NCBI GenBank assembly: GCA_008704415.1
Contig: VXIS01000047.1
Coordinates: 62,001-126,000 of the forward strand
Source: Sphaerosporella brunnea
Lineage: Eukaryota > Ascomycota > Pezizomycetes > Pezizales > Pyronemataceae
Direction: 5' to 3'
Length of the DNA stretch: 64,000 bases
A program made the translations under genes and the position numbers. How positions within the stretch are numbered: position 1 is the first letter of the stretch; each line of letters starts with the position of its first letter. Under the pieces are notes generated by a model. It saw only the letters and a program-made list of their open reading frames with translations, was not told where the DNA came from and made no database searches. Shown piece by piece: positions 1 through 64,000 of this stretch.

Positions 1-2
1 AG

Positions 3-110
3 GCACGATGCAACGAGTTGGACACGGTAAGGTGGAGGTACCACAGACGCGAAGCCACCAAACGCAAGGTCAAGGAAGCGTGTAACATCCTACGCAAAGA
101 GAGGGGCTGA
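3..110 (+). CDS. C-terminal end of a truncated basic protein (window edge)
   Basis: Reading in frame 3 from the left edge gives 35 codons and then TGA at 108-110. The peptide is strongly charged and helical in character, rich in Arg, Lys and Glu (for example REATKRKVKEACNIL), like the end of a coiled coil or basic nuclear protein. The start lies outside the window. I do not recognise the family. A stretch this short can be open by chance, so the call rests on composition only. Confidence 0.35.
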   Translation, partial: ARCNELDTVRWRYHRREATKRKVKEACNILRKERG

Positions 111-3100
111 GCAATCGTGAAAATTCATGGAATTTCCTGTCTATACAGGCTAGGCTGTTCCACAGGCGAAAAGTGTAGACTATCCACAATTTTTTCATCT
201 GTGTAGGTTACCCCCAGATCTGCTGTGAAGTGATAACCTCTTACTCCAACAACCCCAACGCAGCGCCTTTCACGCCGCGCTTCCTACGGCGTAATGCCTA
301 CACCGTACGTCCCCAACAGTACCTCCATCTTCCCTATTCTCAACGCCCTCTCCCTTTCATTCCTACCCTATGAGCATCTTCATTACCACCGCACAATCGG
401 TCCGGGGGCGCCAAGAGGTCCAACTGACGATCGCCCCGCACTCACCCTTTCCTAGATCGTCACCCAGGGGTTGATCACTCAGACGGGTCGAAAGGGTTCA
501 TAATTCGGGTGGTGCTGGGACCGAGTTCTTCAGGTTTAGCGCACAGACAGGATCAGAACGGGGCTCATCGCTCAGGAAAACCCAGCACTGCGTTAATGCA
601 TTTTCCGTGGACTCCAAAACTCTTTTATGCCTCACGCTCAGGGTATTCAACCCACGGTGATAATAGCTTTACACAAACACGAAATCTTATACGTCGCGGC
701 TCTCATAGATGTCTGCAATCCCGCGGTATACACGGACACACCCACCGTAGATATCCCATAGTCACCGTGCATCCACGGGCACGGCAGGCATTGGGTCTGG
801 ACACCTGGTACAGCGCAACAGCCACCGTTGAGTGGGTATCCGTGGGAGCGCCTTTCGTGCTGGACAAGCCGCAGCAGACCATCGGCAGCCCTGAGTCCGC
901 AACAAACACTCAAGATTTCGTGTAAGCGTCGGCGACGTAGCCGATGGCGCTGCAGAGTCCATTGGTATGTATCTGTATTAGCAGCGAAGTTGTTGTCCGC
1001 GAACGCACATCCCAATGCTGTGATAAGAGCCACCGCAGCGCCGGCAGATTTGGAGCAGTGACGGTCAGCTGATGGCCTAGTCTGAGGTTGAACAGCGGCT
1101 GGTTGTCAGATAACTCGGACGTGCAAAAGCATGCGTCAACATCCCGGTGGCAGAGAACTGCGGCGGGTTGTGGTGTTATTTCAGCAGCACAGTGTGGGCC
1201 GACGGCGCCAGCAGCCGCGGGGCTGCTGGATGCTCAAAACTACCCTTCGACTCTGCACCCGACATTCGAGAGTGGCGATATGTTTCTGGAGCGTGTGACG
1301 CAGCGACCCGGATCGGTGGGAGAATTCAAGGTCAATGTGACCAAAAGTGATGTCTGGCAAAAGGAACGTCAAGGTTCCACTTGCTACCATCATGACGGAA
1401 CGCCATTCGCGGATGAGTAATCTTCGTTTCCACAACGGTTGCAGCCGGAAATGTGAAACCGACACTGTTGCAGCGCGCATTGTTCCCCGCCCACGCAGAC
1501 CCGCTTCAGTCCCTGTCACTTATATACTGTATACCCCAGATCGATGGCTACGTGCGGCGAGCAAGTGAGGCCTAGGGAGTCAGCGCGCTCATGAAGAGTT
1601 GTGACGTCCTCGCAGATAGCTTCCATGACAGTGGACGTACATTCACCGCTTGTTGGCTGCACCGCGCAATGTTCTACATACCTCTGACCGCAACTCGAAA
1701 TGTCTCCTATACCCCCAGCACGCTGTATAATGAAGTGCACCGGGGTATGATAATGTTGCAGCTACGCCTTGGTACACTGCGCACGCTGGTGGAAAGACTG
1801 AAGCCGATACAGCCACAAAACGGTGACCTTATAAAATTGAAAATCGCAGCCTGCTCTCCAAATGCGGCGCAGCTGCGGCGAGCGTGATCTGATGTCATGG
1901 CCAGGACTAATCACGTTGATTTCGCCGAACTCTCGGCCGCACAGCGCTGCGCTCCTGTTGTCTGCCTGTCACGGCGCACCATATCTTGGGCTGTTCAAAC
2001 GTGAGTAAAGCGATTGCGAAGCCTGCATGGCAATCGTCGACGGTTGCACGTTTCCGAAATACCCATGGCTCTCTGGCGGCGCTACGTGCGGGGTGAGTGG
2101 CAATGCCAGAGTGACTGTGTCTGAGGGTTACGTGGTCATGGCATGACGGACACACACAGGGGGGCCAACGCAACAAAATCAAAAGTACGTGTCGGTGATT
2201 GTAGAATGGAATCCTGCTCCTTATCAGCAAAAGACCTCGCGGCAGCGTGGGGGCCACACAGCTCCCGGGCCATGTATTCGTCCTTACAACGCCGGCTATC
2301 CTGGCGTTGGTGGCTGTTGTAACCTTTGACAGCAGCTTTTTCGATGTCCATGATATCTCCCAAGGTGTAAGCTTCCACCAAACGCTCACGTTCTCTAAGT
2401 ACCGTCGGTCACCTGAAAGCGAGGTTCCGGCCGAAGGGAGACGGAGTACGACAATAAAAGACGGGCTCGTTCGCAGCGAAAGATCTATCAACTGATGCGC
2501 AACAACATACAAAGCGAAGTATAAATGCTAGTATACCACCCGAAAACCGGCGAAAAGAGCAGCATCTCACTGAATGTTGGCGTGGTCCAGGATACCGCAA
2601 CGCTCGGCGAGCGTATGGAGTGGTGATAGCCTGTTCCCGGCGATTTTTGGTGCTGGCTCTCGACGCGTGTACACAGATATAGTCCGCGTGTCAATCTGCC
2701 CCGCCTTTGCTTTCAAGCAGCGCATACACGTCCGCTGCATCCAGGCCGTTGCCATGTTAACTAGGAAATTGCCGCGACGCGGGTAAGCGAAGCAGCGGCA
2801 GTAGGGTCACAGGGGTGGTACGTCCGGCGGGCAGAGATCAGGGGCGGAGGTGGTAGCACGCCCACAGGATGCGGAGGAGGTTCCACATTCAACCGGCGTG
2901 AGGTTAACGGAATGGATGATTGCTCATATTGTGGTATGCTCCACAACTCAAACATTCGATGGTATAGTGATCTTGTCGGAGCTTTCCACGGGGTATGCAG
3001 GAAACATGTCAAGTTTGATTTCTCTGGCCTCACGCCCTGGTAGGCGGCTGGCTGCCACATAGTCGCCTATTGAACGCTTCCAAGATGTGGTGTTCAGAAC

Positions 3101-3256
3101 AACTGAGGACCACATAGGCCAATCTGGTTGGAGGACGGCGGGCCTGACAGCCCTTGGCGTTTTGCCTGCAGCCTAAGGCCGCCACACGTTCGCTGGGGTG
3201 CCTCAATGCCAGGCTAGAGCGACATGGCAGCCCTGCTGGTGGTGCTCTTGGCTCAG
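111..3256. other. No firm gene; weak ORFs only
   Basis: No recognisable domain was found. Weak candidates are a 34-codon ORF that starts at 370 after a pyrimidine-rich leader (about 240-369), and a 98-codon ORF at 1591-1887 (+) with an ATG. Frames between 1907 and 2600 are open on both strands (an 81-codon minus frame at 2136-2381 opposes a plus frame at 2247-2495), so neither can be preferred. The region looks like degraded intergenic DNA. Confidence 0.4.
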
Positions 3257-3325
3257 TCATAGGAGTGCAGGGCTGTCAAAAGTCCGGCCAGTCAGGCTTT
3301 GAGCGCGGCCTGAACTGGACTGATT
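3257..3325 (-). repeat. Dispersed ~70-100 bp repeat, copy 1 (shared with 8528 and 41668)
   Basis: On the minus strand this stretch shares the core GCGCTCAA..CTG..CGGACT with the better preserved copies at 8528-8632 and 41668-41769. It has no coding content. It may be part of a non-autonomous element whose ends I cannot define. Confidence 0.4.
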
Positions 3326-3399
3326 GAAACGGGCTTTTGAAATCACGACCCGTTTAGACCAGGCTTTTTGCATCGAGACCCAGGCGCCTACGGGCACCT

Positions 3400-3476
3400 G
3401 CCAGGCCCAGAAGTGCCCAGCGCGCTGCGGGCCCGCCAGGCCCAGAAGTTCCCGGCGCCCTGTGGGCCCGCCAGGC
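3400..3476. repeat. 35-bp GC-rich tandem repeat, 2.2 copies
   Basis: A 35-bp unit that begins GCCAGGCCCAGAAG is repeated at 3400-3434 and 3435-3469, with a 7-bp partial third copy. The copies differ at a few positions. The many open frames across it are a by-product of GC content and periodicity. Confidence 0.8.
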
Positions 3477-3559
3477 ATCTGTAGTTGTTTGCTTACACAT
3501 ACATCAAGGAACGAAACATGAACGCGAGATACAGATTCAACAACCTGAAGGACCTCCAG

Positions 3560-4300
3560 CTACCCCTCCATCTTCGCCGCCCGCTGTTCCAAGTCACTCA
3601 GCATACGCTCAACCTGATCAATTTGAGAACCCGCGCTATATACCAGATCTTCCCTTGCCCAGGATTTGAGGCATTCCATGGCTTTGATAACATCGTCGCC
3701 CAAGGAACCCCGCTGTTCCGTAATAGTGTATCGACCCCTGGGAATTGTTGGTGATGCTTCCATCGACACCAACTTCAAAGAAGACTCCCACCCGCTGAAC
3801 ACACGTTCTGCTTCAGCAGACATCGCTGGAATTGCATTAACCTCAACCCCCATGCGAGGCAGATCTCGTCCAAACATCCCATTGGAACCTTGGTCCATCG
3901 CTTTCACCTAGTAGTCTTGCATACCAGCAAATCCTTGAACCGGAAGTTGCTCAAATCGCCCAGATGCGTTGACTTGGGAGTTCGCCAACCAGGCGCGCTA
4001 TTTCTTCTGCCAGGCCGATTCTTCTGCACCATTAGTTAGTGAACTGTTCAGCCAAAGCCCAGCGTGAAGGTCGCAAACCGAGACTATGCAGGTGATCATT
4101 CTCTCGAGCTCCGGGGGACGCACCGTGTTCGGGGCCAACCTGAGTACCCTTATAGTCGCGTTCCCATAGCCGTTTGGTTTCGGCTTTTGCACGGTCAACC
4201 CAGTCAGGTCTATCATGCCACTCCTGCTCAAATTACTCGAACTTCATCTCAGGATGCAGTGCAACAGCTGCATAGAAAACGGGCGTGCGGTTAAAAAGCT
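3560..4300 (-). pseudogene. hAT-family transposase relic (C-terminal half)
   Basis: Two minus-strand segments carry hAT hallmarks. The upstream one (about 4160-4300) reads TPVFYAAVALHPEMKFE, an in-frame TAA at 4233-4235, then FEQEWHDRPDWVDRAKA, which is the usual region before the dimerisation domain. The downstream one (3560-3907) reads IPAMSAEAERVFSG and later LGDDVIKAMECLKSW, the classic C-terminal hAT dimerisation motif. Stops and frame changes separate them, so no working protein is made. The N-terminal half, including the zinc finger and first catalytic Asp, is not visible. The call is secure at family level. The parent element and its inverted repeats were not found. Confidence 0.85.
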
Positions 4301-4887
4301 CATTGTACCTTGGATATGATTAGCAGATGGTTCAAACTATGAACCAGATGACAAGGGTAGAAACTTATTGAGAACGGACCAGGCCGCGTTCAGTGAAGTT
4401 AAACGGCCTGTTTTGTGAGCCAAACGTGAGCAGTTCCGCTCCGTTTTATTCCGACTCTCGGCCGAGTTGCTGTTTTTGGGGTGCATCGACCAGTCTTTTG
4501 GTTGCGATCGACGCTTTAGCTGCGGCGAAAACCAAACGATTAGCGCTGTTAGTGGGATCCGGCCTTAATTCAGTATACCGGGCACCGGCCGGCACCTATC
4601 AGATATCCAGGTTTTTTTTATGCCGGCCTGAACCTGACGGGCTTGCCACATCACCGGCCCGACCAGACCCACCCCGTGGGGACCCGTTTGACCTGGCGGC
4701 TGGCCGGACTATTGACGGCCCTGTTGGGTTCACGCGTGCAGATTGTTCACCGAGCTGCGCGTCACATAGGGTATCGACAAAGCATATCGAAACAAAACGA
4801 TTATTTATTCGAAGCAAGAAACCCCATTCATCAGCAAATAGTCGCACCTCTAAGCTGCGTAGCAAACAACGCGCCGCCTCCACGTCC

Positions 4888-6012
4888 TTACATTGGCAGC
4901 TTGATGTTGTGATTTCCCGCGAAGGCGAGGACTTTCTCGATGCTCTCGGCCTCGGCAGGCGGCGGGGCAGCCTGTGGCTTTTCAAAGATAACGTCCGGCA
5001 CCGGCGGCGTCGGCCGCGAGAGGTCAGCAGCTAAGTTGTTCTGTCGTGCGGTTGGCGTGCGCATTTCCATGCGCGGCAACTTACGCGGCGGCGAGTGGAG
5101 CGCGGTGCGAGTTCCTGCGGGTGGGTGAGTCGCGGATCCTTCGCTGTGGTGCCGGATGCGCGGCCTCGAGGTGCGCCGGGCTGCGTTCAAACGGGTGCGG
5201 GCGGAGAGGCGGCGGGACTCGCTGGAGGGTCGTGGCCGGTACGCGGTGTCGGTGCGGGTTGCCTTGGTTGGCACCGACCGGATTCGTGACGCGGTGCCGC
5301 CATTGCCAGGTGCGCAGCGGGATGGCGTGGAGTTGACGAACGGGTCTCCGATGAATCCCGCAATCCCGTCACCAGAGAGGTCCATTCGCACTTCGGGAGT
5401 GCGGGCGCGTTCGGCGGGACCGTCCTCATCCAGGTCAGATGATGGCGGCGGCTGCACGATGTCGGTGGATTCCGGCGACAGGGCGGCGTCCTTCTCGCGT
5501 AGAGCTCTCACCTCCAGTCTACCTGAGCTTCCCTCGCGCTGCGTAGCGTCATCAGCTTTGCTGGGGCCTGTCACGGGGGGTGCGATACATACCCACAGAT
5601 CGAACGTCTGCTGTGCCGGGGCTGTCGTGGGTGCCACCAACTGCGGATCGCGGGCTGGGAGTTTTCCTCCCGCACCTGGCAATGCGGCTTCGAGTTCTTT
5701 GGCATACGCACGGCCCTCCACAAACCCGGGAACAGGGTTCGAGTCCTTCAGCGTGCTGATCGGCTCCTGCGTGCCGAATATAAAGCTGTTCACCAGCGTG
5801 CGGATGCGTTCCTTGTCCGCTTGCTGCTTCTGCGCCTCGGATTGTTCGTATTGGGTGACGGACATCGCGTCCCGCGTGTTGGGTTGATCGTCCTGGGAGT
5901 TGCCTCGCTCGTGCGGAGCCTTCTGGGGTCGCATTTTGGGAGACTTGCGGTTTCGCGGCAACTTGTGGTGCTGTGTCGGGGAGGTTGTCGATGGTTGCGT
6001 TGCAGCGTTCAT
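4888..6012 (-). CDS. Hypothetical 374-aa proline- and charge-rich protein
   Basis: This is the longest uninterrupted ATG-initiated frame outside the retrotransposons (374 codons, ATG at 6010-6012). Residues 1-60 are Ser, Thr, Gln and Lys rich. Residues about 65-110 look globular (for example RIRTLVNSFIFGTQEP). The remainder is disordered, Pro/Ser/Arg rich and acidic in patches. There is no signal peptide or membrane segment. Long opposing frames exist because the region is GC rich, but this strand has the better amino-acid composition and a true ATG. I recognise no domain. It could be a nuclear low-complexity protein or a chance ORF in GC-rich DNA. Confidence 0.45.
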   Translation of the reverse strand: MNAATQPSTTSPTQHHKLPRNRKSPKMRPQKAPHERGNSQDDQPNTRDAMSVTQYEQSEAQKQQADKERIRTLVNSFIFGTQEPISTLKDSNPVPGFVEGRAYAKELEAALPGAGGKLPARDPQLVAPTTAPAQQTFDLWVCIAPPVTGPSKADDATQREGSSGRLEVRALREKDAALSPESTDIVQPPPSSDLDEDGPAERARTPEVRMDLSGDGIAGFIGDPFVNSTPSRCAPGNGGTASRIRSVPTKATRTDTAYRPRPSSESRRLSARTRLNAARRTSRPRIRHHSEGSATHPPAGTRTALHSPPRKLPRMEMRTPTARQNNLAADLSRPTPPVPDVIFEKPQAAPPPAEAESIEKVLAFAGNHNIKLPM

Positions 6013-7380
6013 GGCAGTATTTATGCGACCCGAGGCGGTGCGGGTTCACACTACAAGGGTTAGGGTAACCCTGAGTCGCGGCAGGGCGCAGATTACCGCG
6101 AGCACGTTGCACCCTGACAGCGCGCGCGATTTGTTGCGGGTGCGGCTGACATCAGGCGCGTATGTCAACGCCGTATCGTGCAGCGCGTATGGTGTGCAGG
6201 CGCCGGAGACGAAAAGCAATGAAACCATCACAGCCGCTCGCAATGTGCGGATTCGTGTGGACACGCAACGCAACCGCGATGCAGTGGTGTAAAGATATCC
6301 TTTGACGTATCAGGAGCGCAAGATCCCAGGAGTCAGCGCCCAGAATGACGACACGCATGCTCTGCTCGACGTGAGGGTGGCTTGCTTCCTATCGACATCC
6401 TCCACTGCCTCAGCAACCGCAGGAAGCGGCTGTCAATGCGATCTCGATATTTCGCCAGCGTGGAGTTGCGCGGACTTAGGTGGGTGCGTGGCGACGCCGT
6501 CGACGCGGCCGCACATACCATCAGTCCCGATGGGCTGGAGGGCAGCACTGATAGATTCCCAGTGCGATGTCAGTCCAATAGGCGGAGCAATGGACCGCAG
6601 CGCTGCCGGATATCAGCACCACCACATGTAGCGCCTGCGGACAAGCCAGCATCCGTGACCCCGACGTGATACAATGCCCAATGCATTCCAAGCCCTGGTG
6701 CTCAGGATTTACCCCGCAACCCCAGCTGATCGGCGGTGGAAGGCACGTCTCTCGCCAAAAGACAGTGCATCACGCTGACGTTTCGACGCAGAAATGCCAA
6801 CACCGAGAAACTCGGCAGTGTGGGTACGCTGCCGGCTTGCATCCAATATACACGGACATTTCTGCACGCGGGCAGAGCTTCCGGGTAGGCGCGCAGGGTA
6901 ACATCCACCGTCATGCGCGCCGGAGTTGCGCAACACGCTGCGGCTATCCCGTCGAACCCACACGCGACCAATCCGATTGTTTCAACGCGGACTCGGACTT
7001 GAGCAACCGAATCGCAGGTTACGCACAGCCAATGGCATTGCTGGGGCCATAACCGGCCGCGCTGTTGTCACCATCAGAGAAACCCGGGCTGTTCGAGGCG
7101 GAGAAGTGCGCCCCCATACCGAGGACCCGCGCGGTGTATGTCCTTGGCTCACCGCAGATCAAGGCGCGTGAATATACCGGGTGGACAATGAAACACGCCT
7201 CATAAAGGACAAGCTGCCAACTGTTCGTGGAGAACGCAAATTCGGCACGAACGTCAAACGTATTGCTTCACCCCTGCTCCCCGGCGACAAACACAGCACT
7301 CAGCGCAGTTCTAGTGGCAAACCGGTCGAACGCAACAGTGCGGAGAAAGCCTCCCAGGTCCGCATTGCTCGCACCAGGCC
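6013..7380. other. No gene seen
   Basis: Only short overlapping frames on both strands, none with a recognisable motif. At about 6055-6071 there is a small near-palindrome containing two TTAGGG-like units, too short to be a telomeric array. Confidence 0.4.
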
Positions 7381-8343
7381 GTGGTCAACCGGCCAGCGGG
7401 ATCATCGCGGCTGACTCCAAGGACGTCCCTGCAGCGGCAAACCCCAGATCAGCACTGGAAAACTCTTCCTTTCGCTGCGGCCATTGCCATCGTCCCTGTG
7501 CATCGCGAAATGGCGAGCAAGGGCTTGCATCGCGGGATTGCAACGGGCAGAGGAATCCAGCGGGCGAGTCGGGCGAGACGATGGCCACGAACCGAGCCGA
7601 AGAAAGCGCGATACGCATGCAATTCGACCTGTAACCGACCCGCAATCGGCGTATATGACAGCTTAGCCCGATGTCTGTCAAAGCATGTTGACAGGCTTGA
7701 GGTTAGTGTTGCGCACGAGCGGAGCCAGATCGAGCGCGAAGCTCAAGCGGCGAGCACGGGCCCGCTCGAGGCTATGAATTTTTGCGCCCGAGTCCGCTCG
7801 ATCTACACATGCTTGACCACGGGCCGGAATCGAGTCATTGATCGCACGAAGGTTTGCCGCCAGTACCTTCCCGTCCTACAACCACCCCGCTCCCCCTCTT
7901 CAAAACCCCACCTTCACCCGGACAAGTCGGCCAATCAATAGCCAACGCTCAGCGCAGAAGATGCGATGCGAGCATTCAACAAAGAGCTCAGCGGATGTTG
8001 GGGTCAGGAGCCGCCTGCATTTCTCGCTGCTGTTGACCTCACGCTAATGGATTCAGATACATTCCACGGCGCCGCGGTGGCGCGGATGCTCTGTCGACAG
8101 ATGACCTCATAGTATACTGCCTTTCTCCACACTCCGAGGATAATATTTCATGAGGAGGTTGGACGGACCGCTCGCAGAAACCTCGCAAAAATGGCCGCAA
8201 CCGAGGTGCTCTCAGGATCAGCAGCGGACTCCGGAATGGAGGCTGGCACTGAAGCTGATGATGAAAGACCGCGATTGCCCAAACGACGCAAAAAGAAGGC
8301 GGGAGCAAGTGCGGATAATAAGATGCGTATGGAACCGGTTTGA
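7381..8343 (+). pseudogene. Decayed gene of ~300 codons, one frame with two TAG codons
   Basis: One plus-strand frame runs from about 7381 to TGA at 8341-8343, broken only by TAG at 7939-7941 and TAG at 8110-8112. All three pieces look protein-like. The first has CLSKHVDRLEVSVAHERSQ. The second has AEDAMRAFNKELSG and AFLAAVDLTLMDSDTF. The last begins about ATG 8191 and holds an acidic patch followed by a nuclear-localisation-like PKRRKKK. The pyrimidine-rich DNA before 7941 would also fit an intron 3' end, so the first stop could lie in an intron. I do not recognise the family. The NLS suggests a nuclear protein (inference). Confidence 0.5.
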
Positions 8344-8527
8344 TGCTGCCATTGCCACATGATGTGGGGTCCATATTGGTCCACCTATACGACCACCACC
8401 GATTTTAAGCCAACTCCGCAACCGACTTGCTAGAGATACGGGTGGACGCCCCGCAGCCCGTAGCGGAACACCTTGGACAAATGCCACCCAAGCTGGTCTT
8501 AGGAGAGCAGTCCATGTCTCCCGAAAG

Positions 8528-8632
8528 GACTGCTGGGCCCGGGCCATCTCTCGAACTGGACTGCATGAGGTGGTCCAGGTCCAGTGCGCGCTCAGGGCTG
8601 GTCGGGCTGGACTGTGCGGAACACCGCCCGGC
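8528..8632 (+). repeat. Dispersed repeat, copy 2
   Basis: About 100 bp that matches 41668-41769 at most positions by eye. The shared landmarks, in order, are GGACTGCTGG, CTGGACTGCATGA, GTGGTCCA, CGCGCTCA and CTGGACTGTG. It is non-coding. Confidence 0.7.
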
Positions 8633-9367
8633 ACCCAGCGGTATTTGACCGTCCATCCATGGAGTTGTAGGCTGCCCTCCGCAGGGGCGATGCGTGGAAG
8701 GAGCCCCTGGCCTGGACCCAGCTTGAGGTCCTGGAGTATTGCGAACTCGGTTGTGTGACGGTGTGTGTCGTCGATTTTGATATTCTTCGATCACCTCCCA
8801 CGACTCCAAACGGCTCGTGTCCCACATGACTGTCTCGCAAACCTAAACCATCACAAACCTGAATGTCGGGTTGTATATAGGGTTGTACACAGGTGCGAGT
8901 GAGCAGCGGTGGTGGAACGTAGATAGACTCCGAGGCTCGACCCTCATCTACCCGAACGTCTCTACACACTGAACAATCCTAAACCTGAATATCTCCCAGA
9001 CCTCAATCCATCCCACACCTGTGTTCTCAACAGCCGGCGCAAAAAGCCCGCGCTGTCAGACCGGCTGCCAAAATCGGCCGGCTGGGATGGCTCTTTCATC
9101 CCTGGCTGGGTCGCTGTGGGCTGCGTCTTTGCATGTAAAAGTCGCGCATTGGTACAGAGTGATAACCAGTGAAGCAACAATGATGTCCATCCTTCATACA
9201 CGAGCAACAGCTCATGCAGCCCACAGCCAGACGGCCGGCCTGCGAGCGATGGCTTTTTGATCAGCCCAACACAGCCCAACGCAGCCACCAGCCCGGCTGG
9301 CTGGCCATTGAGAACACTGTCCCACACCTCCTCTCTGACACACCATCAGAAACGCGACACCTACGCC
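8633..9367. other. No gene seen; degenerate short repeats
   Basis: The stretch holds scattered degenerate copies of an AACCTGAAT-like word (about 8840-9020). GC-rich flanks open frames on both strands. No domain was recognised. The last part is pyrimidine-rich and may be the leader of the gene at 9368. Confidence 0.4.
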
Positions 9368-10464
9368 ATGGGGATGACTCTGAAGAAACTCTTCGCCAAG
9401 TACAAGCTCCCGGCTCCCCGAACAACCGACGAGAAGAGCCATACCCTTATTGCCAAATTCATGTTCGACAACGGATGGTACAAGGCGTACCACCCCAGCC
9501 ACAACGGCCATGTGTGGCAGTGGGAGGCAGTCCTGACCGAGACCGTCGACCACGTCAAGATTTTCGACAGATTCCCGGGCATTTATCGACCGGGTGTTGA
9601 CGCGGTCATAAAGACCAAGCACCTTTGGGATTTCGGCAACCACATAGTTTCGCTCCGGATGGTAAACGTCCGGAGCCGCAAAATTCCGGAAGGTGCCCCC
9701 ATCTCCACTCAACCTGGCGGTGGTTCTGGACCTACCTTTCGCCCCGGAGCAGCAGGAGCAGGATGATCTCAGGGCTGCCCAGCTGCAGTGGCAGCGCGAC
9801 CACGACGCCCGCGAGACGAGGAACGATGAGCAGCTGCAGGCGCCGCCTGGTCAGAGTAAAGACATGTTGGACAAGAAGCTGCAGGCCATCCGGGCTGCAC
9901 GTCAACAAAATGCTGGCCCCGCTCTGCCCTCCCCGCGCGCCGAGTCGCACTCCCCCGCACCAAGGATCATGCCTTCGACGCGCCTGTCGTCGCCCGTCCC
10001 CGTCGTCGAGTCCTCACGCAAGTGCCCTGCGATGCTCGCGTTGGAGCTCAACAGGACCCACCATGACGGCCCAGCCTCGCCCGGCCCCGTCGCCGAGCCC
10101 TCCCGCAAGCACCCTGCCTTGCTCGCGTTGGAGCTCAACCGGACCCACCATGACGGCCCGGCCTTGTCCGCCCCCGAGTCCTCCCGCAAGTGCCCTGGGA
10201 TGCTCCAGTTCGAGCTCAACATGACCCTTCATGACGGCCCAGCCTCGCCCGCCTCCGAGTCCTCCCGCAAGTGCCCTGGGATTCTCCAGTTTGAGCTCAA
10301 CAAGACCCACCATGACGGCCCGGCCTCCTTCGCCCCGCGAGCGCCCTGCGATGCTCCGCAACAAGACGCACCATGACGGCCCGGGCTCGCCTGATACTCA
10401 TGGTGCACGTCGCAAGCAGAGCAAATACGGCAAGCAAGATGCAAAGAAACCGCGTTTCAAGTAA
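9368..10464 (+). CDS. Hypothetical protein with a globular N-terminus and 27-29-aa C-terminal repeats (likely spliced or frameshifted)
   Basis: ATG at 9368 opens a globular domain (MTLKKLFAKYKLP.., then aromatic-rich GHVWQWEAVLTETVDHV and IVSLRMVNVRSRK). Near 9660 coding moves to another frame. An intron from GTAAAC at 9662 to one of the AGs near 9692, 9749 or 9752 would keep phase, but no single choice is compelling. The second part has a Gln/Glu-rich coiled segment and then four repeats of SSRKCPxMLxxELNxTHHDG. In the degenerate fifth repeat (about 10340) the frame shifts again; the third frame ends in a basic tail (KKPRFK) at 10464, while the second frame stops at 10376. AT-rich DNA with AATAAA follows at about 10553. 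The family is unknown. It could be a live three-frame spliced gene or a recent pseudogene. Confidence 0.45.
10008..10390 (+). repeat. Tandem 81-87 bp coding repeat, four copies plus a fragment
   Basis: Units start at 10008, 10095, 10176 and 10257, so all spacings are multiples of three (87, 81, 81). A fifth, shortened copy ends near 10390. Each encodes a Ser-Arg-Lys-Cys/His-Pro start, an amphipathic LxLELN core and THHDGPA. Preserved periodicity in codons implies that the repeat expanded while the frame was under selection. Confidence 0.85.
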
Positions 10465-11038
10465 CAATATCAAATACAGGATACGGATGATGATGATTCG
10501 GCAGGGAAAACTCCACACTGCCGTCGGTTGAAAAAGGGGGAAAAAAAATGTAGAATAAATAAAGAAAAGAAAAGGGTTATTGGCCCCTGAGTTTTGTCGA
10601 AAAGGCGTCCCAGTCAAAAGTGATACCTGCGACTGGATTGAGAGCGTACGGTTTTTTTGTTTTTTTTTCCGCAAAACAGCACCCACGTAGAGACGTCGCT
10701 ATGCTATGATGCATTCACACTTTCAGCGACCAAACGCACCGCATCGGCATCCCACCAGTGCCACGCCACCCCATCCCGCCAGCCCCGCCCCAGCAGTGCA
10801 GTCACTCCGCAGTGTCGTCGCCAAAGCTCCTCGACGGCTGCGCTCCGGAATCATAGATCTCGCCCACTGCGTATCGGTTGTTAGCAAGCAAGTATCGGCA
10901 GCTGCTAGCAAAATTCGTCGTTCAATCAAGCCCAGCTTTTCGAATTGTAGAATATGCATGTTTTCAAGGTCTCACGCCTATCTCAACCCAAATGCTCCTC
11001 TTATTGGCCACAACTCAGTGCGGTGAGGTATAATTGAA
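10465..11038. other. Intergenic; one Ser/Pro-rich ORF
   Basis: An A/T-rich tail of the preceding gene (about 10470-10670) is followed by a 107-codon plus frame from ATG 10706 to 11026. Its product is Pro/Ala/Ser rich and then basic. It has no recognisable domain. It could be a degraded N-terminal part of the following hAT relic, but no BED-type zinc finger is visible. Confidence 0.35.
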
Positions 11039-12016
11039 ATGAAAGATACGTACCAGGCAAAGCTGCTGGAAGAGATTCAAATCCATGTAGGCTTGGCAGC
11101 ACAAAAAACTGGATATTTAAGCCTCACAATGCATCCATGGACGTCTGGCAATTAGATTCCGTATTTGGGAGTGACCGGTCGTTGGATTGACGATAACTGG
11201 GAGCTACACAACAGGTCGCTGGCGTTCGAACGTCTACGAGGCCAAAAACATTGCTACAGTCATGCACAACGTCATTAAAGAGTGCAAATTTACGGGCAAT
11301 AACGGCAGACGAACGATAAGTTTTCGAAGGGCTTGGAAAAGCTTCAACCGGAGGTTAAACGGTCCGACACCCAGGTTCGCTGGATGGCATACGTCATGAA
11401 CGTTGCAGCTGAACCAGTTCTTTGCATCCTGCAGACACTGAAGCTCCGGAGAATGGCGTTCCTGATGATGACCCCGAACCGCTGCCAACGTCCTCAGGTT
11501 CCCGCAGTTTAAATGCCACCCCCACACAGCCATCGTCCAGCCGTGGACGTTTGGAGTGTATTCTGGAGGATAACCGCAGCCGCGGCACAGTGACAACAAT
11601 TAAAAACACTGACCTTCGAAGCGTTCACGTAGCTGCAGATCTTGCGGCAATGATTGGCGACATTGGACGACGAGTGCAGGCTACGAACAATAGCTCAGGC
11701 ACAATGCAGGCATCAGACTAAACGTTATTCATGAGTACTTAAAGACCGACCCCCACTGGTGGAAGTCCAATGAGCACCGATCCCCGACTCTGGCCAGAAT
11801 GGGGCGAGATTACGGTTCTAGCAGTGGTTGAAACAGCCGCATGTGAACCCCTGGGAAAATGGGGATAAGAGGAGGCGGAGAAAGGACCAGCGCGGACTGG
11901 TGAAACTATTGATGCGACCGCGCGTTTAGAGTGCCCATAATGCAGCGGAGGGTGTTAAATCGGACGTGGAAGCTGCACTGAACTCCTGTTCGGGCCTCTC
12001 AGACGTATCCGACTGA
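11039..12016 (+). pseudogene. hAT-family transposase relic A
   Basis: From ATG 11039 the frame reads a hAT-type core: LLEEIQIHVGLAAQKTG, then WTSGN, TAG at 11153-11155, and IPYLGVTGRWIDDNWELHN followed by AFERLRG. These match the region around the first catalytic Asp of fungal hAT transposases. After a frame change come QVRWMAYVMNVAAEPV, the region usually holding the second catalytic residue, and HWWKSNEHRSPTLARMGRDY (about 11750-11815), the start of the dimerisation region. The end (AALNSCSGLSDVSD, stop 12014-12016) is shared with the remnants ending at 12964 and 38750. Several frameshifts and stops make it non-functional. Confidence 0.85.
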
Positions 12017-12202
12017 TCTGCGCACTTTATACGCTCACAGATAATTGACAGTGCCAGGCAACAGCTCCAGCGTGCATCAATTTTGTATAGCGGACCCAAG
12101 CTTTGGCTTGAGTTGATACAGGCCCGGCTCGGGCTCGCCAGTCGATGGTGAAAATGGCACGAGCGGACTCGCGTCTACCGATAGCTCGCCTCGACTCCGC
12201 TC

Positions 12203-13177
12203 TGGTGATGGACACGAGCTGAGCTGACTCCGGTCAATCGCTCGAGCCCTGAGGCAGAGCCGACTTGATCCGGCCGCATTTTGAGCTCGAGCCGGCCTAA
12301 AAAATGGTAACTCTGACTGGAGGTGGGTTGGAGCTTCTATACATAATTGCGTTCGTGCCGTGCCTGTACCTGGTGTTAGATTTCTCATCGCATCAAGCCC
12401 CACCTCAACCATCAATACCACCACCCGCTCCCATCAAACCCTCACCGCCCGTCCTCACGTCTCGCCTTGACCAAACGCCGCAGTAACAACAAATTGAGGA
12501 TATCGGCGGTCTCTGTCAGCAGTGGGACCGCCATCAAGCACCGATTCGGCCAGCGGGCGGCTTCTTCGAGTCGTGCTGACGAAGCTGATGATGTCATGCA
12601 GGCGTCCCGCAAGGAAATAATTGGAGAATGGCGTAAGTGCCAGAACTCGCTGTAATCGCTGCGTCCAAATACCTGTTATGAAGCACCTGGAAGACTTACA
12701 CTCAGCGGGCAGCAGAACGAACCTTACATTCCTTGTTCCCATAGAAGAAGAACCATGTTTCGTGCGCAAGTTGCATGAAAGTAGAGCGCTGACGCCGTTG
12801 AAGACTATGATTCTGGCACCGAGGCGGATACTGAGTCAGATGTTGAGGGTACAGCTGGCGACGCTACCGAGATTCATCGTGACCATGCCGCTCTGGAGAG
12901 AATAGATTCAGCCGCCGACGCAGTTCTGAACTGCTCTTCAGGGCTGTCGGACCTCTCAGAGTGATCTGTACAGATGTCGGACCTATGTACCATGTAAATC
13001 CCCCCGGAATGCAAGTACGACCCGGTGCACCTGATTTGTGTGTAGACCGTCGGATCGCTTGAGCATGGCTGGGTCTGGTGTAGAGCAGTTTGAGCATGCG
13101 AGCTGAGCCTGGCAAGTGGACGAGCTGACGCCAGCCTGACCACGAGCTCGTCTCGAGCCGGCTCGTATCCATCACTA
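12203..13177 (+). mobile_element. hAT element remnant B with both terminal motifs
   Basis: The left end at 12203 (TGGTGATGGACACGAGC) is the inverted complement of the right end at 13170-13177 (CATCACTA, preceded by CTCG-rich DNA). CTCGAGC-type subterminal repeats lie inside each end. The only clear coding in between is an acidic C-terminal segment (EADTESDVEGTAGD...) ending LNCSSGLSDLSE, stop 12962-12964, homologous to the ends of the relics stopping at 12016 and 38750. Flanking 8-mers do not match, so there is no clear target duplication. An exon-like piece ending at a GTAAGT near 12630 may be another transposase fragment. It reads as an internally deleted, decayed hAT copy. Confidence 0.6.
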
Positions 13178-13232
13178 CTGAACACTACTTGAGGTGCGTG
13201 TGAGCGTGCGTGGTATATTTACCGCACATTCT

Positions 13233-13817
13233 GCACAGCGGAATACACATCCCCTACCCTCCAGGCAAACTCCATGACGCGGAATCTGCGCACGGTGCCG
13301 TGCTTGAGTTGCCAGGAATCATTCGCGGACAGGGCGATACAACCACGTCGTCGGTGCCGGCGGAAACGGATCCGCGGCACGCGCCACAGTCGGGAATGGA
13401 AACACACGTTTTGAAAGCTTTACGAGGGATACACTCGTTGCAGGCACGTCTCGTAGATGGGACGTATCCACACAGGTTTTGGCGATGTCCGTATTCGGTG
13501 TACCTGCAGGCGCGGGGGAAATGGGTTTCCGCGCTGCCAACGGGCAGCTGTTCGTGTTCGAAGCTGCGGGAGAGTCGTTCATCGGCCGTACCCCCTGGAG
13601 CGGGCTGGAATCTCACAACTGCCAAGCCAGGTATAGGGAAGGCAGTACTACCCGCCACAACCAGTAGCCTCCAAGACCGACACAGACTCACGAGCATGTT
13701 GTGAAGGCAGAACGCTTCGTTTCGCGAGAGCAAGAAGCGCGCCACAGCGCGGGAACAGTGCTACCAGCAACCGGCGGCACTTCTCCCCGCAACCGGCAGG
13801 GCATGCAACTCGTGTGA
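13233..13817 (+). pseudogene. Decayed ~190-codon gene, glycine/beta-rich
   Basis: Frame 3 is open from about 13316 to TGA at 13815-13817, with one TAG at 13665-13667. It gives a natural-looking domain (YNHVVGAGGNGSAARATVG, then VLAMSVFGVPAGAGEMGF and ANGQLFVFEAAGESFIG) and, after the TAG, a charged tail (HEHVVKAERFVSREQEARH). Just upstream a different frame (13233-13330, ..HDAESAHGAVLELPGII..) appears to be the same gene before a one-base indel. The Gly/Phe/Val pattern suggests a beta-rich fold. I do not recognise the family. It is a host-type gene or transposon cargo that has been silenced by mutation. Confidence 0.45.
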
Positions 13818-15454
13818 GCCCGCAATCGCAGCGCGGAACGATGGTATGGAACTGGCGCCTGTTGGGCATAGTTGACTCATGGAACAGCGGGCTCAGCCCT
13901 CTCGAGACAGCTGGCAACAGTGCGCAACGCAGTTTCACACCAGTGCGACCACGCAAATAGTGTGCACCGGGAATCGCAGGGTTGTCACCATGGCCTTGAC
14001 ACCGCCGCCCGACATTGTACAGCCGGATGAGGTGAAAGCTGATAAACGGACGCCTGGGGGATGGAACGCCTGTTGCAGAGGTTCAAGACAGAGAGCTAGA
14101 CTACTGAGAAACAAACGAGAGGGGCAAAACTCCGCAATTTACAGCACTGTATACCGATCAGTCGTACAGTCGTGTGCGGACGTGGCAGCTCATCGGCCTG
14201 GTGGTCCTGGAAATCGGCAACCAGAAGGGATAGCGCAACGACAACAGGCATCTTATCTGCGACCGGCATCTCCTCAAGCCATCACCGGCGAGGGTCTGCT
14301 ATGACTCGAAAGCAAACTGCCATGAATACCGAACCCCGCCATACTGGCAACCGGTTGGAATCGGGCTAGCACACCATGTCCGCAACCAGTATCTCCCCCG
14401 CCCTAACCTGGTGGCTACCAATCCTACAACGCTCGCTATGCTGCTGATTCACCATGGCCCCATGTGGAGCAGGCACGAAGGCTGCCGCTGGCATGTGTGC
14501 GTCGATGCACAACGTTGATCAAAACTGCGGCGTGTGAGTTGCGAACAGGTTCGGAGATGGCGGAATCAAAACATTGTCACACTTCCGATGTTTGGTGGGT
14601 TACCCTTTCAGTGTGTAATCATCGTGGATGCAATGTTCGGTGGCTGCGCAACCGTTGCCATGATCCAGTGTAGACTCTCGGACGGACACCAACGATGAAC
14701 AGGACTCAGACCTGGAATGGTCAGACTCCGGAGCAGGAGAAGAGGGTACAAAAAGCAACGGGCTGTTGCGATGTCGGATATGAGACGCGCGGCAAGAACC
14801 GCATGGCTGACCGCTGGGTATAATCGATTGCGTGAGGGTAGGGCGGGTGGTGGACGTTGGTATTCGGGCGACAGCATACGAGCACCCCTCAACAGCCGGT
14901 GATGTAGTATTCTGGACGCCTAGTAAACCCACTGTAATGCTATCACACTTAGTATGATTTGTGTTCGGTACGATATCAGTATTCTACATGTTTCGTAATC
15001 TTTCCTTACGACGTCCTTTGGAATCTTCTAGCTTTTTCAAGACAAACTTCAGCGGCCTTATGACCAGGACCACTATTCCCTTGTTTTACGGATTCGCCAC
15101 CAAGGTGTGAACTCCTGTTATGACAACACGTATTGGTGTCGTCCCTTATAAAAGCTTTTCGTACCTTCATTCTGTTTCACTCCTTTCTTGTATACAACCC
15201 ACATTGGCGTGACAGAGGACGGTATCCTCATTTTCCATTACCTCATCACATATTCAGACGGTGCTTCGGCTTATATGAATACGCCAGCGTGCAGTTGGCT
15301 CGTCCTGCCGATTCCTGGAAGCCTGTTCAGTTCGGGTGGATGCAGTAGTTCTATGTGGCTGTTCGGTGGGTGGAAGATTCGTCTGGTTTTGCACCCGCCA
15401 ACGACTGGCACACTCCACAATACGGCGAGGGTCAGCTGATCACCAAAATGTAGC
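13818..15454. other. No firm gene; an acidic coding-like fragment near 14690-14800
   Basis: A plus frame at about 14683-14790 reads an acidic peptide (DTNDEQDSDLEWSDSG), similar in style to the acidic ends of the hAT relics, but too short to assign. From 14930 to 15450 the DNA is AT-richer with TATA-like words. It may contain promoter and 5' flanking DNA of the gene at 15525. Nothing else was recognised. Confidence 0.4.
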
Positions 15455-15462
15455 TATATAAA
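15455..15462 (+). promoter_or_regulatory. TATA box of the gene at 15525
   Basis: TATATAAA lies 70 bp upstream of the ATG at 15525. It is followed by a C/A-rich, ATG-free leader (CAACCATCACAACC-type) typical of fungal 5' UTRs. Confidence 0.6.
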
Positions 15463-15524
15463 CTGTACCGACCTGACCAGCTCGCTTTGCAAACCAACCA
15501 TCACAACCACAACTCCCTCCCACA

Positions 15525-16327
15525 ATGTCGACCGTTCACCCCAACACACAGCTACAACACGCGTTGGACGAGTATTCGCTCGCGGTGCAGAAGTACGGCT
15601 TGGTCGTGCAAGAGCTCCCAGCGTCGCAGCGACCCGCGCCGCTGGAGAAATTCCGTTACCGCGGAAATGTCCACGCCATCAAGCGCCGCACGGCAGAGGT
15701 GCCCAAAGCGACGCAGCGGCTTTTGAAAACCGCACTGCGCGCCGCTCCCCACGAGGTGGAGGAACCAAAGGAGGTATGTTTTCTGGTGGGTGTTGGAGTT
15801 TCCGCATGCGGATGGTTCTTGAGCACGCTCCGCAGAAAGACGCCGCCAAGGCGCGCGATTGTGGGTACCAGAAAGACGCGGTTGTCTCCACGATCAGCGG
15901 TGCTTCCCCAAGCAGAGACCGCGAGAGCGTTGATGGCCACGCCGCCAACGACATGCACGTCGCAGTCCGTCAGCTCAGAGTTCCAGACAACTCAGGCCAG
16001 GTCAACCAGGTGCAGGTTACGGACGGTCAGGCGACACCTCCTGGATTCGCCCCTGACCCTCACAGCTCTGCTGATACTGGGGCTCGCATCTCAACCGACG
16101 ACACATCTCTCCTGTTCACCAACCACGAGGTGGACCTGCTGATCTGGGTTGCTGCGGCATCGCCCGACGCAGCGCGGATCTGTGCCCGGCGAATCACCCA
16201 ATTGAAGACCCACGGAGCCAGCGCTTGCGATATCGATGAGGTCTTGCACACCGTGATCCGCTGGGTCGAGGGGGCGCAAGTCGGGACTCGCGGCTCAGTC
16301 GGTGGAAGCGTGCAGGAGGAGAAGTAA
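15525..16327 (+). CDS. Two-exon hypothetical protein, 246 aa
   Basis: This is the cleanest host-type gene in the window. Exon 1 (15525-15773) starts with ATG after a TATA box and C/A-rich leader. Exon 2 (15836-16327) ends with TAA. The intron (15774-15835, 62 nt, GTATGT...CGCAG) is phase 0 and removes the only frame conflict. Exon 1 encodes a basic helical region (LDEYSLAVQKYGLVVQEL; FRYRGNVHAIKRRTAEV). Exon 2 encodes a low-complexity linker and then a compact helical C-terminus (EVDLLIWVAAASPDAARI; DIDEVLHTVIRWVEG). There is no signal peptide or transmembrane helix, so it is probably intracellular. I recognise no family and predict no function. Confidence 0.7.
15774..15835 (+). other. Intron of the 15525 gene
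   Basis: 62 nt, donor GTATGT, acceptor CGCAG, with a CTTGAGC-like branch region about 20 nt before the acceptor. Its length and signals are typical of fungal introns. Splicing joins two frames that are otherwise out of register. Confidence 0.75.
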
Positions 16328-16890
16328 GGTTTCCGAATCGACATCGGAGGCAATGTACCTGATCAGCGCGTAATTCAAACCGCTTTCGTACCCTGTGTTT
16401 TCTGTCGTTCGCGTGATATCCCGTTTATCTAAACCCCGAACGTGGCCAAAAACGCCCAGATCTGACTATCCTGATTCTTTGCACGCGCTGAACACGCTGT
16501 GCCCGAGGTTGGCGTTCATGGAATGCCAAAGAATGTTTCTATGCGGAGGTTTTTACCGCTATTCCTAGCCACGGCCTCAAGAGTGGTGTCACTACCTTTA
16601 GCTTCTCGATAGGCAAATATACACTGCAATCAACACAAGGAAACACACGCATACACTGCGACGGATTCGGAATAAAAAGGGAAAGCAGGATCACCCGCAA
16701 AGGAGCTGTCAGGACGGTGATCGGCAACCCGGGCGCACTCGCTGGCCGGTGCTGGCAACATCTATCACATGCCGTCCGTGGCAGGGGCCAGTGTCCACAG
16801 CGAACGTTGACGGGTGTGCGTCGCTCGTTCACAGGATCACCCGTGGTCCAACAACTGTGTGCAGTGCGGTGAATATGGTTACGAAGCGTG
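16328..16890. other. No gene seen
   Basis: The 3' flank of the preceding gene and mixed DNA with only short frames on either strand. A 125-codon minus frame (16539-16916) has no recognisable feature. Confidence 0.4.
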
Positions 16891-17867
16891 ATGCGGACTT
16901 TCGCGACGCCCATCATGCGGACATTCCAAGCTCAACGTCTGTTCCGCAACGCACGTTTCCGCGTTCTCACCCTCGGTGAGCAGCGTTCAATGCCTGGCAT
17001 GTCGGGTTTGCAACACGTTGCCTCGCGCGCGGAAAACATTCGCACCCGGAGGATGACACAACACCCCCAAAACAGCGATTGTGTCAGGAAAGGGCACATC
17101 TCTGACTATCCCCACAGCATTTCTGAATGCACTCAGCGCGCAAATGAATACTCTCCTGTGAAGCGAGTCTGGATGGGGAGACGAGCGCTGGCTGCGATAA
17201 ACCCGCGTCATCCGCGCAAACCACCACTCAGCACTCGACCAACACAACACCTGCGCGGCGGATATACACGCACCGCGGCCAGTCGCGGCTGGCGTGAGTG
17301 GTTGCCACACATGGGATGTACGTCGCCCCGATGGGGGCACGCGAGCATTGCTGATGGGGGGTATAGCATTGTCGGTGACTTGGCCTTTGCCGTGAGGCTC
17401 CCGCTCTTTTCAGCAGCCCGGCCGACCCTCTGGTTCTTTCATTCCTCTTCCCGCTTGCGCTCACCTCCGCCGGCACCCATCCTTCTCATCCCGGGTACTA
17501 CGAGATCGCTTCCGCTTGGCGACTCCTGCGACCCCACCGCGGCAGCAGGTACGTTTTTCGTTTTTTCGCTGGAAGGTGTTGTAGCTAGTGTGCTGGCAGC
17601 GCCGAGCTGAAACCACTCCAGCCGCCGGTATCTGCCACGTCGCATCATTCTGTCCTTCTTCTCTTTCTCTTGACATCATTGCCGCATTCCTTCGCAGCTT
17701 CATTTCCCGCTGCTGACGATGCAGACGCTGCTGGCGCGACTCCCGCTGCTGGCGGTGAAACCTCTCAAGCCACCAGTATCTAACTACCTCTTCCACTCTA
17801 CCGAGCCCTGCCTGACAACCAACCAGTAGTTCCCTCGCCCGTGCCCAGAAACCGAAGAGCAAAGTGA
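16891..17867 (+). CDS. Putative three-exon gene, ~258 aa (start uncertain)
   Basis: Two good introns define the 3' part. Intron 1 is 17549-17697 (GTACGT...CTTGACAT...TTCGCAG). Intron 2 is 17776-17826 (GTATCT...CCTGACAAC...CCAG). They join an open frame ending ..GDSCDPTAAA to AADDADAAGATPAAGGE and a short last exon with a basic end (PRNRRAK), stop 17865-17867. With ATG 16891 the exon lengths sum to an exact multiple of three. The Ala/Asp/Gly linker is low complexity. The N-terminal 150 codons (Arg/His/Pro rich) are less convincing, and the true start may lie further downstream. No domain was recognised. Confidence 0.35.
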
Positions 17868-17930
17868 ACCCCGACAACCAAGAGCATTCGTTCTGGAATC
17901 GTCAGGAGAAGCCTAGCCAGCATCCCAAAA

Positions 17931-18189
17931 ATGACCATCCTCGCAGGGTCCCCAAGCTCACGTGCGAAACCAGTCATTGCGCCCGGGTTCGCCTCCCGGC
18001 ACCTGGACTGGCGACAGACAACTAGCCGCACCCCGCACCCCGCAACCGGCATCGACGTCGGCGGTTTAGGGAAACACAGAGTCCATTCACGTCGATGTGT
18101 CCAAAAACACCGGCATGGACATCGCCTGGAATATCGCTCCCAATGGCAGTGGTTCGGGGATCGCCTTCAGATTTCGTGGCTCGGCCTAA
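17931..18189 (+). pseudogene. Small gene (~85 codons) with a one-base frameshift
   Basis: ATG at 17931 follows AAAA, a good fungal start context. The frame reads to about 18070 (..ATGIDVGGLG) and then changes register at an AAA run. The new frame gives TESIHVDVSKNTGMDIAWN and then APNGSGSGIAFRFRG, stop 18187-18189. Both halves look protein-like, and a single extra A near 18073-18076 explains the break. It is small, with Gly/Ser and beta-type character at the end. It has no recognised family and no evident signal peptide. Confidence 0.4.
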
Positions 18190-19090
18190 ATGGGGGTAGT
18201 TGTATCATAGGCAGAGCGAGACGGCGGTAGGAATTGGCGGCGGGTGCATGATTGGCAATGCCGACAGCTGTAATTCAACCATGTTTAGAGGTGCCAAGAG
18301 AAAGCGAAGCTGTATAGTCCAGGCAGCTTGTAACCGACATTCGGCAGGCCCCGGTGGTGAGAGTCGGCTCAGCCGGGAAACCGACCACCACAACCAACGA
18401 ACGAAGATGAATGGGCATGAGGGTATCCTGATGTCTGATGCGCTGTAAAGGGCTGTCACGATTTTGGATAAGAAAAAAAAATCGCAACGTGTTTGAAAAA
18501 GAGCAATCTCGTGAAACACTCCGTCCAGCTGCCAGAGCCATGTCTGACATCGTGATGCTTATGCACACCGGCTCATGCCCGTGTGGAAGAATAATTTTTG
18601 CGTCACCACTGTCTGACTACCGTCCGCACTGTTTGAGCATGCGGAGTCGATCGCCAGCAACCTGAAGCGCACACCAGCCGTCTTCAAAGCCAGCAATGGG
18701 CGGACATAATAAGAGATACATTCTATGTCATGGCCCCAAGCGGCCGAATATATTGTGATCGAAACAAAAAAATACAAGATATATGAACTTAGAAAAAACA
18801 TGAGACCCAAGAAGCTTCAGTAACCTCTGTTCTTTCGATAAAAACTTCAGGGCCCCACCACTCCGCGCTTTCTGCGCGCTCAGAACGCTATCAAAGTGAC
18901 GGAAACTCCCAGCGACGTATCTGTTTCAAGCTGGCGCACCGTGCGAGAACCACGATCAACGACGGGCAAACCCGGTCAACCAATAGCGAATATACGAACC
19001 GTTCCGCAGGACACTCGTTGATCGCGCGTGAAACACCGCTCTCAAACAGCAGCATCCCCCAGGTACCAGACTGTCAACCCCTCTGCGACG
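18190..19090. other. Intergenic; one weak ORF
   Basis: A 55-codon ORF (ATG 18281 to 18448) has a basic start (RGAKRKRS) and a polar tail, possibly a fragment. The rest (18450-19090) is AT-richer, with no recognised feature. Confidence 0.35.
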
Positions 19091-19345
19091 ATGGAGCCGA
19101 ATTGGAAAGGTGAGAGCTGTGCACAGTCATCGACGCTGGAATCGGCGGGTTTGCAGGCCCTCATGGTACCGGTAGATCAACCGGTGGTGAACGCCACCGC
19201 TGATGAGCCTACTGCCCGCCTGGCGCCAGACTGTGCGCCGCGCTATGTGACCTTCTTGTTCCCCCACCAGCCCCTGGACGATAACGAGGTGCCACGACCG
19301 AACGAACCCAGAAAACCATGGGAGACCTCGGGTCCGAACGGCTGA
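19091..19345 (+). CDS. Hypothetical acidic/proline-rich peptide, 84 aa
   Basis: ATG 19091 opens 84 codons to a TGA at 19343-19345. The product is Pro, Asp, Glu and Asn rich (VPVDQPVVNATADEPTARL, then DDNEVPRPNEPRK). The frame is also open 21 codons upstream without an ATG. There is no domain or targeting signal. Composition favours this frame over the opposing ones, but the length is within the reach of chance. Confidence 0.3.
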   Translation: MEPNWKGESCAQSSTLESAGLQALMVPVDQPVVNATADEPTARLAPDCAPRYVTFLFPHQPLDDNEVPRPNEPRKPWETSGPNG

Positions 19346-19888
19346 GCGACACCAGCCAAGATGGCACTCGCAAGCCGCACCGGGCGCCGGAGATATCGAT
19401 GCCCGCATCGTGGCTGGCTGCGGACGCCCGAATCAACCTTTCGAACAATAACCGCAGCACTCTGTGATGGCTGACCACGACCACCTGCACACGTAGCTGG
19501 CACACATTGCCAAAATGGAGGTGACCAGGGGGCGAATCAACCGAGGTGACAACATGTGAGGACTGCACTTGCAGACGCTGCGGGCGTTGTAAATCCGACG
19601 GTTGCCGCCTAGGACGAGAGAACCGACTGCTTCTTGCATTGATCAGATACCTCTTCCTGTCGATTCGGTTGCTGTTTGCAGACGACTATGTGATTAATAA
19701 AAGCCGGACGGCGGCAGCTGGCGTGGATTATATACGATGTATGCATTACCTTCGGGTTACGAAGACGGCGTAACGTTTGATCAAGCGGCGGTGGTATCGC
19801 AACTTTGTCTTACTAGGTGTTGGACAAATAAAGGCTTTCTTCTCTCACTGTCTTATCGAGTGGTATTCCCTTCCCCGTGACGCCTTGG
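19346..19888. other. No gene seen
   Basis: Short open frames on both strands. AT-rich DNA with AATAAA-like words occurs at about 19695 and 19827. Nothing was recognised. Confidence 0.4.
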
Positions 19889-20385
19889 ATGCAGTTTATC
19901 CGAGCGTCGCAGTCGATGTCCGGCCTCCATAGCCGCGCGCACCCGCACCATGCATATACAAAAACACAAGCACTCCAACCGACCTCACATGAGTACCAAC
20001 AAACGTTGGAAACACTCCGGGCAAGTGCCATTCACAGCCGAAAGCAGGCGGCTGGTATAAAGAGACTTTGCAGCCGGGTGTGCGCCGTAGCTGCTTTCAT
20101 GGGTGGACACCGACTGTCACCGAACCGCCTTATCCCGGCTGGGACGCTGCTTCCGCTCGGGGTCGGGTTCGAGAACAGACTTAATCGTACCCACAGCGCA
20201 CCGTGAGTCTTATCGATCCCCTTGCAGTCGATCCGCCATACCAAGCCCCTGGCCGGGGCATCCAGATTGCCGACAAAACGGGATTCTGGATAGGCAGAGG
20301 AGTGGAGACTCGAAGCGGCAGTCGGTGCAGGTCGGTGTGGACCAACCGATCGTATATACAGCTCAACAAGCGCGAGTCTGAGTGA
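19889..20385 (+). pseudogene. Broken or spliced small gene in two frames
   Basis: From ATG 19889 a frame reads a His/Ala/Gln-rich helical segment (SHEYQQTLETLRASAIHS) and then AAGIKRLCSRVCAVAAFMG and PAGTLLPLGVGFENRLN. It stops at about 20207. An overlapping frame from 20203 continues in the same style (GRGIQIADKTGFWIGRG; WTNRSYIQLNKRESE) to 20385. The junction sequence CCGTGAGTC could be a splice donor, or one base may have been lost. No family was recognised. Confidence 0.4.
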
Positions 20386-20587
20386 CACGTTATGTACCCC
20401 ATGACAGCACTGGAGACGGAGTGGATGTATTGTGAGTGCGAGGGCGGGGAACGAATGAGAATTGCGGGACGGAGAGGTGGCAAGCACATGACCGCCCTCT
20501 CACGATGACACCGCGAAGGGCGCAGTCCAAGAGGGCATCATAGGCAGCGAACGTGGGGTCGATCGGCTACGGAATTGTTACCTGGGC

Positions 20588-20595
20588 TATAAAAG
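20588..20595 (+). promoter_or_regulatory. TATA box upstream of the 20745 gene
   Basis: TATAAAAG lies 157 bp upstream of ATG 20745 and 75 bp upstream of an alternative ATG at 20663. No other TATA-like element competes locally. Confidence 0.45.
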
Positions 20596-20744
20596 ATCGC
20601 GATAATCCGGTTTCAGCGGAAGCAACAGTACAGTGGGGGTTGAGGGCGGGTGTCGAACCCCCATGCAAGTCTCCGGCCTCTCAAGCATGACCGACTCCAC
20701 ACACAGAAAGCCTACCAGACACCACGACTCCCAAACCGAACCGC

Positions 20745-21305
20745 ATGGTCATGCACTGCTATCGATCGCGGCGTTCGACTGTTGCGATCCTGGCACGAAA
20801 TGCCTACGGCTACAACGTGTCGCACGCGGTCGGCAGCTGGACCGTGCACAGCCAGACCGAAATGCGCGAGGTCCACCTGGTGCAGCGCAGCATCGACGGG
20901 TTGGAGCCAGAGCTCCGCGCGAGAGACCGCAGTGCGGCCGCAGGAGGCGAAGCAGCAGGAAAAGACGCCGCAGATGGGGATCAATCGTCTGCACGCTATG
21001 TTGTTCCTCTCATCAACACGATTTCCAAGCAGGAAGAGATCATCCTCGCACACACGGACAAAATCCAGGCATTGACCACCGACCTTGGAACACAGTCAAG
21101 CCCATTGTTATCGCAATCCTCCTGCACGCCGCACTAAAGCTGGTCCGAGTTCAGCTGCCGGGCGGAGTCTACGACATTTCTCGGCCGCCCCAACATCATG
21201 CGCACGCCCAAGGGGTACGCCGCGCAGGCCTGCAAAGTCCTCCGCAGCTATGCGTCGACCATATACAAGCTGAATGGACTCTCATGCGGAAAATATGGTG
21301 CCTAG
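20745..21305 (+). pseudogene. Gene relic of ~185 codons with one in-frame TAA (or an unresolved intron)
   Basis: One frame runs from ATG 20745 to TAG 21303-21305, interrupted only by TAA at 21135-21137. The first part has a coiled-coil-like segment (ISKQEEIILAHTDKIQAL). The part after the stop is a compact basic domain (FLGRPNIMRTPKGYAAQA followed by CKVLRSYASTIYKLNG) that looks clearly coding. A short intron around the TAA is possible (CTAA branch-like word, TTCAG near 21151) but not proven. Upstream, another frame from ATG 20663 or 20687 also looks protein-like for about 35 codons, so the N-terminus may be spliced. The family is unknown. Confidence 0.5.
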
Positions 21306-22110
21306 TTGACCGACCTCGTGGGGACATCCCCACTCACGCCACAATCTGATTTGCCGGCTGCAATGCACGCTGGGGTACGCTAGGTACGTAGAGCGCCGTG
21401 ACTACGCCGCGCACACAATCATCGCCGACGATTGTGTCTGTGCATCGGCACTTGACCGCCTGCTCCCACGGTCAGATCATTGTCCATAAGCTCTTCAGAA
21501 ACGCTGCCAGCACGAGCTGGGCGCAGAAGGCGATGCAATTCCCAGACGGGATGTGTAGACTGTCAATACGGGAGTTGGGAGTAGTCGCTGACTGTCGATA
21601 TTGATACGCTTTGTGGCGCGCTAGATTTGTAAACGCAGGATACACTGCCGGATGAATGTTTCTGTGATTCGCGATCTCCTAACCAGTTTCGACACTGAAA
21701 GGAGAAGCTGAAGGAGTGGGAGAAGCGGGCTCCTGGCATGTGGGAGTGACTACACCTCGGGTCGCCATTTCGTGGATTTTCTTTCGTTTTGAGAGCCGCA
21801 TCACCAACAGTAGGCTTCATCCTATGCGTGGCATAGTCTGTGTCCTCCGAATACCGGATTGCCGCCCGCCGCCCGAAAGACAAGGAGCAAAACGGGCCGC
21901 AGCTTTTTGCCGTATAGGAACTACTTCTATCCTTGGTTTCTTATCATGACTACCAACATCGGCGCAGGCAACGGACGACTCCTGCAACGATGCGGTGACC
22001 TATACTCTCGTGTGTTGTAAGTGCATACGTTCGCGCAGTTTGTGTTGATTGGCTGCTCACATCAGGGAAACGGGTCATTGTATTCAGGATGGGCGTCACT
22101 GACACAAGGG
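21306..22110. other. No gene seen
   Basis: Only short frames. A 77-codon plus frame at 21716-21949 and a 106-codon minus frame at 21563-21883 oppose each other, and neither has a motif. Confidence 0.4.
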
Positions 22111-22743
22111 TTACAGCTTCGTTGCGGGCGTGCCGCCTGCCAGTCTCGTCGGTTTTTCGTTTTTTGTGCGGGCACGTCGGCCATATCGGTCCCGTCGCCG
22201 CTTCCATCCACCGTTCGCCAGTTGCTGTGCCAACCTCATCAGTTGCACTGCCACTTTCACTTCGGCGACGACGACGACGCCGCCGCTGTTCGCCTTTGTA
22301 GACAGCGAGCACGTGGCGCACGAAGGCCATGAAGTTAGATGTATTACCCAGACGCGGGTGGGAACGCCGAAGTAGCTGTTGAGATGCCATTGCATCCCCG
22401 CACAGAATTGAGTGACACACAGGTTTCGAGCGTTGAGATTGACGTGTGACAGCGACCACGAGGACGCGCAAAGGGCGCTGTGTTCGTAGGTTGCGAGACC
22501 AGGAGACTCCCTTTGCCAGCCCTTTTTTTTCGGGACACAGACGGATTGTTGGCGTTGTCTGAGCGACCGCAGGGTGCCATCGAGTACAGCCACCAGTGGG
22601 TAAAAAGGTAGCCTCCACAAACTACGTTGGCCATGGAAAATGGACGGATATGTGGAGCTGAATCTTTTACCCAGGATCAGTCCTTCGCAGTTCAAACCAT
22701 CGAACTGGCCAGTACACTTAACGCTCGACGATGAATCAACCAT
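22111..22743 (-). CDS. Hypothetical 210-aa ORF
   Basis: An ATG-initiated minus frame (ATG 22741-22743) of 210 codons. Its composition is balanced, with aromatic and hydrophobic clusters (RSLWRLPFYPLVAVLDG) and a basic end (WKRRRDRYGRRARTKNEK). A second minus frame over the same DNA lacks an ATG. There is no signal peptide, Zn motif or transposase motif. It may be a real gene or chance. Confidence 0.3.
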   Translation of the reverse strand: MVDSSSSVKCTGQFDGLNCEGLILGKRFSSTYPSIFHGQRSLWRLPFYPLVAVLDGTLRSLRQRQQSVCVPKKKGWQRESPGLATYEHSALCASSWSLSHVNLNARNLCVTQFCAGMQWHLNSYFGVPTRVWVIHLTSWPSCATCSLSTKANSGGVVVVAEVKVAVQLMRLAQQLANGGWKRRRDRYGRRARTKNEKPTRLAGGTPATKL

Positions 22744-23033
22744 ACAAGATTCTCACCCGCATCAGAAATACGCCTCGGGATTTCTCTTGAGAGTAGCCGT
22801 GCTGATACTCTTTAGTGGAGTCGATCTGATCAGCGGAACGTGGCGGTCACTGATTTGGGTACACTCTGAACCAATGGCCTCCCCTGCCTGCGAAACCTCG
22901 AGCGCGGGAACCGACAACGCTGGGCAATCAAGTGCCGCATTGTATCGTAACGTTGTTTTTGCGTGTATCGCGTTCCACAGCACTGCAACAAGTAACATTC
23001 CGGTAGAACGGTCATTGTGCGAGTCAGGGAGGA

Positions 23034-23501
23034 CTAGTTGTGAGGGTCGCGCGGACCGATATTACAACTGTTGACGAAAGTAATGGTCTTCATGACCGGA
23101 TAATCATGATGATGAACACTGATGATCACAGCATTGCAGCCCAGCGCCACATTGCGAAAGACAAACCTGCTGCTAATGTCATGCCGCTCACCAGACACTT
23201 CTACATCGCGTTCTTGCGCGACCATATGGACAAACGATGAAGAAGCGCCGTTGTCCAGCAAAGCCCAATGGCGATGCGCTTTGGAAGTAATACAGCGCAG
23301 CCCTACAGCCGCAAAATTGAAGTAAGAGAACGACCTAACCTTTAACACATCGTATACGGTTGTCACCCAAGCACCGCAAGGGGCGCAATTGGGCCTGCAA
23401 ATTCTCTGACATATCCGGCAACCACTTCGTTCGCCTCGTGTGACGCCTTGCATGCCTCTTGTCCACCAAACGCCCCATTTCCGTTGCCGCACCTGACCCA
23501 T
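23034..23501 (-). pseudogene. Retroelement aspartic-protease relic
   Basis: The minus frame contains WALLDNGASSSFVHMVA at about 23270-23220. This has the form of a retroviral-type protease active site (L-L-D-[ST]-G-A), here with Asn in place of Ser/Thr. Hydrophobic strands follow (NAVIISVHHHDYPVMK), as in gypsy proteases. No Gag or RT is visible on either side in a usable frame, so this is an isolated decayed fragment. The first open codon (near 23501) is not an ATG. Confidence 0.5.
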
Positions 23502-26500
23502 GAGAGCGTATCATAGAGGGGATGGACAGCGTACCAGCGGGTGTGTGTGTAATGGGTCTGTCATGATCGTATTCGGAGGACAAACCTGATTGCCAACAAA
23601 CTGTCCATTACCGGTGGCCGAACGGCTAGGAGTGTCAAGCCTGAGCCTACGATGTGGTAAGCACGAGGGGCCTTTGTCATTTTGGTGGGGCTGTTGAAAG
23701 TGGTTTGATATTGTTGCGTGGCGCACGCTCAAATCTATGCTTCCATTCTAATTGTTGACCACCCGACTTGCACAAACCCCGTCGCAGTTCAATACACATC
23801 CACAGCGACAACATAGACTTGGCAGTCTTCGTTCTTCAATGGATAGGTTTCGGCAGACACTGCAGGTACCGGAGAATGGGTACCCCGTCCGCGGTTGTGA
23901 TTTGAGATCGAACCGAGCCTGCACCGGCCGAAAGCTCCAGCCAGGATGTCAACCCTGCTCGCGTCAACATGTTTTTTCAAGTCCCTCCCATCAGGTACCA
24001 GGTGGTCGCGGACGGGACGTAATAGATGTACCTGCAACTCTGGGGTATCGCAGTGGTAAACCGGGATTCAACGACCGGTGTACAACCGATGGCCTAGCGC
24101 TCCGCGTCAGTTGGAATGTTCAGGCACAGGCAAGCGTCGCCGTTCCGGCGGCGGCGTTCGGGCGCCACCCTCAGCGCGGCCTCTGCAGCTGTCCTGCACG
24201 GTTGCTCCGCTCGTTCATTATGGTCGTGGAGGTTGAAGTAGCTGGGATGGATTCATCTGCCTTCTTTGCCCCTCATCATGAATTGAACCACCTCCGTCCC
24301 GTCAATCAGCTCGATCATGTACCTTGCTTTCCGTGCCGCCCCTAACGTCAGTAGCCGGCGTAAACAGCCAGGCGGGCTTGGCTGGGTGTAAATGTCAGCC
24401 CAAACCGTCCCGACTTCTATTGGACCAGCCCGACAGTTCCAATGCGAGAAATTTTCAGTGAAACCCCGTCGCGTGCGCCGCCCGCGCGGCGTGTTTGGTA
24501 TGACGTGCCCAATCCACTGCGCCCACACAGTCGATGATGTGTACCATGCCGGAACAAGCGATTCAGCTACAGGCATAACAAGCGGAAGAGCTCAGCGACG
24601 GGTACGCCGGTGGATAGGCGCGGTTTTGGAAAGCACCGATTCACTGTGTCAAGCCCTAGTTGTACAAGCATTCAAAGTCACCGCGTGCTCAAGCGGTAAG
24701 GCGGCGCACCACCTGCGGAAGGGGCGTCACATTGGGAAGGCCGGTGAAATTGAAAACGTTCAGCGGGAAGACAAAGGGCGGATACTGCCAGTGTACACGG
24801 GCGTTCTGTAGAGTTCGACTGTGCGTGCGCATCTCAGCTTTCATCATGTGGAGCGCCTGAAGTTCTCGGAACGTAAATCCTCGCGCTGGAGGCCTGCTAC
24901 CCTGTGCACATCCCATTTGCGTCTGGGGTAGACTGTGTGTTTGGAATACAGCAAGAAAGCGTGATTGGTTCACTCCACCAATGGTCATTCCGCATTCATT
25001 GTAGCTTAGACCTATACTTGCGGGATTTTTAAGTTTCGAGAACAGCCAATTAACCCGCCTCGGACAGACGGTTGGAGCGGCTCCCCGCCGAGCTCCCCAT
25101 CAGCTCGCAATCGTCCGCATTATGGCCAGCGCCCACTGCTAGGAGAGTATCCAATCTACTGGCCACATCATGGCGCGTACAAGACTCCGCGGAGGTAGGT
25201 GTTCGACCCAGTATGATGGAGGGAGGAGGAGGAGGATGAGGAGCTTCAGGCCAGCAGCTGATCAGGACGGTCTATGTAGGGCCCGAAATCACACCACGGC
25301 GGCGCGCTACAATTGTCACTCTCACATATCTCGGTGTCCCTTTTAGAAAAATACAGCAGATTTCCGGTGTCAAAACATCATCCCCGGACACCGTTTCCCG
25401 GAATGCTGTGACAATCGCGACGGATAAACAGATTGAGACCATTGGCTCGGCGCTGGGTACTAGCAATCAATTTTTCTTGAATACTTCGCTCTATTGTCTT
25501 GCTTCCCACCTTTACTTTGATCCTCTCCGCGTGCTTTTTGGTTGTACAAAGCAGAGAATTGCTGTGCGTCAAGCACAGCTCAAAATCGAAATTGTACAGG
25601 CCCTAGACTGCTTGCCGCACTGGGTTGCGGCCGGTATCGTCAAGAGTTGGGAGGTTTGTGTTGAACAGTGGCTGGTACGCGTGGTTGTAATGGCGTTTTT
25701 GTGTTTAGAGATTCAATACGTTTACGTTATGCCAAATTATGATTTCTCGGTGTGTGGGCTGCCGCAGAAACCGGCGGCCCACGATATTTACAGCCCGCCT
25801 AGACTGCCGGCCTGTTTCACTGGCCGAGATACGCCCGAGTACGCCCGCCCAGCTGGATGGCTTCTGACAATACTGCGTGACGTTATGGATAAAGTCCCCC
25901 ACGTTGTCGATACCCAGGAATGATATCCACCTTGGCCGAATGCCGTAGCTCAGGGTTACCACTCTGCAACGGAGCAGGAGGCGGCGATCATTGAGATCTC
26001 TTGCATACCCAATTTTCCCAAGCGATTGCGAAACACCATTCCCGTGCACAATTCTAAGGGAGGCATCATGGCTTCCGTCTTTGCTTACGCCGACAGCAGG
26101 CACTTTTTGGCCTCATTAATTAATTGTCTGCTGTTGAGGGAAGTCAAGGTGCTTTGACACCGGCGATAACGAGCGATCAGGCGATGCTTGACGTGATTTA
26201 AAAAAAATCAAACAAGCTGTACGAAGAAGAGGGGACGGCCAGCTAGGACGGTTGTGCTGCTGAATGGCACGTTTCGTGCCTGGAAAGAAGCAGAACCGCA
26301 GCGTTTGAGGGCTGGGTAACCGTGGTTACTGCTTGTGATTCCAAAGGTCACTCGAAACGATGATTCTTAGTCGCGAGGCAACAGGCACAAACGGGCGCCA
26401 TGAAATATGCTCTCTCGCATAGGGTAATTTCACCGGTCAAAATCGCGCTGGCCATTCACTAAAAGGAACGACCTCTTGAAAAAAGAGCGATTCTTGATGC

Positions 26501-26780
26501 TTTCAGACCATGCAATGGTAGTAAAAGAGTAGTTATACGCAGTCCGTCTAAGGGAGCGCGTTTACCGGCTTACGCAACGCAGAGTTCAACATAGCCTGCA
26601 CTGCATGGCCAGGTTGGTAGCCCAGGCGCCAGGGGTGCGTGCCTGGTCTTGGTATGTGAGGACGGCAATGCTCCGCGTCGTCACACGTCCGACGGACTCT
26701 GAACTCACTTTCCTGCGATCAGAAATGGAGGGAGATTACAAACATGCGGTGCATCCCCCAGGCTTTCCTGTTTAACAGCG
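23502..26780. other. No firm gene; conflicting ORFs near 25.3-26.1 kb
   Basis: Open frames occur on both strands without recognisable domains. Examples are 23752-24345 (+), 24253-24576 (-; ends RYMIELIDGTEVVQFMM), 25408-25923 (+) and 25705-26103 (-). At 25378-25572 (-) a basic peptide (KHAERIKVKVGSKTIERS) looks coding but cannot be extended. A purine-rich GGA-type microsatellite lies at about 25217-25243. From 26100 to 26780 I see nothing. Confidence 0.35.
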
Positions 26781-27294
26781 CTACTGAATCTTGAACCAGG
26801 CCAACGCAGGGTCCGGAAACCGGTTCGGCCGCCTGATTGACGGAATCGTGCACTCAGTCAGCCTGAAATGATCATAGCCATAGACACAGTTGGTTGGCAC
26901 CCGCTTCCCACGGGTTACAATCGCCCGTCCACACACTCTCATCTGTTGCCCGCTTGGGAAGTTGCTTCGGCTTCCTGCAGAAAAGCTCGGTAAGGAATCA
27001 CTCAACAGCCAGAAACGGACTTCCAAATCATCACCCGGTACCTCTCTTGCCGCCAGCCATTGTTTCCTGTCTTCAGCGTGGTCGACATCATCCTGATAAA
27101 GGCGTGATTTGATGATGACAGCGAGCGCAGCGAGATAATGCGTGGTCGCATGCTCATCGGGATCATTGGTGTTATCCTGATTGCCGCACAAAACTGTGAT
27201 CTTGAAGTGTGTTATGCGTGCCGAAATGTTAGACTGTTCAAACGGCTTCGTCCCGCAGTGTCAGCGAAGAAAACGTCTGTTCTTGTTCTGCCAT
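26781..27294 (-). CDS. Putative two-exon gene, ~156 aa
   Basis: The minus-strand ATG at 27294-27292 opens MAEQEQTFSSLTLRDEA. A 43-nt intron (27201-27243; GTTTGA...TCTAACA...TTCAAG, with a perfect CTAAC branch word) then joins in phase 0 to a 139-codon frame ending at 26781. Exon 2 is acidic and helical at first (HYLAALAVIIKSRLYQDDV, AEDRKQWLAAREVPG) and then basic and Cys-containing (QQMRVCGRAIVTRGKR). There is no recognised family. The intron is short and the donor is non-consensus after GT, so the model is tentative. Confidence 0.35.
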
Positions 27295-27474
27295 TCAACC
27301 TAAACTGGTTGTGGTTGCGCTGACCTCTACAAACGCTCATTCATACTGTGTTGGGGCAGCGAAAACCCCCTTCACAGGATGACACAACAGCCCCCCATCG
27401 GTGAAAACGGTCGAGTACCCCCGTTTTGCCGCCGCACGCAGCCACTGCCCAGATAGGTGCCGTGTGACAACGCG

Positions 27475-28223
27475 TCACCCACTCATAGCCGGTCCACCGC
27501 GCCTTCTGCGCTGAACCTCCCACGCCAGGTTTCCGTCTTCCCAATGTCGAACTTCTGCCCCTTTCTTTCCTTTCTTTTTGGCCGCCACGTCACCAGAGAA
27601 CTCTGATGATCGGGGCTCAGCAATGTTCGGGGTCTGCCGATGAAGACGGTGATCCCGATGATCAGTACCATTCAGACATTCATCCGCATCATAATGACAA
27701 GAATCGCTCGCATTACCGTCGTTCGCTGGTGTCTCCATAAATAACTCCTGCGCATTATTCTGGTTTGTGTTGTAGTAGACCGCTTGGTTTCGCTCGGCGT
27801 TGTTGGTATTCGGCGTGGGCAAGACTACTTGCAACCATCAAAATCATCAGAAGAGGGCGATAGGTCCAGATTATGCCACGCACCAGGCTGGCGCGGTACC
27901 CTTTGAACCACTTCAGGTCTTAAAAACGTGGGCCCAAAGGTCCGACTGCAGCCTGATAACACATCCGCCTTCCTGACTACGGCACTAGACAATATCCATC
28001 GCAACGCCATATGGATATGTTTATACAGGTCGGACAAACCACGGCAGTGTACTAGCTGAGCATGCGTGGAGGTTTGCAAGCATGTCGCGCATACCTGAGC
28101 GGTGTTGGTCTCAGACATATCGTTCATTAATTGTTTCGGATATTTCGATCTGGTGCGGGGTTGCATCCATGCATGGAGAGATAGTGTGCTGCCTGCACTG
28201 CCGCTGGTGTCGCAGGGAAGCAC
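27475..28223 (-). pseudogene. Two abutting minus frames, probably one broken gene
   Basis: The upstream frame (28223-27825) has a Cys-containing segment (AQVCATCLQTSTHAQLVHC) and a polar end with SPSSDDFDG. The overlapping next frame (27834-27475) continues as an Asn/Asp-rich region (PNTNNAERNQAVYYNTN) and a basic segment (AAKKKGKKG). The pieces overlap by 10 nt in different registers, so an indel or small intron near 27830 would join them. The family is unknown. Confidence 0.3.
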
Positions 28224-29966
28224 GCGGCCGACAAGCTTGGGCAGCCGGGCCGCCGTGACGGCGGGGCTGGCTTATTAAACCGCCGGCTGAGCCGCTCCAG
28301 GTTTCTGCCCAGGCGATGCGGCGTTGACTGTTTGGGCTGGCTACTGACTGCCCTGCCCGCATATGTATCCTACCAACAAAACTAGGTTCCAACATTGACG
28401 TGCAGCTGGGACTCAGCATTCGTCGAAAACGTCGCCGGTGTGGCCTTTGTTTTTCCGGTCGTATTGTATGTGGGTGTCATGCTGTTCTCACGCCGTGTCA
28501 GCCCTTGGTTTACCGCATGTACTCGCCAAGCAGGACGAACAGGAATCGAGATCTCTCTCCCCGTGGTCAGGATTTCACCCCTCCGATCACATCTTTTCCC
28601 CGCCGCGTCGTTGCAAATGTTATTGTGGACTCCAATTCAGGTTGATCAATACGTCCACTATCCCCACAACTCATCGCTGCTTTCGTCGAAAGACCCAACT
28701 AATAATCAAGCCCCAATGCGTGTGTTCCCCAAGAAATTGACATCGGTAGATCAACTACACACAGTATTAGTCTCCACGTGCGCAATGGCGAACCTGTACA
28801 CACCTCTGATCCACTTGAAGGTCTTCGCAGAGGGAATTGTGAGAGTGCCCCTCTTTGTCGTGTTGAACACCAAAATATGCAGTGCGTGATTGGATAGCGT
28901 GGAACGTGGATGAAAACGGCCGTTTTTCTACGCTCGGACTGAGAAATGGTTGGTCGACCGGCCTCCGTTGCGTCATTCTGGATCTGTCCAAACGGTCGAT
29001 CCGCACTCTGCATAACATGCCGTAAAGCGAACGCCCTGCAGATTAGTCGGCCTTACTTGTCGTAGACGGTCTTCTATGGGAACCTCCACCCCCGAATCGC
29101 ATCGCCTACCGCCCGGCGGCTTCAGGCAGCGATTCACACATATATGATGTCAGCCTACCGCGTACACCGGTGACCCGCCGTCCACTGAACGGCATGTAAC
29201 GGTTGATGTAACTCTAAATCGACGCATCGCATATGCAGGCCCCCGGCGGCTGCTCGTTCGCTGGCTTACACGAGATAGTAGCAATCTCCTGGAACCTAGA
29301 ACGATGGACTGTACCAGACCACATGCTGCTGATTGTGAGCTTTTTGAGCCGCTTTGGCGATTGGGGATGCTGATCACAACCGAGGACCAGTGACCGGCTT
29401 CTGCAATTTGACAACCTCCGTGTTCGCGTGCTACAAAAGCCTTTTATAATCTACCGTTACTCATTGGCAGCAAAGGAGGCCGGATCGTGATACGTTGATA
29501 GTATTCCTGATGGTCTGATTCATGGTCTGTCCCATGAGGTCGTCATGCTGTACTGAGTTGCGGCAAAACGTCTGCAACCCCAAATTGAGGGCGGTCTACG
29601 CTTGTGTCCTTCCCGGGACGCTGTTTGTCAGTCGAGGCGTTTGAATGTTCAATCACCCACGCACACACAACAAAAGACAAAAATGTATGTGACAGAAGCC
29701 AAGGAAATTCAACGCAGCGGGCGACGCGGTTGGTATAACTGTTCAGATCCCACTGCGAACTGAACGTTTTACAACATCGCCTGCCTTTGGTCCAATGGAG
29801 GAACTGAGCTTCTTCAATCATCTTCTCTTCTTTCAATACGGGGTTTCGAGCGGGCCCGGTTGTATCGACTATGACCAATAAATACTGAGTTGATCAGTGA
29901 CCTGTTTTCGAGTATCCCCTCGGAATTTATCAAGTCTGACACGCAGAAGATTCTGAGTTTATTTCT
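28224..29966. other. No firm gene
   Basis: ORFs at 28395-28889 (+) and 28699-29013 (-) oppose each other. A 111-codon minus frame at 29543-29878 has a natural look (EEAQFLHWTKGRRCCKTF) but no known motif. Nothing else was recognised up to the interrupted repeat at 29967. Confidence 0.35.
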
Positions 29967-30047
29967 ATGTGTGAAATAGCGGATCTTATTCGCTCACGAC
30001 AAGACTACACCCCGGCACTGAAACACGTGAGCTCTTGTCGATTGCTG
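29967..30047 (+). pseudogene. Left half of a coding repeat split by the gypsy insertion
   Basis: ATG 29967 opens 27 codons that run up to the LTR and end in ...CRLL. The frame resumes on the far side at 37121 (AQYPPPENKCVFQIMITIP...). A homologous, uninterrupted copy lies at about 43150-43345 on minus, where PALKRVIYGRLLAQ spans the junction. So this is the 5' half of a repeated coding unit disrupted by the retrotransposon. The family is unknown. Confidence 0.6.
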
Positions 30048-30084
30048 TGTGGTTTGCACGTACGGTGTAGAATATAGGAGGCAG

Positions 30085-30092
30085 TATAAAAG
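30085..30092 (+). promoter_or_regulatory. TATA box in the LTR, antisense orientation
   Basis: TATAAAAG on the plus strand, opposite to gag-pol, 251 bp upstream of the antisense gene ATG (30343). The same box at 36956-36963 in the other LTR points out of the element into flanking DNA. It fits a promoter for the antisense gene, but this is not proven. Confidence 0.5.
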
Positions 30093-30129
30093 AGAGAAGA
30101 GAGTTGTTATCCTTCAGCTACGTACTATT

Positions 30130-30152
30130 CCGGGGTATTTATTATACCCCGG
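30130..30152 (-). promoter_or_regulatory. LTR hairpin presenting AAUAAA (poly(A) hairpin)
   Basis: CCGGGGTAT and ATACCCCGG form a perfect 9-bp inverted repeat around a 5-nt loop. On the sense strand the loop plus the first stem base read AATAAA, a poly(A) signal at the hairpin tip. The same DNA (GTATAATAAATA) could double as a sense-strand TATA element. It is duplicated at 37001-37023. Confidence 0.65.
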
Positions 30153-30245
30153 TGGCAAAAGCACTATCCATATTTTCCTTTTCTCTTTTCTTTGCGGCTC
30201 CGTGATCCGTGCCACCCGAGCCGCCACCCGAGCGCCACAACCACA

Positions 30246-30257
30246 TCCTCCTCCACC
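30246..30257 (-). other. Polypurine tract
   Basis: The minus strand reads GGTGGAGGAGGA directly against the start of the 3' LTR. This is the expected position and composition of the plus-strand primer for reverse transcription. Confidence 0.85.
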
Positions 30258-30342
30258 TAAACCCCGAACAGCCCACTGTTCGAAAAACCTTTTCGCCCTT
30301 AGTCCTACCCCGACACCACACAATTCTTCGACCACCATCAAC

Positions 30343-31309
30343 ATGCTCCCTCCTTTTCGTTCCCGTAAGCGGAAGCTTGCTCAAGGTAGCTCTCTGGCAA
30401 CTCCTCCACCTGGACTGCTGCTAATTGTCGGTTGTAGTGCAAGCAGCCTATCGTGCACACCGGAAGAGGGTCACTCCTACTAAGCCACCCGTCGCCGAGC
30501 GCTCTGTCGCGGCGCGTTCTGTTGTCGAGCCATCCGTCGCCGAGCCGTCCGTCGCCGAGCCGTCCGTCGCCGAGCCGTTTGTGGAACGCGGAGCCCGTCT
30601 GTCAGAGGCTGCTAAGTTGCATGCTTTCTCCTTCCGAGACGTCACAGCACGTCCGGGACCTTGGCGCAACCTGCTACGCAGTTCCTCCCCGGTCTTGCCT
30701 TCTGCAAGCTCTAGCGAATCAGAGGAAGAATGGGGTGGTATCGTTGATGATGACACCGGGACTGCAGTCAGCGCTGAGGATGCTGAAGATACCGAAGACA
30801 CCGAGAACACTGAGGCTGCTGAGGATGCCGAGGACGCCGAGACTGTTGGGTTCTCGCCAAGCCGTACCGTTCTTCAACGGTTACGCGAGAACACCGAAAA
30901 GATCGCGCAACTATTGGAAGAGAACCGCCTCCTGCTAGCTGGTAGGGGGCTGAGTCCTGCCGCGTTGTCCGTTAAAAGGGCGAGAAGTAGGAGCATTGGA
31001 CGCTACCCTTCGTGCCCCAGGCCAAAGGTCGGCGTGTTGCCCTTGGAACGGGTCAAAGCTGAGATCCAAGAGGTGCGGGCCCAAACGAAAATGTGTGAGG
31101 CCAAGATCGTGGGCCTGTACTTGTTGGGGAGGGTCAAGCTTGGTGGAGGGATAGGCATGGTGCAGCCTAGGAGGCCGGTCTGTGAACGTTGTAAGAGGAA
31201 GGGCTTGGCCTGCTTGGAGGTGGACCGCTCAAAGGAAAAGCGGGTCTTTACCTCCTCCTGTGCTGAGTGTAAGGTAGCTGCCAGTGGTTGTAGATTTAGT
31301 GAGGCTTAG
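30343..31309 (+). CDS. Antisense zinc-cluster protein encoded inside the gypsy element (two exons, 304 aa)
   Basis: ATG 30343 starts a short basic exon (FRSRKRKLAQ, to 30385). A 52-nt intron (30386-30437) then joins in phase to exon 2 (30438-31309). Order along the protein: basic N-terminus; a short tandem repeat of SVAEP (DNA about 30525-30580); an acidic stretch (residues about 105-152) with repeated Glu-Asp pairs; a leucine-rich coiled coil (residues about 158-182, LRENTEKIAQLLEENRLLL); and a C-terminal cysteine cluster C263, C266, C273, C289, C292, C299 (CX2CX6CX15CX2CX6C). The cluster matches the six-Cys plan of fungal Zn2Cys6 binuclear clusters, with a long central loop and at the opposite end from usual. 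A nucleic-acid-binding or dimeric regulatory role is inference. It converges on pol: the stop codons are 56 bp apart. The LTR TATA box lies upstream. Confidence 0.8.
30386..30437 (+). other. Intron of the antisense gene
   Basis: 52 nt, GTAGCT...GCTAAT...TTGTAG, with a CTAAT branch word 12-16 nt before the acceptor. An alternative stronger donor GTAAGC at 30365 is in the same phase and would drop seven residues. Without splicing the long frame has no ATG, which supports the intron. Confidence 0.7.
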
Positions 31310-31365
31310 ACGGAGGGAGAGGAGTGAGAAGTAGGAAAATAGAGAATGTAAAACCAACAGTCCTT

Positions 31366-34300
31366 TTAATTAAAAGGAACCTTCTTTTTCGGTTGTTTTC
31401 GCAAGTTGTAGCTTGATGTATGTTTGCGATGTCTTTCCCCCACCTCGGAGGGAACCATGGCCGCATGGTTCGTTCCAAAGAGCTGAGGAGAGGTCTGGCT
31501 CTCTGCAGGTAAAATTGCGACGTCGGCAGCGGGTTTCGAACTCTCCGACGTACCTTGCGGAGGAGCGGTATGTGAAACCGGATCGATCATATGCGAAACG
31601 GTAGTGGCTGACATCGAAGGAGGTGGGAGGGCGGAGTTCGATGCAGCCCATTCGCGAGGTTTCGCTGAAGAAGGCTTGATGGGTCTCTCCATAGGCGCAG
31701 GTACTTTGTGAGTTTTCGCAGCCGTTTCGCGAGGTTTCGTTGAAGGGCGTTTAATATATCGTTCTGCAGTCGCAAGCTCATCGTACGTTGGCGGAACAGG
31801 ACCGTCATCTTCGAGTATTCGTTGGACTTCCTGCGATGGTGGGACAACTTGGTTACCTGCTTTGCGGAGGCCAGTCTTCATGAACGGAGAGGTCCACAGC
31901 TTGTCGACATTACCCATAATGTTGGCGCGGATTAAGCGTTGGCCATTAATTAGATTCGCGAGTGGTTTGCCGTGTGGATCAAGAAGCTGATAGGTACCTA
32001 GTGGCGAGACCATTGCGATTTTGTATGGTCCATACCATTTCGCTTCGAACTTTTGAGGTCCTTCGTGCCGAACTAGGACGTAGTCGCCAGGCTTAAAATC
32101 GTGTCGCTTAACTATCGCATCGCGAATGCGTCCTGCATTGAGTGCGCGTGTATAGATAGCTTCGTTTGCACAGGCGCGAGCATGCTGGACAGCACCCAAT
32201 CGCTGTTCTATATCTTCGAGTGAGGCTTCTAAGCCCAGCGGTTTCGCAACAGCGTCGTCCGATGGAAGGAAAGGTTGACAGCCGTAAAGCAAATAGAAAG
32301 GACTATATTTCGATGTCGCATGGACTCGAACACGGGTTGCAAATAGTGCTTGTGTCAGGTACTGGTCCCACAACCGAGTTGGTTTACCCATTAAGTATTT
32401 CGTAAGCATACCACCTAGAGTTCCATTAAGATTTTCGACCTTCCCATTGGTACGCGGGTGGTAAGGTGTCGTTGTTCGATGACGCGTGCGAAGTTTTGTC
32501 AAATAGTTTTCGACGACACCGCCGAGAAGATTTGGTCCATTATCTGAGAGCAGTTCGCGAGGTGCACCATAATTTGCGAAGATGTCATTATGTAGAAAAT
32601 CTGCAATTGTTTCCTGTTTCGCATCGGAAACAGCTTTTGCAACAGGCCATCCTGTCGCATAGTCGATAGCCGTTATGATCCATTTGTTGCCGCTAGGGGT
32701 TGTCGGAAGTTGCCCAATGAGGTCGATACCCCATCGTTCGAATGGCCGGATCGATTTCGACGCCAGATGATGAGCCGGTTCGCTTTCTTGACCTGGTCGC
32801 TGACGCTGCGAAGTCTGGCAATTAGGGCAGAAGTTGACATACGCTCGTATATCGTGTTCGATAGAGGGCCACCAGGCACGATAGCGCAACACCCCATCAA
32901 GACCCGGAAAACCCAGATGACCGTACTCGTTATGCATGCGTTCAATAGCGTCCGCACGGAACAAATAAGGGACGTAAGGAGCGGTACCAGCTTCGTCAAT
33001 TTTGCGATGCAAGGTGTCGTTAATCAAGATGAAATTAGAACGTTCGGACTGCAGCTTTTCGAGAAGCTTATGATCATCGGTAGAAATCGTACCACTTCGT
33101 AGAAATTCTTCCATATAGTCGGCCCATTCGGATGAGGCTGCTGATCGCAAAAATGCGATGAAATCAGGCCGTCTACTAATAGCATCAGGGACCACTGCAT
33201 ACTTGCCCGGGCGGTATCGAATATCCAAGTCGTATTCGGCGAATTCGTCGATCCATCGTGCGAGACGTCGCGAAGGAACTTTTGTCGTGCGAAGGTATTT
33301 CAAACTCTCGTGATCTGTTAAGACAGTCGTTGTGCAGCCATTCTCGATATAGCAACGCCAGGTGCGTAAGGCAAGCTTGATCGCAAGCAACTCCTTCTCA
33401 TGTGTTGGGTAGTTCACTTCCGCACTGGTTAAACGTTTCCCATCAAAGGCAACAGGGTGTGGACGGCCATCGACTGGTGAATCCTGAAGCAGAGTGCAAC
33501 CGACAGCGAAGTCACTTGCATCAGTTTCGATACAGAACGGTCGCGACACATCGGGCTGTGCCAGCACTGGTTCGGAGGTCAAACGATCCTTCAATTCCAT
33601 GAATGCGTTTTCGCAAGATGCGGTCCAGGCAACAGGATGATGTTTCCGCTTCCGAACTTCTTCGTCCGACTCCTTGAGCAGTTCAAATAAGGGCCCCGCA
33701 ATCGCAGCGAAGCCTTTGACAAATCGGCGATAGTAGGAGGCAAGACCAAGAAACTGACGCACCTCGTGAACGTTCGAAGGCCGGGGCCAATTCCGAATAA
33801 CAGATAACTTGTCACGGCACGGGCGCAGGGTGCCATTGCCAACAATGTGGCCACAGAATTCCAACTCAGTCGCAGCAAATGTGCATTTCGAGGGCTTAGC
33901 AATCAACTTATTCGCAGACAGAACTCGTAGAACAGCTTCGACGTGCGTACGATGGTCTTCGATAGATTCCGAATAGATTAATATGTCGTCAAGATAGACC
34001 AAAACAGACTTGTTAAGAAAAGGCTGAAGAATACTGTTCATAAGTGTTTGAAAGGTTGCTGGGGCATTGGATAAACCGAAGGGCATTGCAATGAATTCAA
34101 ATTTGCCAAAGCGAGTATTGAATGCGGTCTTCGGAATATCGGCAGGATCGATCTGGACTTGCCAGTAACCAGAGGTGAGATCGATCTTCGTCAGATATTT
34201 CGCTTTTGCCAGTCTGTCAAGACATTCCTGAATGCGTGGCAAAGGGTATCCGTTGCGTTTTGTAATTGCATTAAGTGCTCTATAATCGATGCACATTCGC

Positions 34301-35331
34301 CATTCGCCATCCTTCTTCTTTACGAAAAGTACCGGAAATCCCCAGGGGCTATCGGAAGATCGAATGAGCGATTTTTCGAGCAGAGTCATAACCTGCCGAT
34401 ATTGTTCGTCCTGGTGGGTTGGAGGCAGACGGTACGCATTAATATTGATCGGTTTCGCATTGCCGGTGTCGATTCGGTGCGTAATACTGCGTTGCGGTGG
34501 TGGACCATCTGGCAGGCTCTGGCGAAATATATGTGAAAATTGGCGAATGATATCGTTTAACTTCGAGTCAGAACAAGAGGGCAGACTGTCTACTGTGGTA
34601 TCTTTCGTTCCGTCTTCCGGTTTCAAGAAGTATAACCATGCAACGGTATCGCGCTTCCGAAGCGCACGGCGCGCTTGAGCGCCGGTGATCATATTTACTG
34701 CCTCAATCGCAGGACTCCCGATAGTACGACGTTTGTCAGGATGTCGAATCGTATGCCAGCGCCTAGAATCGTCTTTAACGCGAATTTCAAGCGTAGTCCA
34801 ATCGATTATAGGGTTCGCTTTGCGTAGCCATTCTAAACCCAAAATGATATCGACATCTGGCAGATCGAGAACACGAGCCTCAATCTGTGTCTTAAACGAA
34901 GCCAATTGGAGCGTAATCGGAGAAATACCGTAGAGCGAGACGATGGCACCGTTGGGTAAGCGGATACCATGATCATCCTCAGCAGGACGAACAGGGAGGC
35001 CCATTTTATCGACAAAGGTTTTTGAAACATAGATGCGCGATGCGCCACAATCTAACAAGACATTGGTTGGTTGACTATTAACAACACCACTCAAAAAGCA
35101 TAGGTTCGTATTGGGGGATTTTGCTGGCTGCTGAGTTAGGACACACAAGCGTTCCGGCAGGTACGAAAGCCATTCGCCATGTATGTCTGCCGGTGCGCAC
35201 GCATTCGGCGATGTCGCAGAAGTAGCGTTGTCAATTTTGCTGGCGGCCGATGGCAGTTGTGGACCGTACGCTTCCGCCTTTACGCACGGCCCGTCCCTTT
35301 TTCCGCCGTCTCCGATTCCGATTCGCAGTCG
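31366..35331 (-). CDS. pol: Pol polyprotein: protease, reverse transcriptase, RNase H, integrase
   Basis: Open from 35331 to TAA at 31366, with no ATG near its start, so it is expressed by a -1 shift from gag. Numbering from the codon at 35148: protease LLDCGAS at 31-37 (Cys at the usual Ser/Thr position) and ILGLEWL at about 102; RT with CIDYRALN at about 287 and catalytic YLDD at 385-388; RNase H with TDASDF (D543), E585, D612 and D655; integrase with zinc-binding H739/H744/C774/C777, then D809, D869 and E905 (DD35E), and the GPY/F-type KWYGPYKI at about 1037. The last 170 residues are a Pro/Lys-rich tail with a duplicated PSxKPRExAA motif. I see no chromodomain. All catalytic residues are present, so the protein is predicted active. 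Confidence 0.95.
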   Translation of the reverse strand, partial: RLRIGIGDGGKRDGPCVKAEAYGPQLPSAASKIDNATSATSPNACAPADIHGEWLSYLPERLCVLTQQPAKSPNTNLCFLSGVVNSQPTNVLLDCGASRIYVSKTFVDKMGLPVRPAEDDHGIRLPNGAIVSLYGISPITLQLASFKTQIEARVLDLPDVDIILGLEWLRKANPIIDWTTLEIRVKDDSRRWHTIRHPDKRRTIGSPAIEAVNMITGAQARRALRKRDTVAWLYFLKPEDGTKDTTVDSLPSCSDSKLNDIIRQFSHIFRQSLPDGPPPQRSITHRIDTGNAKPININAYRLPPTHQDEQYRQVMTLLEKSLIRSSDSPWGFPVLFVKKKDGEWRMCIDYRALNAITKRNGYPLPRIQECLDRLAKAKYLTKIDLTSGYWQVQIDPADIPKTAFNTRFGKFEFIAMPFGLSNAPATFQTLMNSILQPFLNKSVLVYLDDILIYSESIEDHRTHVEAVLRVLSANKLIAKPSKCTFAATELEFCGHIVGNGTLRPCRDKLSVIRNWPRPSNVHEVRQFLGLASYYRRFVKGFAAIAGPLFELLKESDEEVRKRKHHPVAWTASCENAFMELKDRLTSEPVLAQPDVSRPFCIETDASDFAVGCTLLQDSPVDGRPHPVAFDGKRLTSAEVNYPTHEKELLAIKLALRTWRCYIENGCTTTVLTDHESLKYLRTTKVPSRRLARWIDEFAEYDLDIRYRPGKYAVVPDAISRRPDFIAFLRSAASSEWADYMEEFLRSGTISTDDHKLLEKLQSERSNFILINDTLHRKIDEAGTAPYVPYLFRADAIERMHNEYGHLGFPGLDGVLRYRAWWPSIEHDIRAYVNFCPNCQTSQRQRPGQESEPAHHLASKSIRPFERWGIDLIGQLPTTPSGNKWIITAIDYATGWPVAKAVSDAKQETIADFLHNDIFANYGAPRELLSDNGPNLLGGVVENYLTKLRTRHRTTTPYHPRTNGKVENLNGTLGGMLTKYLMGKPTRLWDQYLTQALFATRVRVHATSKYSPFYLLYGCQPFLPSDDAVAKPLGLEASLEDIEQRLGAVQHARACANEAIYTRALNAGRIRDAIVKRHDFKPGDYVLVRHEGPQKFEAKWYGPYKIAMVSPLGTYQLLDPHGKPLANLINGQRLIRANIMGNVDKLWTSPFMKTGLRKAGNQVVPPSQEVQRILEDDGPVPPTYDELATAERYIKRPSTKPRETAAKTHKVPAPMERPIKPSSAKPREWAASNSALPPPSMSATTVSHMIDPVSHTAPPQGTSESSKPAADVAILPAESQTSPQLFGTNHAAMVPSEVGERHRKHTSSYNLRKQPKKKVPFN
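35280..35331 (-). promoter_or_regulatory. gag-pol overlap with candidate -1 frameshift site
   Basis: The pol frame is open 52 nt into gag. The minus strand has GCG GAA AAA GGG in the gag frame (A run at 35298-35302). Slipping back one base keeps AAA pairing in the A site. It is not a canonical X_XXY_YYZ heptamer. No other slippery sequence lies in the overlap, and pol has no start codon of its own here. Confidence 0.5.
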
Positions 35332-36542
35332 CTATAGAGCACGGCATCATCGCCATCGTACTCAGATTCGCGAACATGTAAGGTCACTTCTTTCACATTG
35401 TTAATAGAATCGCCCGATTTCGAGCAGTTGCGGCTACTATGGCCCTTGTTTCCACAGAAAAAGCAGCGTCGCTCCTCCGAGCACCACCGCTTCCATTCTG
35501 GTGTGCCTTTGCGTAGTCCATTGGAGCCAATTCGATCCTTACTGGTGCTCGCGCTCGACGGTTTATCATTGCGTGGTTTCGAATCGCGAGTTTCATCTCC
35601 GTAAGAACGCTGTCCATGGTTTCCATTTGAAAGGCGATTATGGAGTTCAAGTCTCATGCGCTGGCGGGAATACCAGTGATTGTCGATACGATCGCACAGT
35701 TCGATGAAATCGAATAGATTGTCCGGTAGGTCGTAAATCTTATACAGTTCGTCCAAAACATGATCACGTAGTCCACTCTTGAATCGGTGCAAAATTTCGT
35801 AATCCGGAGGTCGTTGCTTCAGCTGATCGGCCAAGTCAAGCAAATCGACAGCGTATTCTCGAACAGATCGCGTCTGTCGCAGACGGTCATACTTCTGTCT
35901 AGTTCGTTCGTCGGCATTGTAATCGGTGCACTGTATCCGAATAATACGAAAGAAATCTTCCAAAGAGCGTATTTGCATGCGCCCGTCCGTATCCGTTTCC
36001 ATAAGTCGCTTCCTGACGTTCCAGATCTTGCGGGCACGTCCGGTTAATCGATTAGCTGCAATTTGTATCTTTTCGCCCTCAGATCGGAAGGCACCACGGG
36101 CCGCATAGAATTCGATATAATCTCGCATTTCGGAGATCCAATCCTCGCATGCGGTTCCTGAGCGTCGGCCATCGTATTTTTCAGGCATGCTCAAACGCAG
36201 TTCCGGAACTGCCGCAGTGTTTCCAAACCGTAAAGGTTGCGGTACTTGCGTATCATATGTCGATACAGGATTGCAAGGTTCCAGTGAAGGAGCTCGTACA
36301 CTTGTCGATGTGTCCATCGGGGTCGGGCTTCGTTCGTTATGATTCGGCGTCGGCAAGGAAAGATTCTGCATTTGATCGGCAAGCGCGTCAAGATGCTCAG
36401 CGGTGATTGGGTCCGTGTGGTGCGCGCGATTAACCATGGCCGGTGCGGGGCTGTTTGGGGGTGATGATGGTACGAGGCATGCCGGTGCGGCTGCGGCATC
36501 AGATAGGCTCATGGCCACGGACATCTGCTGACGATCGCTCAT
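35280..36542 (-). CDS. gag: Gag structural protein, 420 aa
   Basis: The ATG at 36542-36540 is the first in frame; the reading frame is open about 57 codons further upstream but without ATG. Residues 1-110 are Ala/Ser/Pro rich. The capsid-like helical core (about 115-310) contains the retrotransposon-gag signature region (CEDWISEMRDYIEFYAARG; LADQLKQRPPDYEILHRF). A basic Ser-rich linker leads to a CCHC zinc knuckle at C360-C373 (CFFCGNKGHSSRNC), which binds RNA in this family. The tail is acidic. The stop at 35280 overlaps pol in the -1 register. It is undamaged and normal in length for gypsy Gag. Confidence 0.92.
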   Translation of the reverse strand: MSDRQQMSVAMSLSDAAAAPACLVPSSPPNSPAPAMVNRAHHTDPITAEHLDALADQMQNLSLPTPNHNERSPTPMDTSTSVRAPSLEPCNPVSTYDTQVPQPLRFGNTAAVPELRLSMPEKYDGRRSGTACEDWISEMRDYIEFYAARGAFRSEGEKIQIAANRLTGRARKIWNVRKRLMETDTDGRMQIRSLEDFFRIIRIQCTDYNADERTRQKYDRLRQTRSVREYAVDLLDLADQLKQRPPDYEILHRFKSGLRDHVLDELYKIYDLPDNLFDFIELCDRIDNHWYSRQRMRLELHNRLSNGNHGQRSYGDETRDSKPRNDKPSSASTSKDRIGSNGLRKGTPEWKRWCSEERRCFFCGNKGHSSRNCSKSGDSINNVKEVTLHVRESEYDGDDAVLYSDCESESETAEKGTGRA

Positions 36543-36564
36543 GTTTCTACAAGTTTCGGCGTTG

Positions 36565-36777
36565 GCGGTTCGATTTCTGCGGCTGCTCCAAGGCCACTCC
36601 CAGTTATACTGGCGGGTCGGTCTCCTACTACTGAAGACACCCGGAACGTGTAATTTCGGAACGAACTGATCGGTCGCGAAATGGTTCGATCCTTTGTGGC
36701 TACTCCAGGCCACTCCCAGCTATACTGGCGGGTCGGTCTTACTCACTGGAGACACCCGGAACTCAATTTCGACGCTG
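36565..36777 (-). repeat. Duplicated ~90-bp block in the element leader
   Basis: 36565-36655 and 36682-36777 share most positions, including GGCCACTCCCAG and TATACTGGCGGGTCGGTC and then GACACCCGGAAC on plus. They sit between the primer-binding site and gag, where packaging or translation signals would be expected (inference). The copies are about 117 bp apart. Confidence 0.8.
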
Positions 36778-36810
36778 GCCTACAATGGCCACTCAAGATA
36801 ACGGTGCGAA

Positions 36811-36867
36811 AGTTGTTCGAAAACGAAGAAGGAAAAGTTGTTCGAAAACGAAGAAGGAAAAGTCGTT
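36811..36867 (-). repeat. 25-bp tandem repeat in the element leader
   Basis: Perfect copies at 36811-36835 and 36836-36860, with a 7-bp partial third copy. The unit contains TTGTTCGAAAACGAAGAAGG. It lies upstream of the duplicated block and downstream of the primer-binding site in the sense direction. Confidence 0.85.
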
Positions 36868-36900
36868 GAAGCGCAAGGGTTCAAGGAGGTTGTTGTCGAA

Positions 36901-36916
36901 CTCGGTGCTGCTACCA
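36901..36916 (-). other. Primer-binding site
   Basis: Two bases inside the 5' LTR the minus strand reads TGGTAGCAGCACCGAG. It starts with TGG (complement of the tRNA CCA end). The TGGTAGC start is the one seen in yeast Ty elements primed by initiator tRNA-Met, so that tRNA is the likely primer (inference). Confidence 0.65.
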
Positions 36917-36918
36917 AA

Positions 36919-37116
36919 TGTGGTTTGCACGTACGGTGTAGAATATAGGAGGCAGTATAAAAGAGAGAAGAGAGTTGTTATCCTTCAGCTACGTACTATT
37001 CCGGGGTATTTATTATACCCCGGTGGCAAAAGCACTATCCATATTTTCCTTTTCTCTTTTCTTTGCGGCTCCGTGATCCGTGCCACCCGAGCCGCCACCC
37101 GAGCGCCACAACCACA
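36919..37116 (-). repeat. 5' LTR of the gypsy element
   Basis: 198 bp, identical by eye to the 3' LTR. It holds the hairpin (37001-37023) and, on plus, a TATAAAAG (36956-36963) directed outward into 37117 onward. Confidence 0.95.
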
Positions 37117-37291
37117 GCTGGCTCAGTATCCGCCGCCAGAGAACAAGTGTGTTTTCCAGATAATGATTACAATACCGAAGGTCAGAAATTCTGTGGACAT
37201 AGGTTCCTGTATACATGCGCGTGTTCGCCACATCAAACAGTCAAGTTCCGGAGATATTCTTGGAATCTGCGTTTCAGCGTGCTTGATATGA
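37117..37291 (+). pseudogene. Right half of the coding repeat split by the gypsy element
   Basis: Begins with the duplicated GCTG target site. From 37121 the frame left off at 30047 resumes for 56 codons (VFQIMITIPKVRNSVDIG; RHIKQSSSGDILGIC) to TGA 37289-37291. Its DNA aligns with the minus strand of about 43150-43300. The family is unknown. Confidence 0.6.
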
Positions 37292-37500
37292 GACTGTACA
37301 ATCCTATATGTATATACATTTGCTGCGCTTAATCACGAAGCAAAGAGTCACTCCTACACAAACCTTCACCGTATTTTATGCGCGATCCGTGTTTTTTGGA
37401 GGGGTGTTGTGCGCGCGTCGGTGATGCCCCGGACGCACAAAACCGTACCCAGACTGCCGGCTACTCCCTTCTGCCTCCAACAACTCCTCCTCCCCCTAAA

Positions 37501-38265
37501 ATGAACCCGTTGACCGTCGTCAAAATCGCCACCACAAGCCATGCGGCTACCGAAAAAATGCTCTCATATGACAATGATTACCAACGCCTCGTTTCTGAGA
37601 GGGACACTCTCAAGTTAGAGGTTCAGCCAGCCCTGAGGGGCGTGTTGGAGACGAGCGGATTGAGTGCAGCAGACGCGCAGCGCGTTGCGGCCATTTTCCA
37701 CGATGCGACTGAGTGGCAGCCCCACCAACCGGCGATCCGCCGTGCTTGCGAGGCAAATACCGATCTTGTCGGCATAACGGTCAAGTTCATGCTGCGTTTG
37801 ATTCGCAAACTCAATCAAATCTTGAACGACAAATATCCGTTGTTAGTCATCTGAACGATCCCAATGAGCCGCTGCTAATACGCTGCCCCTCTCTACCAGA
37901 GGCAGAGCGCCATGTTCACATCAAGGTCGGGCCTCAGCCGAGAAGACAGCGCTCTGTAGACGAGCGGGCTGCGCGCGGCGGACGCGAAACGCGTTGCCGC
38001 CAGCCTCCAACACCCCGCGGAGTGGCAGCACCAACAGCCCGCCATCCGGCAGACCTTCAGCGCCAATACAGACCTGGTTGGGATATGATCACGTTCATGC
38101 TGCGATTGATACGACTACTCGACGAACTCTTAAACATCCGCTATCCGGTGGTTAGTCGTCTGCACGATTACGATGAGCCGCGGCTGATGCACTGCCCCTC
38201 TGTACCGCAGGCAGGGCCGCACGTTCACGTCGACGTCGGCCCAAAGCCGCGAAGGGCGCGAGCCA
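37501..38265 (+). pseudogene. Tandemly duplicated gene relic
   Basis: ATG 37501 follows a C/T-rich leader and opens 117 codons (YDNDYQRLVSERDTLKLEV; QRVAAIFHDATEWQPHQPA; FMLRLIRKLNQILNDKYP). A one-base loss relative to its neighbour copy causes the stop at 37852-37854. The same reading continues in another frame (HLNDPNEPLLIRCPSLPEA..HVHIKVGP). A second copy of about 307 bp begins at 37961 and repeats the block from the equivalent of 37654. It has its own one-base indel, after NTDLVGI. The unit is helical with a conserved LIRKLNQIL/LIRLLDELL core. The family is unknown. It is best read as a gene duplicated in tandem and then inactivated. Confidence 0.6.
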
Positions 38266-38468
38266 CTCTTCCGTTTTTTTGTCGATGTCTGTATATTTCA
38301 TTCCCGGGGTCCCGAAAAGTAAAACAGTGTGACAGGATGTTGGCTGAGCTCTCGCGGGGTGTATGATTATTGCGCTTATTCTGGTTTCTTTCTGCATCAT
38401 CCTTGTTTTACCAATTTGCCACCAAGCTAGGACTTCATGTTATGACATCATGTATTTCGCATCGTTGG

Positions 38469-38556
38469 CATCATAATCATCAAAATCATCGGAATCATGA
38501 GGGTCATTATAATCATTATGATCGTTTGGATCATTATGCTCATCAGCATCATTCAT
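38469..38556. repeat. Imperfect ATCATN microsatellite
   Basis: About 88 bp of irregular ATCAT/CATTAT repeats just upstream of hAT remnant C. Similar short ATCAT or GAT-rich runs precede other acidic coding ends in the window. Confidence 0.7.
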
Positions 38557-38696
38557 AACACCGCAATGTTATTATTCCCTAAAAGGCCAAGTCCCCCCGG
38601 GTGGCAGTACTCAGTGAATATGACAGTATCGCCCTCATCTTCCTACGATCTAGTGGGGCGGGTGATAGCGATCATGACGCCCCGGAGGGTGTACAT

Positions 38697-38949
38697 TCCG
38701 CCGTTGAGGCTGCTCTGAACTCGTCAGCCCTGTTGGTCCTTTCAGATTGATCTGCACAGATTGATACAATGTACATTTCACCCAAACACTGACCATGCGC
38801 TCTATTTTTTCCCTCAACTGTGGGACGGCACGAGACTGGCTCGAGCCCACTTCAGATCGGCTGGAGGTCACGAGCCGCGCCAGAAAGTTTGACGAGCTGG
38901 CTCGAGGCTACCCTCTGGCTTCATTCGAGCCTGCTCGTGTCCATCACTA
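38697..38949 (+). mobile_element. hAT element remnant C (3' end)
   Basis: An acidic peptide (GDSDHDAPEG) leads to AALNSSALLVLSD and TGA at 38748-38750, homologous to the hAT ends at 12016 and 12964. Downstream come the shared ATCTGCACAG word, CTCGAG-rich subterminal DNA and the terminal CATCACTA at 38942-38949. The 5' part of the element is missing or unrecognisable. Confidence 0.7.
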
Positions 38950-40600
38950 GAAGGATCGCATGACGGCAGTCATCGAACAACTTTCGCAGGGTCATCCCAA
39001 TGAGGTGCGTTCTGCGTTCCTGGCTATTCCGCACACCGCAGGCGCAGAGATTTCTTCAGTCCGTATACGCAGGCTGCCAGTATCCACACATGCTCACGGT
39101 TTCCAAAAACGTCCCCGCACTGGGCTGCGGATGGCTATGGCACCCGGACAGCAGACAACTTCCGGCTCCTCTGGCAGCGTTAGATTTGGTGAGAGGGTGC
39201 CCCAGGTCAGTCACTGCGTTGTGCAATGTACCTTTTTGCAAACTCGGGAGCGTCATTCCAACGCATCAGAATCATCTGCATCATTTGAATCCCCAGAATG
39301 AACGACAGCGTAAGATGCATATGCCATATCATCACCATTCCCACCATCCGCGACAAAATGTGGAGGCACGATACGCGCGCGCACTCACAAGCAACTTGCT
39401 AGACGGTGCGACGACGCTAAGAAGCTGTTTATACAGAAACACCTCAGCATTCATGCAGCCGGACAGGTGGCATATTACGCATGAGCCGAACACCCTCCTA
39501 CTTCCCAGCACTCGACCCATAGTTCACTGCTCGCCATGCGCATCAGTCGGTTAGACGACGTTGACATATCAACAGCAAACACAGCAAGCTCCAGGCATGG
39601 CACTTTGGAGTAGTAGATATCGAACCAGGTAACATCAAATTACTTACGTTCTGCAAAGGCTGGTTTGGTCATATTCAATTTCCCCGCGCAACATCGCTAC
39701 ATTACAAACGTCCCAAAACGTTCCCTTCACACAATAATCCCCCTCCCAGGGGTCCTCTGAGGCATACCTTAGCTAGCTATCGCCGCCAGCCACAAACCTT
39801 CCGACGAGCTGCGAAATCGCACAATCCACGATTGCGTTTAGCACATCAACAGCCTTGATTACGGAGGGTAGAAACAGCGCCATGATAACGAAAACCTCGC
39901 GTCCTATCACTAATGCTGCCCCATCGACCGCTGATATCAAGCTGGTCAATCATGAGACTGAGCAAGTTGCTTTGGGACGGCAACGCGGCCCCAGAGCGAA
40001 CGCAGCGAACATTGCATCGAATGCGGTGGCACTGTTATCGGAATCGAACAACAGCTCAAACCTGGCCAAGTGGATGCGGCCGGTGTTCCTCACGGGCAGA
40101 GGTGGTCTGCAGGTCGGCCCGGACGGTTTGCCATAGTTCAGTCAAGTGCGCACTTGACAGAGCACTGAAGCGATCCAGTCCGCGATTGATCTAGGACTGG
40201 AAAACCTAGTCCGTGAGTTAGGCGGACTGCAACAGCCTGCAGTCCTACTCATGTAATATCCATATGCAATGATGACTCCACCATGACTGTCGCTGCAAAT
40301 TTCGGCAATCATAACATCGTGAGCTTTCCGCTGTTGCCACCCAAAACAACCACATCCCAAGGTCATCAACGCGCCTCCCATTCGCCACTGGGCCCTGAGA
40401 TAGTGGTCTAATAAGATTAGATACCATTCTTTCGTACGGTACAATTTCAGTCAAATGCGTAAACGTATCCAAGATTACGTCAAACTAGAGCAAAACTAAA
40501 GAGAACAAGTGATCCGCATTTCAAAATGTCACGAGAAAGCTATGTTTTGAGTTTTTCTGGACATCGTCGCCCCGCCCCGTCGCGTAACCTCACGCCCACC
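38950..40600. other. No gene seen
   Basis: Open frames at 38960-39554 (+) and 39855-40194 (+) lack motifs and overlap one another. A short ATCATCTGCATCATTTG run lies at about 39270. Nothing was recognised. Confidence 0.4.
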
Positions 40601-41174
40601 ATCAGGCCCAAGATGGCTCATTGTAGGCTTCCTGAGCGTCCTCGTCAAATTCAACCAATCCTGGCGTTGGCTGTTCATGCCAACTGCGTGGGTCCTGATC
40701 TCCCCGCTCTCGGATGCCCATGTTGACGTGAGTGTAGGCGAGTGCGTCTGCTGCTTGGGCGCCGAGCGGATTGCGCTTTTTGTCTTATATTCAATGTATT
40801 AACAAAGGTTAAATGAGGGGATGAAGATAGGGAAACCTCGTTGAGAATGAACTCTCCGAAGGCACTGAATTCGACAGGGTGTGATAGGGACCATGGGCAA
40901 CCTGGGCTACAGCCGGAGAAAATGGCTTCATCTCTTCCCATAATTGCAATGCGTCGTCCTCTGCGCGACTCCAGAAGGGGTTCAGGCGGGTGAATAAATT
41001 TTGCCGAGATTTATACTGCAGATATTGACGACTGGCCACATCATTGCCATATTTTCCAATAAAGGCAAGTATAGTGGGGTGCTCCTCGGGCGTGTAACTA
41101 TGATTGTTGACGATGGTGACGTGGTCAAGGTGGTACGTGACAAGGTCGATGTCCCGGAGCTGTGTATTCTGCCG
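40601..41174 (-). pseudogene. hAT-like transposase C-terminal relic D
   Basis: The minus strand reads DIDLVTYHLDHVTIVNNHS (about 41160-41100), then YLQYKSRQNLFTRLNPFW, QLWEEMKPFSPAVAQVAHG and NSVPSESSFS. The W...P..A.VA....(S)VPSE..FS layout is that of the hAT dimerisation region. After a frame change near 40800 comes LGAQAADALAYTHVNMGIR, an acidic tail and TGA at 40601-40603. A possible short intron (41175-41212, donor GTAAGA) lies upstream. It is divergent from the other hAT relics, so it is probably a second hAT lineage. Confidence 0.55.
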
Positions 41175-41259
41175 CTGTTCAAATCAGGTATCCATCAAGC
41201 CTGGGATCTTACAGCATTGCCAGTCCTACCGCAAAGAGGCTTTTATACACGTCTAGATT

Positions 41260-41517
41260 GTGGTGTTTTTGGGCGAAACCTTAGAAATCTTACAGTCTCA
41301 AACCTATCAGCTACGCAAGCGAGGAGAAACATTTGATCCCTACACTGAGACTCTGGATAAAAACTCTAATGGTCATCAAACTGTAGGTCACTCAATACGT
41401 GCCAGATTGGACCCTGAGTATGGGCTCACCAGCGCGAGCTATGCTGAGATTACACCGCTTGAGGAGATACTAATCACGCTCTGCATACAGCAACTAAATA
41501 GGGGCACGGTTGAATAG
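41260..41517 (+). CDS. Helical 85-codon coding fragment
   Basis: An open frame without ATG, preceded by a CACGTCTAG that could be a splice acceptor. The peptide has a clear coding look (GETLEILQSQTYQLRKRG; SYAEITPLEEILITLCIQQ) and stops at 41515-41517. It is probably the last exon or a fragment of a gene whose 5' part overlaps the opposing hAT relic. No family was recognised. Confidence 0.4.
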   Translation: MVFLGETLEILQSQTYQLRKRGETFDPYTETLDKNSNGHQTVGHSIRARLDPEYGLTSASYAEITPLEEILITLCIQQLNRGTVE

Positions 41518-41667
41518 CCTAAAAAGAAGTTTTGGAGCGCGCGGAGGATGCATTAGCGGGGGCGGTTTGTATATACAATCCCTATGTAATACATTACTCC
41601 GCTGGAAGGATCCAGCCGCCTGCATGGGCTGCAGGCGGTCCAGTGCATACCCAACCCCCCCCCTCGA

Positions 41668-41769
41668 AGGACTGCTGGTTCCGGGCAACCTTTCGGACTG
41701 GACTGCATGACGTGGTCCAAGTCCGGTCCGCGCTCAACACTGGTCGGACTGGACTGTGAGGAGCACTGG
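41668..41769 (+). repeat. Dispersed repeat, copy 3
   Basis: Matches 8528-8632 at most positions by eye (GGACTGCTGG, CTGGACTGCATGA, GTGGTCCA, CGCGCTCA, CTGGACTGTG). It is preceded by a C9 run (about 41656-41664). Confidence 0.7.
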
Positions 41770-43149
41770 ATGCGGCTGATGGGACGATGTATCTTTTCAG
41801 CAGTTCGTCAGCTGGGCTTGCAAGAGGCCTGGCGATGACAAGATCCAGTGGCTACCACTACGAAACTGCGAGCCCCGAACGCCTGGCTACAAACCTGACC
41901 CAGTTGGCACGTTTCGTTTCGAGGTTGCTTATACGGCAACGTTTCCATCTGCGCGTCGCATTGTCTGACGAGGGGGAATGTCGGCTTGATTCACGCCGGT
42001 CATCTCCGCCTCAACTGTGTCGCCCTGGCATCACCATACCCTCAAGTTGCGCATCGACGGTTGTTCCTTCCCAGCGAAAGTCTCAATGTTCGTTTGAAAA
42101 AGGGCGCAGGTGAATAATACTGCGCTACAGCTGGGTCGCGATAGTTGCTGAATTTCACCGCGCTAGCGCGGTGGAGAAATAGGGTGATGGGAGCTGGGGT
42201 GGATTGGCGTTGGGAGTGGATGGACGACAGTGTGGTGGAGCCGTGCCGCAGGCCCTGGCGGCATTGGACTGGGAGAGTCATCGCCGGCGCTGTATTCCAC
42301 CCGCCCACCAAACAGAGACTGCAAATCCCAGTACCTCTCGGGAAACGAAGAGGCGCATCGCAGCGCCGAACGTGATGCCGCCCCTGCGGCCACGGGACAC
42401 AACGAGTCGGGGCATCGAGGAGAGCAGAAGAAGGAGATTGCAGCGAAGGTGTGTACGGATGGATCGTGTAAGCGTAATACGTGCAGCGTGTTGTCGCCGA
42501 CGGGTGGCTGGGTTAAGGGTTGATGATCGCATTCACAATGCCGATCCATTTCGGACAGTACAACGTCTGGAACTCATTATCGCCCCCGTCTTGACTGCCC
42601 ATTGATTACAGCTTAACATCTACACTGTATTCGCGAGCTGCTGCAGTGGTGACTGTTTCATAGAACCTGCGCTGGTCGCAAGACCGTTCCCTTCATGACA
42701 GAAGCTTGCGCCCTCGACGCTGGCCTATCAAAAATATGTGGCATCTCCGAAAGAAAAACACGATGCATTGGGAAGACGCCAAGACATGTCGTGGCAGCGA
42801 ACGCAGCGTGATCTCACGGCGCCACGGTGTGTTATGGCTGACCTCGTGATGTGCACCCCAAACGACAGTTGCATAGCTTTAGGGTTCGGCGCAGGACGAT
42901 ACTGGACTCTGTGCAACAGAGTCGTGAGAGCGCTTTTGCACTGGCAGCCGATATGTGGCCGTCAGTCGACACGGCAAGCTGGATTAGTGTTCTGCGTTGG
43001 CGGGTGTAAGTTTGACTGTACAGCAGCAGTGAAGCAGGAGAGAGGCAAGAGTTACGACAGCTTATCATGAGCGTTATGACCCACCGGTAAAGGCACACTG
43101 GTGAGGCAGACTATGTTACGCTGCACCAATCATCACAGTTATCACGACA
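41770..43149. other. No firm gene; overlapping GC-rich ORFs at 42.1-42.6 kb
   Basis: Frames on both strands are open across 42145-42605. None has an ATG and a motif together. The plus frame at 42230-42523 has a polar stretch (GHNESGHRGEQKKEIAAKV) that may be a fragment. Nothing else was recognised. Confidence 0.35.
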
Positions 43150-43345
43150 GAAATATCATAGAAACTTGACTATTCGATGTGGCTGACACGCGGAGGTATA
43201 CAGGAACCTATGTCCAGAGAATTTTTGACGTTCGATATTGTTACCATTATCTGGAAAACTACCTAGGTTTCTCTGAGGGGTCGATGCTGCGCCAGCAAAC
43301 GACCATAGATCACGCGTTTCAGTGCCGGGGGACAACCTGCGACGC
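43150..43345 (-). pseudogene. Uninterrupted paralogue of the gypsy target repeat (empty site)
   Basis: The minus-strand DNA aligns with 30010-30047 joined to 37121-37265. It shares CCCCGGCACTGAAAC on one side and CCAGATAATG, GGACATAGGTTCCTGTATAC and CACATC on the other, with TTGCTGGCGCAGC across the insertion point. The encoded peptide (PALKRVIYGRLLAQ; VVFQIMVTISNVKNSLDIG) has two in-frame stops. It proves the boundaries and target duplication of the element at 30048-37116. Confidence 0.75.
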
Positions 43346-43778
43346 ACCAGTACTTCAATGACAGCACGAACTAGGGGCAGCCCATGCCACGAACTACTGG
43401 TTGTCGAGTTGTGGGCTTCCTGGTGCTCCAAGTAGTCACTGTCAGAGCATGAACTTTGGCCAGCGGTGAACTCCGCGCCGCCTTGATGGCCAGGAAGTAC
43501 ATGTGTGTACCAGGCAGTGGTCCAGACTGCGCCAGGTGAAAGAGCGCAGGCTGCAGGAGCCGAATGGCAGTTTCAAGTTGCCAGATTTGCACGGCTTTCC
43601 AATATTTTCTTCGCCATATGCAATCACTGGAGACGTGAAGATACACCCTGGGCGATAGGGTCATTGTCTGAGTCCATTTTTTCGCAGGGCCACCGTCGGT
43701 AACCGGTGACCTGCCCGCCGTTACACCTGACGTGGCTGAAGACTCCATCGAATTTCGTTGGCGCAGGTCGGTGTCTAG

Positions 43779-43888
43779 TTTTAAACCCCCTTTTGAGAAC
43801 GATATCCGTGCCACGATTGCAATCTGATGTTATCGTATCGTTTTAAACCCCCTCTTGAGAAGGATATCCGTGCCACGATTCGCAATCA
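43779..43888. repeat. Direct duplication of ~47 bp
   Basis: GTTTTAAACCCCCT and GATATCCGTGCCACGATT occur in order at about 43779-43826 and again at 43840-43888, with few differences. The pair lies immediately upstream of the ORF at 43904. Confidence 0.8.
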
Positions 43889-43903
43889 AAATGCGTCCTT
43901 TGA

Positions 43904-44260
43904 ATGCATCACCATCAAGCGAATGGTGTCCTAGCAAAGGCAACGCTTTGTGACCAGCCATCGGCGGAAGTAGCAGCAGTACTGCCGGTTAGGGATCTTT
44001 CTGACGAGATCCAAGAGCTGCAACGCGGAGAGCTTGGTGTCGGCCTTGCCACGCTACTCGCCGGCTATTTTCTTGAAGTTGCCTGGTTTTTTCAAGCGAT
44101 GGACAAGGGAACGTCCGATATGGCTGGTTTCGATCATATGAGCCGCCGCATTCAGGTGATACTGATAACCAAGATCATTGATATCATTGAAATCATTCAC
44201 TGCAGTTTCAACACAGAAGCTCAATCAGTGACCATCAAAGACCGCTTACCTAAGGGTTAG
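43904..44260 (+). CDS. Hypothetical 118-aa helical protein
   Basis: ATG 43904 to TAG 44258-44260. An acidic amphipathic helix (VRDLSDEIQELQRGELG) is followed by a hydrophobic stretch (VGLATLLAGYFLEVAWFFQ) that could be one membrane helix or a buried core. An Ile-rich segment follows (QVILITKIIDIIEIIH). The Ile-rich part coincides with an ATCAT-type repeat and may be low-complexity. The family is unknown. Confidence 0.4.
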   Translation: MHHHQANGVLAKATLCDQPSAEVAAVLPVRDLSDEIQELQRGELGVGLATLLAGYFLEVAWFFQAMDKGTSDMAGFDHMSRRIQVILITKIIDIIEIIHCSFNTEAQSVTIKDRLPKG

Positions 44261-46813
44261 CAAAAGTTGAGCTCTGACAGTCCCAGCAAGTGTCCTCGAT
44301 TGTCACCCGCTGGGCTGTCTGCGATGGGCTGCGATGGGCTCAAAGCATTCCATCTGATGGACCAAGTCTTCACAGCGCCATACGTGGTATTCTAAACATC
44401 CAGGGCTGATTCCGTTGCGGTGTTGGTCCCATCAAAAAGCGTCGCTGGCTTTTCGATTGGTAGTCCTACCAGCTGCGGGCTGCACCGGCCATCATGGCTG
44501 TGCTGTTTGGAAATGCAGAACAGCGGATTGTGGCCTCACTCAATGTCACACTGTGCTGGCCAACTCATGAAGTGGACGACAATGGAGGTTATACCTCCCA
44601 TGTCTAGAGCACTCGGCTGCGCGGCCGACGCCAGGGATACGTTCAACGCCGAAGCTTTAGCTTTCCTGGTGTTAGTGTGGCCCAAGGCGAGGCGTCGCCC
44701 GAGATTTGGACGTTCCGCCGCCGCCGAATACTGGCTACCCGTGACTGGGAATGACGAACCTGTCGTCTCGAGCTGTAGCGGCACAAGTAACCGCTGGTTG
44801 GATAGTACTCGAAACCGCTATCTTCTGCGATTTCAGGCAGGTTGCGGCACCAACCAGCAGTGGCTCAACCCTTATCAGCGGAAGACCAGTGAGTGAAAAA
44901 GCAGTGCGATCCGTGGGGTTCATCGAGGTCAAATCGAGACGCCGCCTGCGAGGCCACGAGCCAGCTGGCATACGACACTGAAACGATGCTGGTGTCGTGG
45001 GTTCCGCAGACCGCAGACTGTTGGCCCTGATCCGGCGTGGTTATCGATCACGTTGCTATTTGATGATAGCGAGAATGTTCTATTCCATAACGCAAGCGCC
45101 TGCAAGCAATGCACACCCTTGGTGGTTCCGCAGCAGACTGAAGGCGGCGGCTGGGCTGGCTGCATGCAATAATCGAGTGAGTGCGGGTGAAGCCCCGGTA
45201 CACGAGGGGCAATGCCTCCCAAACCCATCAATTACCAACGCACAATCTCACCCGTCACGATCAGCTGCCACCGCAGTTCGATTTTCAAACACCTTGCAAA
45301 CATGGAGGCCGTACGTCGTGTTCCTTTTGCGTCGCCAGCAGCGCAATTGGCGGCCAATCCGTGTCATCGGTCACAAAAGCCCGCTGAACCGAGTCGTTCC
45401 GCGATCGTGCTGGCACCCGCGAGTAAAACGATGCGACCTCTCGCTTCTGTATAGGGAGCACGATTGCAATGGAGGTCTTCGCCACTAGTGCACGGGTGCC
45501 GTAACGCCGCGTGTCGTCAGTCACCACCAGCATCCTATGACAGAGAGCGCAGCGACTTTGCATCCGCATATCATTCAACAAGGTTCTTGACCGGCGCACT
45601 GGGGGTGGTGAGGTCCGGCGATAAATAGGCGCTCTATCTTGCACGCCGGTGTATTTCAGTTCCACTCCCGTCAGGGTATTCGTGACGGGAGATCAACATG
45701 ATTTTGTTCTTTCTGATGTGATATGTTGCCCTTCACCTTGTCGCGATGCGGTACGCAGGCGCAGCCTGCGATACAGCCAGCAGCGTGATCACAGGCAAAA
45801 AGGCCAGCCAGACTACTCAGGGAAGTGCCCGTTGCAGGCGTACGCACCGCCGGCTGACTGGATACTGTCAGCCCTGCTGATCCCACCGAGTGTTCCGTCC
45901 GCTGTGCTACTGGTTCTTGCAACGTGGAGGGAACGGTGGCTGATTATCCTCCCTATTCGTCGTTCTTCAGAGGGACGGCGGTTGTTCAAACACTGCACTG
46001 TGGTCGCGTTTCCCGATTGATTGGGCTTCGGCGTCGCTAGCGCTCGTGCTCTGATGTGCTCCGAATCCGCCCGTCAGGCATTGGTTGCGGTACGTGAACA
46101 TGCTGGCGCTGCCGTAACAACCGCCGGGACCAAGTCCGAGTTGCAGCCCAAGGACCGCGCAACGGCGCACGGCCATCGGCAACTGAAGTCGCTAACTGCT
46201 GAGGGCTTGTGCTTTGCAGGATCTCGTGGCGGCATATTTCATAATCCTCCTACTCTTGAGGCGGCAGTTTACGAGCCCACACTTTTGGTGATCGCTGTGT
46301 GCTCAAGATATCGGCGCATGCTACCGGTCGGTTGACAGTCTGTTGCCGTCGCTACCTTGCGCTCTTGTGGCTCCAGTATGGATACATTGTGGACAGGCGA
46401 AGACGGCTTGGTTCCCGAGTCCCCCTGCGGAGATTCAGTGCAACGTGACGTTTATTTCTGCACGCGTACGAGACAGAGCCTGCTACTGATGGAGTAACTA
46501 GCAAACGTCAAGGAGCAGAGGATGAGGTCAGGAAGAAAAATCGTGGACGATCTTGCTATACTTCTGGCTACCAATGCCCGAAATCATTGAGCCCGAACCT
46601 GAGTGATATACACTTCGCACAGGACACAGACGTGGATTGATCTTTGTTTTTATGCCATGGCAGAGTTCGTGCGCCGAGGTTGCAGAGTGTCCCAATGAGT
46701 GAAGCTATCGGATAGGCGGCGCTGCAAATGTGGAACTGTTCATCCTCCTTGCAGTCTATCTGCGTTGCTGGCCGAAACGATGTCGCTGCAGGACGACTCT
46801 GTCACTAATACCC
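44261..46813. other. No firm gene
   Basis: A GGGCTGCGAT tandem duplication lies at about 44321-44342. Several 80-160-codon frames (44420-44896 +, 44929-45231 -, 44997-45488 +) overlap in conflict and lack motifs. Nothing else was recognised. Confidence 0.35.
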
Positions 46814-46951
46814 ATGACGAAAACATCTGGGCGCAAACCGGGCCGTCCCCAGGCAGAGCACGATTGCAAGCTCTGCTACTGGGAATGGCCTCCATTCTGG
46901 ACACGCTGTTGTTTGCAAAGGCGGAGTTCAAAATATGGGCATGCATGGTGA
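46814..46951 (+). CDS. 45-aa ORF with AT-hook-like and Cys motif (fragment)
   Basis: ATG 46814 opens MTKTSGRKPGRPQAEHD followed by CKLCYWEW. GRKPGRP resembles an AT-hook, and the CxxC that follows could begin a zinc finger like those at the N-terminus of hAT transposases. The frame stops at 46949-46951. It may be a transposase N-terminal scrap or chance. Confidence 0.3.
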   Translation: MTKTSGRKPGRPQAEHDCKLCYWEWPPFWTRCCLQRRSSKYGHAW

Positions 46952-49916
46952 AAGTTGCTCAGACGGGGCGTGTAAATGGGCTCGTTTTGAACTGCCTTGT
47001 AGATCTCGTCACCCTGGTTTTTGACCCTCTTCGCCACGCTCACAAGTTGATGCTTGTATCAATGGTGACGTCGACAGCGCAATGCGCTTTAGATGGTCGC
47101 CTTCACTGACTCTGGGATGTATGGCTGGTGCCTGAAGCAGTTTGGCGGTCGCCCACCCATTGCACGATGACGAAACATTGCGATTCAGCTGGGGAAAGGA
47201 ATGCTTACGAACGTCCGGATCGTAGATGTATTTGTATCCAACCGCCGTCACCACACGGCTGTTCCTTTCCAGGCAGATGCGCCTGTAAACAAATCAAAAT
47301 TTCAATTCCATAGCCAAAAAACGCTGCCAAACGGTCGGGAAATGGCGTCCTTCGGCTTCGCTGAACCGTCGATTATCATCCGATACCAGTGGTCAGTGAC
47401 ACCACAAACACCGCGACTGTTGCCAACACAATCTACGGTGCGCAAACGGTCATTTCGTCACGGCGGACGGAACAGTCGCGGCTTCTAAACTCGATATGGA
47501 ATTCGGCAAGCGCCACTTGATGAGTCGCAAGACAGTCGGGGTTGCCGCAGGTCAGCATATATTGTAGATTGCACACTCCACTGGGATAACATGGGGATGA
47601 CAGTCGTTATGTTGTGAGCCCTGAGGCCGAAGGAATTAGGTGATTCCGATGATTCCGATGGTTCCGATGATTCCGATGATCACGAAGATCCCGATTGTGC
47701 ACCGCAACAGAAAAGCTGCCTATCCCCATCCACTACGGAACCCGAACGGGATGGAGCGCGAGTCACCGAACAGGGCGGAAGAAACTGATAGACCCCGCGT
47801 AGCTGAGCTGTGGATGGCGGAGTGACCTGTTCGGATGCATGTACACAACCCTGGACCACACCGACCGTATTGAGGATACCTCCACGTCAAACTCAGAAGT
47901 GGTGCGAGTGTGCACGTGTGGTATTCTGGTTGTAAGTAAGAGGGTGAATGGCGAGACCTTCAACTCTCGCGACCACCGTGTCCTCAAGCCACCGCTGGAC
48001 TGCGGGTGCGCATATGCGCCCGGCTAGCAGAGGCCGGATCCAGGTTCGACAACCGGATATGGCTCGCAACTCTGACATCTCCACTACTGCCGCCGTCGCA
48101 CGGTTTTGAAAGCTCACCGGCGTGGCTGCTGTACTTGCTCCGTTATCCCGGGATCCCGGTCATGGCGCTGAGCATCGCTACCCCGAACCCAGTTCCGTCG
48201 TTGGCCTTGGGTCTCGGAGTCCACCGACAGCTGGCCGACGACGCGCATCATCCGGGTCCAGCCCGCAATGCGCCACGTTGTATACGTTGCTGCTGGCCGC
48301 TGAACCTCAAGTCGCCGCGCACCATATCCCTCATTCAGTATGGCCGAACACAATCGCCTACCGTATATGCACCGCATGCCCCATTCACTATAGCAGAACC
48401 CAATTGGCTACAACAGGCACTGGCCTGCTGCGTCATCGCGCAAACATACATATTCAGCGGTCATTATGACGGCGGACCGAATTGGGATGGGCGTCTGCCT
48501 TACTGTACATCGCGTACAGGCGGACAATAAATACGTTTTCGGTATATCGAGTCAACGGTGTGGCATTAGGACCGCACAATGGTGTCAGGACTATGCCAAC
48601 GTTCCTTGACTGCGATGTGAGCAGAAGGCGTTTTGAACTGATCATGTTCGCTTTGAGGGGTCAAATTCAGTCACCCAAAGATATTGCAGTCGCTCCCACG
48701 CCCCCGATCTGCCGTGCGAGTGGGCCCTATCAGAAGAGATGAACACCAGTTGTGTAATCCCCTCCCAGAAGGAGGAGTGATATTTTTGGTTGCGGTGCTC
48801 GGCAGAGCCGGCTGTGTTATCAGGGAAATCGCCACCAAACAGCGCGTTGCCTTGTCGTTCTCAGCGCTATGAGACCTGGTGTATCGATGGTAATATCGCG
48901 CGGTGATGCTCATATACCTAGCGTTAGGTTGGACTCCTTGTCCGGTGGACCTGCCAGCTCAGAGAAGTGCCTTCGGCTATGCACGTACACCGGCAGGAAC
49001 ACCATTCCGGTCTCTCTGGACCCCGCGGCAGCTGTTCCCAGAACAGCTGTTAACGAGGATCCCCACAACCCGTGGCTGCTTCCAAGGGTTCACGGAGCAA
49101 CTTCGATTGATTGATGCACGTTGCAACACGGCGGAGTCTTACTCGCACAGACTGGATCGCCAGGTAGACCTTGTGTCTCTCAAACCCGATTTAAACCTCT
49201 CAAGTCAACATAAGGCCGACAGCTCAACATGCTGTGCAGGTCCGTGAGTCCAAGATGCTTAGATCGTGATAAAAACCGCAGGTTGATGGAATGTGTCGTT
49301 CTTTCCTGACATGCTGGTAATGACGGAGGATTATTCCGCGCCCTTTGTACAAAAGGCTCGCAACGTGCGATTATAGGATGCTGGTGGAGGTGCGGCAAAC
49401 ACAAACATCGAAGCTTCTGGGCGCCCGTCTCTATCCTCAGTCGTGCCACTCCACTACATCTCCGCACGCTAATCTCTGCAACCCAAATTGAAGCGCGGTT
49501 GCGTTTCTTGATTACTTTTCAAAATACTGGTGACGACGGATCATCAACGGCCTCCACAGTATGTAGCATAATGGCAGCTGATGCATGTAACCTTCGGCGC
49601 CAGTTGGATCGCGCTGCGGTGGGCAGCAGGCAATGAATATACGTTCATAGATAACTTTGAGCGAAGTTACCGCTCGCTGGATTCGATTGGGGGGGTCCAG
49701 ATGTGGGGTGCACATTTCGCCGCAGCATTGTGCTGGGCTCCTAAACCCCACCCCTCCAAGGATGTAGGGTTAAGGGTAGAGTGATCGGGAGTGGAGCGAG
49801 TTGGGGTTTAGTACATGGTTCATCGCGTAGTTAGCACCTAGTCGTGTATTCAACACCTTCTACAACCAACCGCACCTCCTACAAAGGACATACCAGAACC
49901 ACCCACGCTCCCAACA
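46952..49916. other. No firm gene; GATTCCGAT microsatellite at 47641-47688
   Basis: The 9-bp word GATTCCGAT recurs imperfectly at 47641-47688. In one frame it encodes Ser-Asp-Asp repeats (GDSDDSDGSDDSDD), like acidic transposase ends. A 174-codon plus frame (48006-48530) contains a partly duplicated segment (SLIQYGRTQSP / FTIAEPNWLQ) but no known domain. The leader of the gene at 49917 occupies the last 60 bp. Confidence 0.4.
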
Positions 49917-50399
49917 ATGCCTCCAATCAGCAATCTTCCCCCAGAGCTCTATCTGCAGATCATCATGTCGCTGCTGCACGACCCAGAGTATGACATCCGA
50001 TCCGCGCTGCGTCACAACCTCCTCCCATTTCTGGGGGCCAGTCCTGACGCATTCCGTGTCTGGCGGGAAAACAAGGCCGCCATTCTCAACCGCGCGGCTG
50101 TTGAGGGCTTGGCACAAATCAAGCCGTATGCCCTCATGATCCGGAGGATGCACCTGCGCCGTTTGCTGCGCTGGTATGTGCGATTAGGTACCTTTAAACT
50201 GGCACCGATATTGCAAGGTCTGCTGGAAGAGACCGAGCATTCATTTAACCTGCATGAAAGGATGGTCGCGGCGGCAGTGGAGAGTTCGGCCGCTGACCGC
50301 AAGCTTGAACTGGTGCGACAGCGGTTTAGGGATCTCAAGACCCGGCTGGCGGAGGGATACAACCCGGTCCAGATCCGCTGGACGCGTAAGTCATTGTAA
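49917..50399 (+). CDS. Small F-box-like protein, 160 aa
   Basis: ATG 49917 follows a C/A-rich leader (ACCAACCGCACC). Residues 4-19 (ISNLPPELYLQIIMSL) resemble the start of an F-box, the SKP1-binding segment of SCF ubiquitin ligases. The rest is helical and basic (AVEGLAQIKPYALMIRRMH; LRRLLRWYVRLG; RQRFRDLKTRLAEG). Most fungal F-box proteins are far longer, with a substrate-binding C-terminus, so this is either a minimal or truncated member or only similar by chance. A strong donor GTAAGT at 50386 suggests the last codons may be spliced to a short second exon ending near 50465. I find no long continuation. Confidence 0.55.
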   Translation: MPPISNLPPELYLQIIMSLLHDPEYDIRSALRHNLLPFLGASPDAFRVWRENKAAILNRAAVEGLAQIKPYALMIRRMHLRRLLRWYVRLGTFKLAPILQGLLEETEHSFNLHERMVAAAVESSAADRKLELVRQRFRDLKTRLAEGYNPVQIRWTRKSL

Positions 50400-52815
50400 G
50401 CGATCCGGCTTTTAAGAGCTGACTGCTGACGTTCGAGCGGAGTAGTGAAATTCGAACGGAGGTGACGTTGAGGTTTACTACGGCGCAAACTCAGCAGGCA
50501 GGGGGATGAAAGCATACCGAGGAAGCGGCAGCTTGACCTTTTGCGAATATGAGTGGAGAGTGGCATATATATCCTGCAACCAACAGTTATAGGAACGAGA
50601 AAGTATGCTGTCAGCTGGGAGGATCAGGGAGTCTGAGGGTCGGCAGGGGTGGTACATAAGAAGCACTGTTGACAGGCGCGGTTGAGGTCGTAGCGAGAGA
50701 GTAGGTCTGCTAGGTAATTGACAGGGTACGAGGAACAAATCTTTGTTGCACGGGTCATAGAGGGAATTTCACAAATTCTACGGTGTGTCCGGCATAATAG
50801 CGGTTCCGAGTATTCCCGAACCCTGAATGTGCGCTTGTAAAGCTGGTAAAAAGGTGTTTGCCTAACTGGGGGTTTACGCCTTCCAGTGCCGCAGCTACAT
50901 GGGCTCGATACCCGCGGACCTGTGGTGAAATTGGCTACCTTGACGGTCAATGGCCTCCTGCTTGTTCAAAAGTCCCCCATGCGAGTGGTTGCTATCCTGT
51001 CCCTATTTGAGGAAACCGTAACGGCTGCTGCCACCTATTCCTCCGACCAGCAGTCGGATAACGGCCGGTATCCCAGTGTATAACCAGTCACCCACGACAA
51101 CCAGTCCCCAGCCGTGTGGGTGGTACCGATTATCTTACATCTTGACCCCCGGCGCCTGGGATCGCGCAGGCCTGCATTCGTGGACTTCGGTGAAACGTTT
51201 AACTTGACGTGTGTACTTCCTGGGTGCTATCTTGGACATGAACGTTGATACGAGCCCTACGATGTGGGATGTCGGGGCAGGGACATTAGGGACAGCAACA
51301 GACTCCGAATCCAGCCAGGTTGCTTTGTATGCTAGCAACGAGGGTAGCCGACTAGGGATGTGGGTTCCGCCCTCCGAAGCTTCGGCGGTGAGTTCCATGT
51401 TAATATCTATACAGAACGCAGCGTTGGGTTCACAGCCTCGCCAGTGCGTTGTTTGAGGATCACGCGACGCGGTAGTATTTGCGGCATAGCGAGGCCTCTT
51501 GCGCGTTAGGGTGCGTGGTGGTCTGCAGATTGGTTTAATATTGCGCTGATTACGCCCGGGCGGGGCGGCCCAGAGTTTGCTCGCCGCCCGGACACTGTGG
51601 TCAAAAAGCGGAAGCAGATGGTGCCCACCTGCCGCACCCTCGCGATTGCCGCATGAAAAGGCAATGAAAGAACCTCTACGTGGTGGGGCCTGTATTTACT
51701 CTGGCAACACGGCATTGAACTGGGCATGACCACCCGCACGGTGTGGGCATCACTGGTCCTGCGGCGCGCAGGCTACGCTTTGCTGCCATGATGCTTAGTA
51801 GCACCAAGTAGTGCGAGCATTATTTGGTGCTAACGAACAGAGGAAGTGCCCCGCGATGTAATGTTGGCACTGGTATCGGTTTTGTTGATATTTCCGGATT
51901 ATTGAAGCTGGCTACGCGGTTGAGTAGTGTTCTTCCTATTGCCGTCATTTCCCACCGGGCTTTACGCTGTTATGAAGTGTGGGACGATGCTGAGGACTCT
52001 CGTGATGATCAAATATGCGTCCTGACGGAATACGAATGTGAAGCGCTCGCGGGCTGGCGAGGCATGTGTGTCGGTTATACGAGTCAACAGCCGTGTGGTG
52101 ACCACACGGCGTGGAGTCATTAGTACAGCGTCACATCATGTAAAGCCTTACGAACGTTGGAGTCAGGGCGTATGTCTGTGAAACACGGCGCAGTAAAGTA
52201 AGGAGAGGAGGTAGTGGGTTGGGGTTGAGGAGGCAGTGGGTTGGGGTTCAGCCTGTGCACAATGGCACTGATACACGCCATGGGCAAACGCCACACCAAG
52301 TGCAGTATATAGGTATAGACAGTACGCGTCGTTTTCGAGCGGGGCATTCGCGACCAGGGTTACGCGGCGCCTTGATACTAGCATCATCGCTCACTGCTGG
52401 GATGTTGTCTGATGGCGAGAGATCGGGTAACAGGAAGCGTTCAATAGTGACCAACTAGGGGGTTTTGAAACAGCTTTACCCGTCCACGAGCCATGCCCAA
52501 CACAGATGCCCAACACCCTGAAGCTGCAATGGAAACAAATTGAAGTTAAGATCAGAAAGTGCGGCCACATCAGCATCTTCTCTCCCACGTTTGACCCGGA
52601 GAGAAATCCAAGTAAGTCTTTACCAGAAGAACGGCGGGTTGATTCTTTCTTCACTACTTCGGAACGTGGTCCCTGTTCGTTTCCAAGGTGTTCCTGCCAG
52701 CAAATAGTTCGCCGCTGACAAAACGTGCACGGTTTTTTAGAGACTTTTGCTTCATGCGAAGTGCACGGATGACCTCAATTTGAAGAAAAGGGTTGTGGCA
52801 GTCACTGGAAACAGT
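50400..52815. other. No firm gene
   Basis: A minus frame at 50624-50950 has a coding look (YQLYKRTFRVREYSEPLLC) but no ATG and no continuation. A roughly 20-bp tandem pair (GTGGGTTGGGGTT words) lies at about 52210-52250. An ATG at 52494 opens only 16 codons. Nothing else was recognised. Confidence 0.35.
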
Positions 52816-53190
52816 CTATAGCAGAATAAGGTCCTGCATCTCTGGCTCGGGCAGGGCACAGAATATTCGCAGAGCAACGATACTTGAAAGACCCGACTCG
52901 CTTGGCCACGGTTTGAAGCTTCCTGCAAGTTGGTGGAACGTAAGCCACTGCTTGACGCATCGACTGAACGAATACCATCGAACTGCGAGCTCCAATGGGT
53001 TCCTGGCATGATAATGAACTTTATCCTGTGGCGACTGTGGGCACGTGGTGTCCCGCGCGAACGTTGGCCGCTCATAGTGCACACCATAGAACCAAATATT
53101 ATGCGATATATTAATACCACCAACTACACATATCTGTTGTATCCTGGCCAGAAGATAATCATGTACGACTGCCTGTCGGTCTTGTCGGTC
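52816..53190 (-). CDS. 125-codon coding fragment without ATG
   Basis: An open minus frame from about 53190 to a stop at 52816 with coding character throughout (VVHDYLLARIQQICVVGGI; VHYERPTFARDTTCPQSP; LELAVRWYSFSRCVKQWL; VALRIFCALPEPEMQDL). There is no ATG, so it is an internal exon or a truncated remnant. No family was recognised. A transposon origin is possible. Confidence 0.35.
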   Translation of the reverse strand, partial: DRQDRQAVVHDYLLARIQQICVVGGINISHNIWFYGVHYERPTFARDTTCPQSPQDKVHYHARNPLELAVRWYSFSRCVKQWLTFHQLAGSFKPWPSESGLSSIVALRIFCALPEPEMQDLILL

Positions 53191-54439
53191 TACAGATTAG
53201 TCTGCCAGCCTATAGGCTAACCTGGCGGGGTACTGGTGGTTATCATCGGCACCGCCAGCCTGGTCAGTAGAGAAAACGGAAGCGCTTTTCTCCTCCTTGC
53301 TGTCGGGAAACATCGACCGCATGTTCCAGCCCATTGGCAAACAATCCCAGTCCCGACTAGGACGTTCCTGTCACGAATGAGTGGTGCTCCACGAACGTGT
53401 TCCCAGTCACACACGACAGGTACCGGTAGCCTGACCACAATTGAAAAAATCTTCAGCTAGAATGTGCATGTTAGCGATAATTTACGATGCTGCCATTAGG
53501 CAGCATCACCGTTATCCACCCCACATTTACCCACTCAGGCTGCCGGGCCCGGGCACGGCCCTCTCGCGCTCAAATACCTCATTTTCAATGCTGGCACCTT
53601 TGCCGTCGCCGTGTCTTTCCAGGCTCTTCCTGTATACGTTCCATGTATTGACTGCCTGGCCGGAATTGGTTCAGGCTTCGTATGTGTCGGGCGGAGGAGC
53701 GCCTGGGGCTGGTTGACAGTTTGCAGTGATGTGAGGATAGATTCTTGAGGTGGGATTCAATCATCCTGTGGTGTTCGCCGCTGGGTCGTCCGAGTCGTGA
53801 ACCCTGAAACGCGTCCAGGACACCAGTTCAGGAATGAGGGGACTGGGGCGACAGAGTTTTGTTCGCATAGGGACTGGGACCGGCACATCTCTTCTACGAC
53901 TGCTTCCCGCTGGAGAACCTGAAAGTCCTCGTCTCACCCACTATATTCAATATACAGTCGTTTCTCTGTATGCTATGCTTCTTGTAAGGGAATCATTTGC
54001 GCATGGACATTATCCCCGTTGCATTTTCAGGGGCTAATGCCGTACTTTTCTGAATCTTGAGATCATGAGAGAAGACTACTGCTACGTATGCTGCTGGCGC
54101 TAAGGAACAACTGTCGTCCGCCTAGTTTTTCCCAAGCCGTGCTCGGTGGAGGTAGATAAGCTCATTAGAGCCACTATGTCGCGTTCTGCGAAATGATAAA
54201 TTGCAGATACCTGGTGACAATGACGGGGGGTTGTATTGCGTTCCTCATGAGCCGTCCAATCTGCGATGGAAAATAGTTCCTGAGCTGGCACTCAACTGTT
54301 GCTGTCGCGTTCTCTCAATCACCTACTTTCCAGCCCAGCTACCATGATCACAACCAGCCTGAAATGCCGCCGCGGTGTAAGCAAAAATCACAGGCGATAA
54401 TGGCTGGAAAGAGAATGATCAGAACGACGATGATGTCGA
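53191..54439. other. No gene seen
   Basis: Short conflicting frames only, none with a motif. Confidence 0.4.
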
Positions 54440-54560
54440 AGATCAGGACGATGAGGAGGATGAGGAGGATAAGGAACATAAGCAGGATGAGGAGGACGTG
54501 GAGGATGACAAGAATGAGGAGGATCAGGAGGGTAAGGAGGATGAAGAGGATCAGGGCGGC
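54440..54560 (+). repeat. Purine-rich GAGGAT imperfect repeat (acidic coding run)
   Basis: About 120 bp of GAGGAT/GATGAG-type repeats. In one plus frame it encodes almost only Asp, Glu and Lys, continuing to a short basic end at 54640. The opposite strand gives a spuriously hydrophobic frame. Whether the acidic frame was ever translated is unclear. Confidence 0.75.
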
Positions 54561-55009
54561 GAAGCCATGAAGCGGGGATTTGGACATCTGCTGGCGATGT
54601 TTTCCCGTGTCATGAAGTTAAATCGCCTTGCGAACTGAGACGGCAATGTGACGACGGGGGCACCAACACTGCCTCCATATCTTGCGGCGCAAGTGCAATC
54701 CAGAGTTCTGGGGCACCACAGGAACCCTAAAAGAGTAAAGAGATTTTCACTGACAACGGAGTTGTTGGCTACTCGTTGGGAATGAATGCTCCCAAAATCT
54801 GGCCCGCCACGGATGAATCTGTGCCTCGGTGGGTGCATGTATTTGTCGGGACCTAAGCCCCACTTGATAAGCATGGTATTCTCTGTACATACACAGCCAT
54901 GGCGTTTCTTTCTGCGTACTTTCAACAGTAATTTTGGAATCACAAGTCTGGCAAAGACGCCCCGGTAGTCGCCGTACCATAGGGTCCTGGTAATCATGAG
55001 GTTCCCCAT
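54551..55009 (-). CDS. Hypothetical 152-aa ORF
   Basis: ATG at 55009-55007 and 152 codons with natural composition: YGDYRGVFARLVIPKLLLK, then a basic KVRRKKRHG, then HRFIRGGPDFGSIHSQRVA and VSENLFTLLGF. No domain was recognised. The 3' end overlaps the purine-rich repeat region on the other strand, so the last residues may be artefactual. Confidence 0.4.
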   Translation of the reverse strand: MGNLMITRTLWYGDYRGVFARLVIPKLLLKVRRKKRHGCVCTENTMLIKWGLGPDKYMHPPRHRFIRGGPDFGSIHSQRVANNSVVSENLFTLLGFLWCPRTLDCTCAARYGGSVGAPVVTLPSQFARRFNFMTRENIASRCPNPRFMASPP

Positions 55010-55098
55010 CCTGGATATTTCACCTTCCAGGACACGAAACGACAGCTTTGAGAACCGATTTGCAGGCCAAACACATTTTGTGTGGCAAATCGTCTAAA

Positions 55099-55335
55099 TA
55101 GTGATGCCCACACCAGCTCGAAGCAATCCTCCAAGGTCAGCTCGAGCTGGCTCGTCTCGTAGAGGCAGAGGCTGGGGATCGCGTCCGAACTTTGGGTGAA
55201 CTGGAGCTGCAGCTCGAGCCGATCCTTCGCCCTCACCTCGAGGCGGCTCGGCTATTAGAGGACGAAGAATTGGATCGGCTCGTTTCGTCAGTTCGAGTTT
55301 CTAACTTGAGCTGACTCGGCTCGAGTCCATCACTA
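55099..55335. mobile_element. hAT-type MITE, 237 bp
   Basis: TAGTGATG at 55099-55106 and its inverted complement CATCACTA at 55328-55335 bound CTCGAGC-rich, non-coding DNA that matches the subterminal regions of the hAT remnants at 12203-13177 and 38697-38949. The flanking 8-mers CGTCTAAA and AGTCGAAA agree at 6 of 8 positions, as expected for an aged 8-bp hAT target duplication. It is a non-autonomous relative of the local hAT family. Confidence 0.75.
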
Positions 55336-55716
55336 AGTCGAAACAGGAACCTCTCCCCTGTACTGGAATGTAAGTCATACGCGTTTTCGATGTTTGATTA
55401 AAAAGCCACGGGCGACCTCATCAGCCAAAACTCAACGCAATAAAATCGCCATAAGGAAGGCAGAGCACCCGGCAGCGGCCATGATCCAAACAGTGGCGTT
55501 CCACCGCCATGATCTCAACGGGAGACATAGGGCCTACCAAGATTGCTAAAGCATTGCAGTATTTCAGAGACCTTACCCTACAAACAGGTGAAGGCGCCGA
55601 AGGGAGTCAAGATGCCTCCGACGCCAACGTGTGAGAGCTACCAATATCGGAGGTGGGTGCGGAATAAAAGTTTCAAATATATCGCTATTATCTAGGAAGA
55701 GCGTGAGTTTGATGAC

Positions 55717-56121
55717 ATGACAACGGCTCGCACCAATCCATATGCAATTATGCACTCCCTCGCCAGCGGCGGGAATCTACGGCACGGCGTTGAACACTCT
55801 AATTCAATATTGTTTGTTATTCGTCGTGTTGGTGGTGAGTATATATGCTGCTTCGAGGGTAGTGTGTATACGCCTGCGATGTCCTCGTTACCACAAGATC
55901 CAGCAAAGCAGGCCGGTCCGAATGTAGTTCCTCAGGACGACACGTCACGATTGCAGGTGGTGGTTTGCTGTTGTGCTGCGGTTTCGTATTGGTGCGTTGG
56001 TGTGTTTTTGAGTCCCAGTGCAAGACCGGCGAGCAGATCGGCCAGTGGGTTGCTGCAATCACTGGTTTCTTTTACAGGTAATACTGAGGCTGCTGACACC
56101 GCCATTCCTTTCCCTCGATAA
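55717..56121 (+). CDS. Hypothetical 134-codon ORF, possibly spliced
   Basis: ATG 55717 opens a frame with a polar start and a middle segment SLPQDPAKQAGPNVVPQDD. The DNA also contains splice-like signals: GTGAGT near 55833, and TTGCAG then TTCTTTTACAG before the last 16 codons (NTEAADTAIPFPR). Without splicing a Cys/Val-rich hydrophobic stretch interrupts the polar protein, so an intron is plausible. No family was recognised. Confidence 0.3.
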   Translation: MTTARTNPYAIMHSLASGGNLRHGVEHSNSILFVIRRVGGEYICCFEGSVYTPAMSSLPQDPAKQAGPNVVPQDDTSRLQVVVCCCAAVSYWCVGVFLSPSARPASRSASGLLQSLVSFTGNTEAADTAIPFPR

Positions 56122-58396
56122 GACCCCAACGCTCTTGCCGACCGATCCGACATTTGACGCGTGATGTCACCTGCTCACCTGGGCAGAGGGTCACTGCGCT
56201 GCTGAAGGATGTTGCGGAGACATCAATCTGGCAGCAGCTGCAGCGGGATGACCTGGGCTGCCGAGGCCTTCCTTCGCCGAATACGTCTTCTATATTGACT
56301 CGGCGACGCAGCGGACGATATTTATCTTGATGGTAGTTGATGGCTGCCGATTGCATTGAAACTGGTGATCGGTGGGAATGAATTCCCCTCTTCTGGCACC
56401 GTTGGTGCGTTGCGTTGTTCCGATCAGCTGGATCTTGCAATCGCATTGCCAGGCGTGCATGACATTTGATGACAGTGGACCATGGCGCAACAAAGTAGCA
56501 TTGTTCATCTTTACCCCGCTTGTTGTCAGCGGGCGTCAACGCCGTCAACAATCTCAAGCCCCACCGTTATACGCCGTCCCAACAATCGCCTGGGCCATCA
56601 AACACCGCGTGCTCTTTTTCGATCTCAGGCGGAAACCCTTCCATCTGACAACTGCGTCCAGGTCCCACCCTGCATAGTGGCCCGGGCCAATCGCAATCAC
56701 CAGCTGCGGCGCGACAGGGCTTGGTCAATGCGCGGCGCATCACCGATGCCCGCCCTGCAACCCGCAAATGGACGTGTGGAGGCAACTTTGACGCACCAAT
56801 CGCGATAACAGCATGTGGGTTTCGAGATCGCCCGCAGGATACGGAGGCTGCATGGAGCTGGCAGATTTCGAGTTATGCCCATACACGTTGCATTTTCGAA
56901 GCGCAGAAAGGCGCTCGTACAACGACTTCGGTGGAAGCAAGTACAAAAGTCGTGTGGCCGGGAGAACAGCCAAGGCAGGAGAAATGCGCATGAAAGACGG
57001 TACGTAGTGATTAAAGGTATAAAAACTGCGATAGCAGAGAGTGCGAGGGCAGTGTGAGCAGATATAAATTGCGATGGAAGTCACGCAACAACCATATCGA
57101 TATGTTGTCTGCATGGCCGTGAAGCAAACTGCACTGCACGCCACTACAGCAGGCACGGCATACAATCGAACGAACCGACGGCTCTGAACGCAACACCAAG
57201 CGAAACAAAAGCATAGCACCCATCCAGCGTGACGCACACCACCCGTGACGCGCAGTCCATCAAATCCCGCGTACTCACATCGCATCGGGAAGACGCGCGC
57301 CATCACGCCGGCGTTGTCATTTTTCGGAGGCTCTCCTCGGCGCGCGCATCGGAATGTTCGTTCGATTTGTTCCCATGGCGGTCAAACGCGATCAGAACGT
57401 AGTGAACCGCCTTCGCAGCCTGCCGCCGTGATCACTGCAGGCAGAGCACAACGCCTCGCGATGAAGGCTGTTCAGTGCGCGGGCCGCCTCAAAGCTGAAC
57501 CAAATGCGCAGCCACAGTCGTCGCCGGCTCCAGCCACCAGTAACCGAAACATCGCCGGCGTGCGGCAACACCATCGGGAACCCAGAAGTCTTCATGCGGT
57601 GGCCATCGTGCATTCGCGCGTTTCGCTTGCCCGTGGTCGCTCTTCTGAGGGGCCGGGTGAATGTCTCCTCCGACCGATGCACGTCTCGAGGGCTTTGACA
57701 ACCAACATGGCACCACGTACACCGCGGACCAGCATGCGGCACCGCCGCAAGGTGAAACGTGCTAGCCGTGCTGAACATTCACTGGCCGCGCACCGGGTCC
57801 AAAGCGACTCAACATATCGAGCCTCGCAAAACGCAGCGCCAATTACGTGTTCAGAACAGCGGGACATAGAATGTCCGGTAATCGTCTTACGCCCGCTTGT
57901 CGTGCTCGTTTAGTTTTTGCTGTACTCGGTTCGACCGCAGCGCCAGTCCTGATAGCCTGTTCTTCTCGATTCGACACCGGCTTTGGTGCAAGCCACGCAT
58001 CACCCCATGAAGCCTAAGTCCCGACGCAGGACTGGGCAGGCAACTCATACTGCGTTGGCTAATGGTGCTCGCATAGCGGTTGCAAACTTTCACACTCGTC
58101 ATCGAACGTAACACAGCACACTTGCTGCGGATCCTGTCTGCAGCCTGTAGCGTTGTTTTACATTCCCACGTTCACTCACATCCGCTGCCACAGGGGCCAT
58201 GTTCAGGTTTGTGCAGTCTGGTCGGCTGTCACAGAGACACAATGTACAAACCGGCGTTCTGCAACTCAGGAGGTGTGCGCAAGGAACGACATACACGCTG
58301 GTCGTCAATCGGGCTTTACATACACCCATTGGGTTATACTTGGCCTGCGTAGGTCGGTTCTGCGTGGAGACGCCGCCCACGTTCCGTTACGTGAGT
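56122..58396. other. No firm gene; GC-rich overlapping ORFs
   Basis: Long but mutually conflicting frames occur at 56740-57306 (-), 57245-57913 (+, no ATG at its 5' end) and 57392-57867 (-). They are Arg/Ser/Pro rich, as expected from GC-rich DNA, and lack motifs. Nothing else was recognised. Confidence 0.35.
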
Positions 58397-59989
58397 TCAC
58401 AGTCGTGGCCGTCGCAGGTTGGAGATAGGCAACCCGTCTGGATGCGGGGCTTTCTCGCTGCGTGCATGTACGACGAGCCGCGGAACGTTGAGTGTTGAAC
58501 GTGTGTTGTCTGCAGAAGAAACGAAGCTCTCTCTACCCCGCGTATTATATCCTTCTCTCGCCTCACGCGCTAAATCCGAACTTTTTACGCTTTGGAATGG
58601 CCATCGATCTCGGGAAAAGCCAAAAAGGGAAGGTCGAACAGACGCGATAGCGCCTCTCAAAGGGTCGATGTCTGTGAGTGCTTTAGCTGAGAAGCGATTG
58701 CGGGGTAGGTGCCAATTGTACGATCCTTCGGGGGTCTCGTCTCCGTAGCATGAGAGTGCGTCGGTGACGGTGTTGTCGTCTCCGGGGCGGTACTGTATCT
58801 GAAAGTTGCACTCGGAGAGCTGATCCCACCATCGTGCTAAGCGACCGGTAAGTTTTGTCGTGGTCATGAATTTAGAGAGGTTGCGGTGATCCGTGGTAAC
58901 CTCCACTCGGAATTTGCCGCGAAGGAAGTGCTTGTATCGGTTGAAAGCATAGACGATCGCGTAAAGCGCTTTGTCGTGGACAGCCCAGTTCTTTTCATGG
59001 TCGCGAAACTTATCAGAAAACATAACGACGGGACGACGGGTTCCATCAGGACCGTCCCGGGTGATGACTCCGGCGTAGGCGACGTGGGATGCGTCGGTTT
59101 CCAGATAGGCGAAGACGAAAAGGTCCAGGAAAGGGGCGAGCACGTGGTTGATGAATCTCTGGAAAACTGAGGGTGCCGTCGCGAGTCCAAAGCGCATCAC
59201 CTTGTGCTCGAATAATCCAAAGAACGTCTTGAAAGCCGTCTTGGATCCGTCACCGGGGCGGATACGAATGTTGCTGAACCCTCCTCGCACGTCGAACCTG
59301 GTGGAGACGGAGGCTCTCGGGAGTCGTTCCATAACCGTACGTACCAGAGCAAGGGGGTGTTCGTCCAGTGGGATTTTCGAATTAAGCTCTCGGTCATCTA
59401 CTACCCGTCGGAGTTGGTCGACACCTCGGGAGGAGGAGGCGGGGTCGGTCACAAAGAAGACGGGAGACGCGTTGCCGGCGCAAGAGGACTGGATAAAGCC
59501 CTTTTCCAGTTGCTAGTCCAGGATTTGCCGTAGGGTGGTCAGCTGTTGTTTGGACATGTCGTGCAGCTTGCATGCCGAGAGCTTTTCTCCTTCCCTTACC
59601 GTGATGGCGCAGTCTAGTCCAGAACGCGAGGGTGGCGATTCCTTTGCAGATTCGTCTGAGAACACTGATGAGGCGAAGCGCTTGGCGTAGTCCGGGATGG
59701 TGTCGAGCCAATTATCCGCGTTCCTGGTGAGTCCATTAACTAACGCGGTGCGCATGGCGAGGGTCTCTTCCAGTTCTTCCAAACGGTGTATGGTAGCCGC
59801 GCGAAGTCGTAGCAGGGTGTCAGCTTCTTCCAAGGATGCTTTTCGGCGGTTTTCTTCGGCCCCGATGGCGGAGAGCAGCCCCCCAGCTGAAAAGCCAGCC
59901 TTGGGGTTTCTCGAGGACGGGAGTGCAGTAGGCTTTTCCTTGCTAGAGGTTGCAGGATCAGTGATATCGGGGACGACGGGGACAGACAC
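58397..59989 (-). pseudogene. Second gypsy element: pol relic with RT active-site deletion
   Basis: One minus frame from 59989 to 58397 with TAG at 59513-59515. Order: linker (EEADTLLRLRAATIHRLEE), RT start (QLEKGFIQSSCAGNASPVFF; LRRVVDDRELNSKIPLD), and RT core to RFINHVLAPFLDLFVFAYL. Just after YL (about 59100) the frame runs straight into RNase H ETDASHVAYAG. The YLDD aspartates, RT thumb and connection are thus deleted in frame. RNase H keeps D120, D188 and D231 (numbering from 59452), but Ala replaces the usual Glu in HDKALYAIV. The frame ends after RNase H, with no integrase. It is clearly dead. Confidence 0.9.
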
Positions 59990-60363
59990 AGTCGGGGGGT
60001 TCTGTCAGTACCACCCCCCGAAGATTCAAGCTTACCGATATTTCGTAATTGGTCAACATAGTGGGGGAATTCTTGATTGAGGAAGCTCATTCCCAAGACC
60101 ACTGGGTGAGAAGGGTAAAGCCTGGTTACCAGGCAGGTCACAGAATATGGCGTGTCATTTACCCTCAGCTGAAGAGTTGCCGAGTAGTCTATGACTCCTT
60201 TTTCGCGTTTAGAACCATCAAGTAGTCTCAATATAACCCGAGAAGGTAACCGTTCCATTGAAACCCCGTTACGCTTACAAAAATCAAAATCCACGAAATT
60301 CCTCATTGCCCCACAAGCCAACAAAACAAAAAGCGGAACTGACTGTTCTTCTCCGGCTTCCAA
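59990..60363 (-). pseudogene. Second gypsy element: inactivated protease
   Basis: This frame reads PLFVLLACGAMRNFVDF, the protease active-site loop with the catalytic Asp of D-[ST]-G-A replaced by Ala, then hydrophobic strands ending VVLGMSFL. A C-rich run near 60000 carries a frame change into the downstream pol frame. A CTCTCTACAG just upstream (about 60400) could be a splice acceptor joining it to gag. Confidence 0.8.
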
Positions 60364-60460
60364 AGCGCCTGGGAGTGTGATCTCGTCAGTCCGATTCTGT
60401 AGAGAGGTGAGAGAAAAATAAACAATTTGGGATTTCTCATTTTTTTGTAAGGGACAGCGT

Positions 60461-60473
60461 GGGGGGGGGGGGG
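60461..60473 (+). repeat. G13 homopolymer
   Basis: Thirteen G in a row between the gag and protease relics. Prone to slippage in replication and sequencing, so the local frame is unreliable. Confidence 0.9.
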
Positions 60474-60540
60474 AGGTAGACAGGACGTACCGGAAAATTC
60501 CGAGCTAGTTCTGGTCCCTACAGAGCTAGCAGGGCCCCCC

Positions 60541-61443
60541 CTATTCTTCAACCGCTCCTCCGCGAGCGGCGAAGCGTTTGAAGCGGGGGCAAAGACCCAT
60601 GGCATCTCGGCAAAGGTTATCCGGGACGTTTCCGTTGGCGGGTGATCCCGCACATCCGGTCTGGCGACAGAACCAACAGCGTCGGGTATCCTTAAGCCTA
60701 TCTTTTAAGGCCTGGCTCTGGTCGGCGTCTCCTCCTTCAGAAAGCGGGCCCCTGCAATCCTTAGGAACATCCGTGGGGACGGTGGCTCCGGCGGCGGTTT
60801 TCTCGATGGGGGCGGCACGGACGGCGACAGTGGCGGGCTTGGCGCTGCGGCCCGGGGCATCTTGCTTCGGGTACTGGACGTACCAGCGAGGTTCCAAGAT
60901 CCGGTACATTTCTTCCAGGGTGAGGTCCATGGGGTCACAGCAATCGTCAATGCCAAGGACAGGGGTCGATCTCACAGTCCGAAGGTTGGAAGGCGACAGG
61001 GCGGTCCGGAAACACTCGGCCACCATCGAGGTCGAAGTCTTGTGGTGGATCTGGACTTCAGCTTTCCGGCAGAGGGTTTCGAACTCCAGGCGGAACCGGA
61101 CGAAAGTGAAGCCATGTCCAGTGAACTCTCTGAGCTTGTCGCGGGCCGATTTGACCACCGTGGGGTCCTTGAAGGCTCCCTTGATCATACCGATTAGGGG
61201 AGCCAAAACCTCTTCGGAGGTCGCCGCAGTATCGGGGATTCTGAAGGTTTCCGTGGCCGCCCGTTCCGCTGCGTTACCGGTGAAGAGTCCGATGCAGAAG
61301 TTGACGAGGAGCAGAAGACCTGGCTTTCCCAATTTGTCATAGAACGGGAAGTAAGCTGGGAGGAGAAGTTGGATTTGGGAGGTCCATTCCAGGAGCGAGG
61401 ATCCTTGTCCATCGAAGGTAGGGAAATCCGACATGCGAGGCAT
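60541..61443 (-). pseudogene. Second gypsy element: Gag, ~300 aa
   Basis: The ATG at 61443-61441 opens PRMSDFPTFDGQGSSLLEW, typical of fungal gypsy Gag N-termini. A helical capsid region follows (SARDKLREFTGHGFTFVRF; MVAECFRTALSPSNLRTV) and a Cys-containing end (RRCWFCRQTGC..LCPRFKRF). The canonical CCHC spacing is not kept, so the knuckle is variant or degraded. The frame itself is intact. The reading frame is also open 20 codons upstream to a TAA, without ATG. It belongs with the protease and pol relics just downstream. Confidence 0.8.
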
Positions 61444-63515
61444 GGGGACAGAGGCGGGGCTTACCGGGGCAGTTCCGTTGGGCGGGCAGACGTGGTCGAC
61501 CAATCCTTAGACAATTCGTAAGAGACTTCCCCAGGAAGAGAGCGAGGCGTATTCCGTAGGGGCAAGCTGTACCAGGTCCTGAAGTTCCTCGATGTGACGG
61601 CAATTTCCTTTCTCAGTTGTCATCAGCTGTTTGCAACTGCAGGACACTTCCCCCAGCAGGGATTCTGTGGGTGTGGCTTGCGATGATTCCAGTGGTCGTG
61701 TCTGTGGTGGTTGACCCCGACTCGGTGGGCGGAATGCAGCGCTAGTGGGCTTTTTTAGAGACTATCCGTAGAGTGGCATGCTGCCGTTCTGTAGCTGGGA
61801 CCGAGGCTGATCCTGCGATCCTCACCATGGGTACCGGGATGATTCAACCGGCCTGACCTTCGATGTGGAATGAGCTTTCTTCGGGGACGAATTCGCGGCC
61901 TGTCATTTTCGAGTGTGACGTCGATCACGGCTAAGGCCACAATGGGCACCAAATGCTTCCAGCTGTCTACCAGGTGTGGCGATGAGCGGAGGCCACAGCC
62001 CGCCCAGCGCGGTGAGGAGCGGCAATAGGCTCCGCCCGCAACTTGGGGGGATGGGCGTTCTGGTTTGGTGTTGAGGAATCACTTTATCGTGGTAGGCCAT
62101 TATAAGTACGGGTGTACTCAACTCGATCCACCGCCCACCAGCTCATCCAGCATCTACCGGGGCAGTTTTCAGATATTTGTGCTGCTGCCACCGCTCACCA
62201 CGTCGTTTCGGGCGATATCGGAGCGCAGCAGCAACAAGCAGGCTGCCTCCAGATCTAGATGGCTGTCGGCATATATCGCCAGCGGATAGGGGTGAGTCAC
62301 TGCAAGATCTGAATCATACATGGACTCCTGGACCACAAGCTGGAATACTTATATGTGTTCAAGGTCTTGCGCAAATTCCAGTCGCCTTACAGCGTACGCG
62401 CTACCATGCAAACCACACAAGACGCAGAGTCAAACCCCGGGAAAGCCACGCCTAGACGAGGTATGTTCACCGCCCGCAATATCAAGCGTGATGTCTCCAC
62501 TTTTGACATGGCGACCGACCGTTCAAGAGCCATGCGAGGAGTCACCAGGCATGGCGTATACCGAAGTTTCAGCGCCAGGCTGCGGATGTCCCCATAGTCA
62601 ATGGCCTGCTCAACGGTAGCACAGTTGCCCACCGCGCGCGAGATATAGTCCATAGTGCGTTTTGGAAAGACAAGGTCGATATGCTGTTCTGCTGCCGGTG
62701 CCACCAGTTCCGGTAGCGCGGCGCGGCCGGGCGCAGACTGGTGCAGGTTGAATCCTGGCAAGGATCTCGCCGCCAGTCCGATAATCAGCACATTCCGCTC
62801 GCGGGTGTCATACATGGGAGTGCAGCCGGTGCCGTCGGCGGTTCCAATGCAGGACAGTGTAACGGATGGAAATAAACAGGACGGAATGTGGATAAGGCTT
62901 CAGGCTGGGGTCTGAGGAGCGGAGACAGAACGTAGACGCCACTGCAACAAAAGGGGCACCCAGGTTATACTGCTATACCTCAAGAACAAAGGGCTGCAAG
63001 CTACGAAGGTATGCATTCCAACGTAGGAGAAAGAACAAGAGTGCATTGTTGCACGAAGAGGAAAGGCTACGTGCAGGAGATATAGCACCTTTTTATACCT
63101 TTCCATGGCAACAAACAGAAACAAACGGAGACCAAAACACAAATTGATTAGTGCTAGTTGTGGGTCAGGAGAGGTCCATGTCTATTATGGGTTCAACCCG
63201 CGGTAGGTGGCTCGCAACGTACATCATGCGTCACTCAACTCATATCTTGGACCCTGCACCGTCACTGAACCCACATACCGCTCCCTACCCAATGAAACCA
63301 CAACCCCTTGTCAAGACAGAATAACTCTCTGAACCCGCGTGCGTACGCCTTCCCATTCAAAACGGTGTTTCCTCTGCTGGAATCCATTTATACATCGTCA
63401 AGAAGTTGCCTGGAATGGGTGGTTGGTGTCTACTGGCGTCGACCGTCACACTGAGCTCAGCTATCTCCAGGCGTTCTCCTAGCATCGGAAGGTCCAGCGT
63501 TGTACGTTCGGCGTC
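61444..63515. other. No firm gene
   Basis: Leader or flank of the second gypsy element, then short conflicting frames (for example 62387-62815 on minus, 142 codons without motif). I looked for a matching LTR pair around 58.4 and 61.5-62 kb and could not identify one. Confidence 0.4.
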
Positions 63516-64000
63516 TTAGCGGGCAGACTCAGAATGCTTCGGACCAGCGGGTGCCTTCTGGTCAAGCCGCAATTGAGGCACTCTGCCCATTTCAGAGTCC
63601 ATGGCGGTACGTGTCGTCGCCTTGTGTTTTATGGCATTGTACGTAAACTCTGCCATCGGCAGGAGTGTCACCCATTGCACTGGGGTTTCCAGCTGCGGAA
63701 TGTAGACTTTTAGATATTTTTCGGAGATCGGATTCGCTTTTATAGCCTGGCCATCCAGCTGTGGGTCATATAAGGTACGCAGTCGTAGCTTCACAACATG
63801 CTGCCCGCACAGAGAATGACAGAAGTCAGATGTCAAGCGCGTATCACGATCCGACATGATTGACAGCGGTAATACGGGTGAGTTTTCGTACATAGAAATG
63901 GACGGAGGTTATCGCAAAACGCTCTGCAATCAGGACTGCTTCAGTGAACGGAATCGACCAAGCACGCTTGCTGAAGCGGGGTGGGGTTTAACAGTTGCAC
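63516..64000 (-). pseudogene. gypsy integrase relic at the right edge
   Basis: The minus strand reads IMSDRDTRLTSDFCHSLCG (integrase second catalytic Asp region), then LYDPQLDGQAIKANPISEK, where the catalytic Glu of the usual GQ[TS]ERxN is lost, then WVTLLPMAEFTYNAIKH. The stretch before the second Asp is in another frame (IPFTEAVLIAERFAI) with stops. It is inactive and cut by the window edge. Its position upstream of the 61-kb gag on the same strand means it is not the 3' end of that element in simple order. Confidence 0.85.

Follow-up and report, generated by a model that had tools for sequence, protein, structure and literature searches.

The ectomycorrhizal Pezizales fungus Sphaerosporella brunnea (assembly of 50.6 Mb) carries a low-copy Ty3/gypsy retrotransposon family with a genuine accessory gene, whose coding structure is intact in both of the full-length copies that we found. 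Purifying selection acts on the central part of the gene, and there is little doubt that the feature as a whole is a real protein-coding gene under selection. The first-pass annotation of the window (the 64,000-nt stretch of DNA analyzed) had placed a two-exon gene antisense to gag-pol, between pol and the 3' LTR of a gypsy element. This location was confirmed, and the coordinates given for the gene were exact (ATG at 30343, intron at 30386-30437, stop ending at 31309).

The carrier also proved to be as intact as had been claimed. It is a 7.07-kb element (Table 1) whose two 198-bp LTRs are 100% identical to each other and have TG...CA termini. GCTG duplications flank the element, which retains sites resembling a primer-binding site (PBS) and a polypurine tract (PPT), along with gag and pol. 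The sequence TGGTAGCAGCACC (36904..36916) is presumably an initiator-Met-like primer-binding site. A Retrotrans_gag domain was identified in gag, together with a CCHC-knuckle match of 17.9 bits, under that family's cut-off of 20.8; no chromodomain was listed for gag or pol (Pfam, E up to 0.01). The pol frame is open over 1321 aa, extending upstream of the first listed start, and overlaps the end of gag (35280-35331) in a different frame. This overlap suggests that Gag-Pol could be produced by frameshifting.

Table 1. Features of the element and its antisense gene, in window coordinates.
Feature	Position	Strand	Basis or remark
Target-site duplication GCTG	left 30044..30047, right 37117-37120	.	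flanking sequence
Ty3/gypsy LTR retrotransposon (gag, PR-RT-RH-INT)	30048..37116	-	identical LTRs and Pfam on gag/pol, E up to 0.01
3' LTR, upstream of antisense gene	30048..30245	-	direct repeat and LTR alignments
TATAAAA in 3' LTR, candidate promoter of antisense gene	30085..30091	+	retained in 2/8 aligned LTR rows
LTR inverted repeat CCGGGGTAT-N5-ATACCCCGG, contains CGG-N15-CCG	30130..30152	.	9-bp arms; conserved in family LTRs
Polypurine tract AGGTGGAGGAGGA (one T), adjoins 3' LTR	30246..30258	-	by eye
Exon 1 (ATG, basic segment); alternative end 30364	30343..30385	+	deposited gene models, translation
Intron, 52 nt (73 nt with donor GTAAGC at 30365); CTAAT branch-point-like, acceptor TTGTAG	30386..30437	+	deposited models, sequence
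Exon 2 (repeats, acidic block, coiled-coil candidate, Cys cluster, stop)	30438..31309	+	translation; dN/dS 0.29
Mosaic block	30480..31016	+	90/537 mismatches to C134 vs about 2% elsewhere; 0/300 permutations as strong
15-nt (SVAEP) tandem repeats	30483..30587	+	region 153 nt longer in C134
Acidic region, S/E-rich EWGG motif common to P0005	30695..30853	+	alignment, charge
Leucine-rich helix, residues 154-183, coiled-coil candidate	30854..30943	+	AlphaFold helix 157-183, central block pLDDT 84-87
CX2CX6CX15CX2CX6C, residues 263-299	31181..31291	+	invariant in 4/4 sequences
pol (protease, RT, RNase H, integrase)	31366..35148	-	ORF and Pfam
gag	35280..36713	-	ORF and Pfam
Primer-binding-site-like sequence, 2 nt from 5' LTR	36904..36916	-	flanking sequence
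5' LTR	36919..37116	-	direct repeat

We identified one other full-length copy in the genome, on contig C134 (locus L012), flanked by CATA on both sides and with LTRs that are 98.5% identical. In this copy two frameshifts and a stop interrupt pol, and gag terminates prematurely. The other family remains are LTR pieces on contigs C91, C425, C80, C258 and C138 and a decayed fragment on C135. A C-terminal pol query matched the genome with high identity in the two full copies only, the other 40 matches having at most 31% identity. The family is low-copy, and the identical LTRs of the window copy mark a recent insertion. Two loci of the family have neighbors of a different kind. At L026 (G000:C425:19389-19536), a family LTR and the adjoining PBS sequence lie beside a gypsy RT motif recognized by eye (YLDDILIYSD), and the LTR has probably inserted into another gypsy pol. 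Beside the C134 copy (L012, 53-1063) lies a 336-aa ORF of unassigned type, transposase-like by eye only.

The spliced product of the antisense gene (304 aa) is the same, from first residue to last, as a deposited S. brunnea model, the hypothetical protein FN846DRAFT_1005921 (P0002). The deposited models disagree on the donor site. P0002 uses GTAGCT at 30386, whereas the model for the C134 copy (P0003) uses GTAAGC, equivalent to 30365, a choice that shortens the N-terminus by the basic stretch RKRKLAQ; the difference may reflect alternative splicing or noise in the annotation. Read unspliced from the ATG at 30343, the frame meets a stop after 46 codons. The first Met of the exon-2 frame is at position 223 of 294 in the window and 247 of 355 in the C134 copy. 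Because this frame has no earlier Met, the selected central part can be translated only through splicing, a frameshift or a non-AUG start. The window and C134 copies have 0 mismatches across 30348-30467, and both donors, the CTAAT and the TTGTAG are identical. The partial relic on C135 has GTG for ATG and GCAAGC for GTAAGC and retains GTAGCT, CTAAT and TTGTAG. Splicing of the antisense gene is thus very likely. Furthermore, the intron had been expected to persist after retrotransposition, and the C134 copy has it. It would make the antisense RNA unmistakable in stranded RNA-seq, for which data from the same strain, Sb_GMNB300, are public (SRP214822, SRP215074; PMC6908789).

One line of evidence for a protein product comes from the C134 copy, where, despite the broken gag and pol, the antisense reading frame has stayed open and encodes 365 aa when spliced as in the window. 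Exon 2 of the two copies differs by 43.5 synonymous and 42.5 non-synonymous changes, with 43 of the 86 at third codon positions, giving a dS of 0.236, a dN of 0.068 and, from this single pair of intact copies, a dN/dS of 0.29 (p = 3e-8 in the coding frame). The corresponding ratios within the element are 0.21 for gag and 0.27 for pol (trimmed at frameshifts). Judged by the criteria for an aORF-3R, the gene lies antisense to gag-pol between pol and the 3' LTR, is present in 2/2 of the full-length copies found in the assembly and shows coding conservation comparable to that of gag and pol. The three ORF indels between the copies (153, 12 and 18 nt in the alignment used) are all multiples of 3. 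Decay or absence of the ORF in every other copy would have spoken against the gene; the C134 ORF is intact with a dN/dS below 1, and the partial relic on C135 has decayed.

Among the other five frames of exon 2, three had no significant bias and one was nominally biased the opposite way, with dN above dS (p = 0.03). A sense-strand overlapping ORF was considered for the -1 frame, which has a dN/dS of 0.37 (p = 2e-5), but this frame is interrupted by 3 stops in one copy and 2 in the other, and its low ratio is expected because third positions coincide. A chance ORF is ruled out by the selection in one frame, the in-frame indels and the existence of relatives. It is also highly unlikely that the antisense RNA itself is the functional product, acting as dsRNA or through transcription interference with the ORF incidental. 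The convergent arrangement of pol and the antisense gene, with stops 56 bases apart, would suit such a role, and protein-less antisense RNAs are described in other retroelements (PMC7264820). Nevertheless, a dN/dS of 0.29 in one frame, in-frame indels and Cys residues conserved in distant relatives argue for a protein.

The relatives are few. The matches listed in protein searches, the first of which scored the best 7997 candidates by common words, comprised only two proteins from S. brunnea and, from metagenomes, P0004 (84% identity over 56% of the query) and P0005 (46% over 69%), the latter two encoded on contigs of 1471 and 7168 bp, respectively. No Botrytis protein was among these matches, and none of 86 pattern matches in IMG/VR was confirmed as a relative. 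Identity to P0005 is 35/47 in the Cys region, 36/54 in the preceding domain, 22/53 in the acidic region and 14/30 in the coil. The last 104 codons have 7 differences between the window and C134 copies and give no constraint signal (dS 0.021, dN 0.023). Because changes between the copies are so few in this part, the case for constraint on the Cys cluster comes from P0005.

A protein search of the genome matched at three places, one of them the window gene and the other two within the C134 copy, and revealed no host homolog outside the element. Furthermore, a survey of 34 other gypsy loci (7 of 8.7-9.5 kb and 27 of about 2-3.4 kb, with some truncated at the end of a contig) found no ORF of at least 80 aa with two exact CX2CX6C units and one ORF with a single unit. 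The survey was limited in relation to the genome, which has at least 150 RT places among 402 candidates. With no other homolog in the genome and no two-unit ORF in the 34 loci, we rejected a host gene or a common gypsy feature as the identity of the ORF. An intron retained in the antisense orientation could be that of a captured genomic gene, travelling with the element as cargo of no benefit to it. We regard this origin as most unlikely, given the absence of a host-genome homolog beyond the element, the ORF kept in both full copies and the relatives in metagenomes.

The encoded protein has the layout described in the first-pass annotation: a basic N-terminus, SVAEP repeats, an acidic region, a leucine-rich helix and a terminal CX2CX6CX15CX2CX6C. 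Its net charge by successive segments is +10 (N-terminus, residues 1-30), +1, -20 (residues 101-153), +1 (coil), +11 and +6. The domain between the coil and the Cys cluster is basic and conserved, and two further Cys (residues 207 and 234) bring to eight the C-terminal Cys that are invariant in 4/4 sequences. AlphaFold2, run with an input of 4 sequences, returned two low-confidence models (mean pLDDT of 49.5 and 42.1), in which the Cys-cluster block reached a pLDDT of 45-60 and 35-49, respectively. The best match to solved structures had an E of 1.1.

Zn2Cys6 domains (PF00172) follow the spacing CX2CX6CXnCX2CX6-8C, and the 4/4 sequences conform to it with n = 15. Zn_clus (PF00172) and DUF3716 (PF12511) were both listed for all four sequences at E up to 10. 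However, Zn_clus scored 9.1 bits against a cut-off of 21 (best E over the four sequences, 0.027), and DUF3716, which the Cys region resembles over positions 11-54 of 59, scored 13.5 bits against a cut-off of 22. Membership in either family was dropped because the scores are under the curated cut-offs. The term 'zinc cluster' in the first-pass annotation denotes resemblance only. The accompanying statement that Zn2Cys6 clusters usually lie near the N-terminus needs qualifying as well, as yeast Ume6 is said to be a precedent for a C-terminal one. A genome scan with DUF3716 gave nothing above the cut-off and carries little weight, since the window gene itself was also unlisted; a literature search on DUF3716 returned no paper.

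The 9 Pfam families listed for the four sequences at E up to 10 do not include PF04195 (Retand TRP28), and no bZIP or SMC family was listed for the protein at the same threshold. Nor do the families listed offer any resemblance to a known suppressor of silencing, which makes it distinctly unlikely that the protein protects the family against silencing by host RNAi or at the chromatin level. Such protection would be consistent with a family that persists at low copy and has inserted recently, as its identical LTRs indicate. Furthermore, convergent sense and antisense transcription should give dsRNA, against which an antagonist would be useful.

Part of the antisense gene appears to have a separate history. 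A scan of the window against the C134 copy (L012) delimited a 537-bp mosaic block with 17% divergence over a 2% background, and an interval drawn by eye (30480-31010) has 89/531 mismatches versus 118/6507 in the remainder. The dS values are 0.05 for gag and 0.04 for pol and range from 0.24 to 0.48 for the gene parts inside the block, where the alignment is less secure owing to the acidic repeats. Template switching that likely imported the block from an older, unseen lineage of the family is the simplest explanation. Because the block ends within the gene on both sides, parts of the protein would have been exchanged.

Both this block and a CGG/CCG-armed palindrome in the LTRs are newly reported here. 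The same palindrome is present in the 5' LTR at 37001-37023. The 50.6-Mb genome has 6 exact matches to it, all in family LTRs, versus 0 for the reversed control, and relaxing the spacing added none. Only 7 of 2000 first-order Markov sequences modeled on the LTR reached 9-bp arms. Across 8 aligned LTR rows, the arms are 9 bp in 6/8 and 6 bp in 2/8, and one of the former, the C138 LTR, has an added G and C at matching places in both arms, which keeps the pairing. Zn2Cys6 dimers typically recognize CGG pairs and dimerize via a coiled coil (PMC5559640), and we hypothesize that CGG-N15-CCG could suit a Zn2Cys6-type protein that reads CGG pairs. That the palindrome is the binding site of the antisense protein is nonetheless unlikely, and a role as an RNA hairpin or as a component of the promoter core is just as possible. 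The TATAAAA on the antisense strand of the LTR was dropped as proof of a promoter, as just 2/8 LTR rows retain it.

Our preferred interpretation, held with somewhat less than even confidence, is that the protein is a nuclear nucleic-acid-binding regulator of the element, with control of the LTR as its most likely task. Antisense transcription would begin next to, and probably within, the 3' LTR, and one splice would join the AUG to the main reading frame. The basic N-terminus may then carry the protein into the nucleus, where the leucine-rich helix would mediate dimerization, the C-terminal Cys cluster would bind nucleic acid and the acidic block could serve as a regulatory surface. In this way the protein would control transcription from the element's own LTR, as HBZ does for HTLV-1, with the family-specific palindrome as the first candidate binding site. 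In a more specific version, which we consider rather unlikely, a dimeric Cys-cluster protein reads the private CGG/CCG palindrome, has its effector part swapped between lineages by recombination and is a non-retroviral counterpart of HBZ.

The same basic N-terminus and Cys cluster could belong to an accessory packaging or nuclear-import factor, that is, a nucleic-acid chaperone or NLS carrier for the element's RNA, cDNA or integration complex. Nuclear roles have been proposed for such ORFs and the Grande product is nuclear (PMC7264820). Yet gag already has its own CCHC-knuckle match, the 53-residue acidic block suits a regulator better and a separate antisense RNA source would not follow Gag-Pol stoichiometry. 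We therefore rate a packaging or import factor as unlikely and favor the regulator. For the study of antisense accessory genes, this retrotransposon has the advantages of small size, a defined protein with relatives, evidence of selection and a candidate DNA site.

Zhao et al. (2011) reportedly described Boty-like retrotransposons with an antisense gene, brtn, in Botrytis cinerea. The view in the first-pass annotation that antisense ORFs of gypsy elements are documented mainly in some plant lineages needs correcting, as the fungal Boty brtn is also known (PMC7264820, PMC8365987, PMC4227169). Grande, RIRE2, Retand, PvRetro13 and Boty all have ORFs of this kind, antisense and situated between pol and the 3' LTR, according to a review that gives their function as not known, mentions proposals of nuclear regulatory or dsRNA roles and invites a search for antisense and spliced transcripts (PMC7264820). 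Like the S. brunnea gene, brtn is additional to the usual genes of a fungal LTR element and lies antisense in the interval from pol to the 3' LTR (PMC7264820). A CHROMO domain is part of the published description of a Boty-like element (PMC4227169), whereas none was listed in the S. brunnea element, a comparison made by description only.

The plant antisense ORFs (Grande gene23, RIRE2, Retand TRP28/PF04195 and PvRetro13) share with the S. brunnea gene their position, orientation, presence in most copies and a proposed nuclear or DNA-binding role (PMC7264820, PMC11963269). Tandem repeats in the gene region are another common trait, found in about half of the Retand elements studied (PMC7264820, PMC11963269). 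The proteins themselves are different, as neither TRP28 nor SMC was listed for the S. brunnea protein, which contains a hexacysteine cluster and whose gene depends on splicing. The main text of the plant paper PMC11963269 never uses the word 'intron'. Among the literature matches listed (titles and abstract openings, with subscription papers mostly uncovered, hence a weak absence), there was no spliced antisense Cys-cluster gene from a fungal gypsy element. The S. brunnea gene, which encodes a spliced acidic, coiled-coil, Cys-cluster protein, is new within the known class of antisense accessory ORFs.

Gal4-type Zn2Cys6 regulators, whose typical sites are CGG pairs (PMC5559640), share the CX2CX6C...CX2CX6C spacing, basic residues in the first half of the cluster and a coiled-coil candidate. 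The S. brunnea protein differs from them in its score under the Pfam cut-off, the C-terminal position of the cluster after the coil and the two additional invariant Cys. HBZ of HTLV-1 is translated from a spliced antisense RNA and represses transcription from the 5' LTR (PMC10186651). HBZ and APH-2/3/4 resemble the S. brunnea gene, as modeled here, in antisense transcription from the 3' LTR end and in splicing that alters the N-terminus, and HBZ combines an N-terminal activation domain with a C-terminal interaction domain (PMC10186651). However, HBZ is a bZIP protein of an animal retrovirus, whereas the S. brunnea protein has a Cys cluster and belongs to a fungal retrotransposon; we propose a functional analogy only and claim no homology. 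If the HBZ-like model is true, a fungal retrotransposon and a primate retrovirus would have evolved antisense self-regulation independently of each other.
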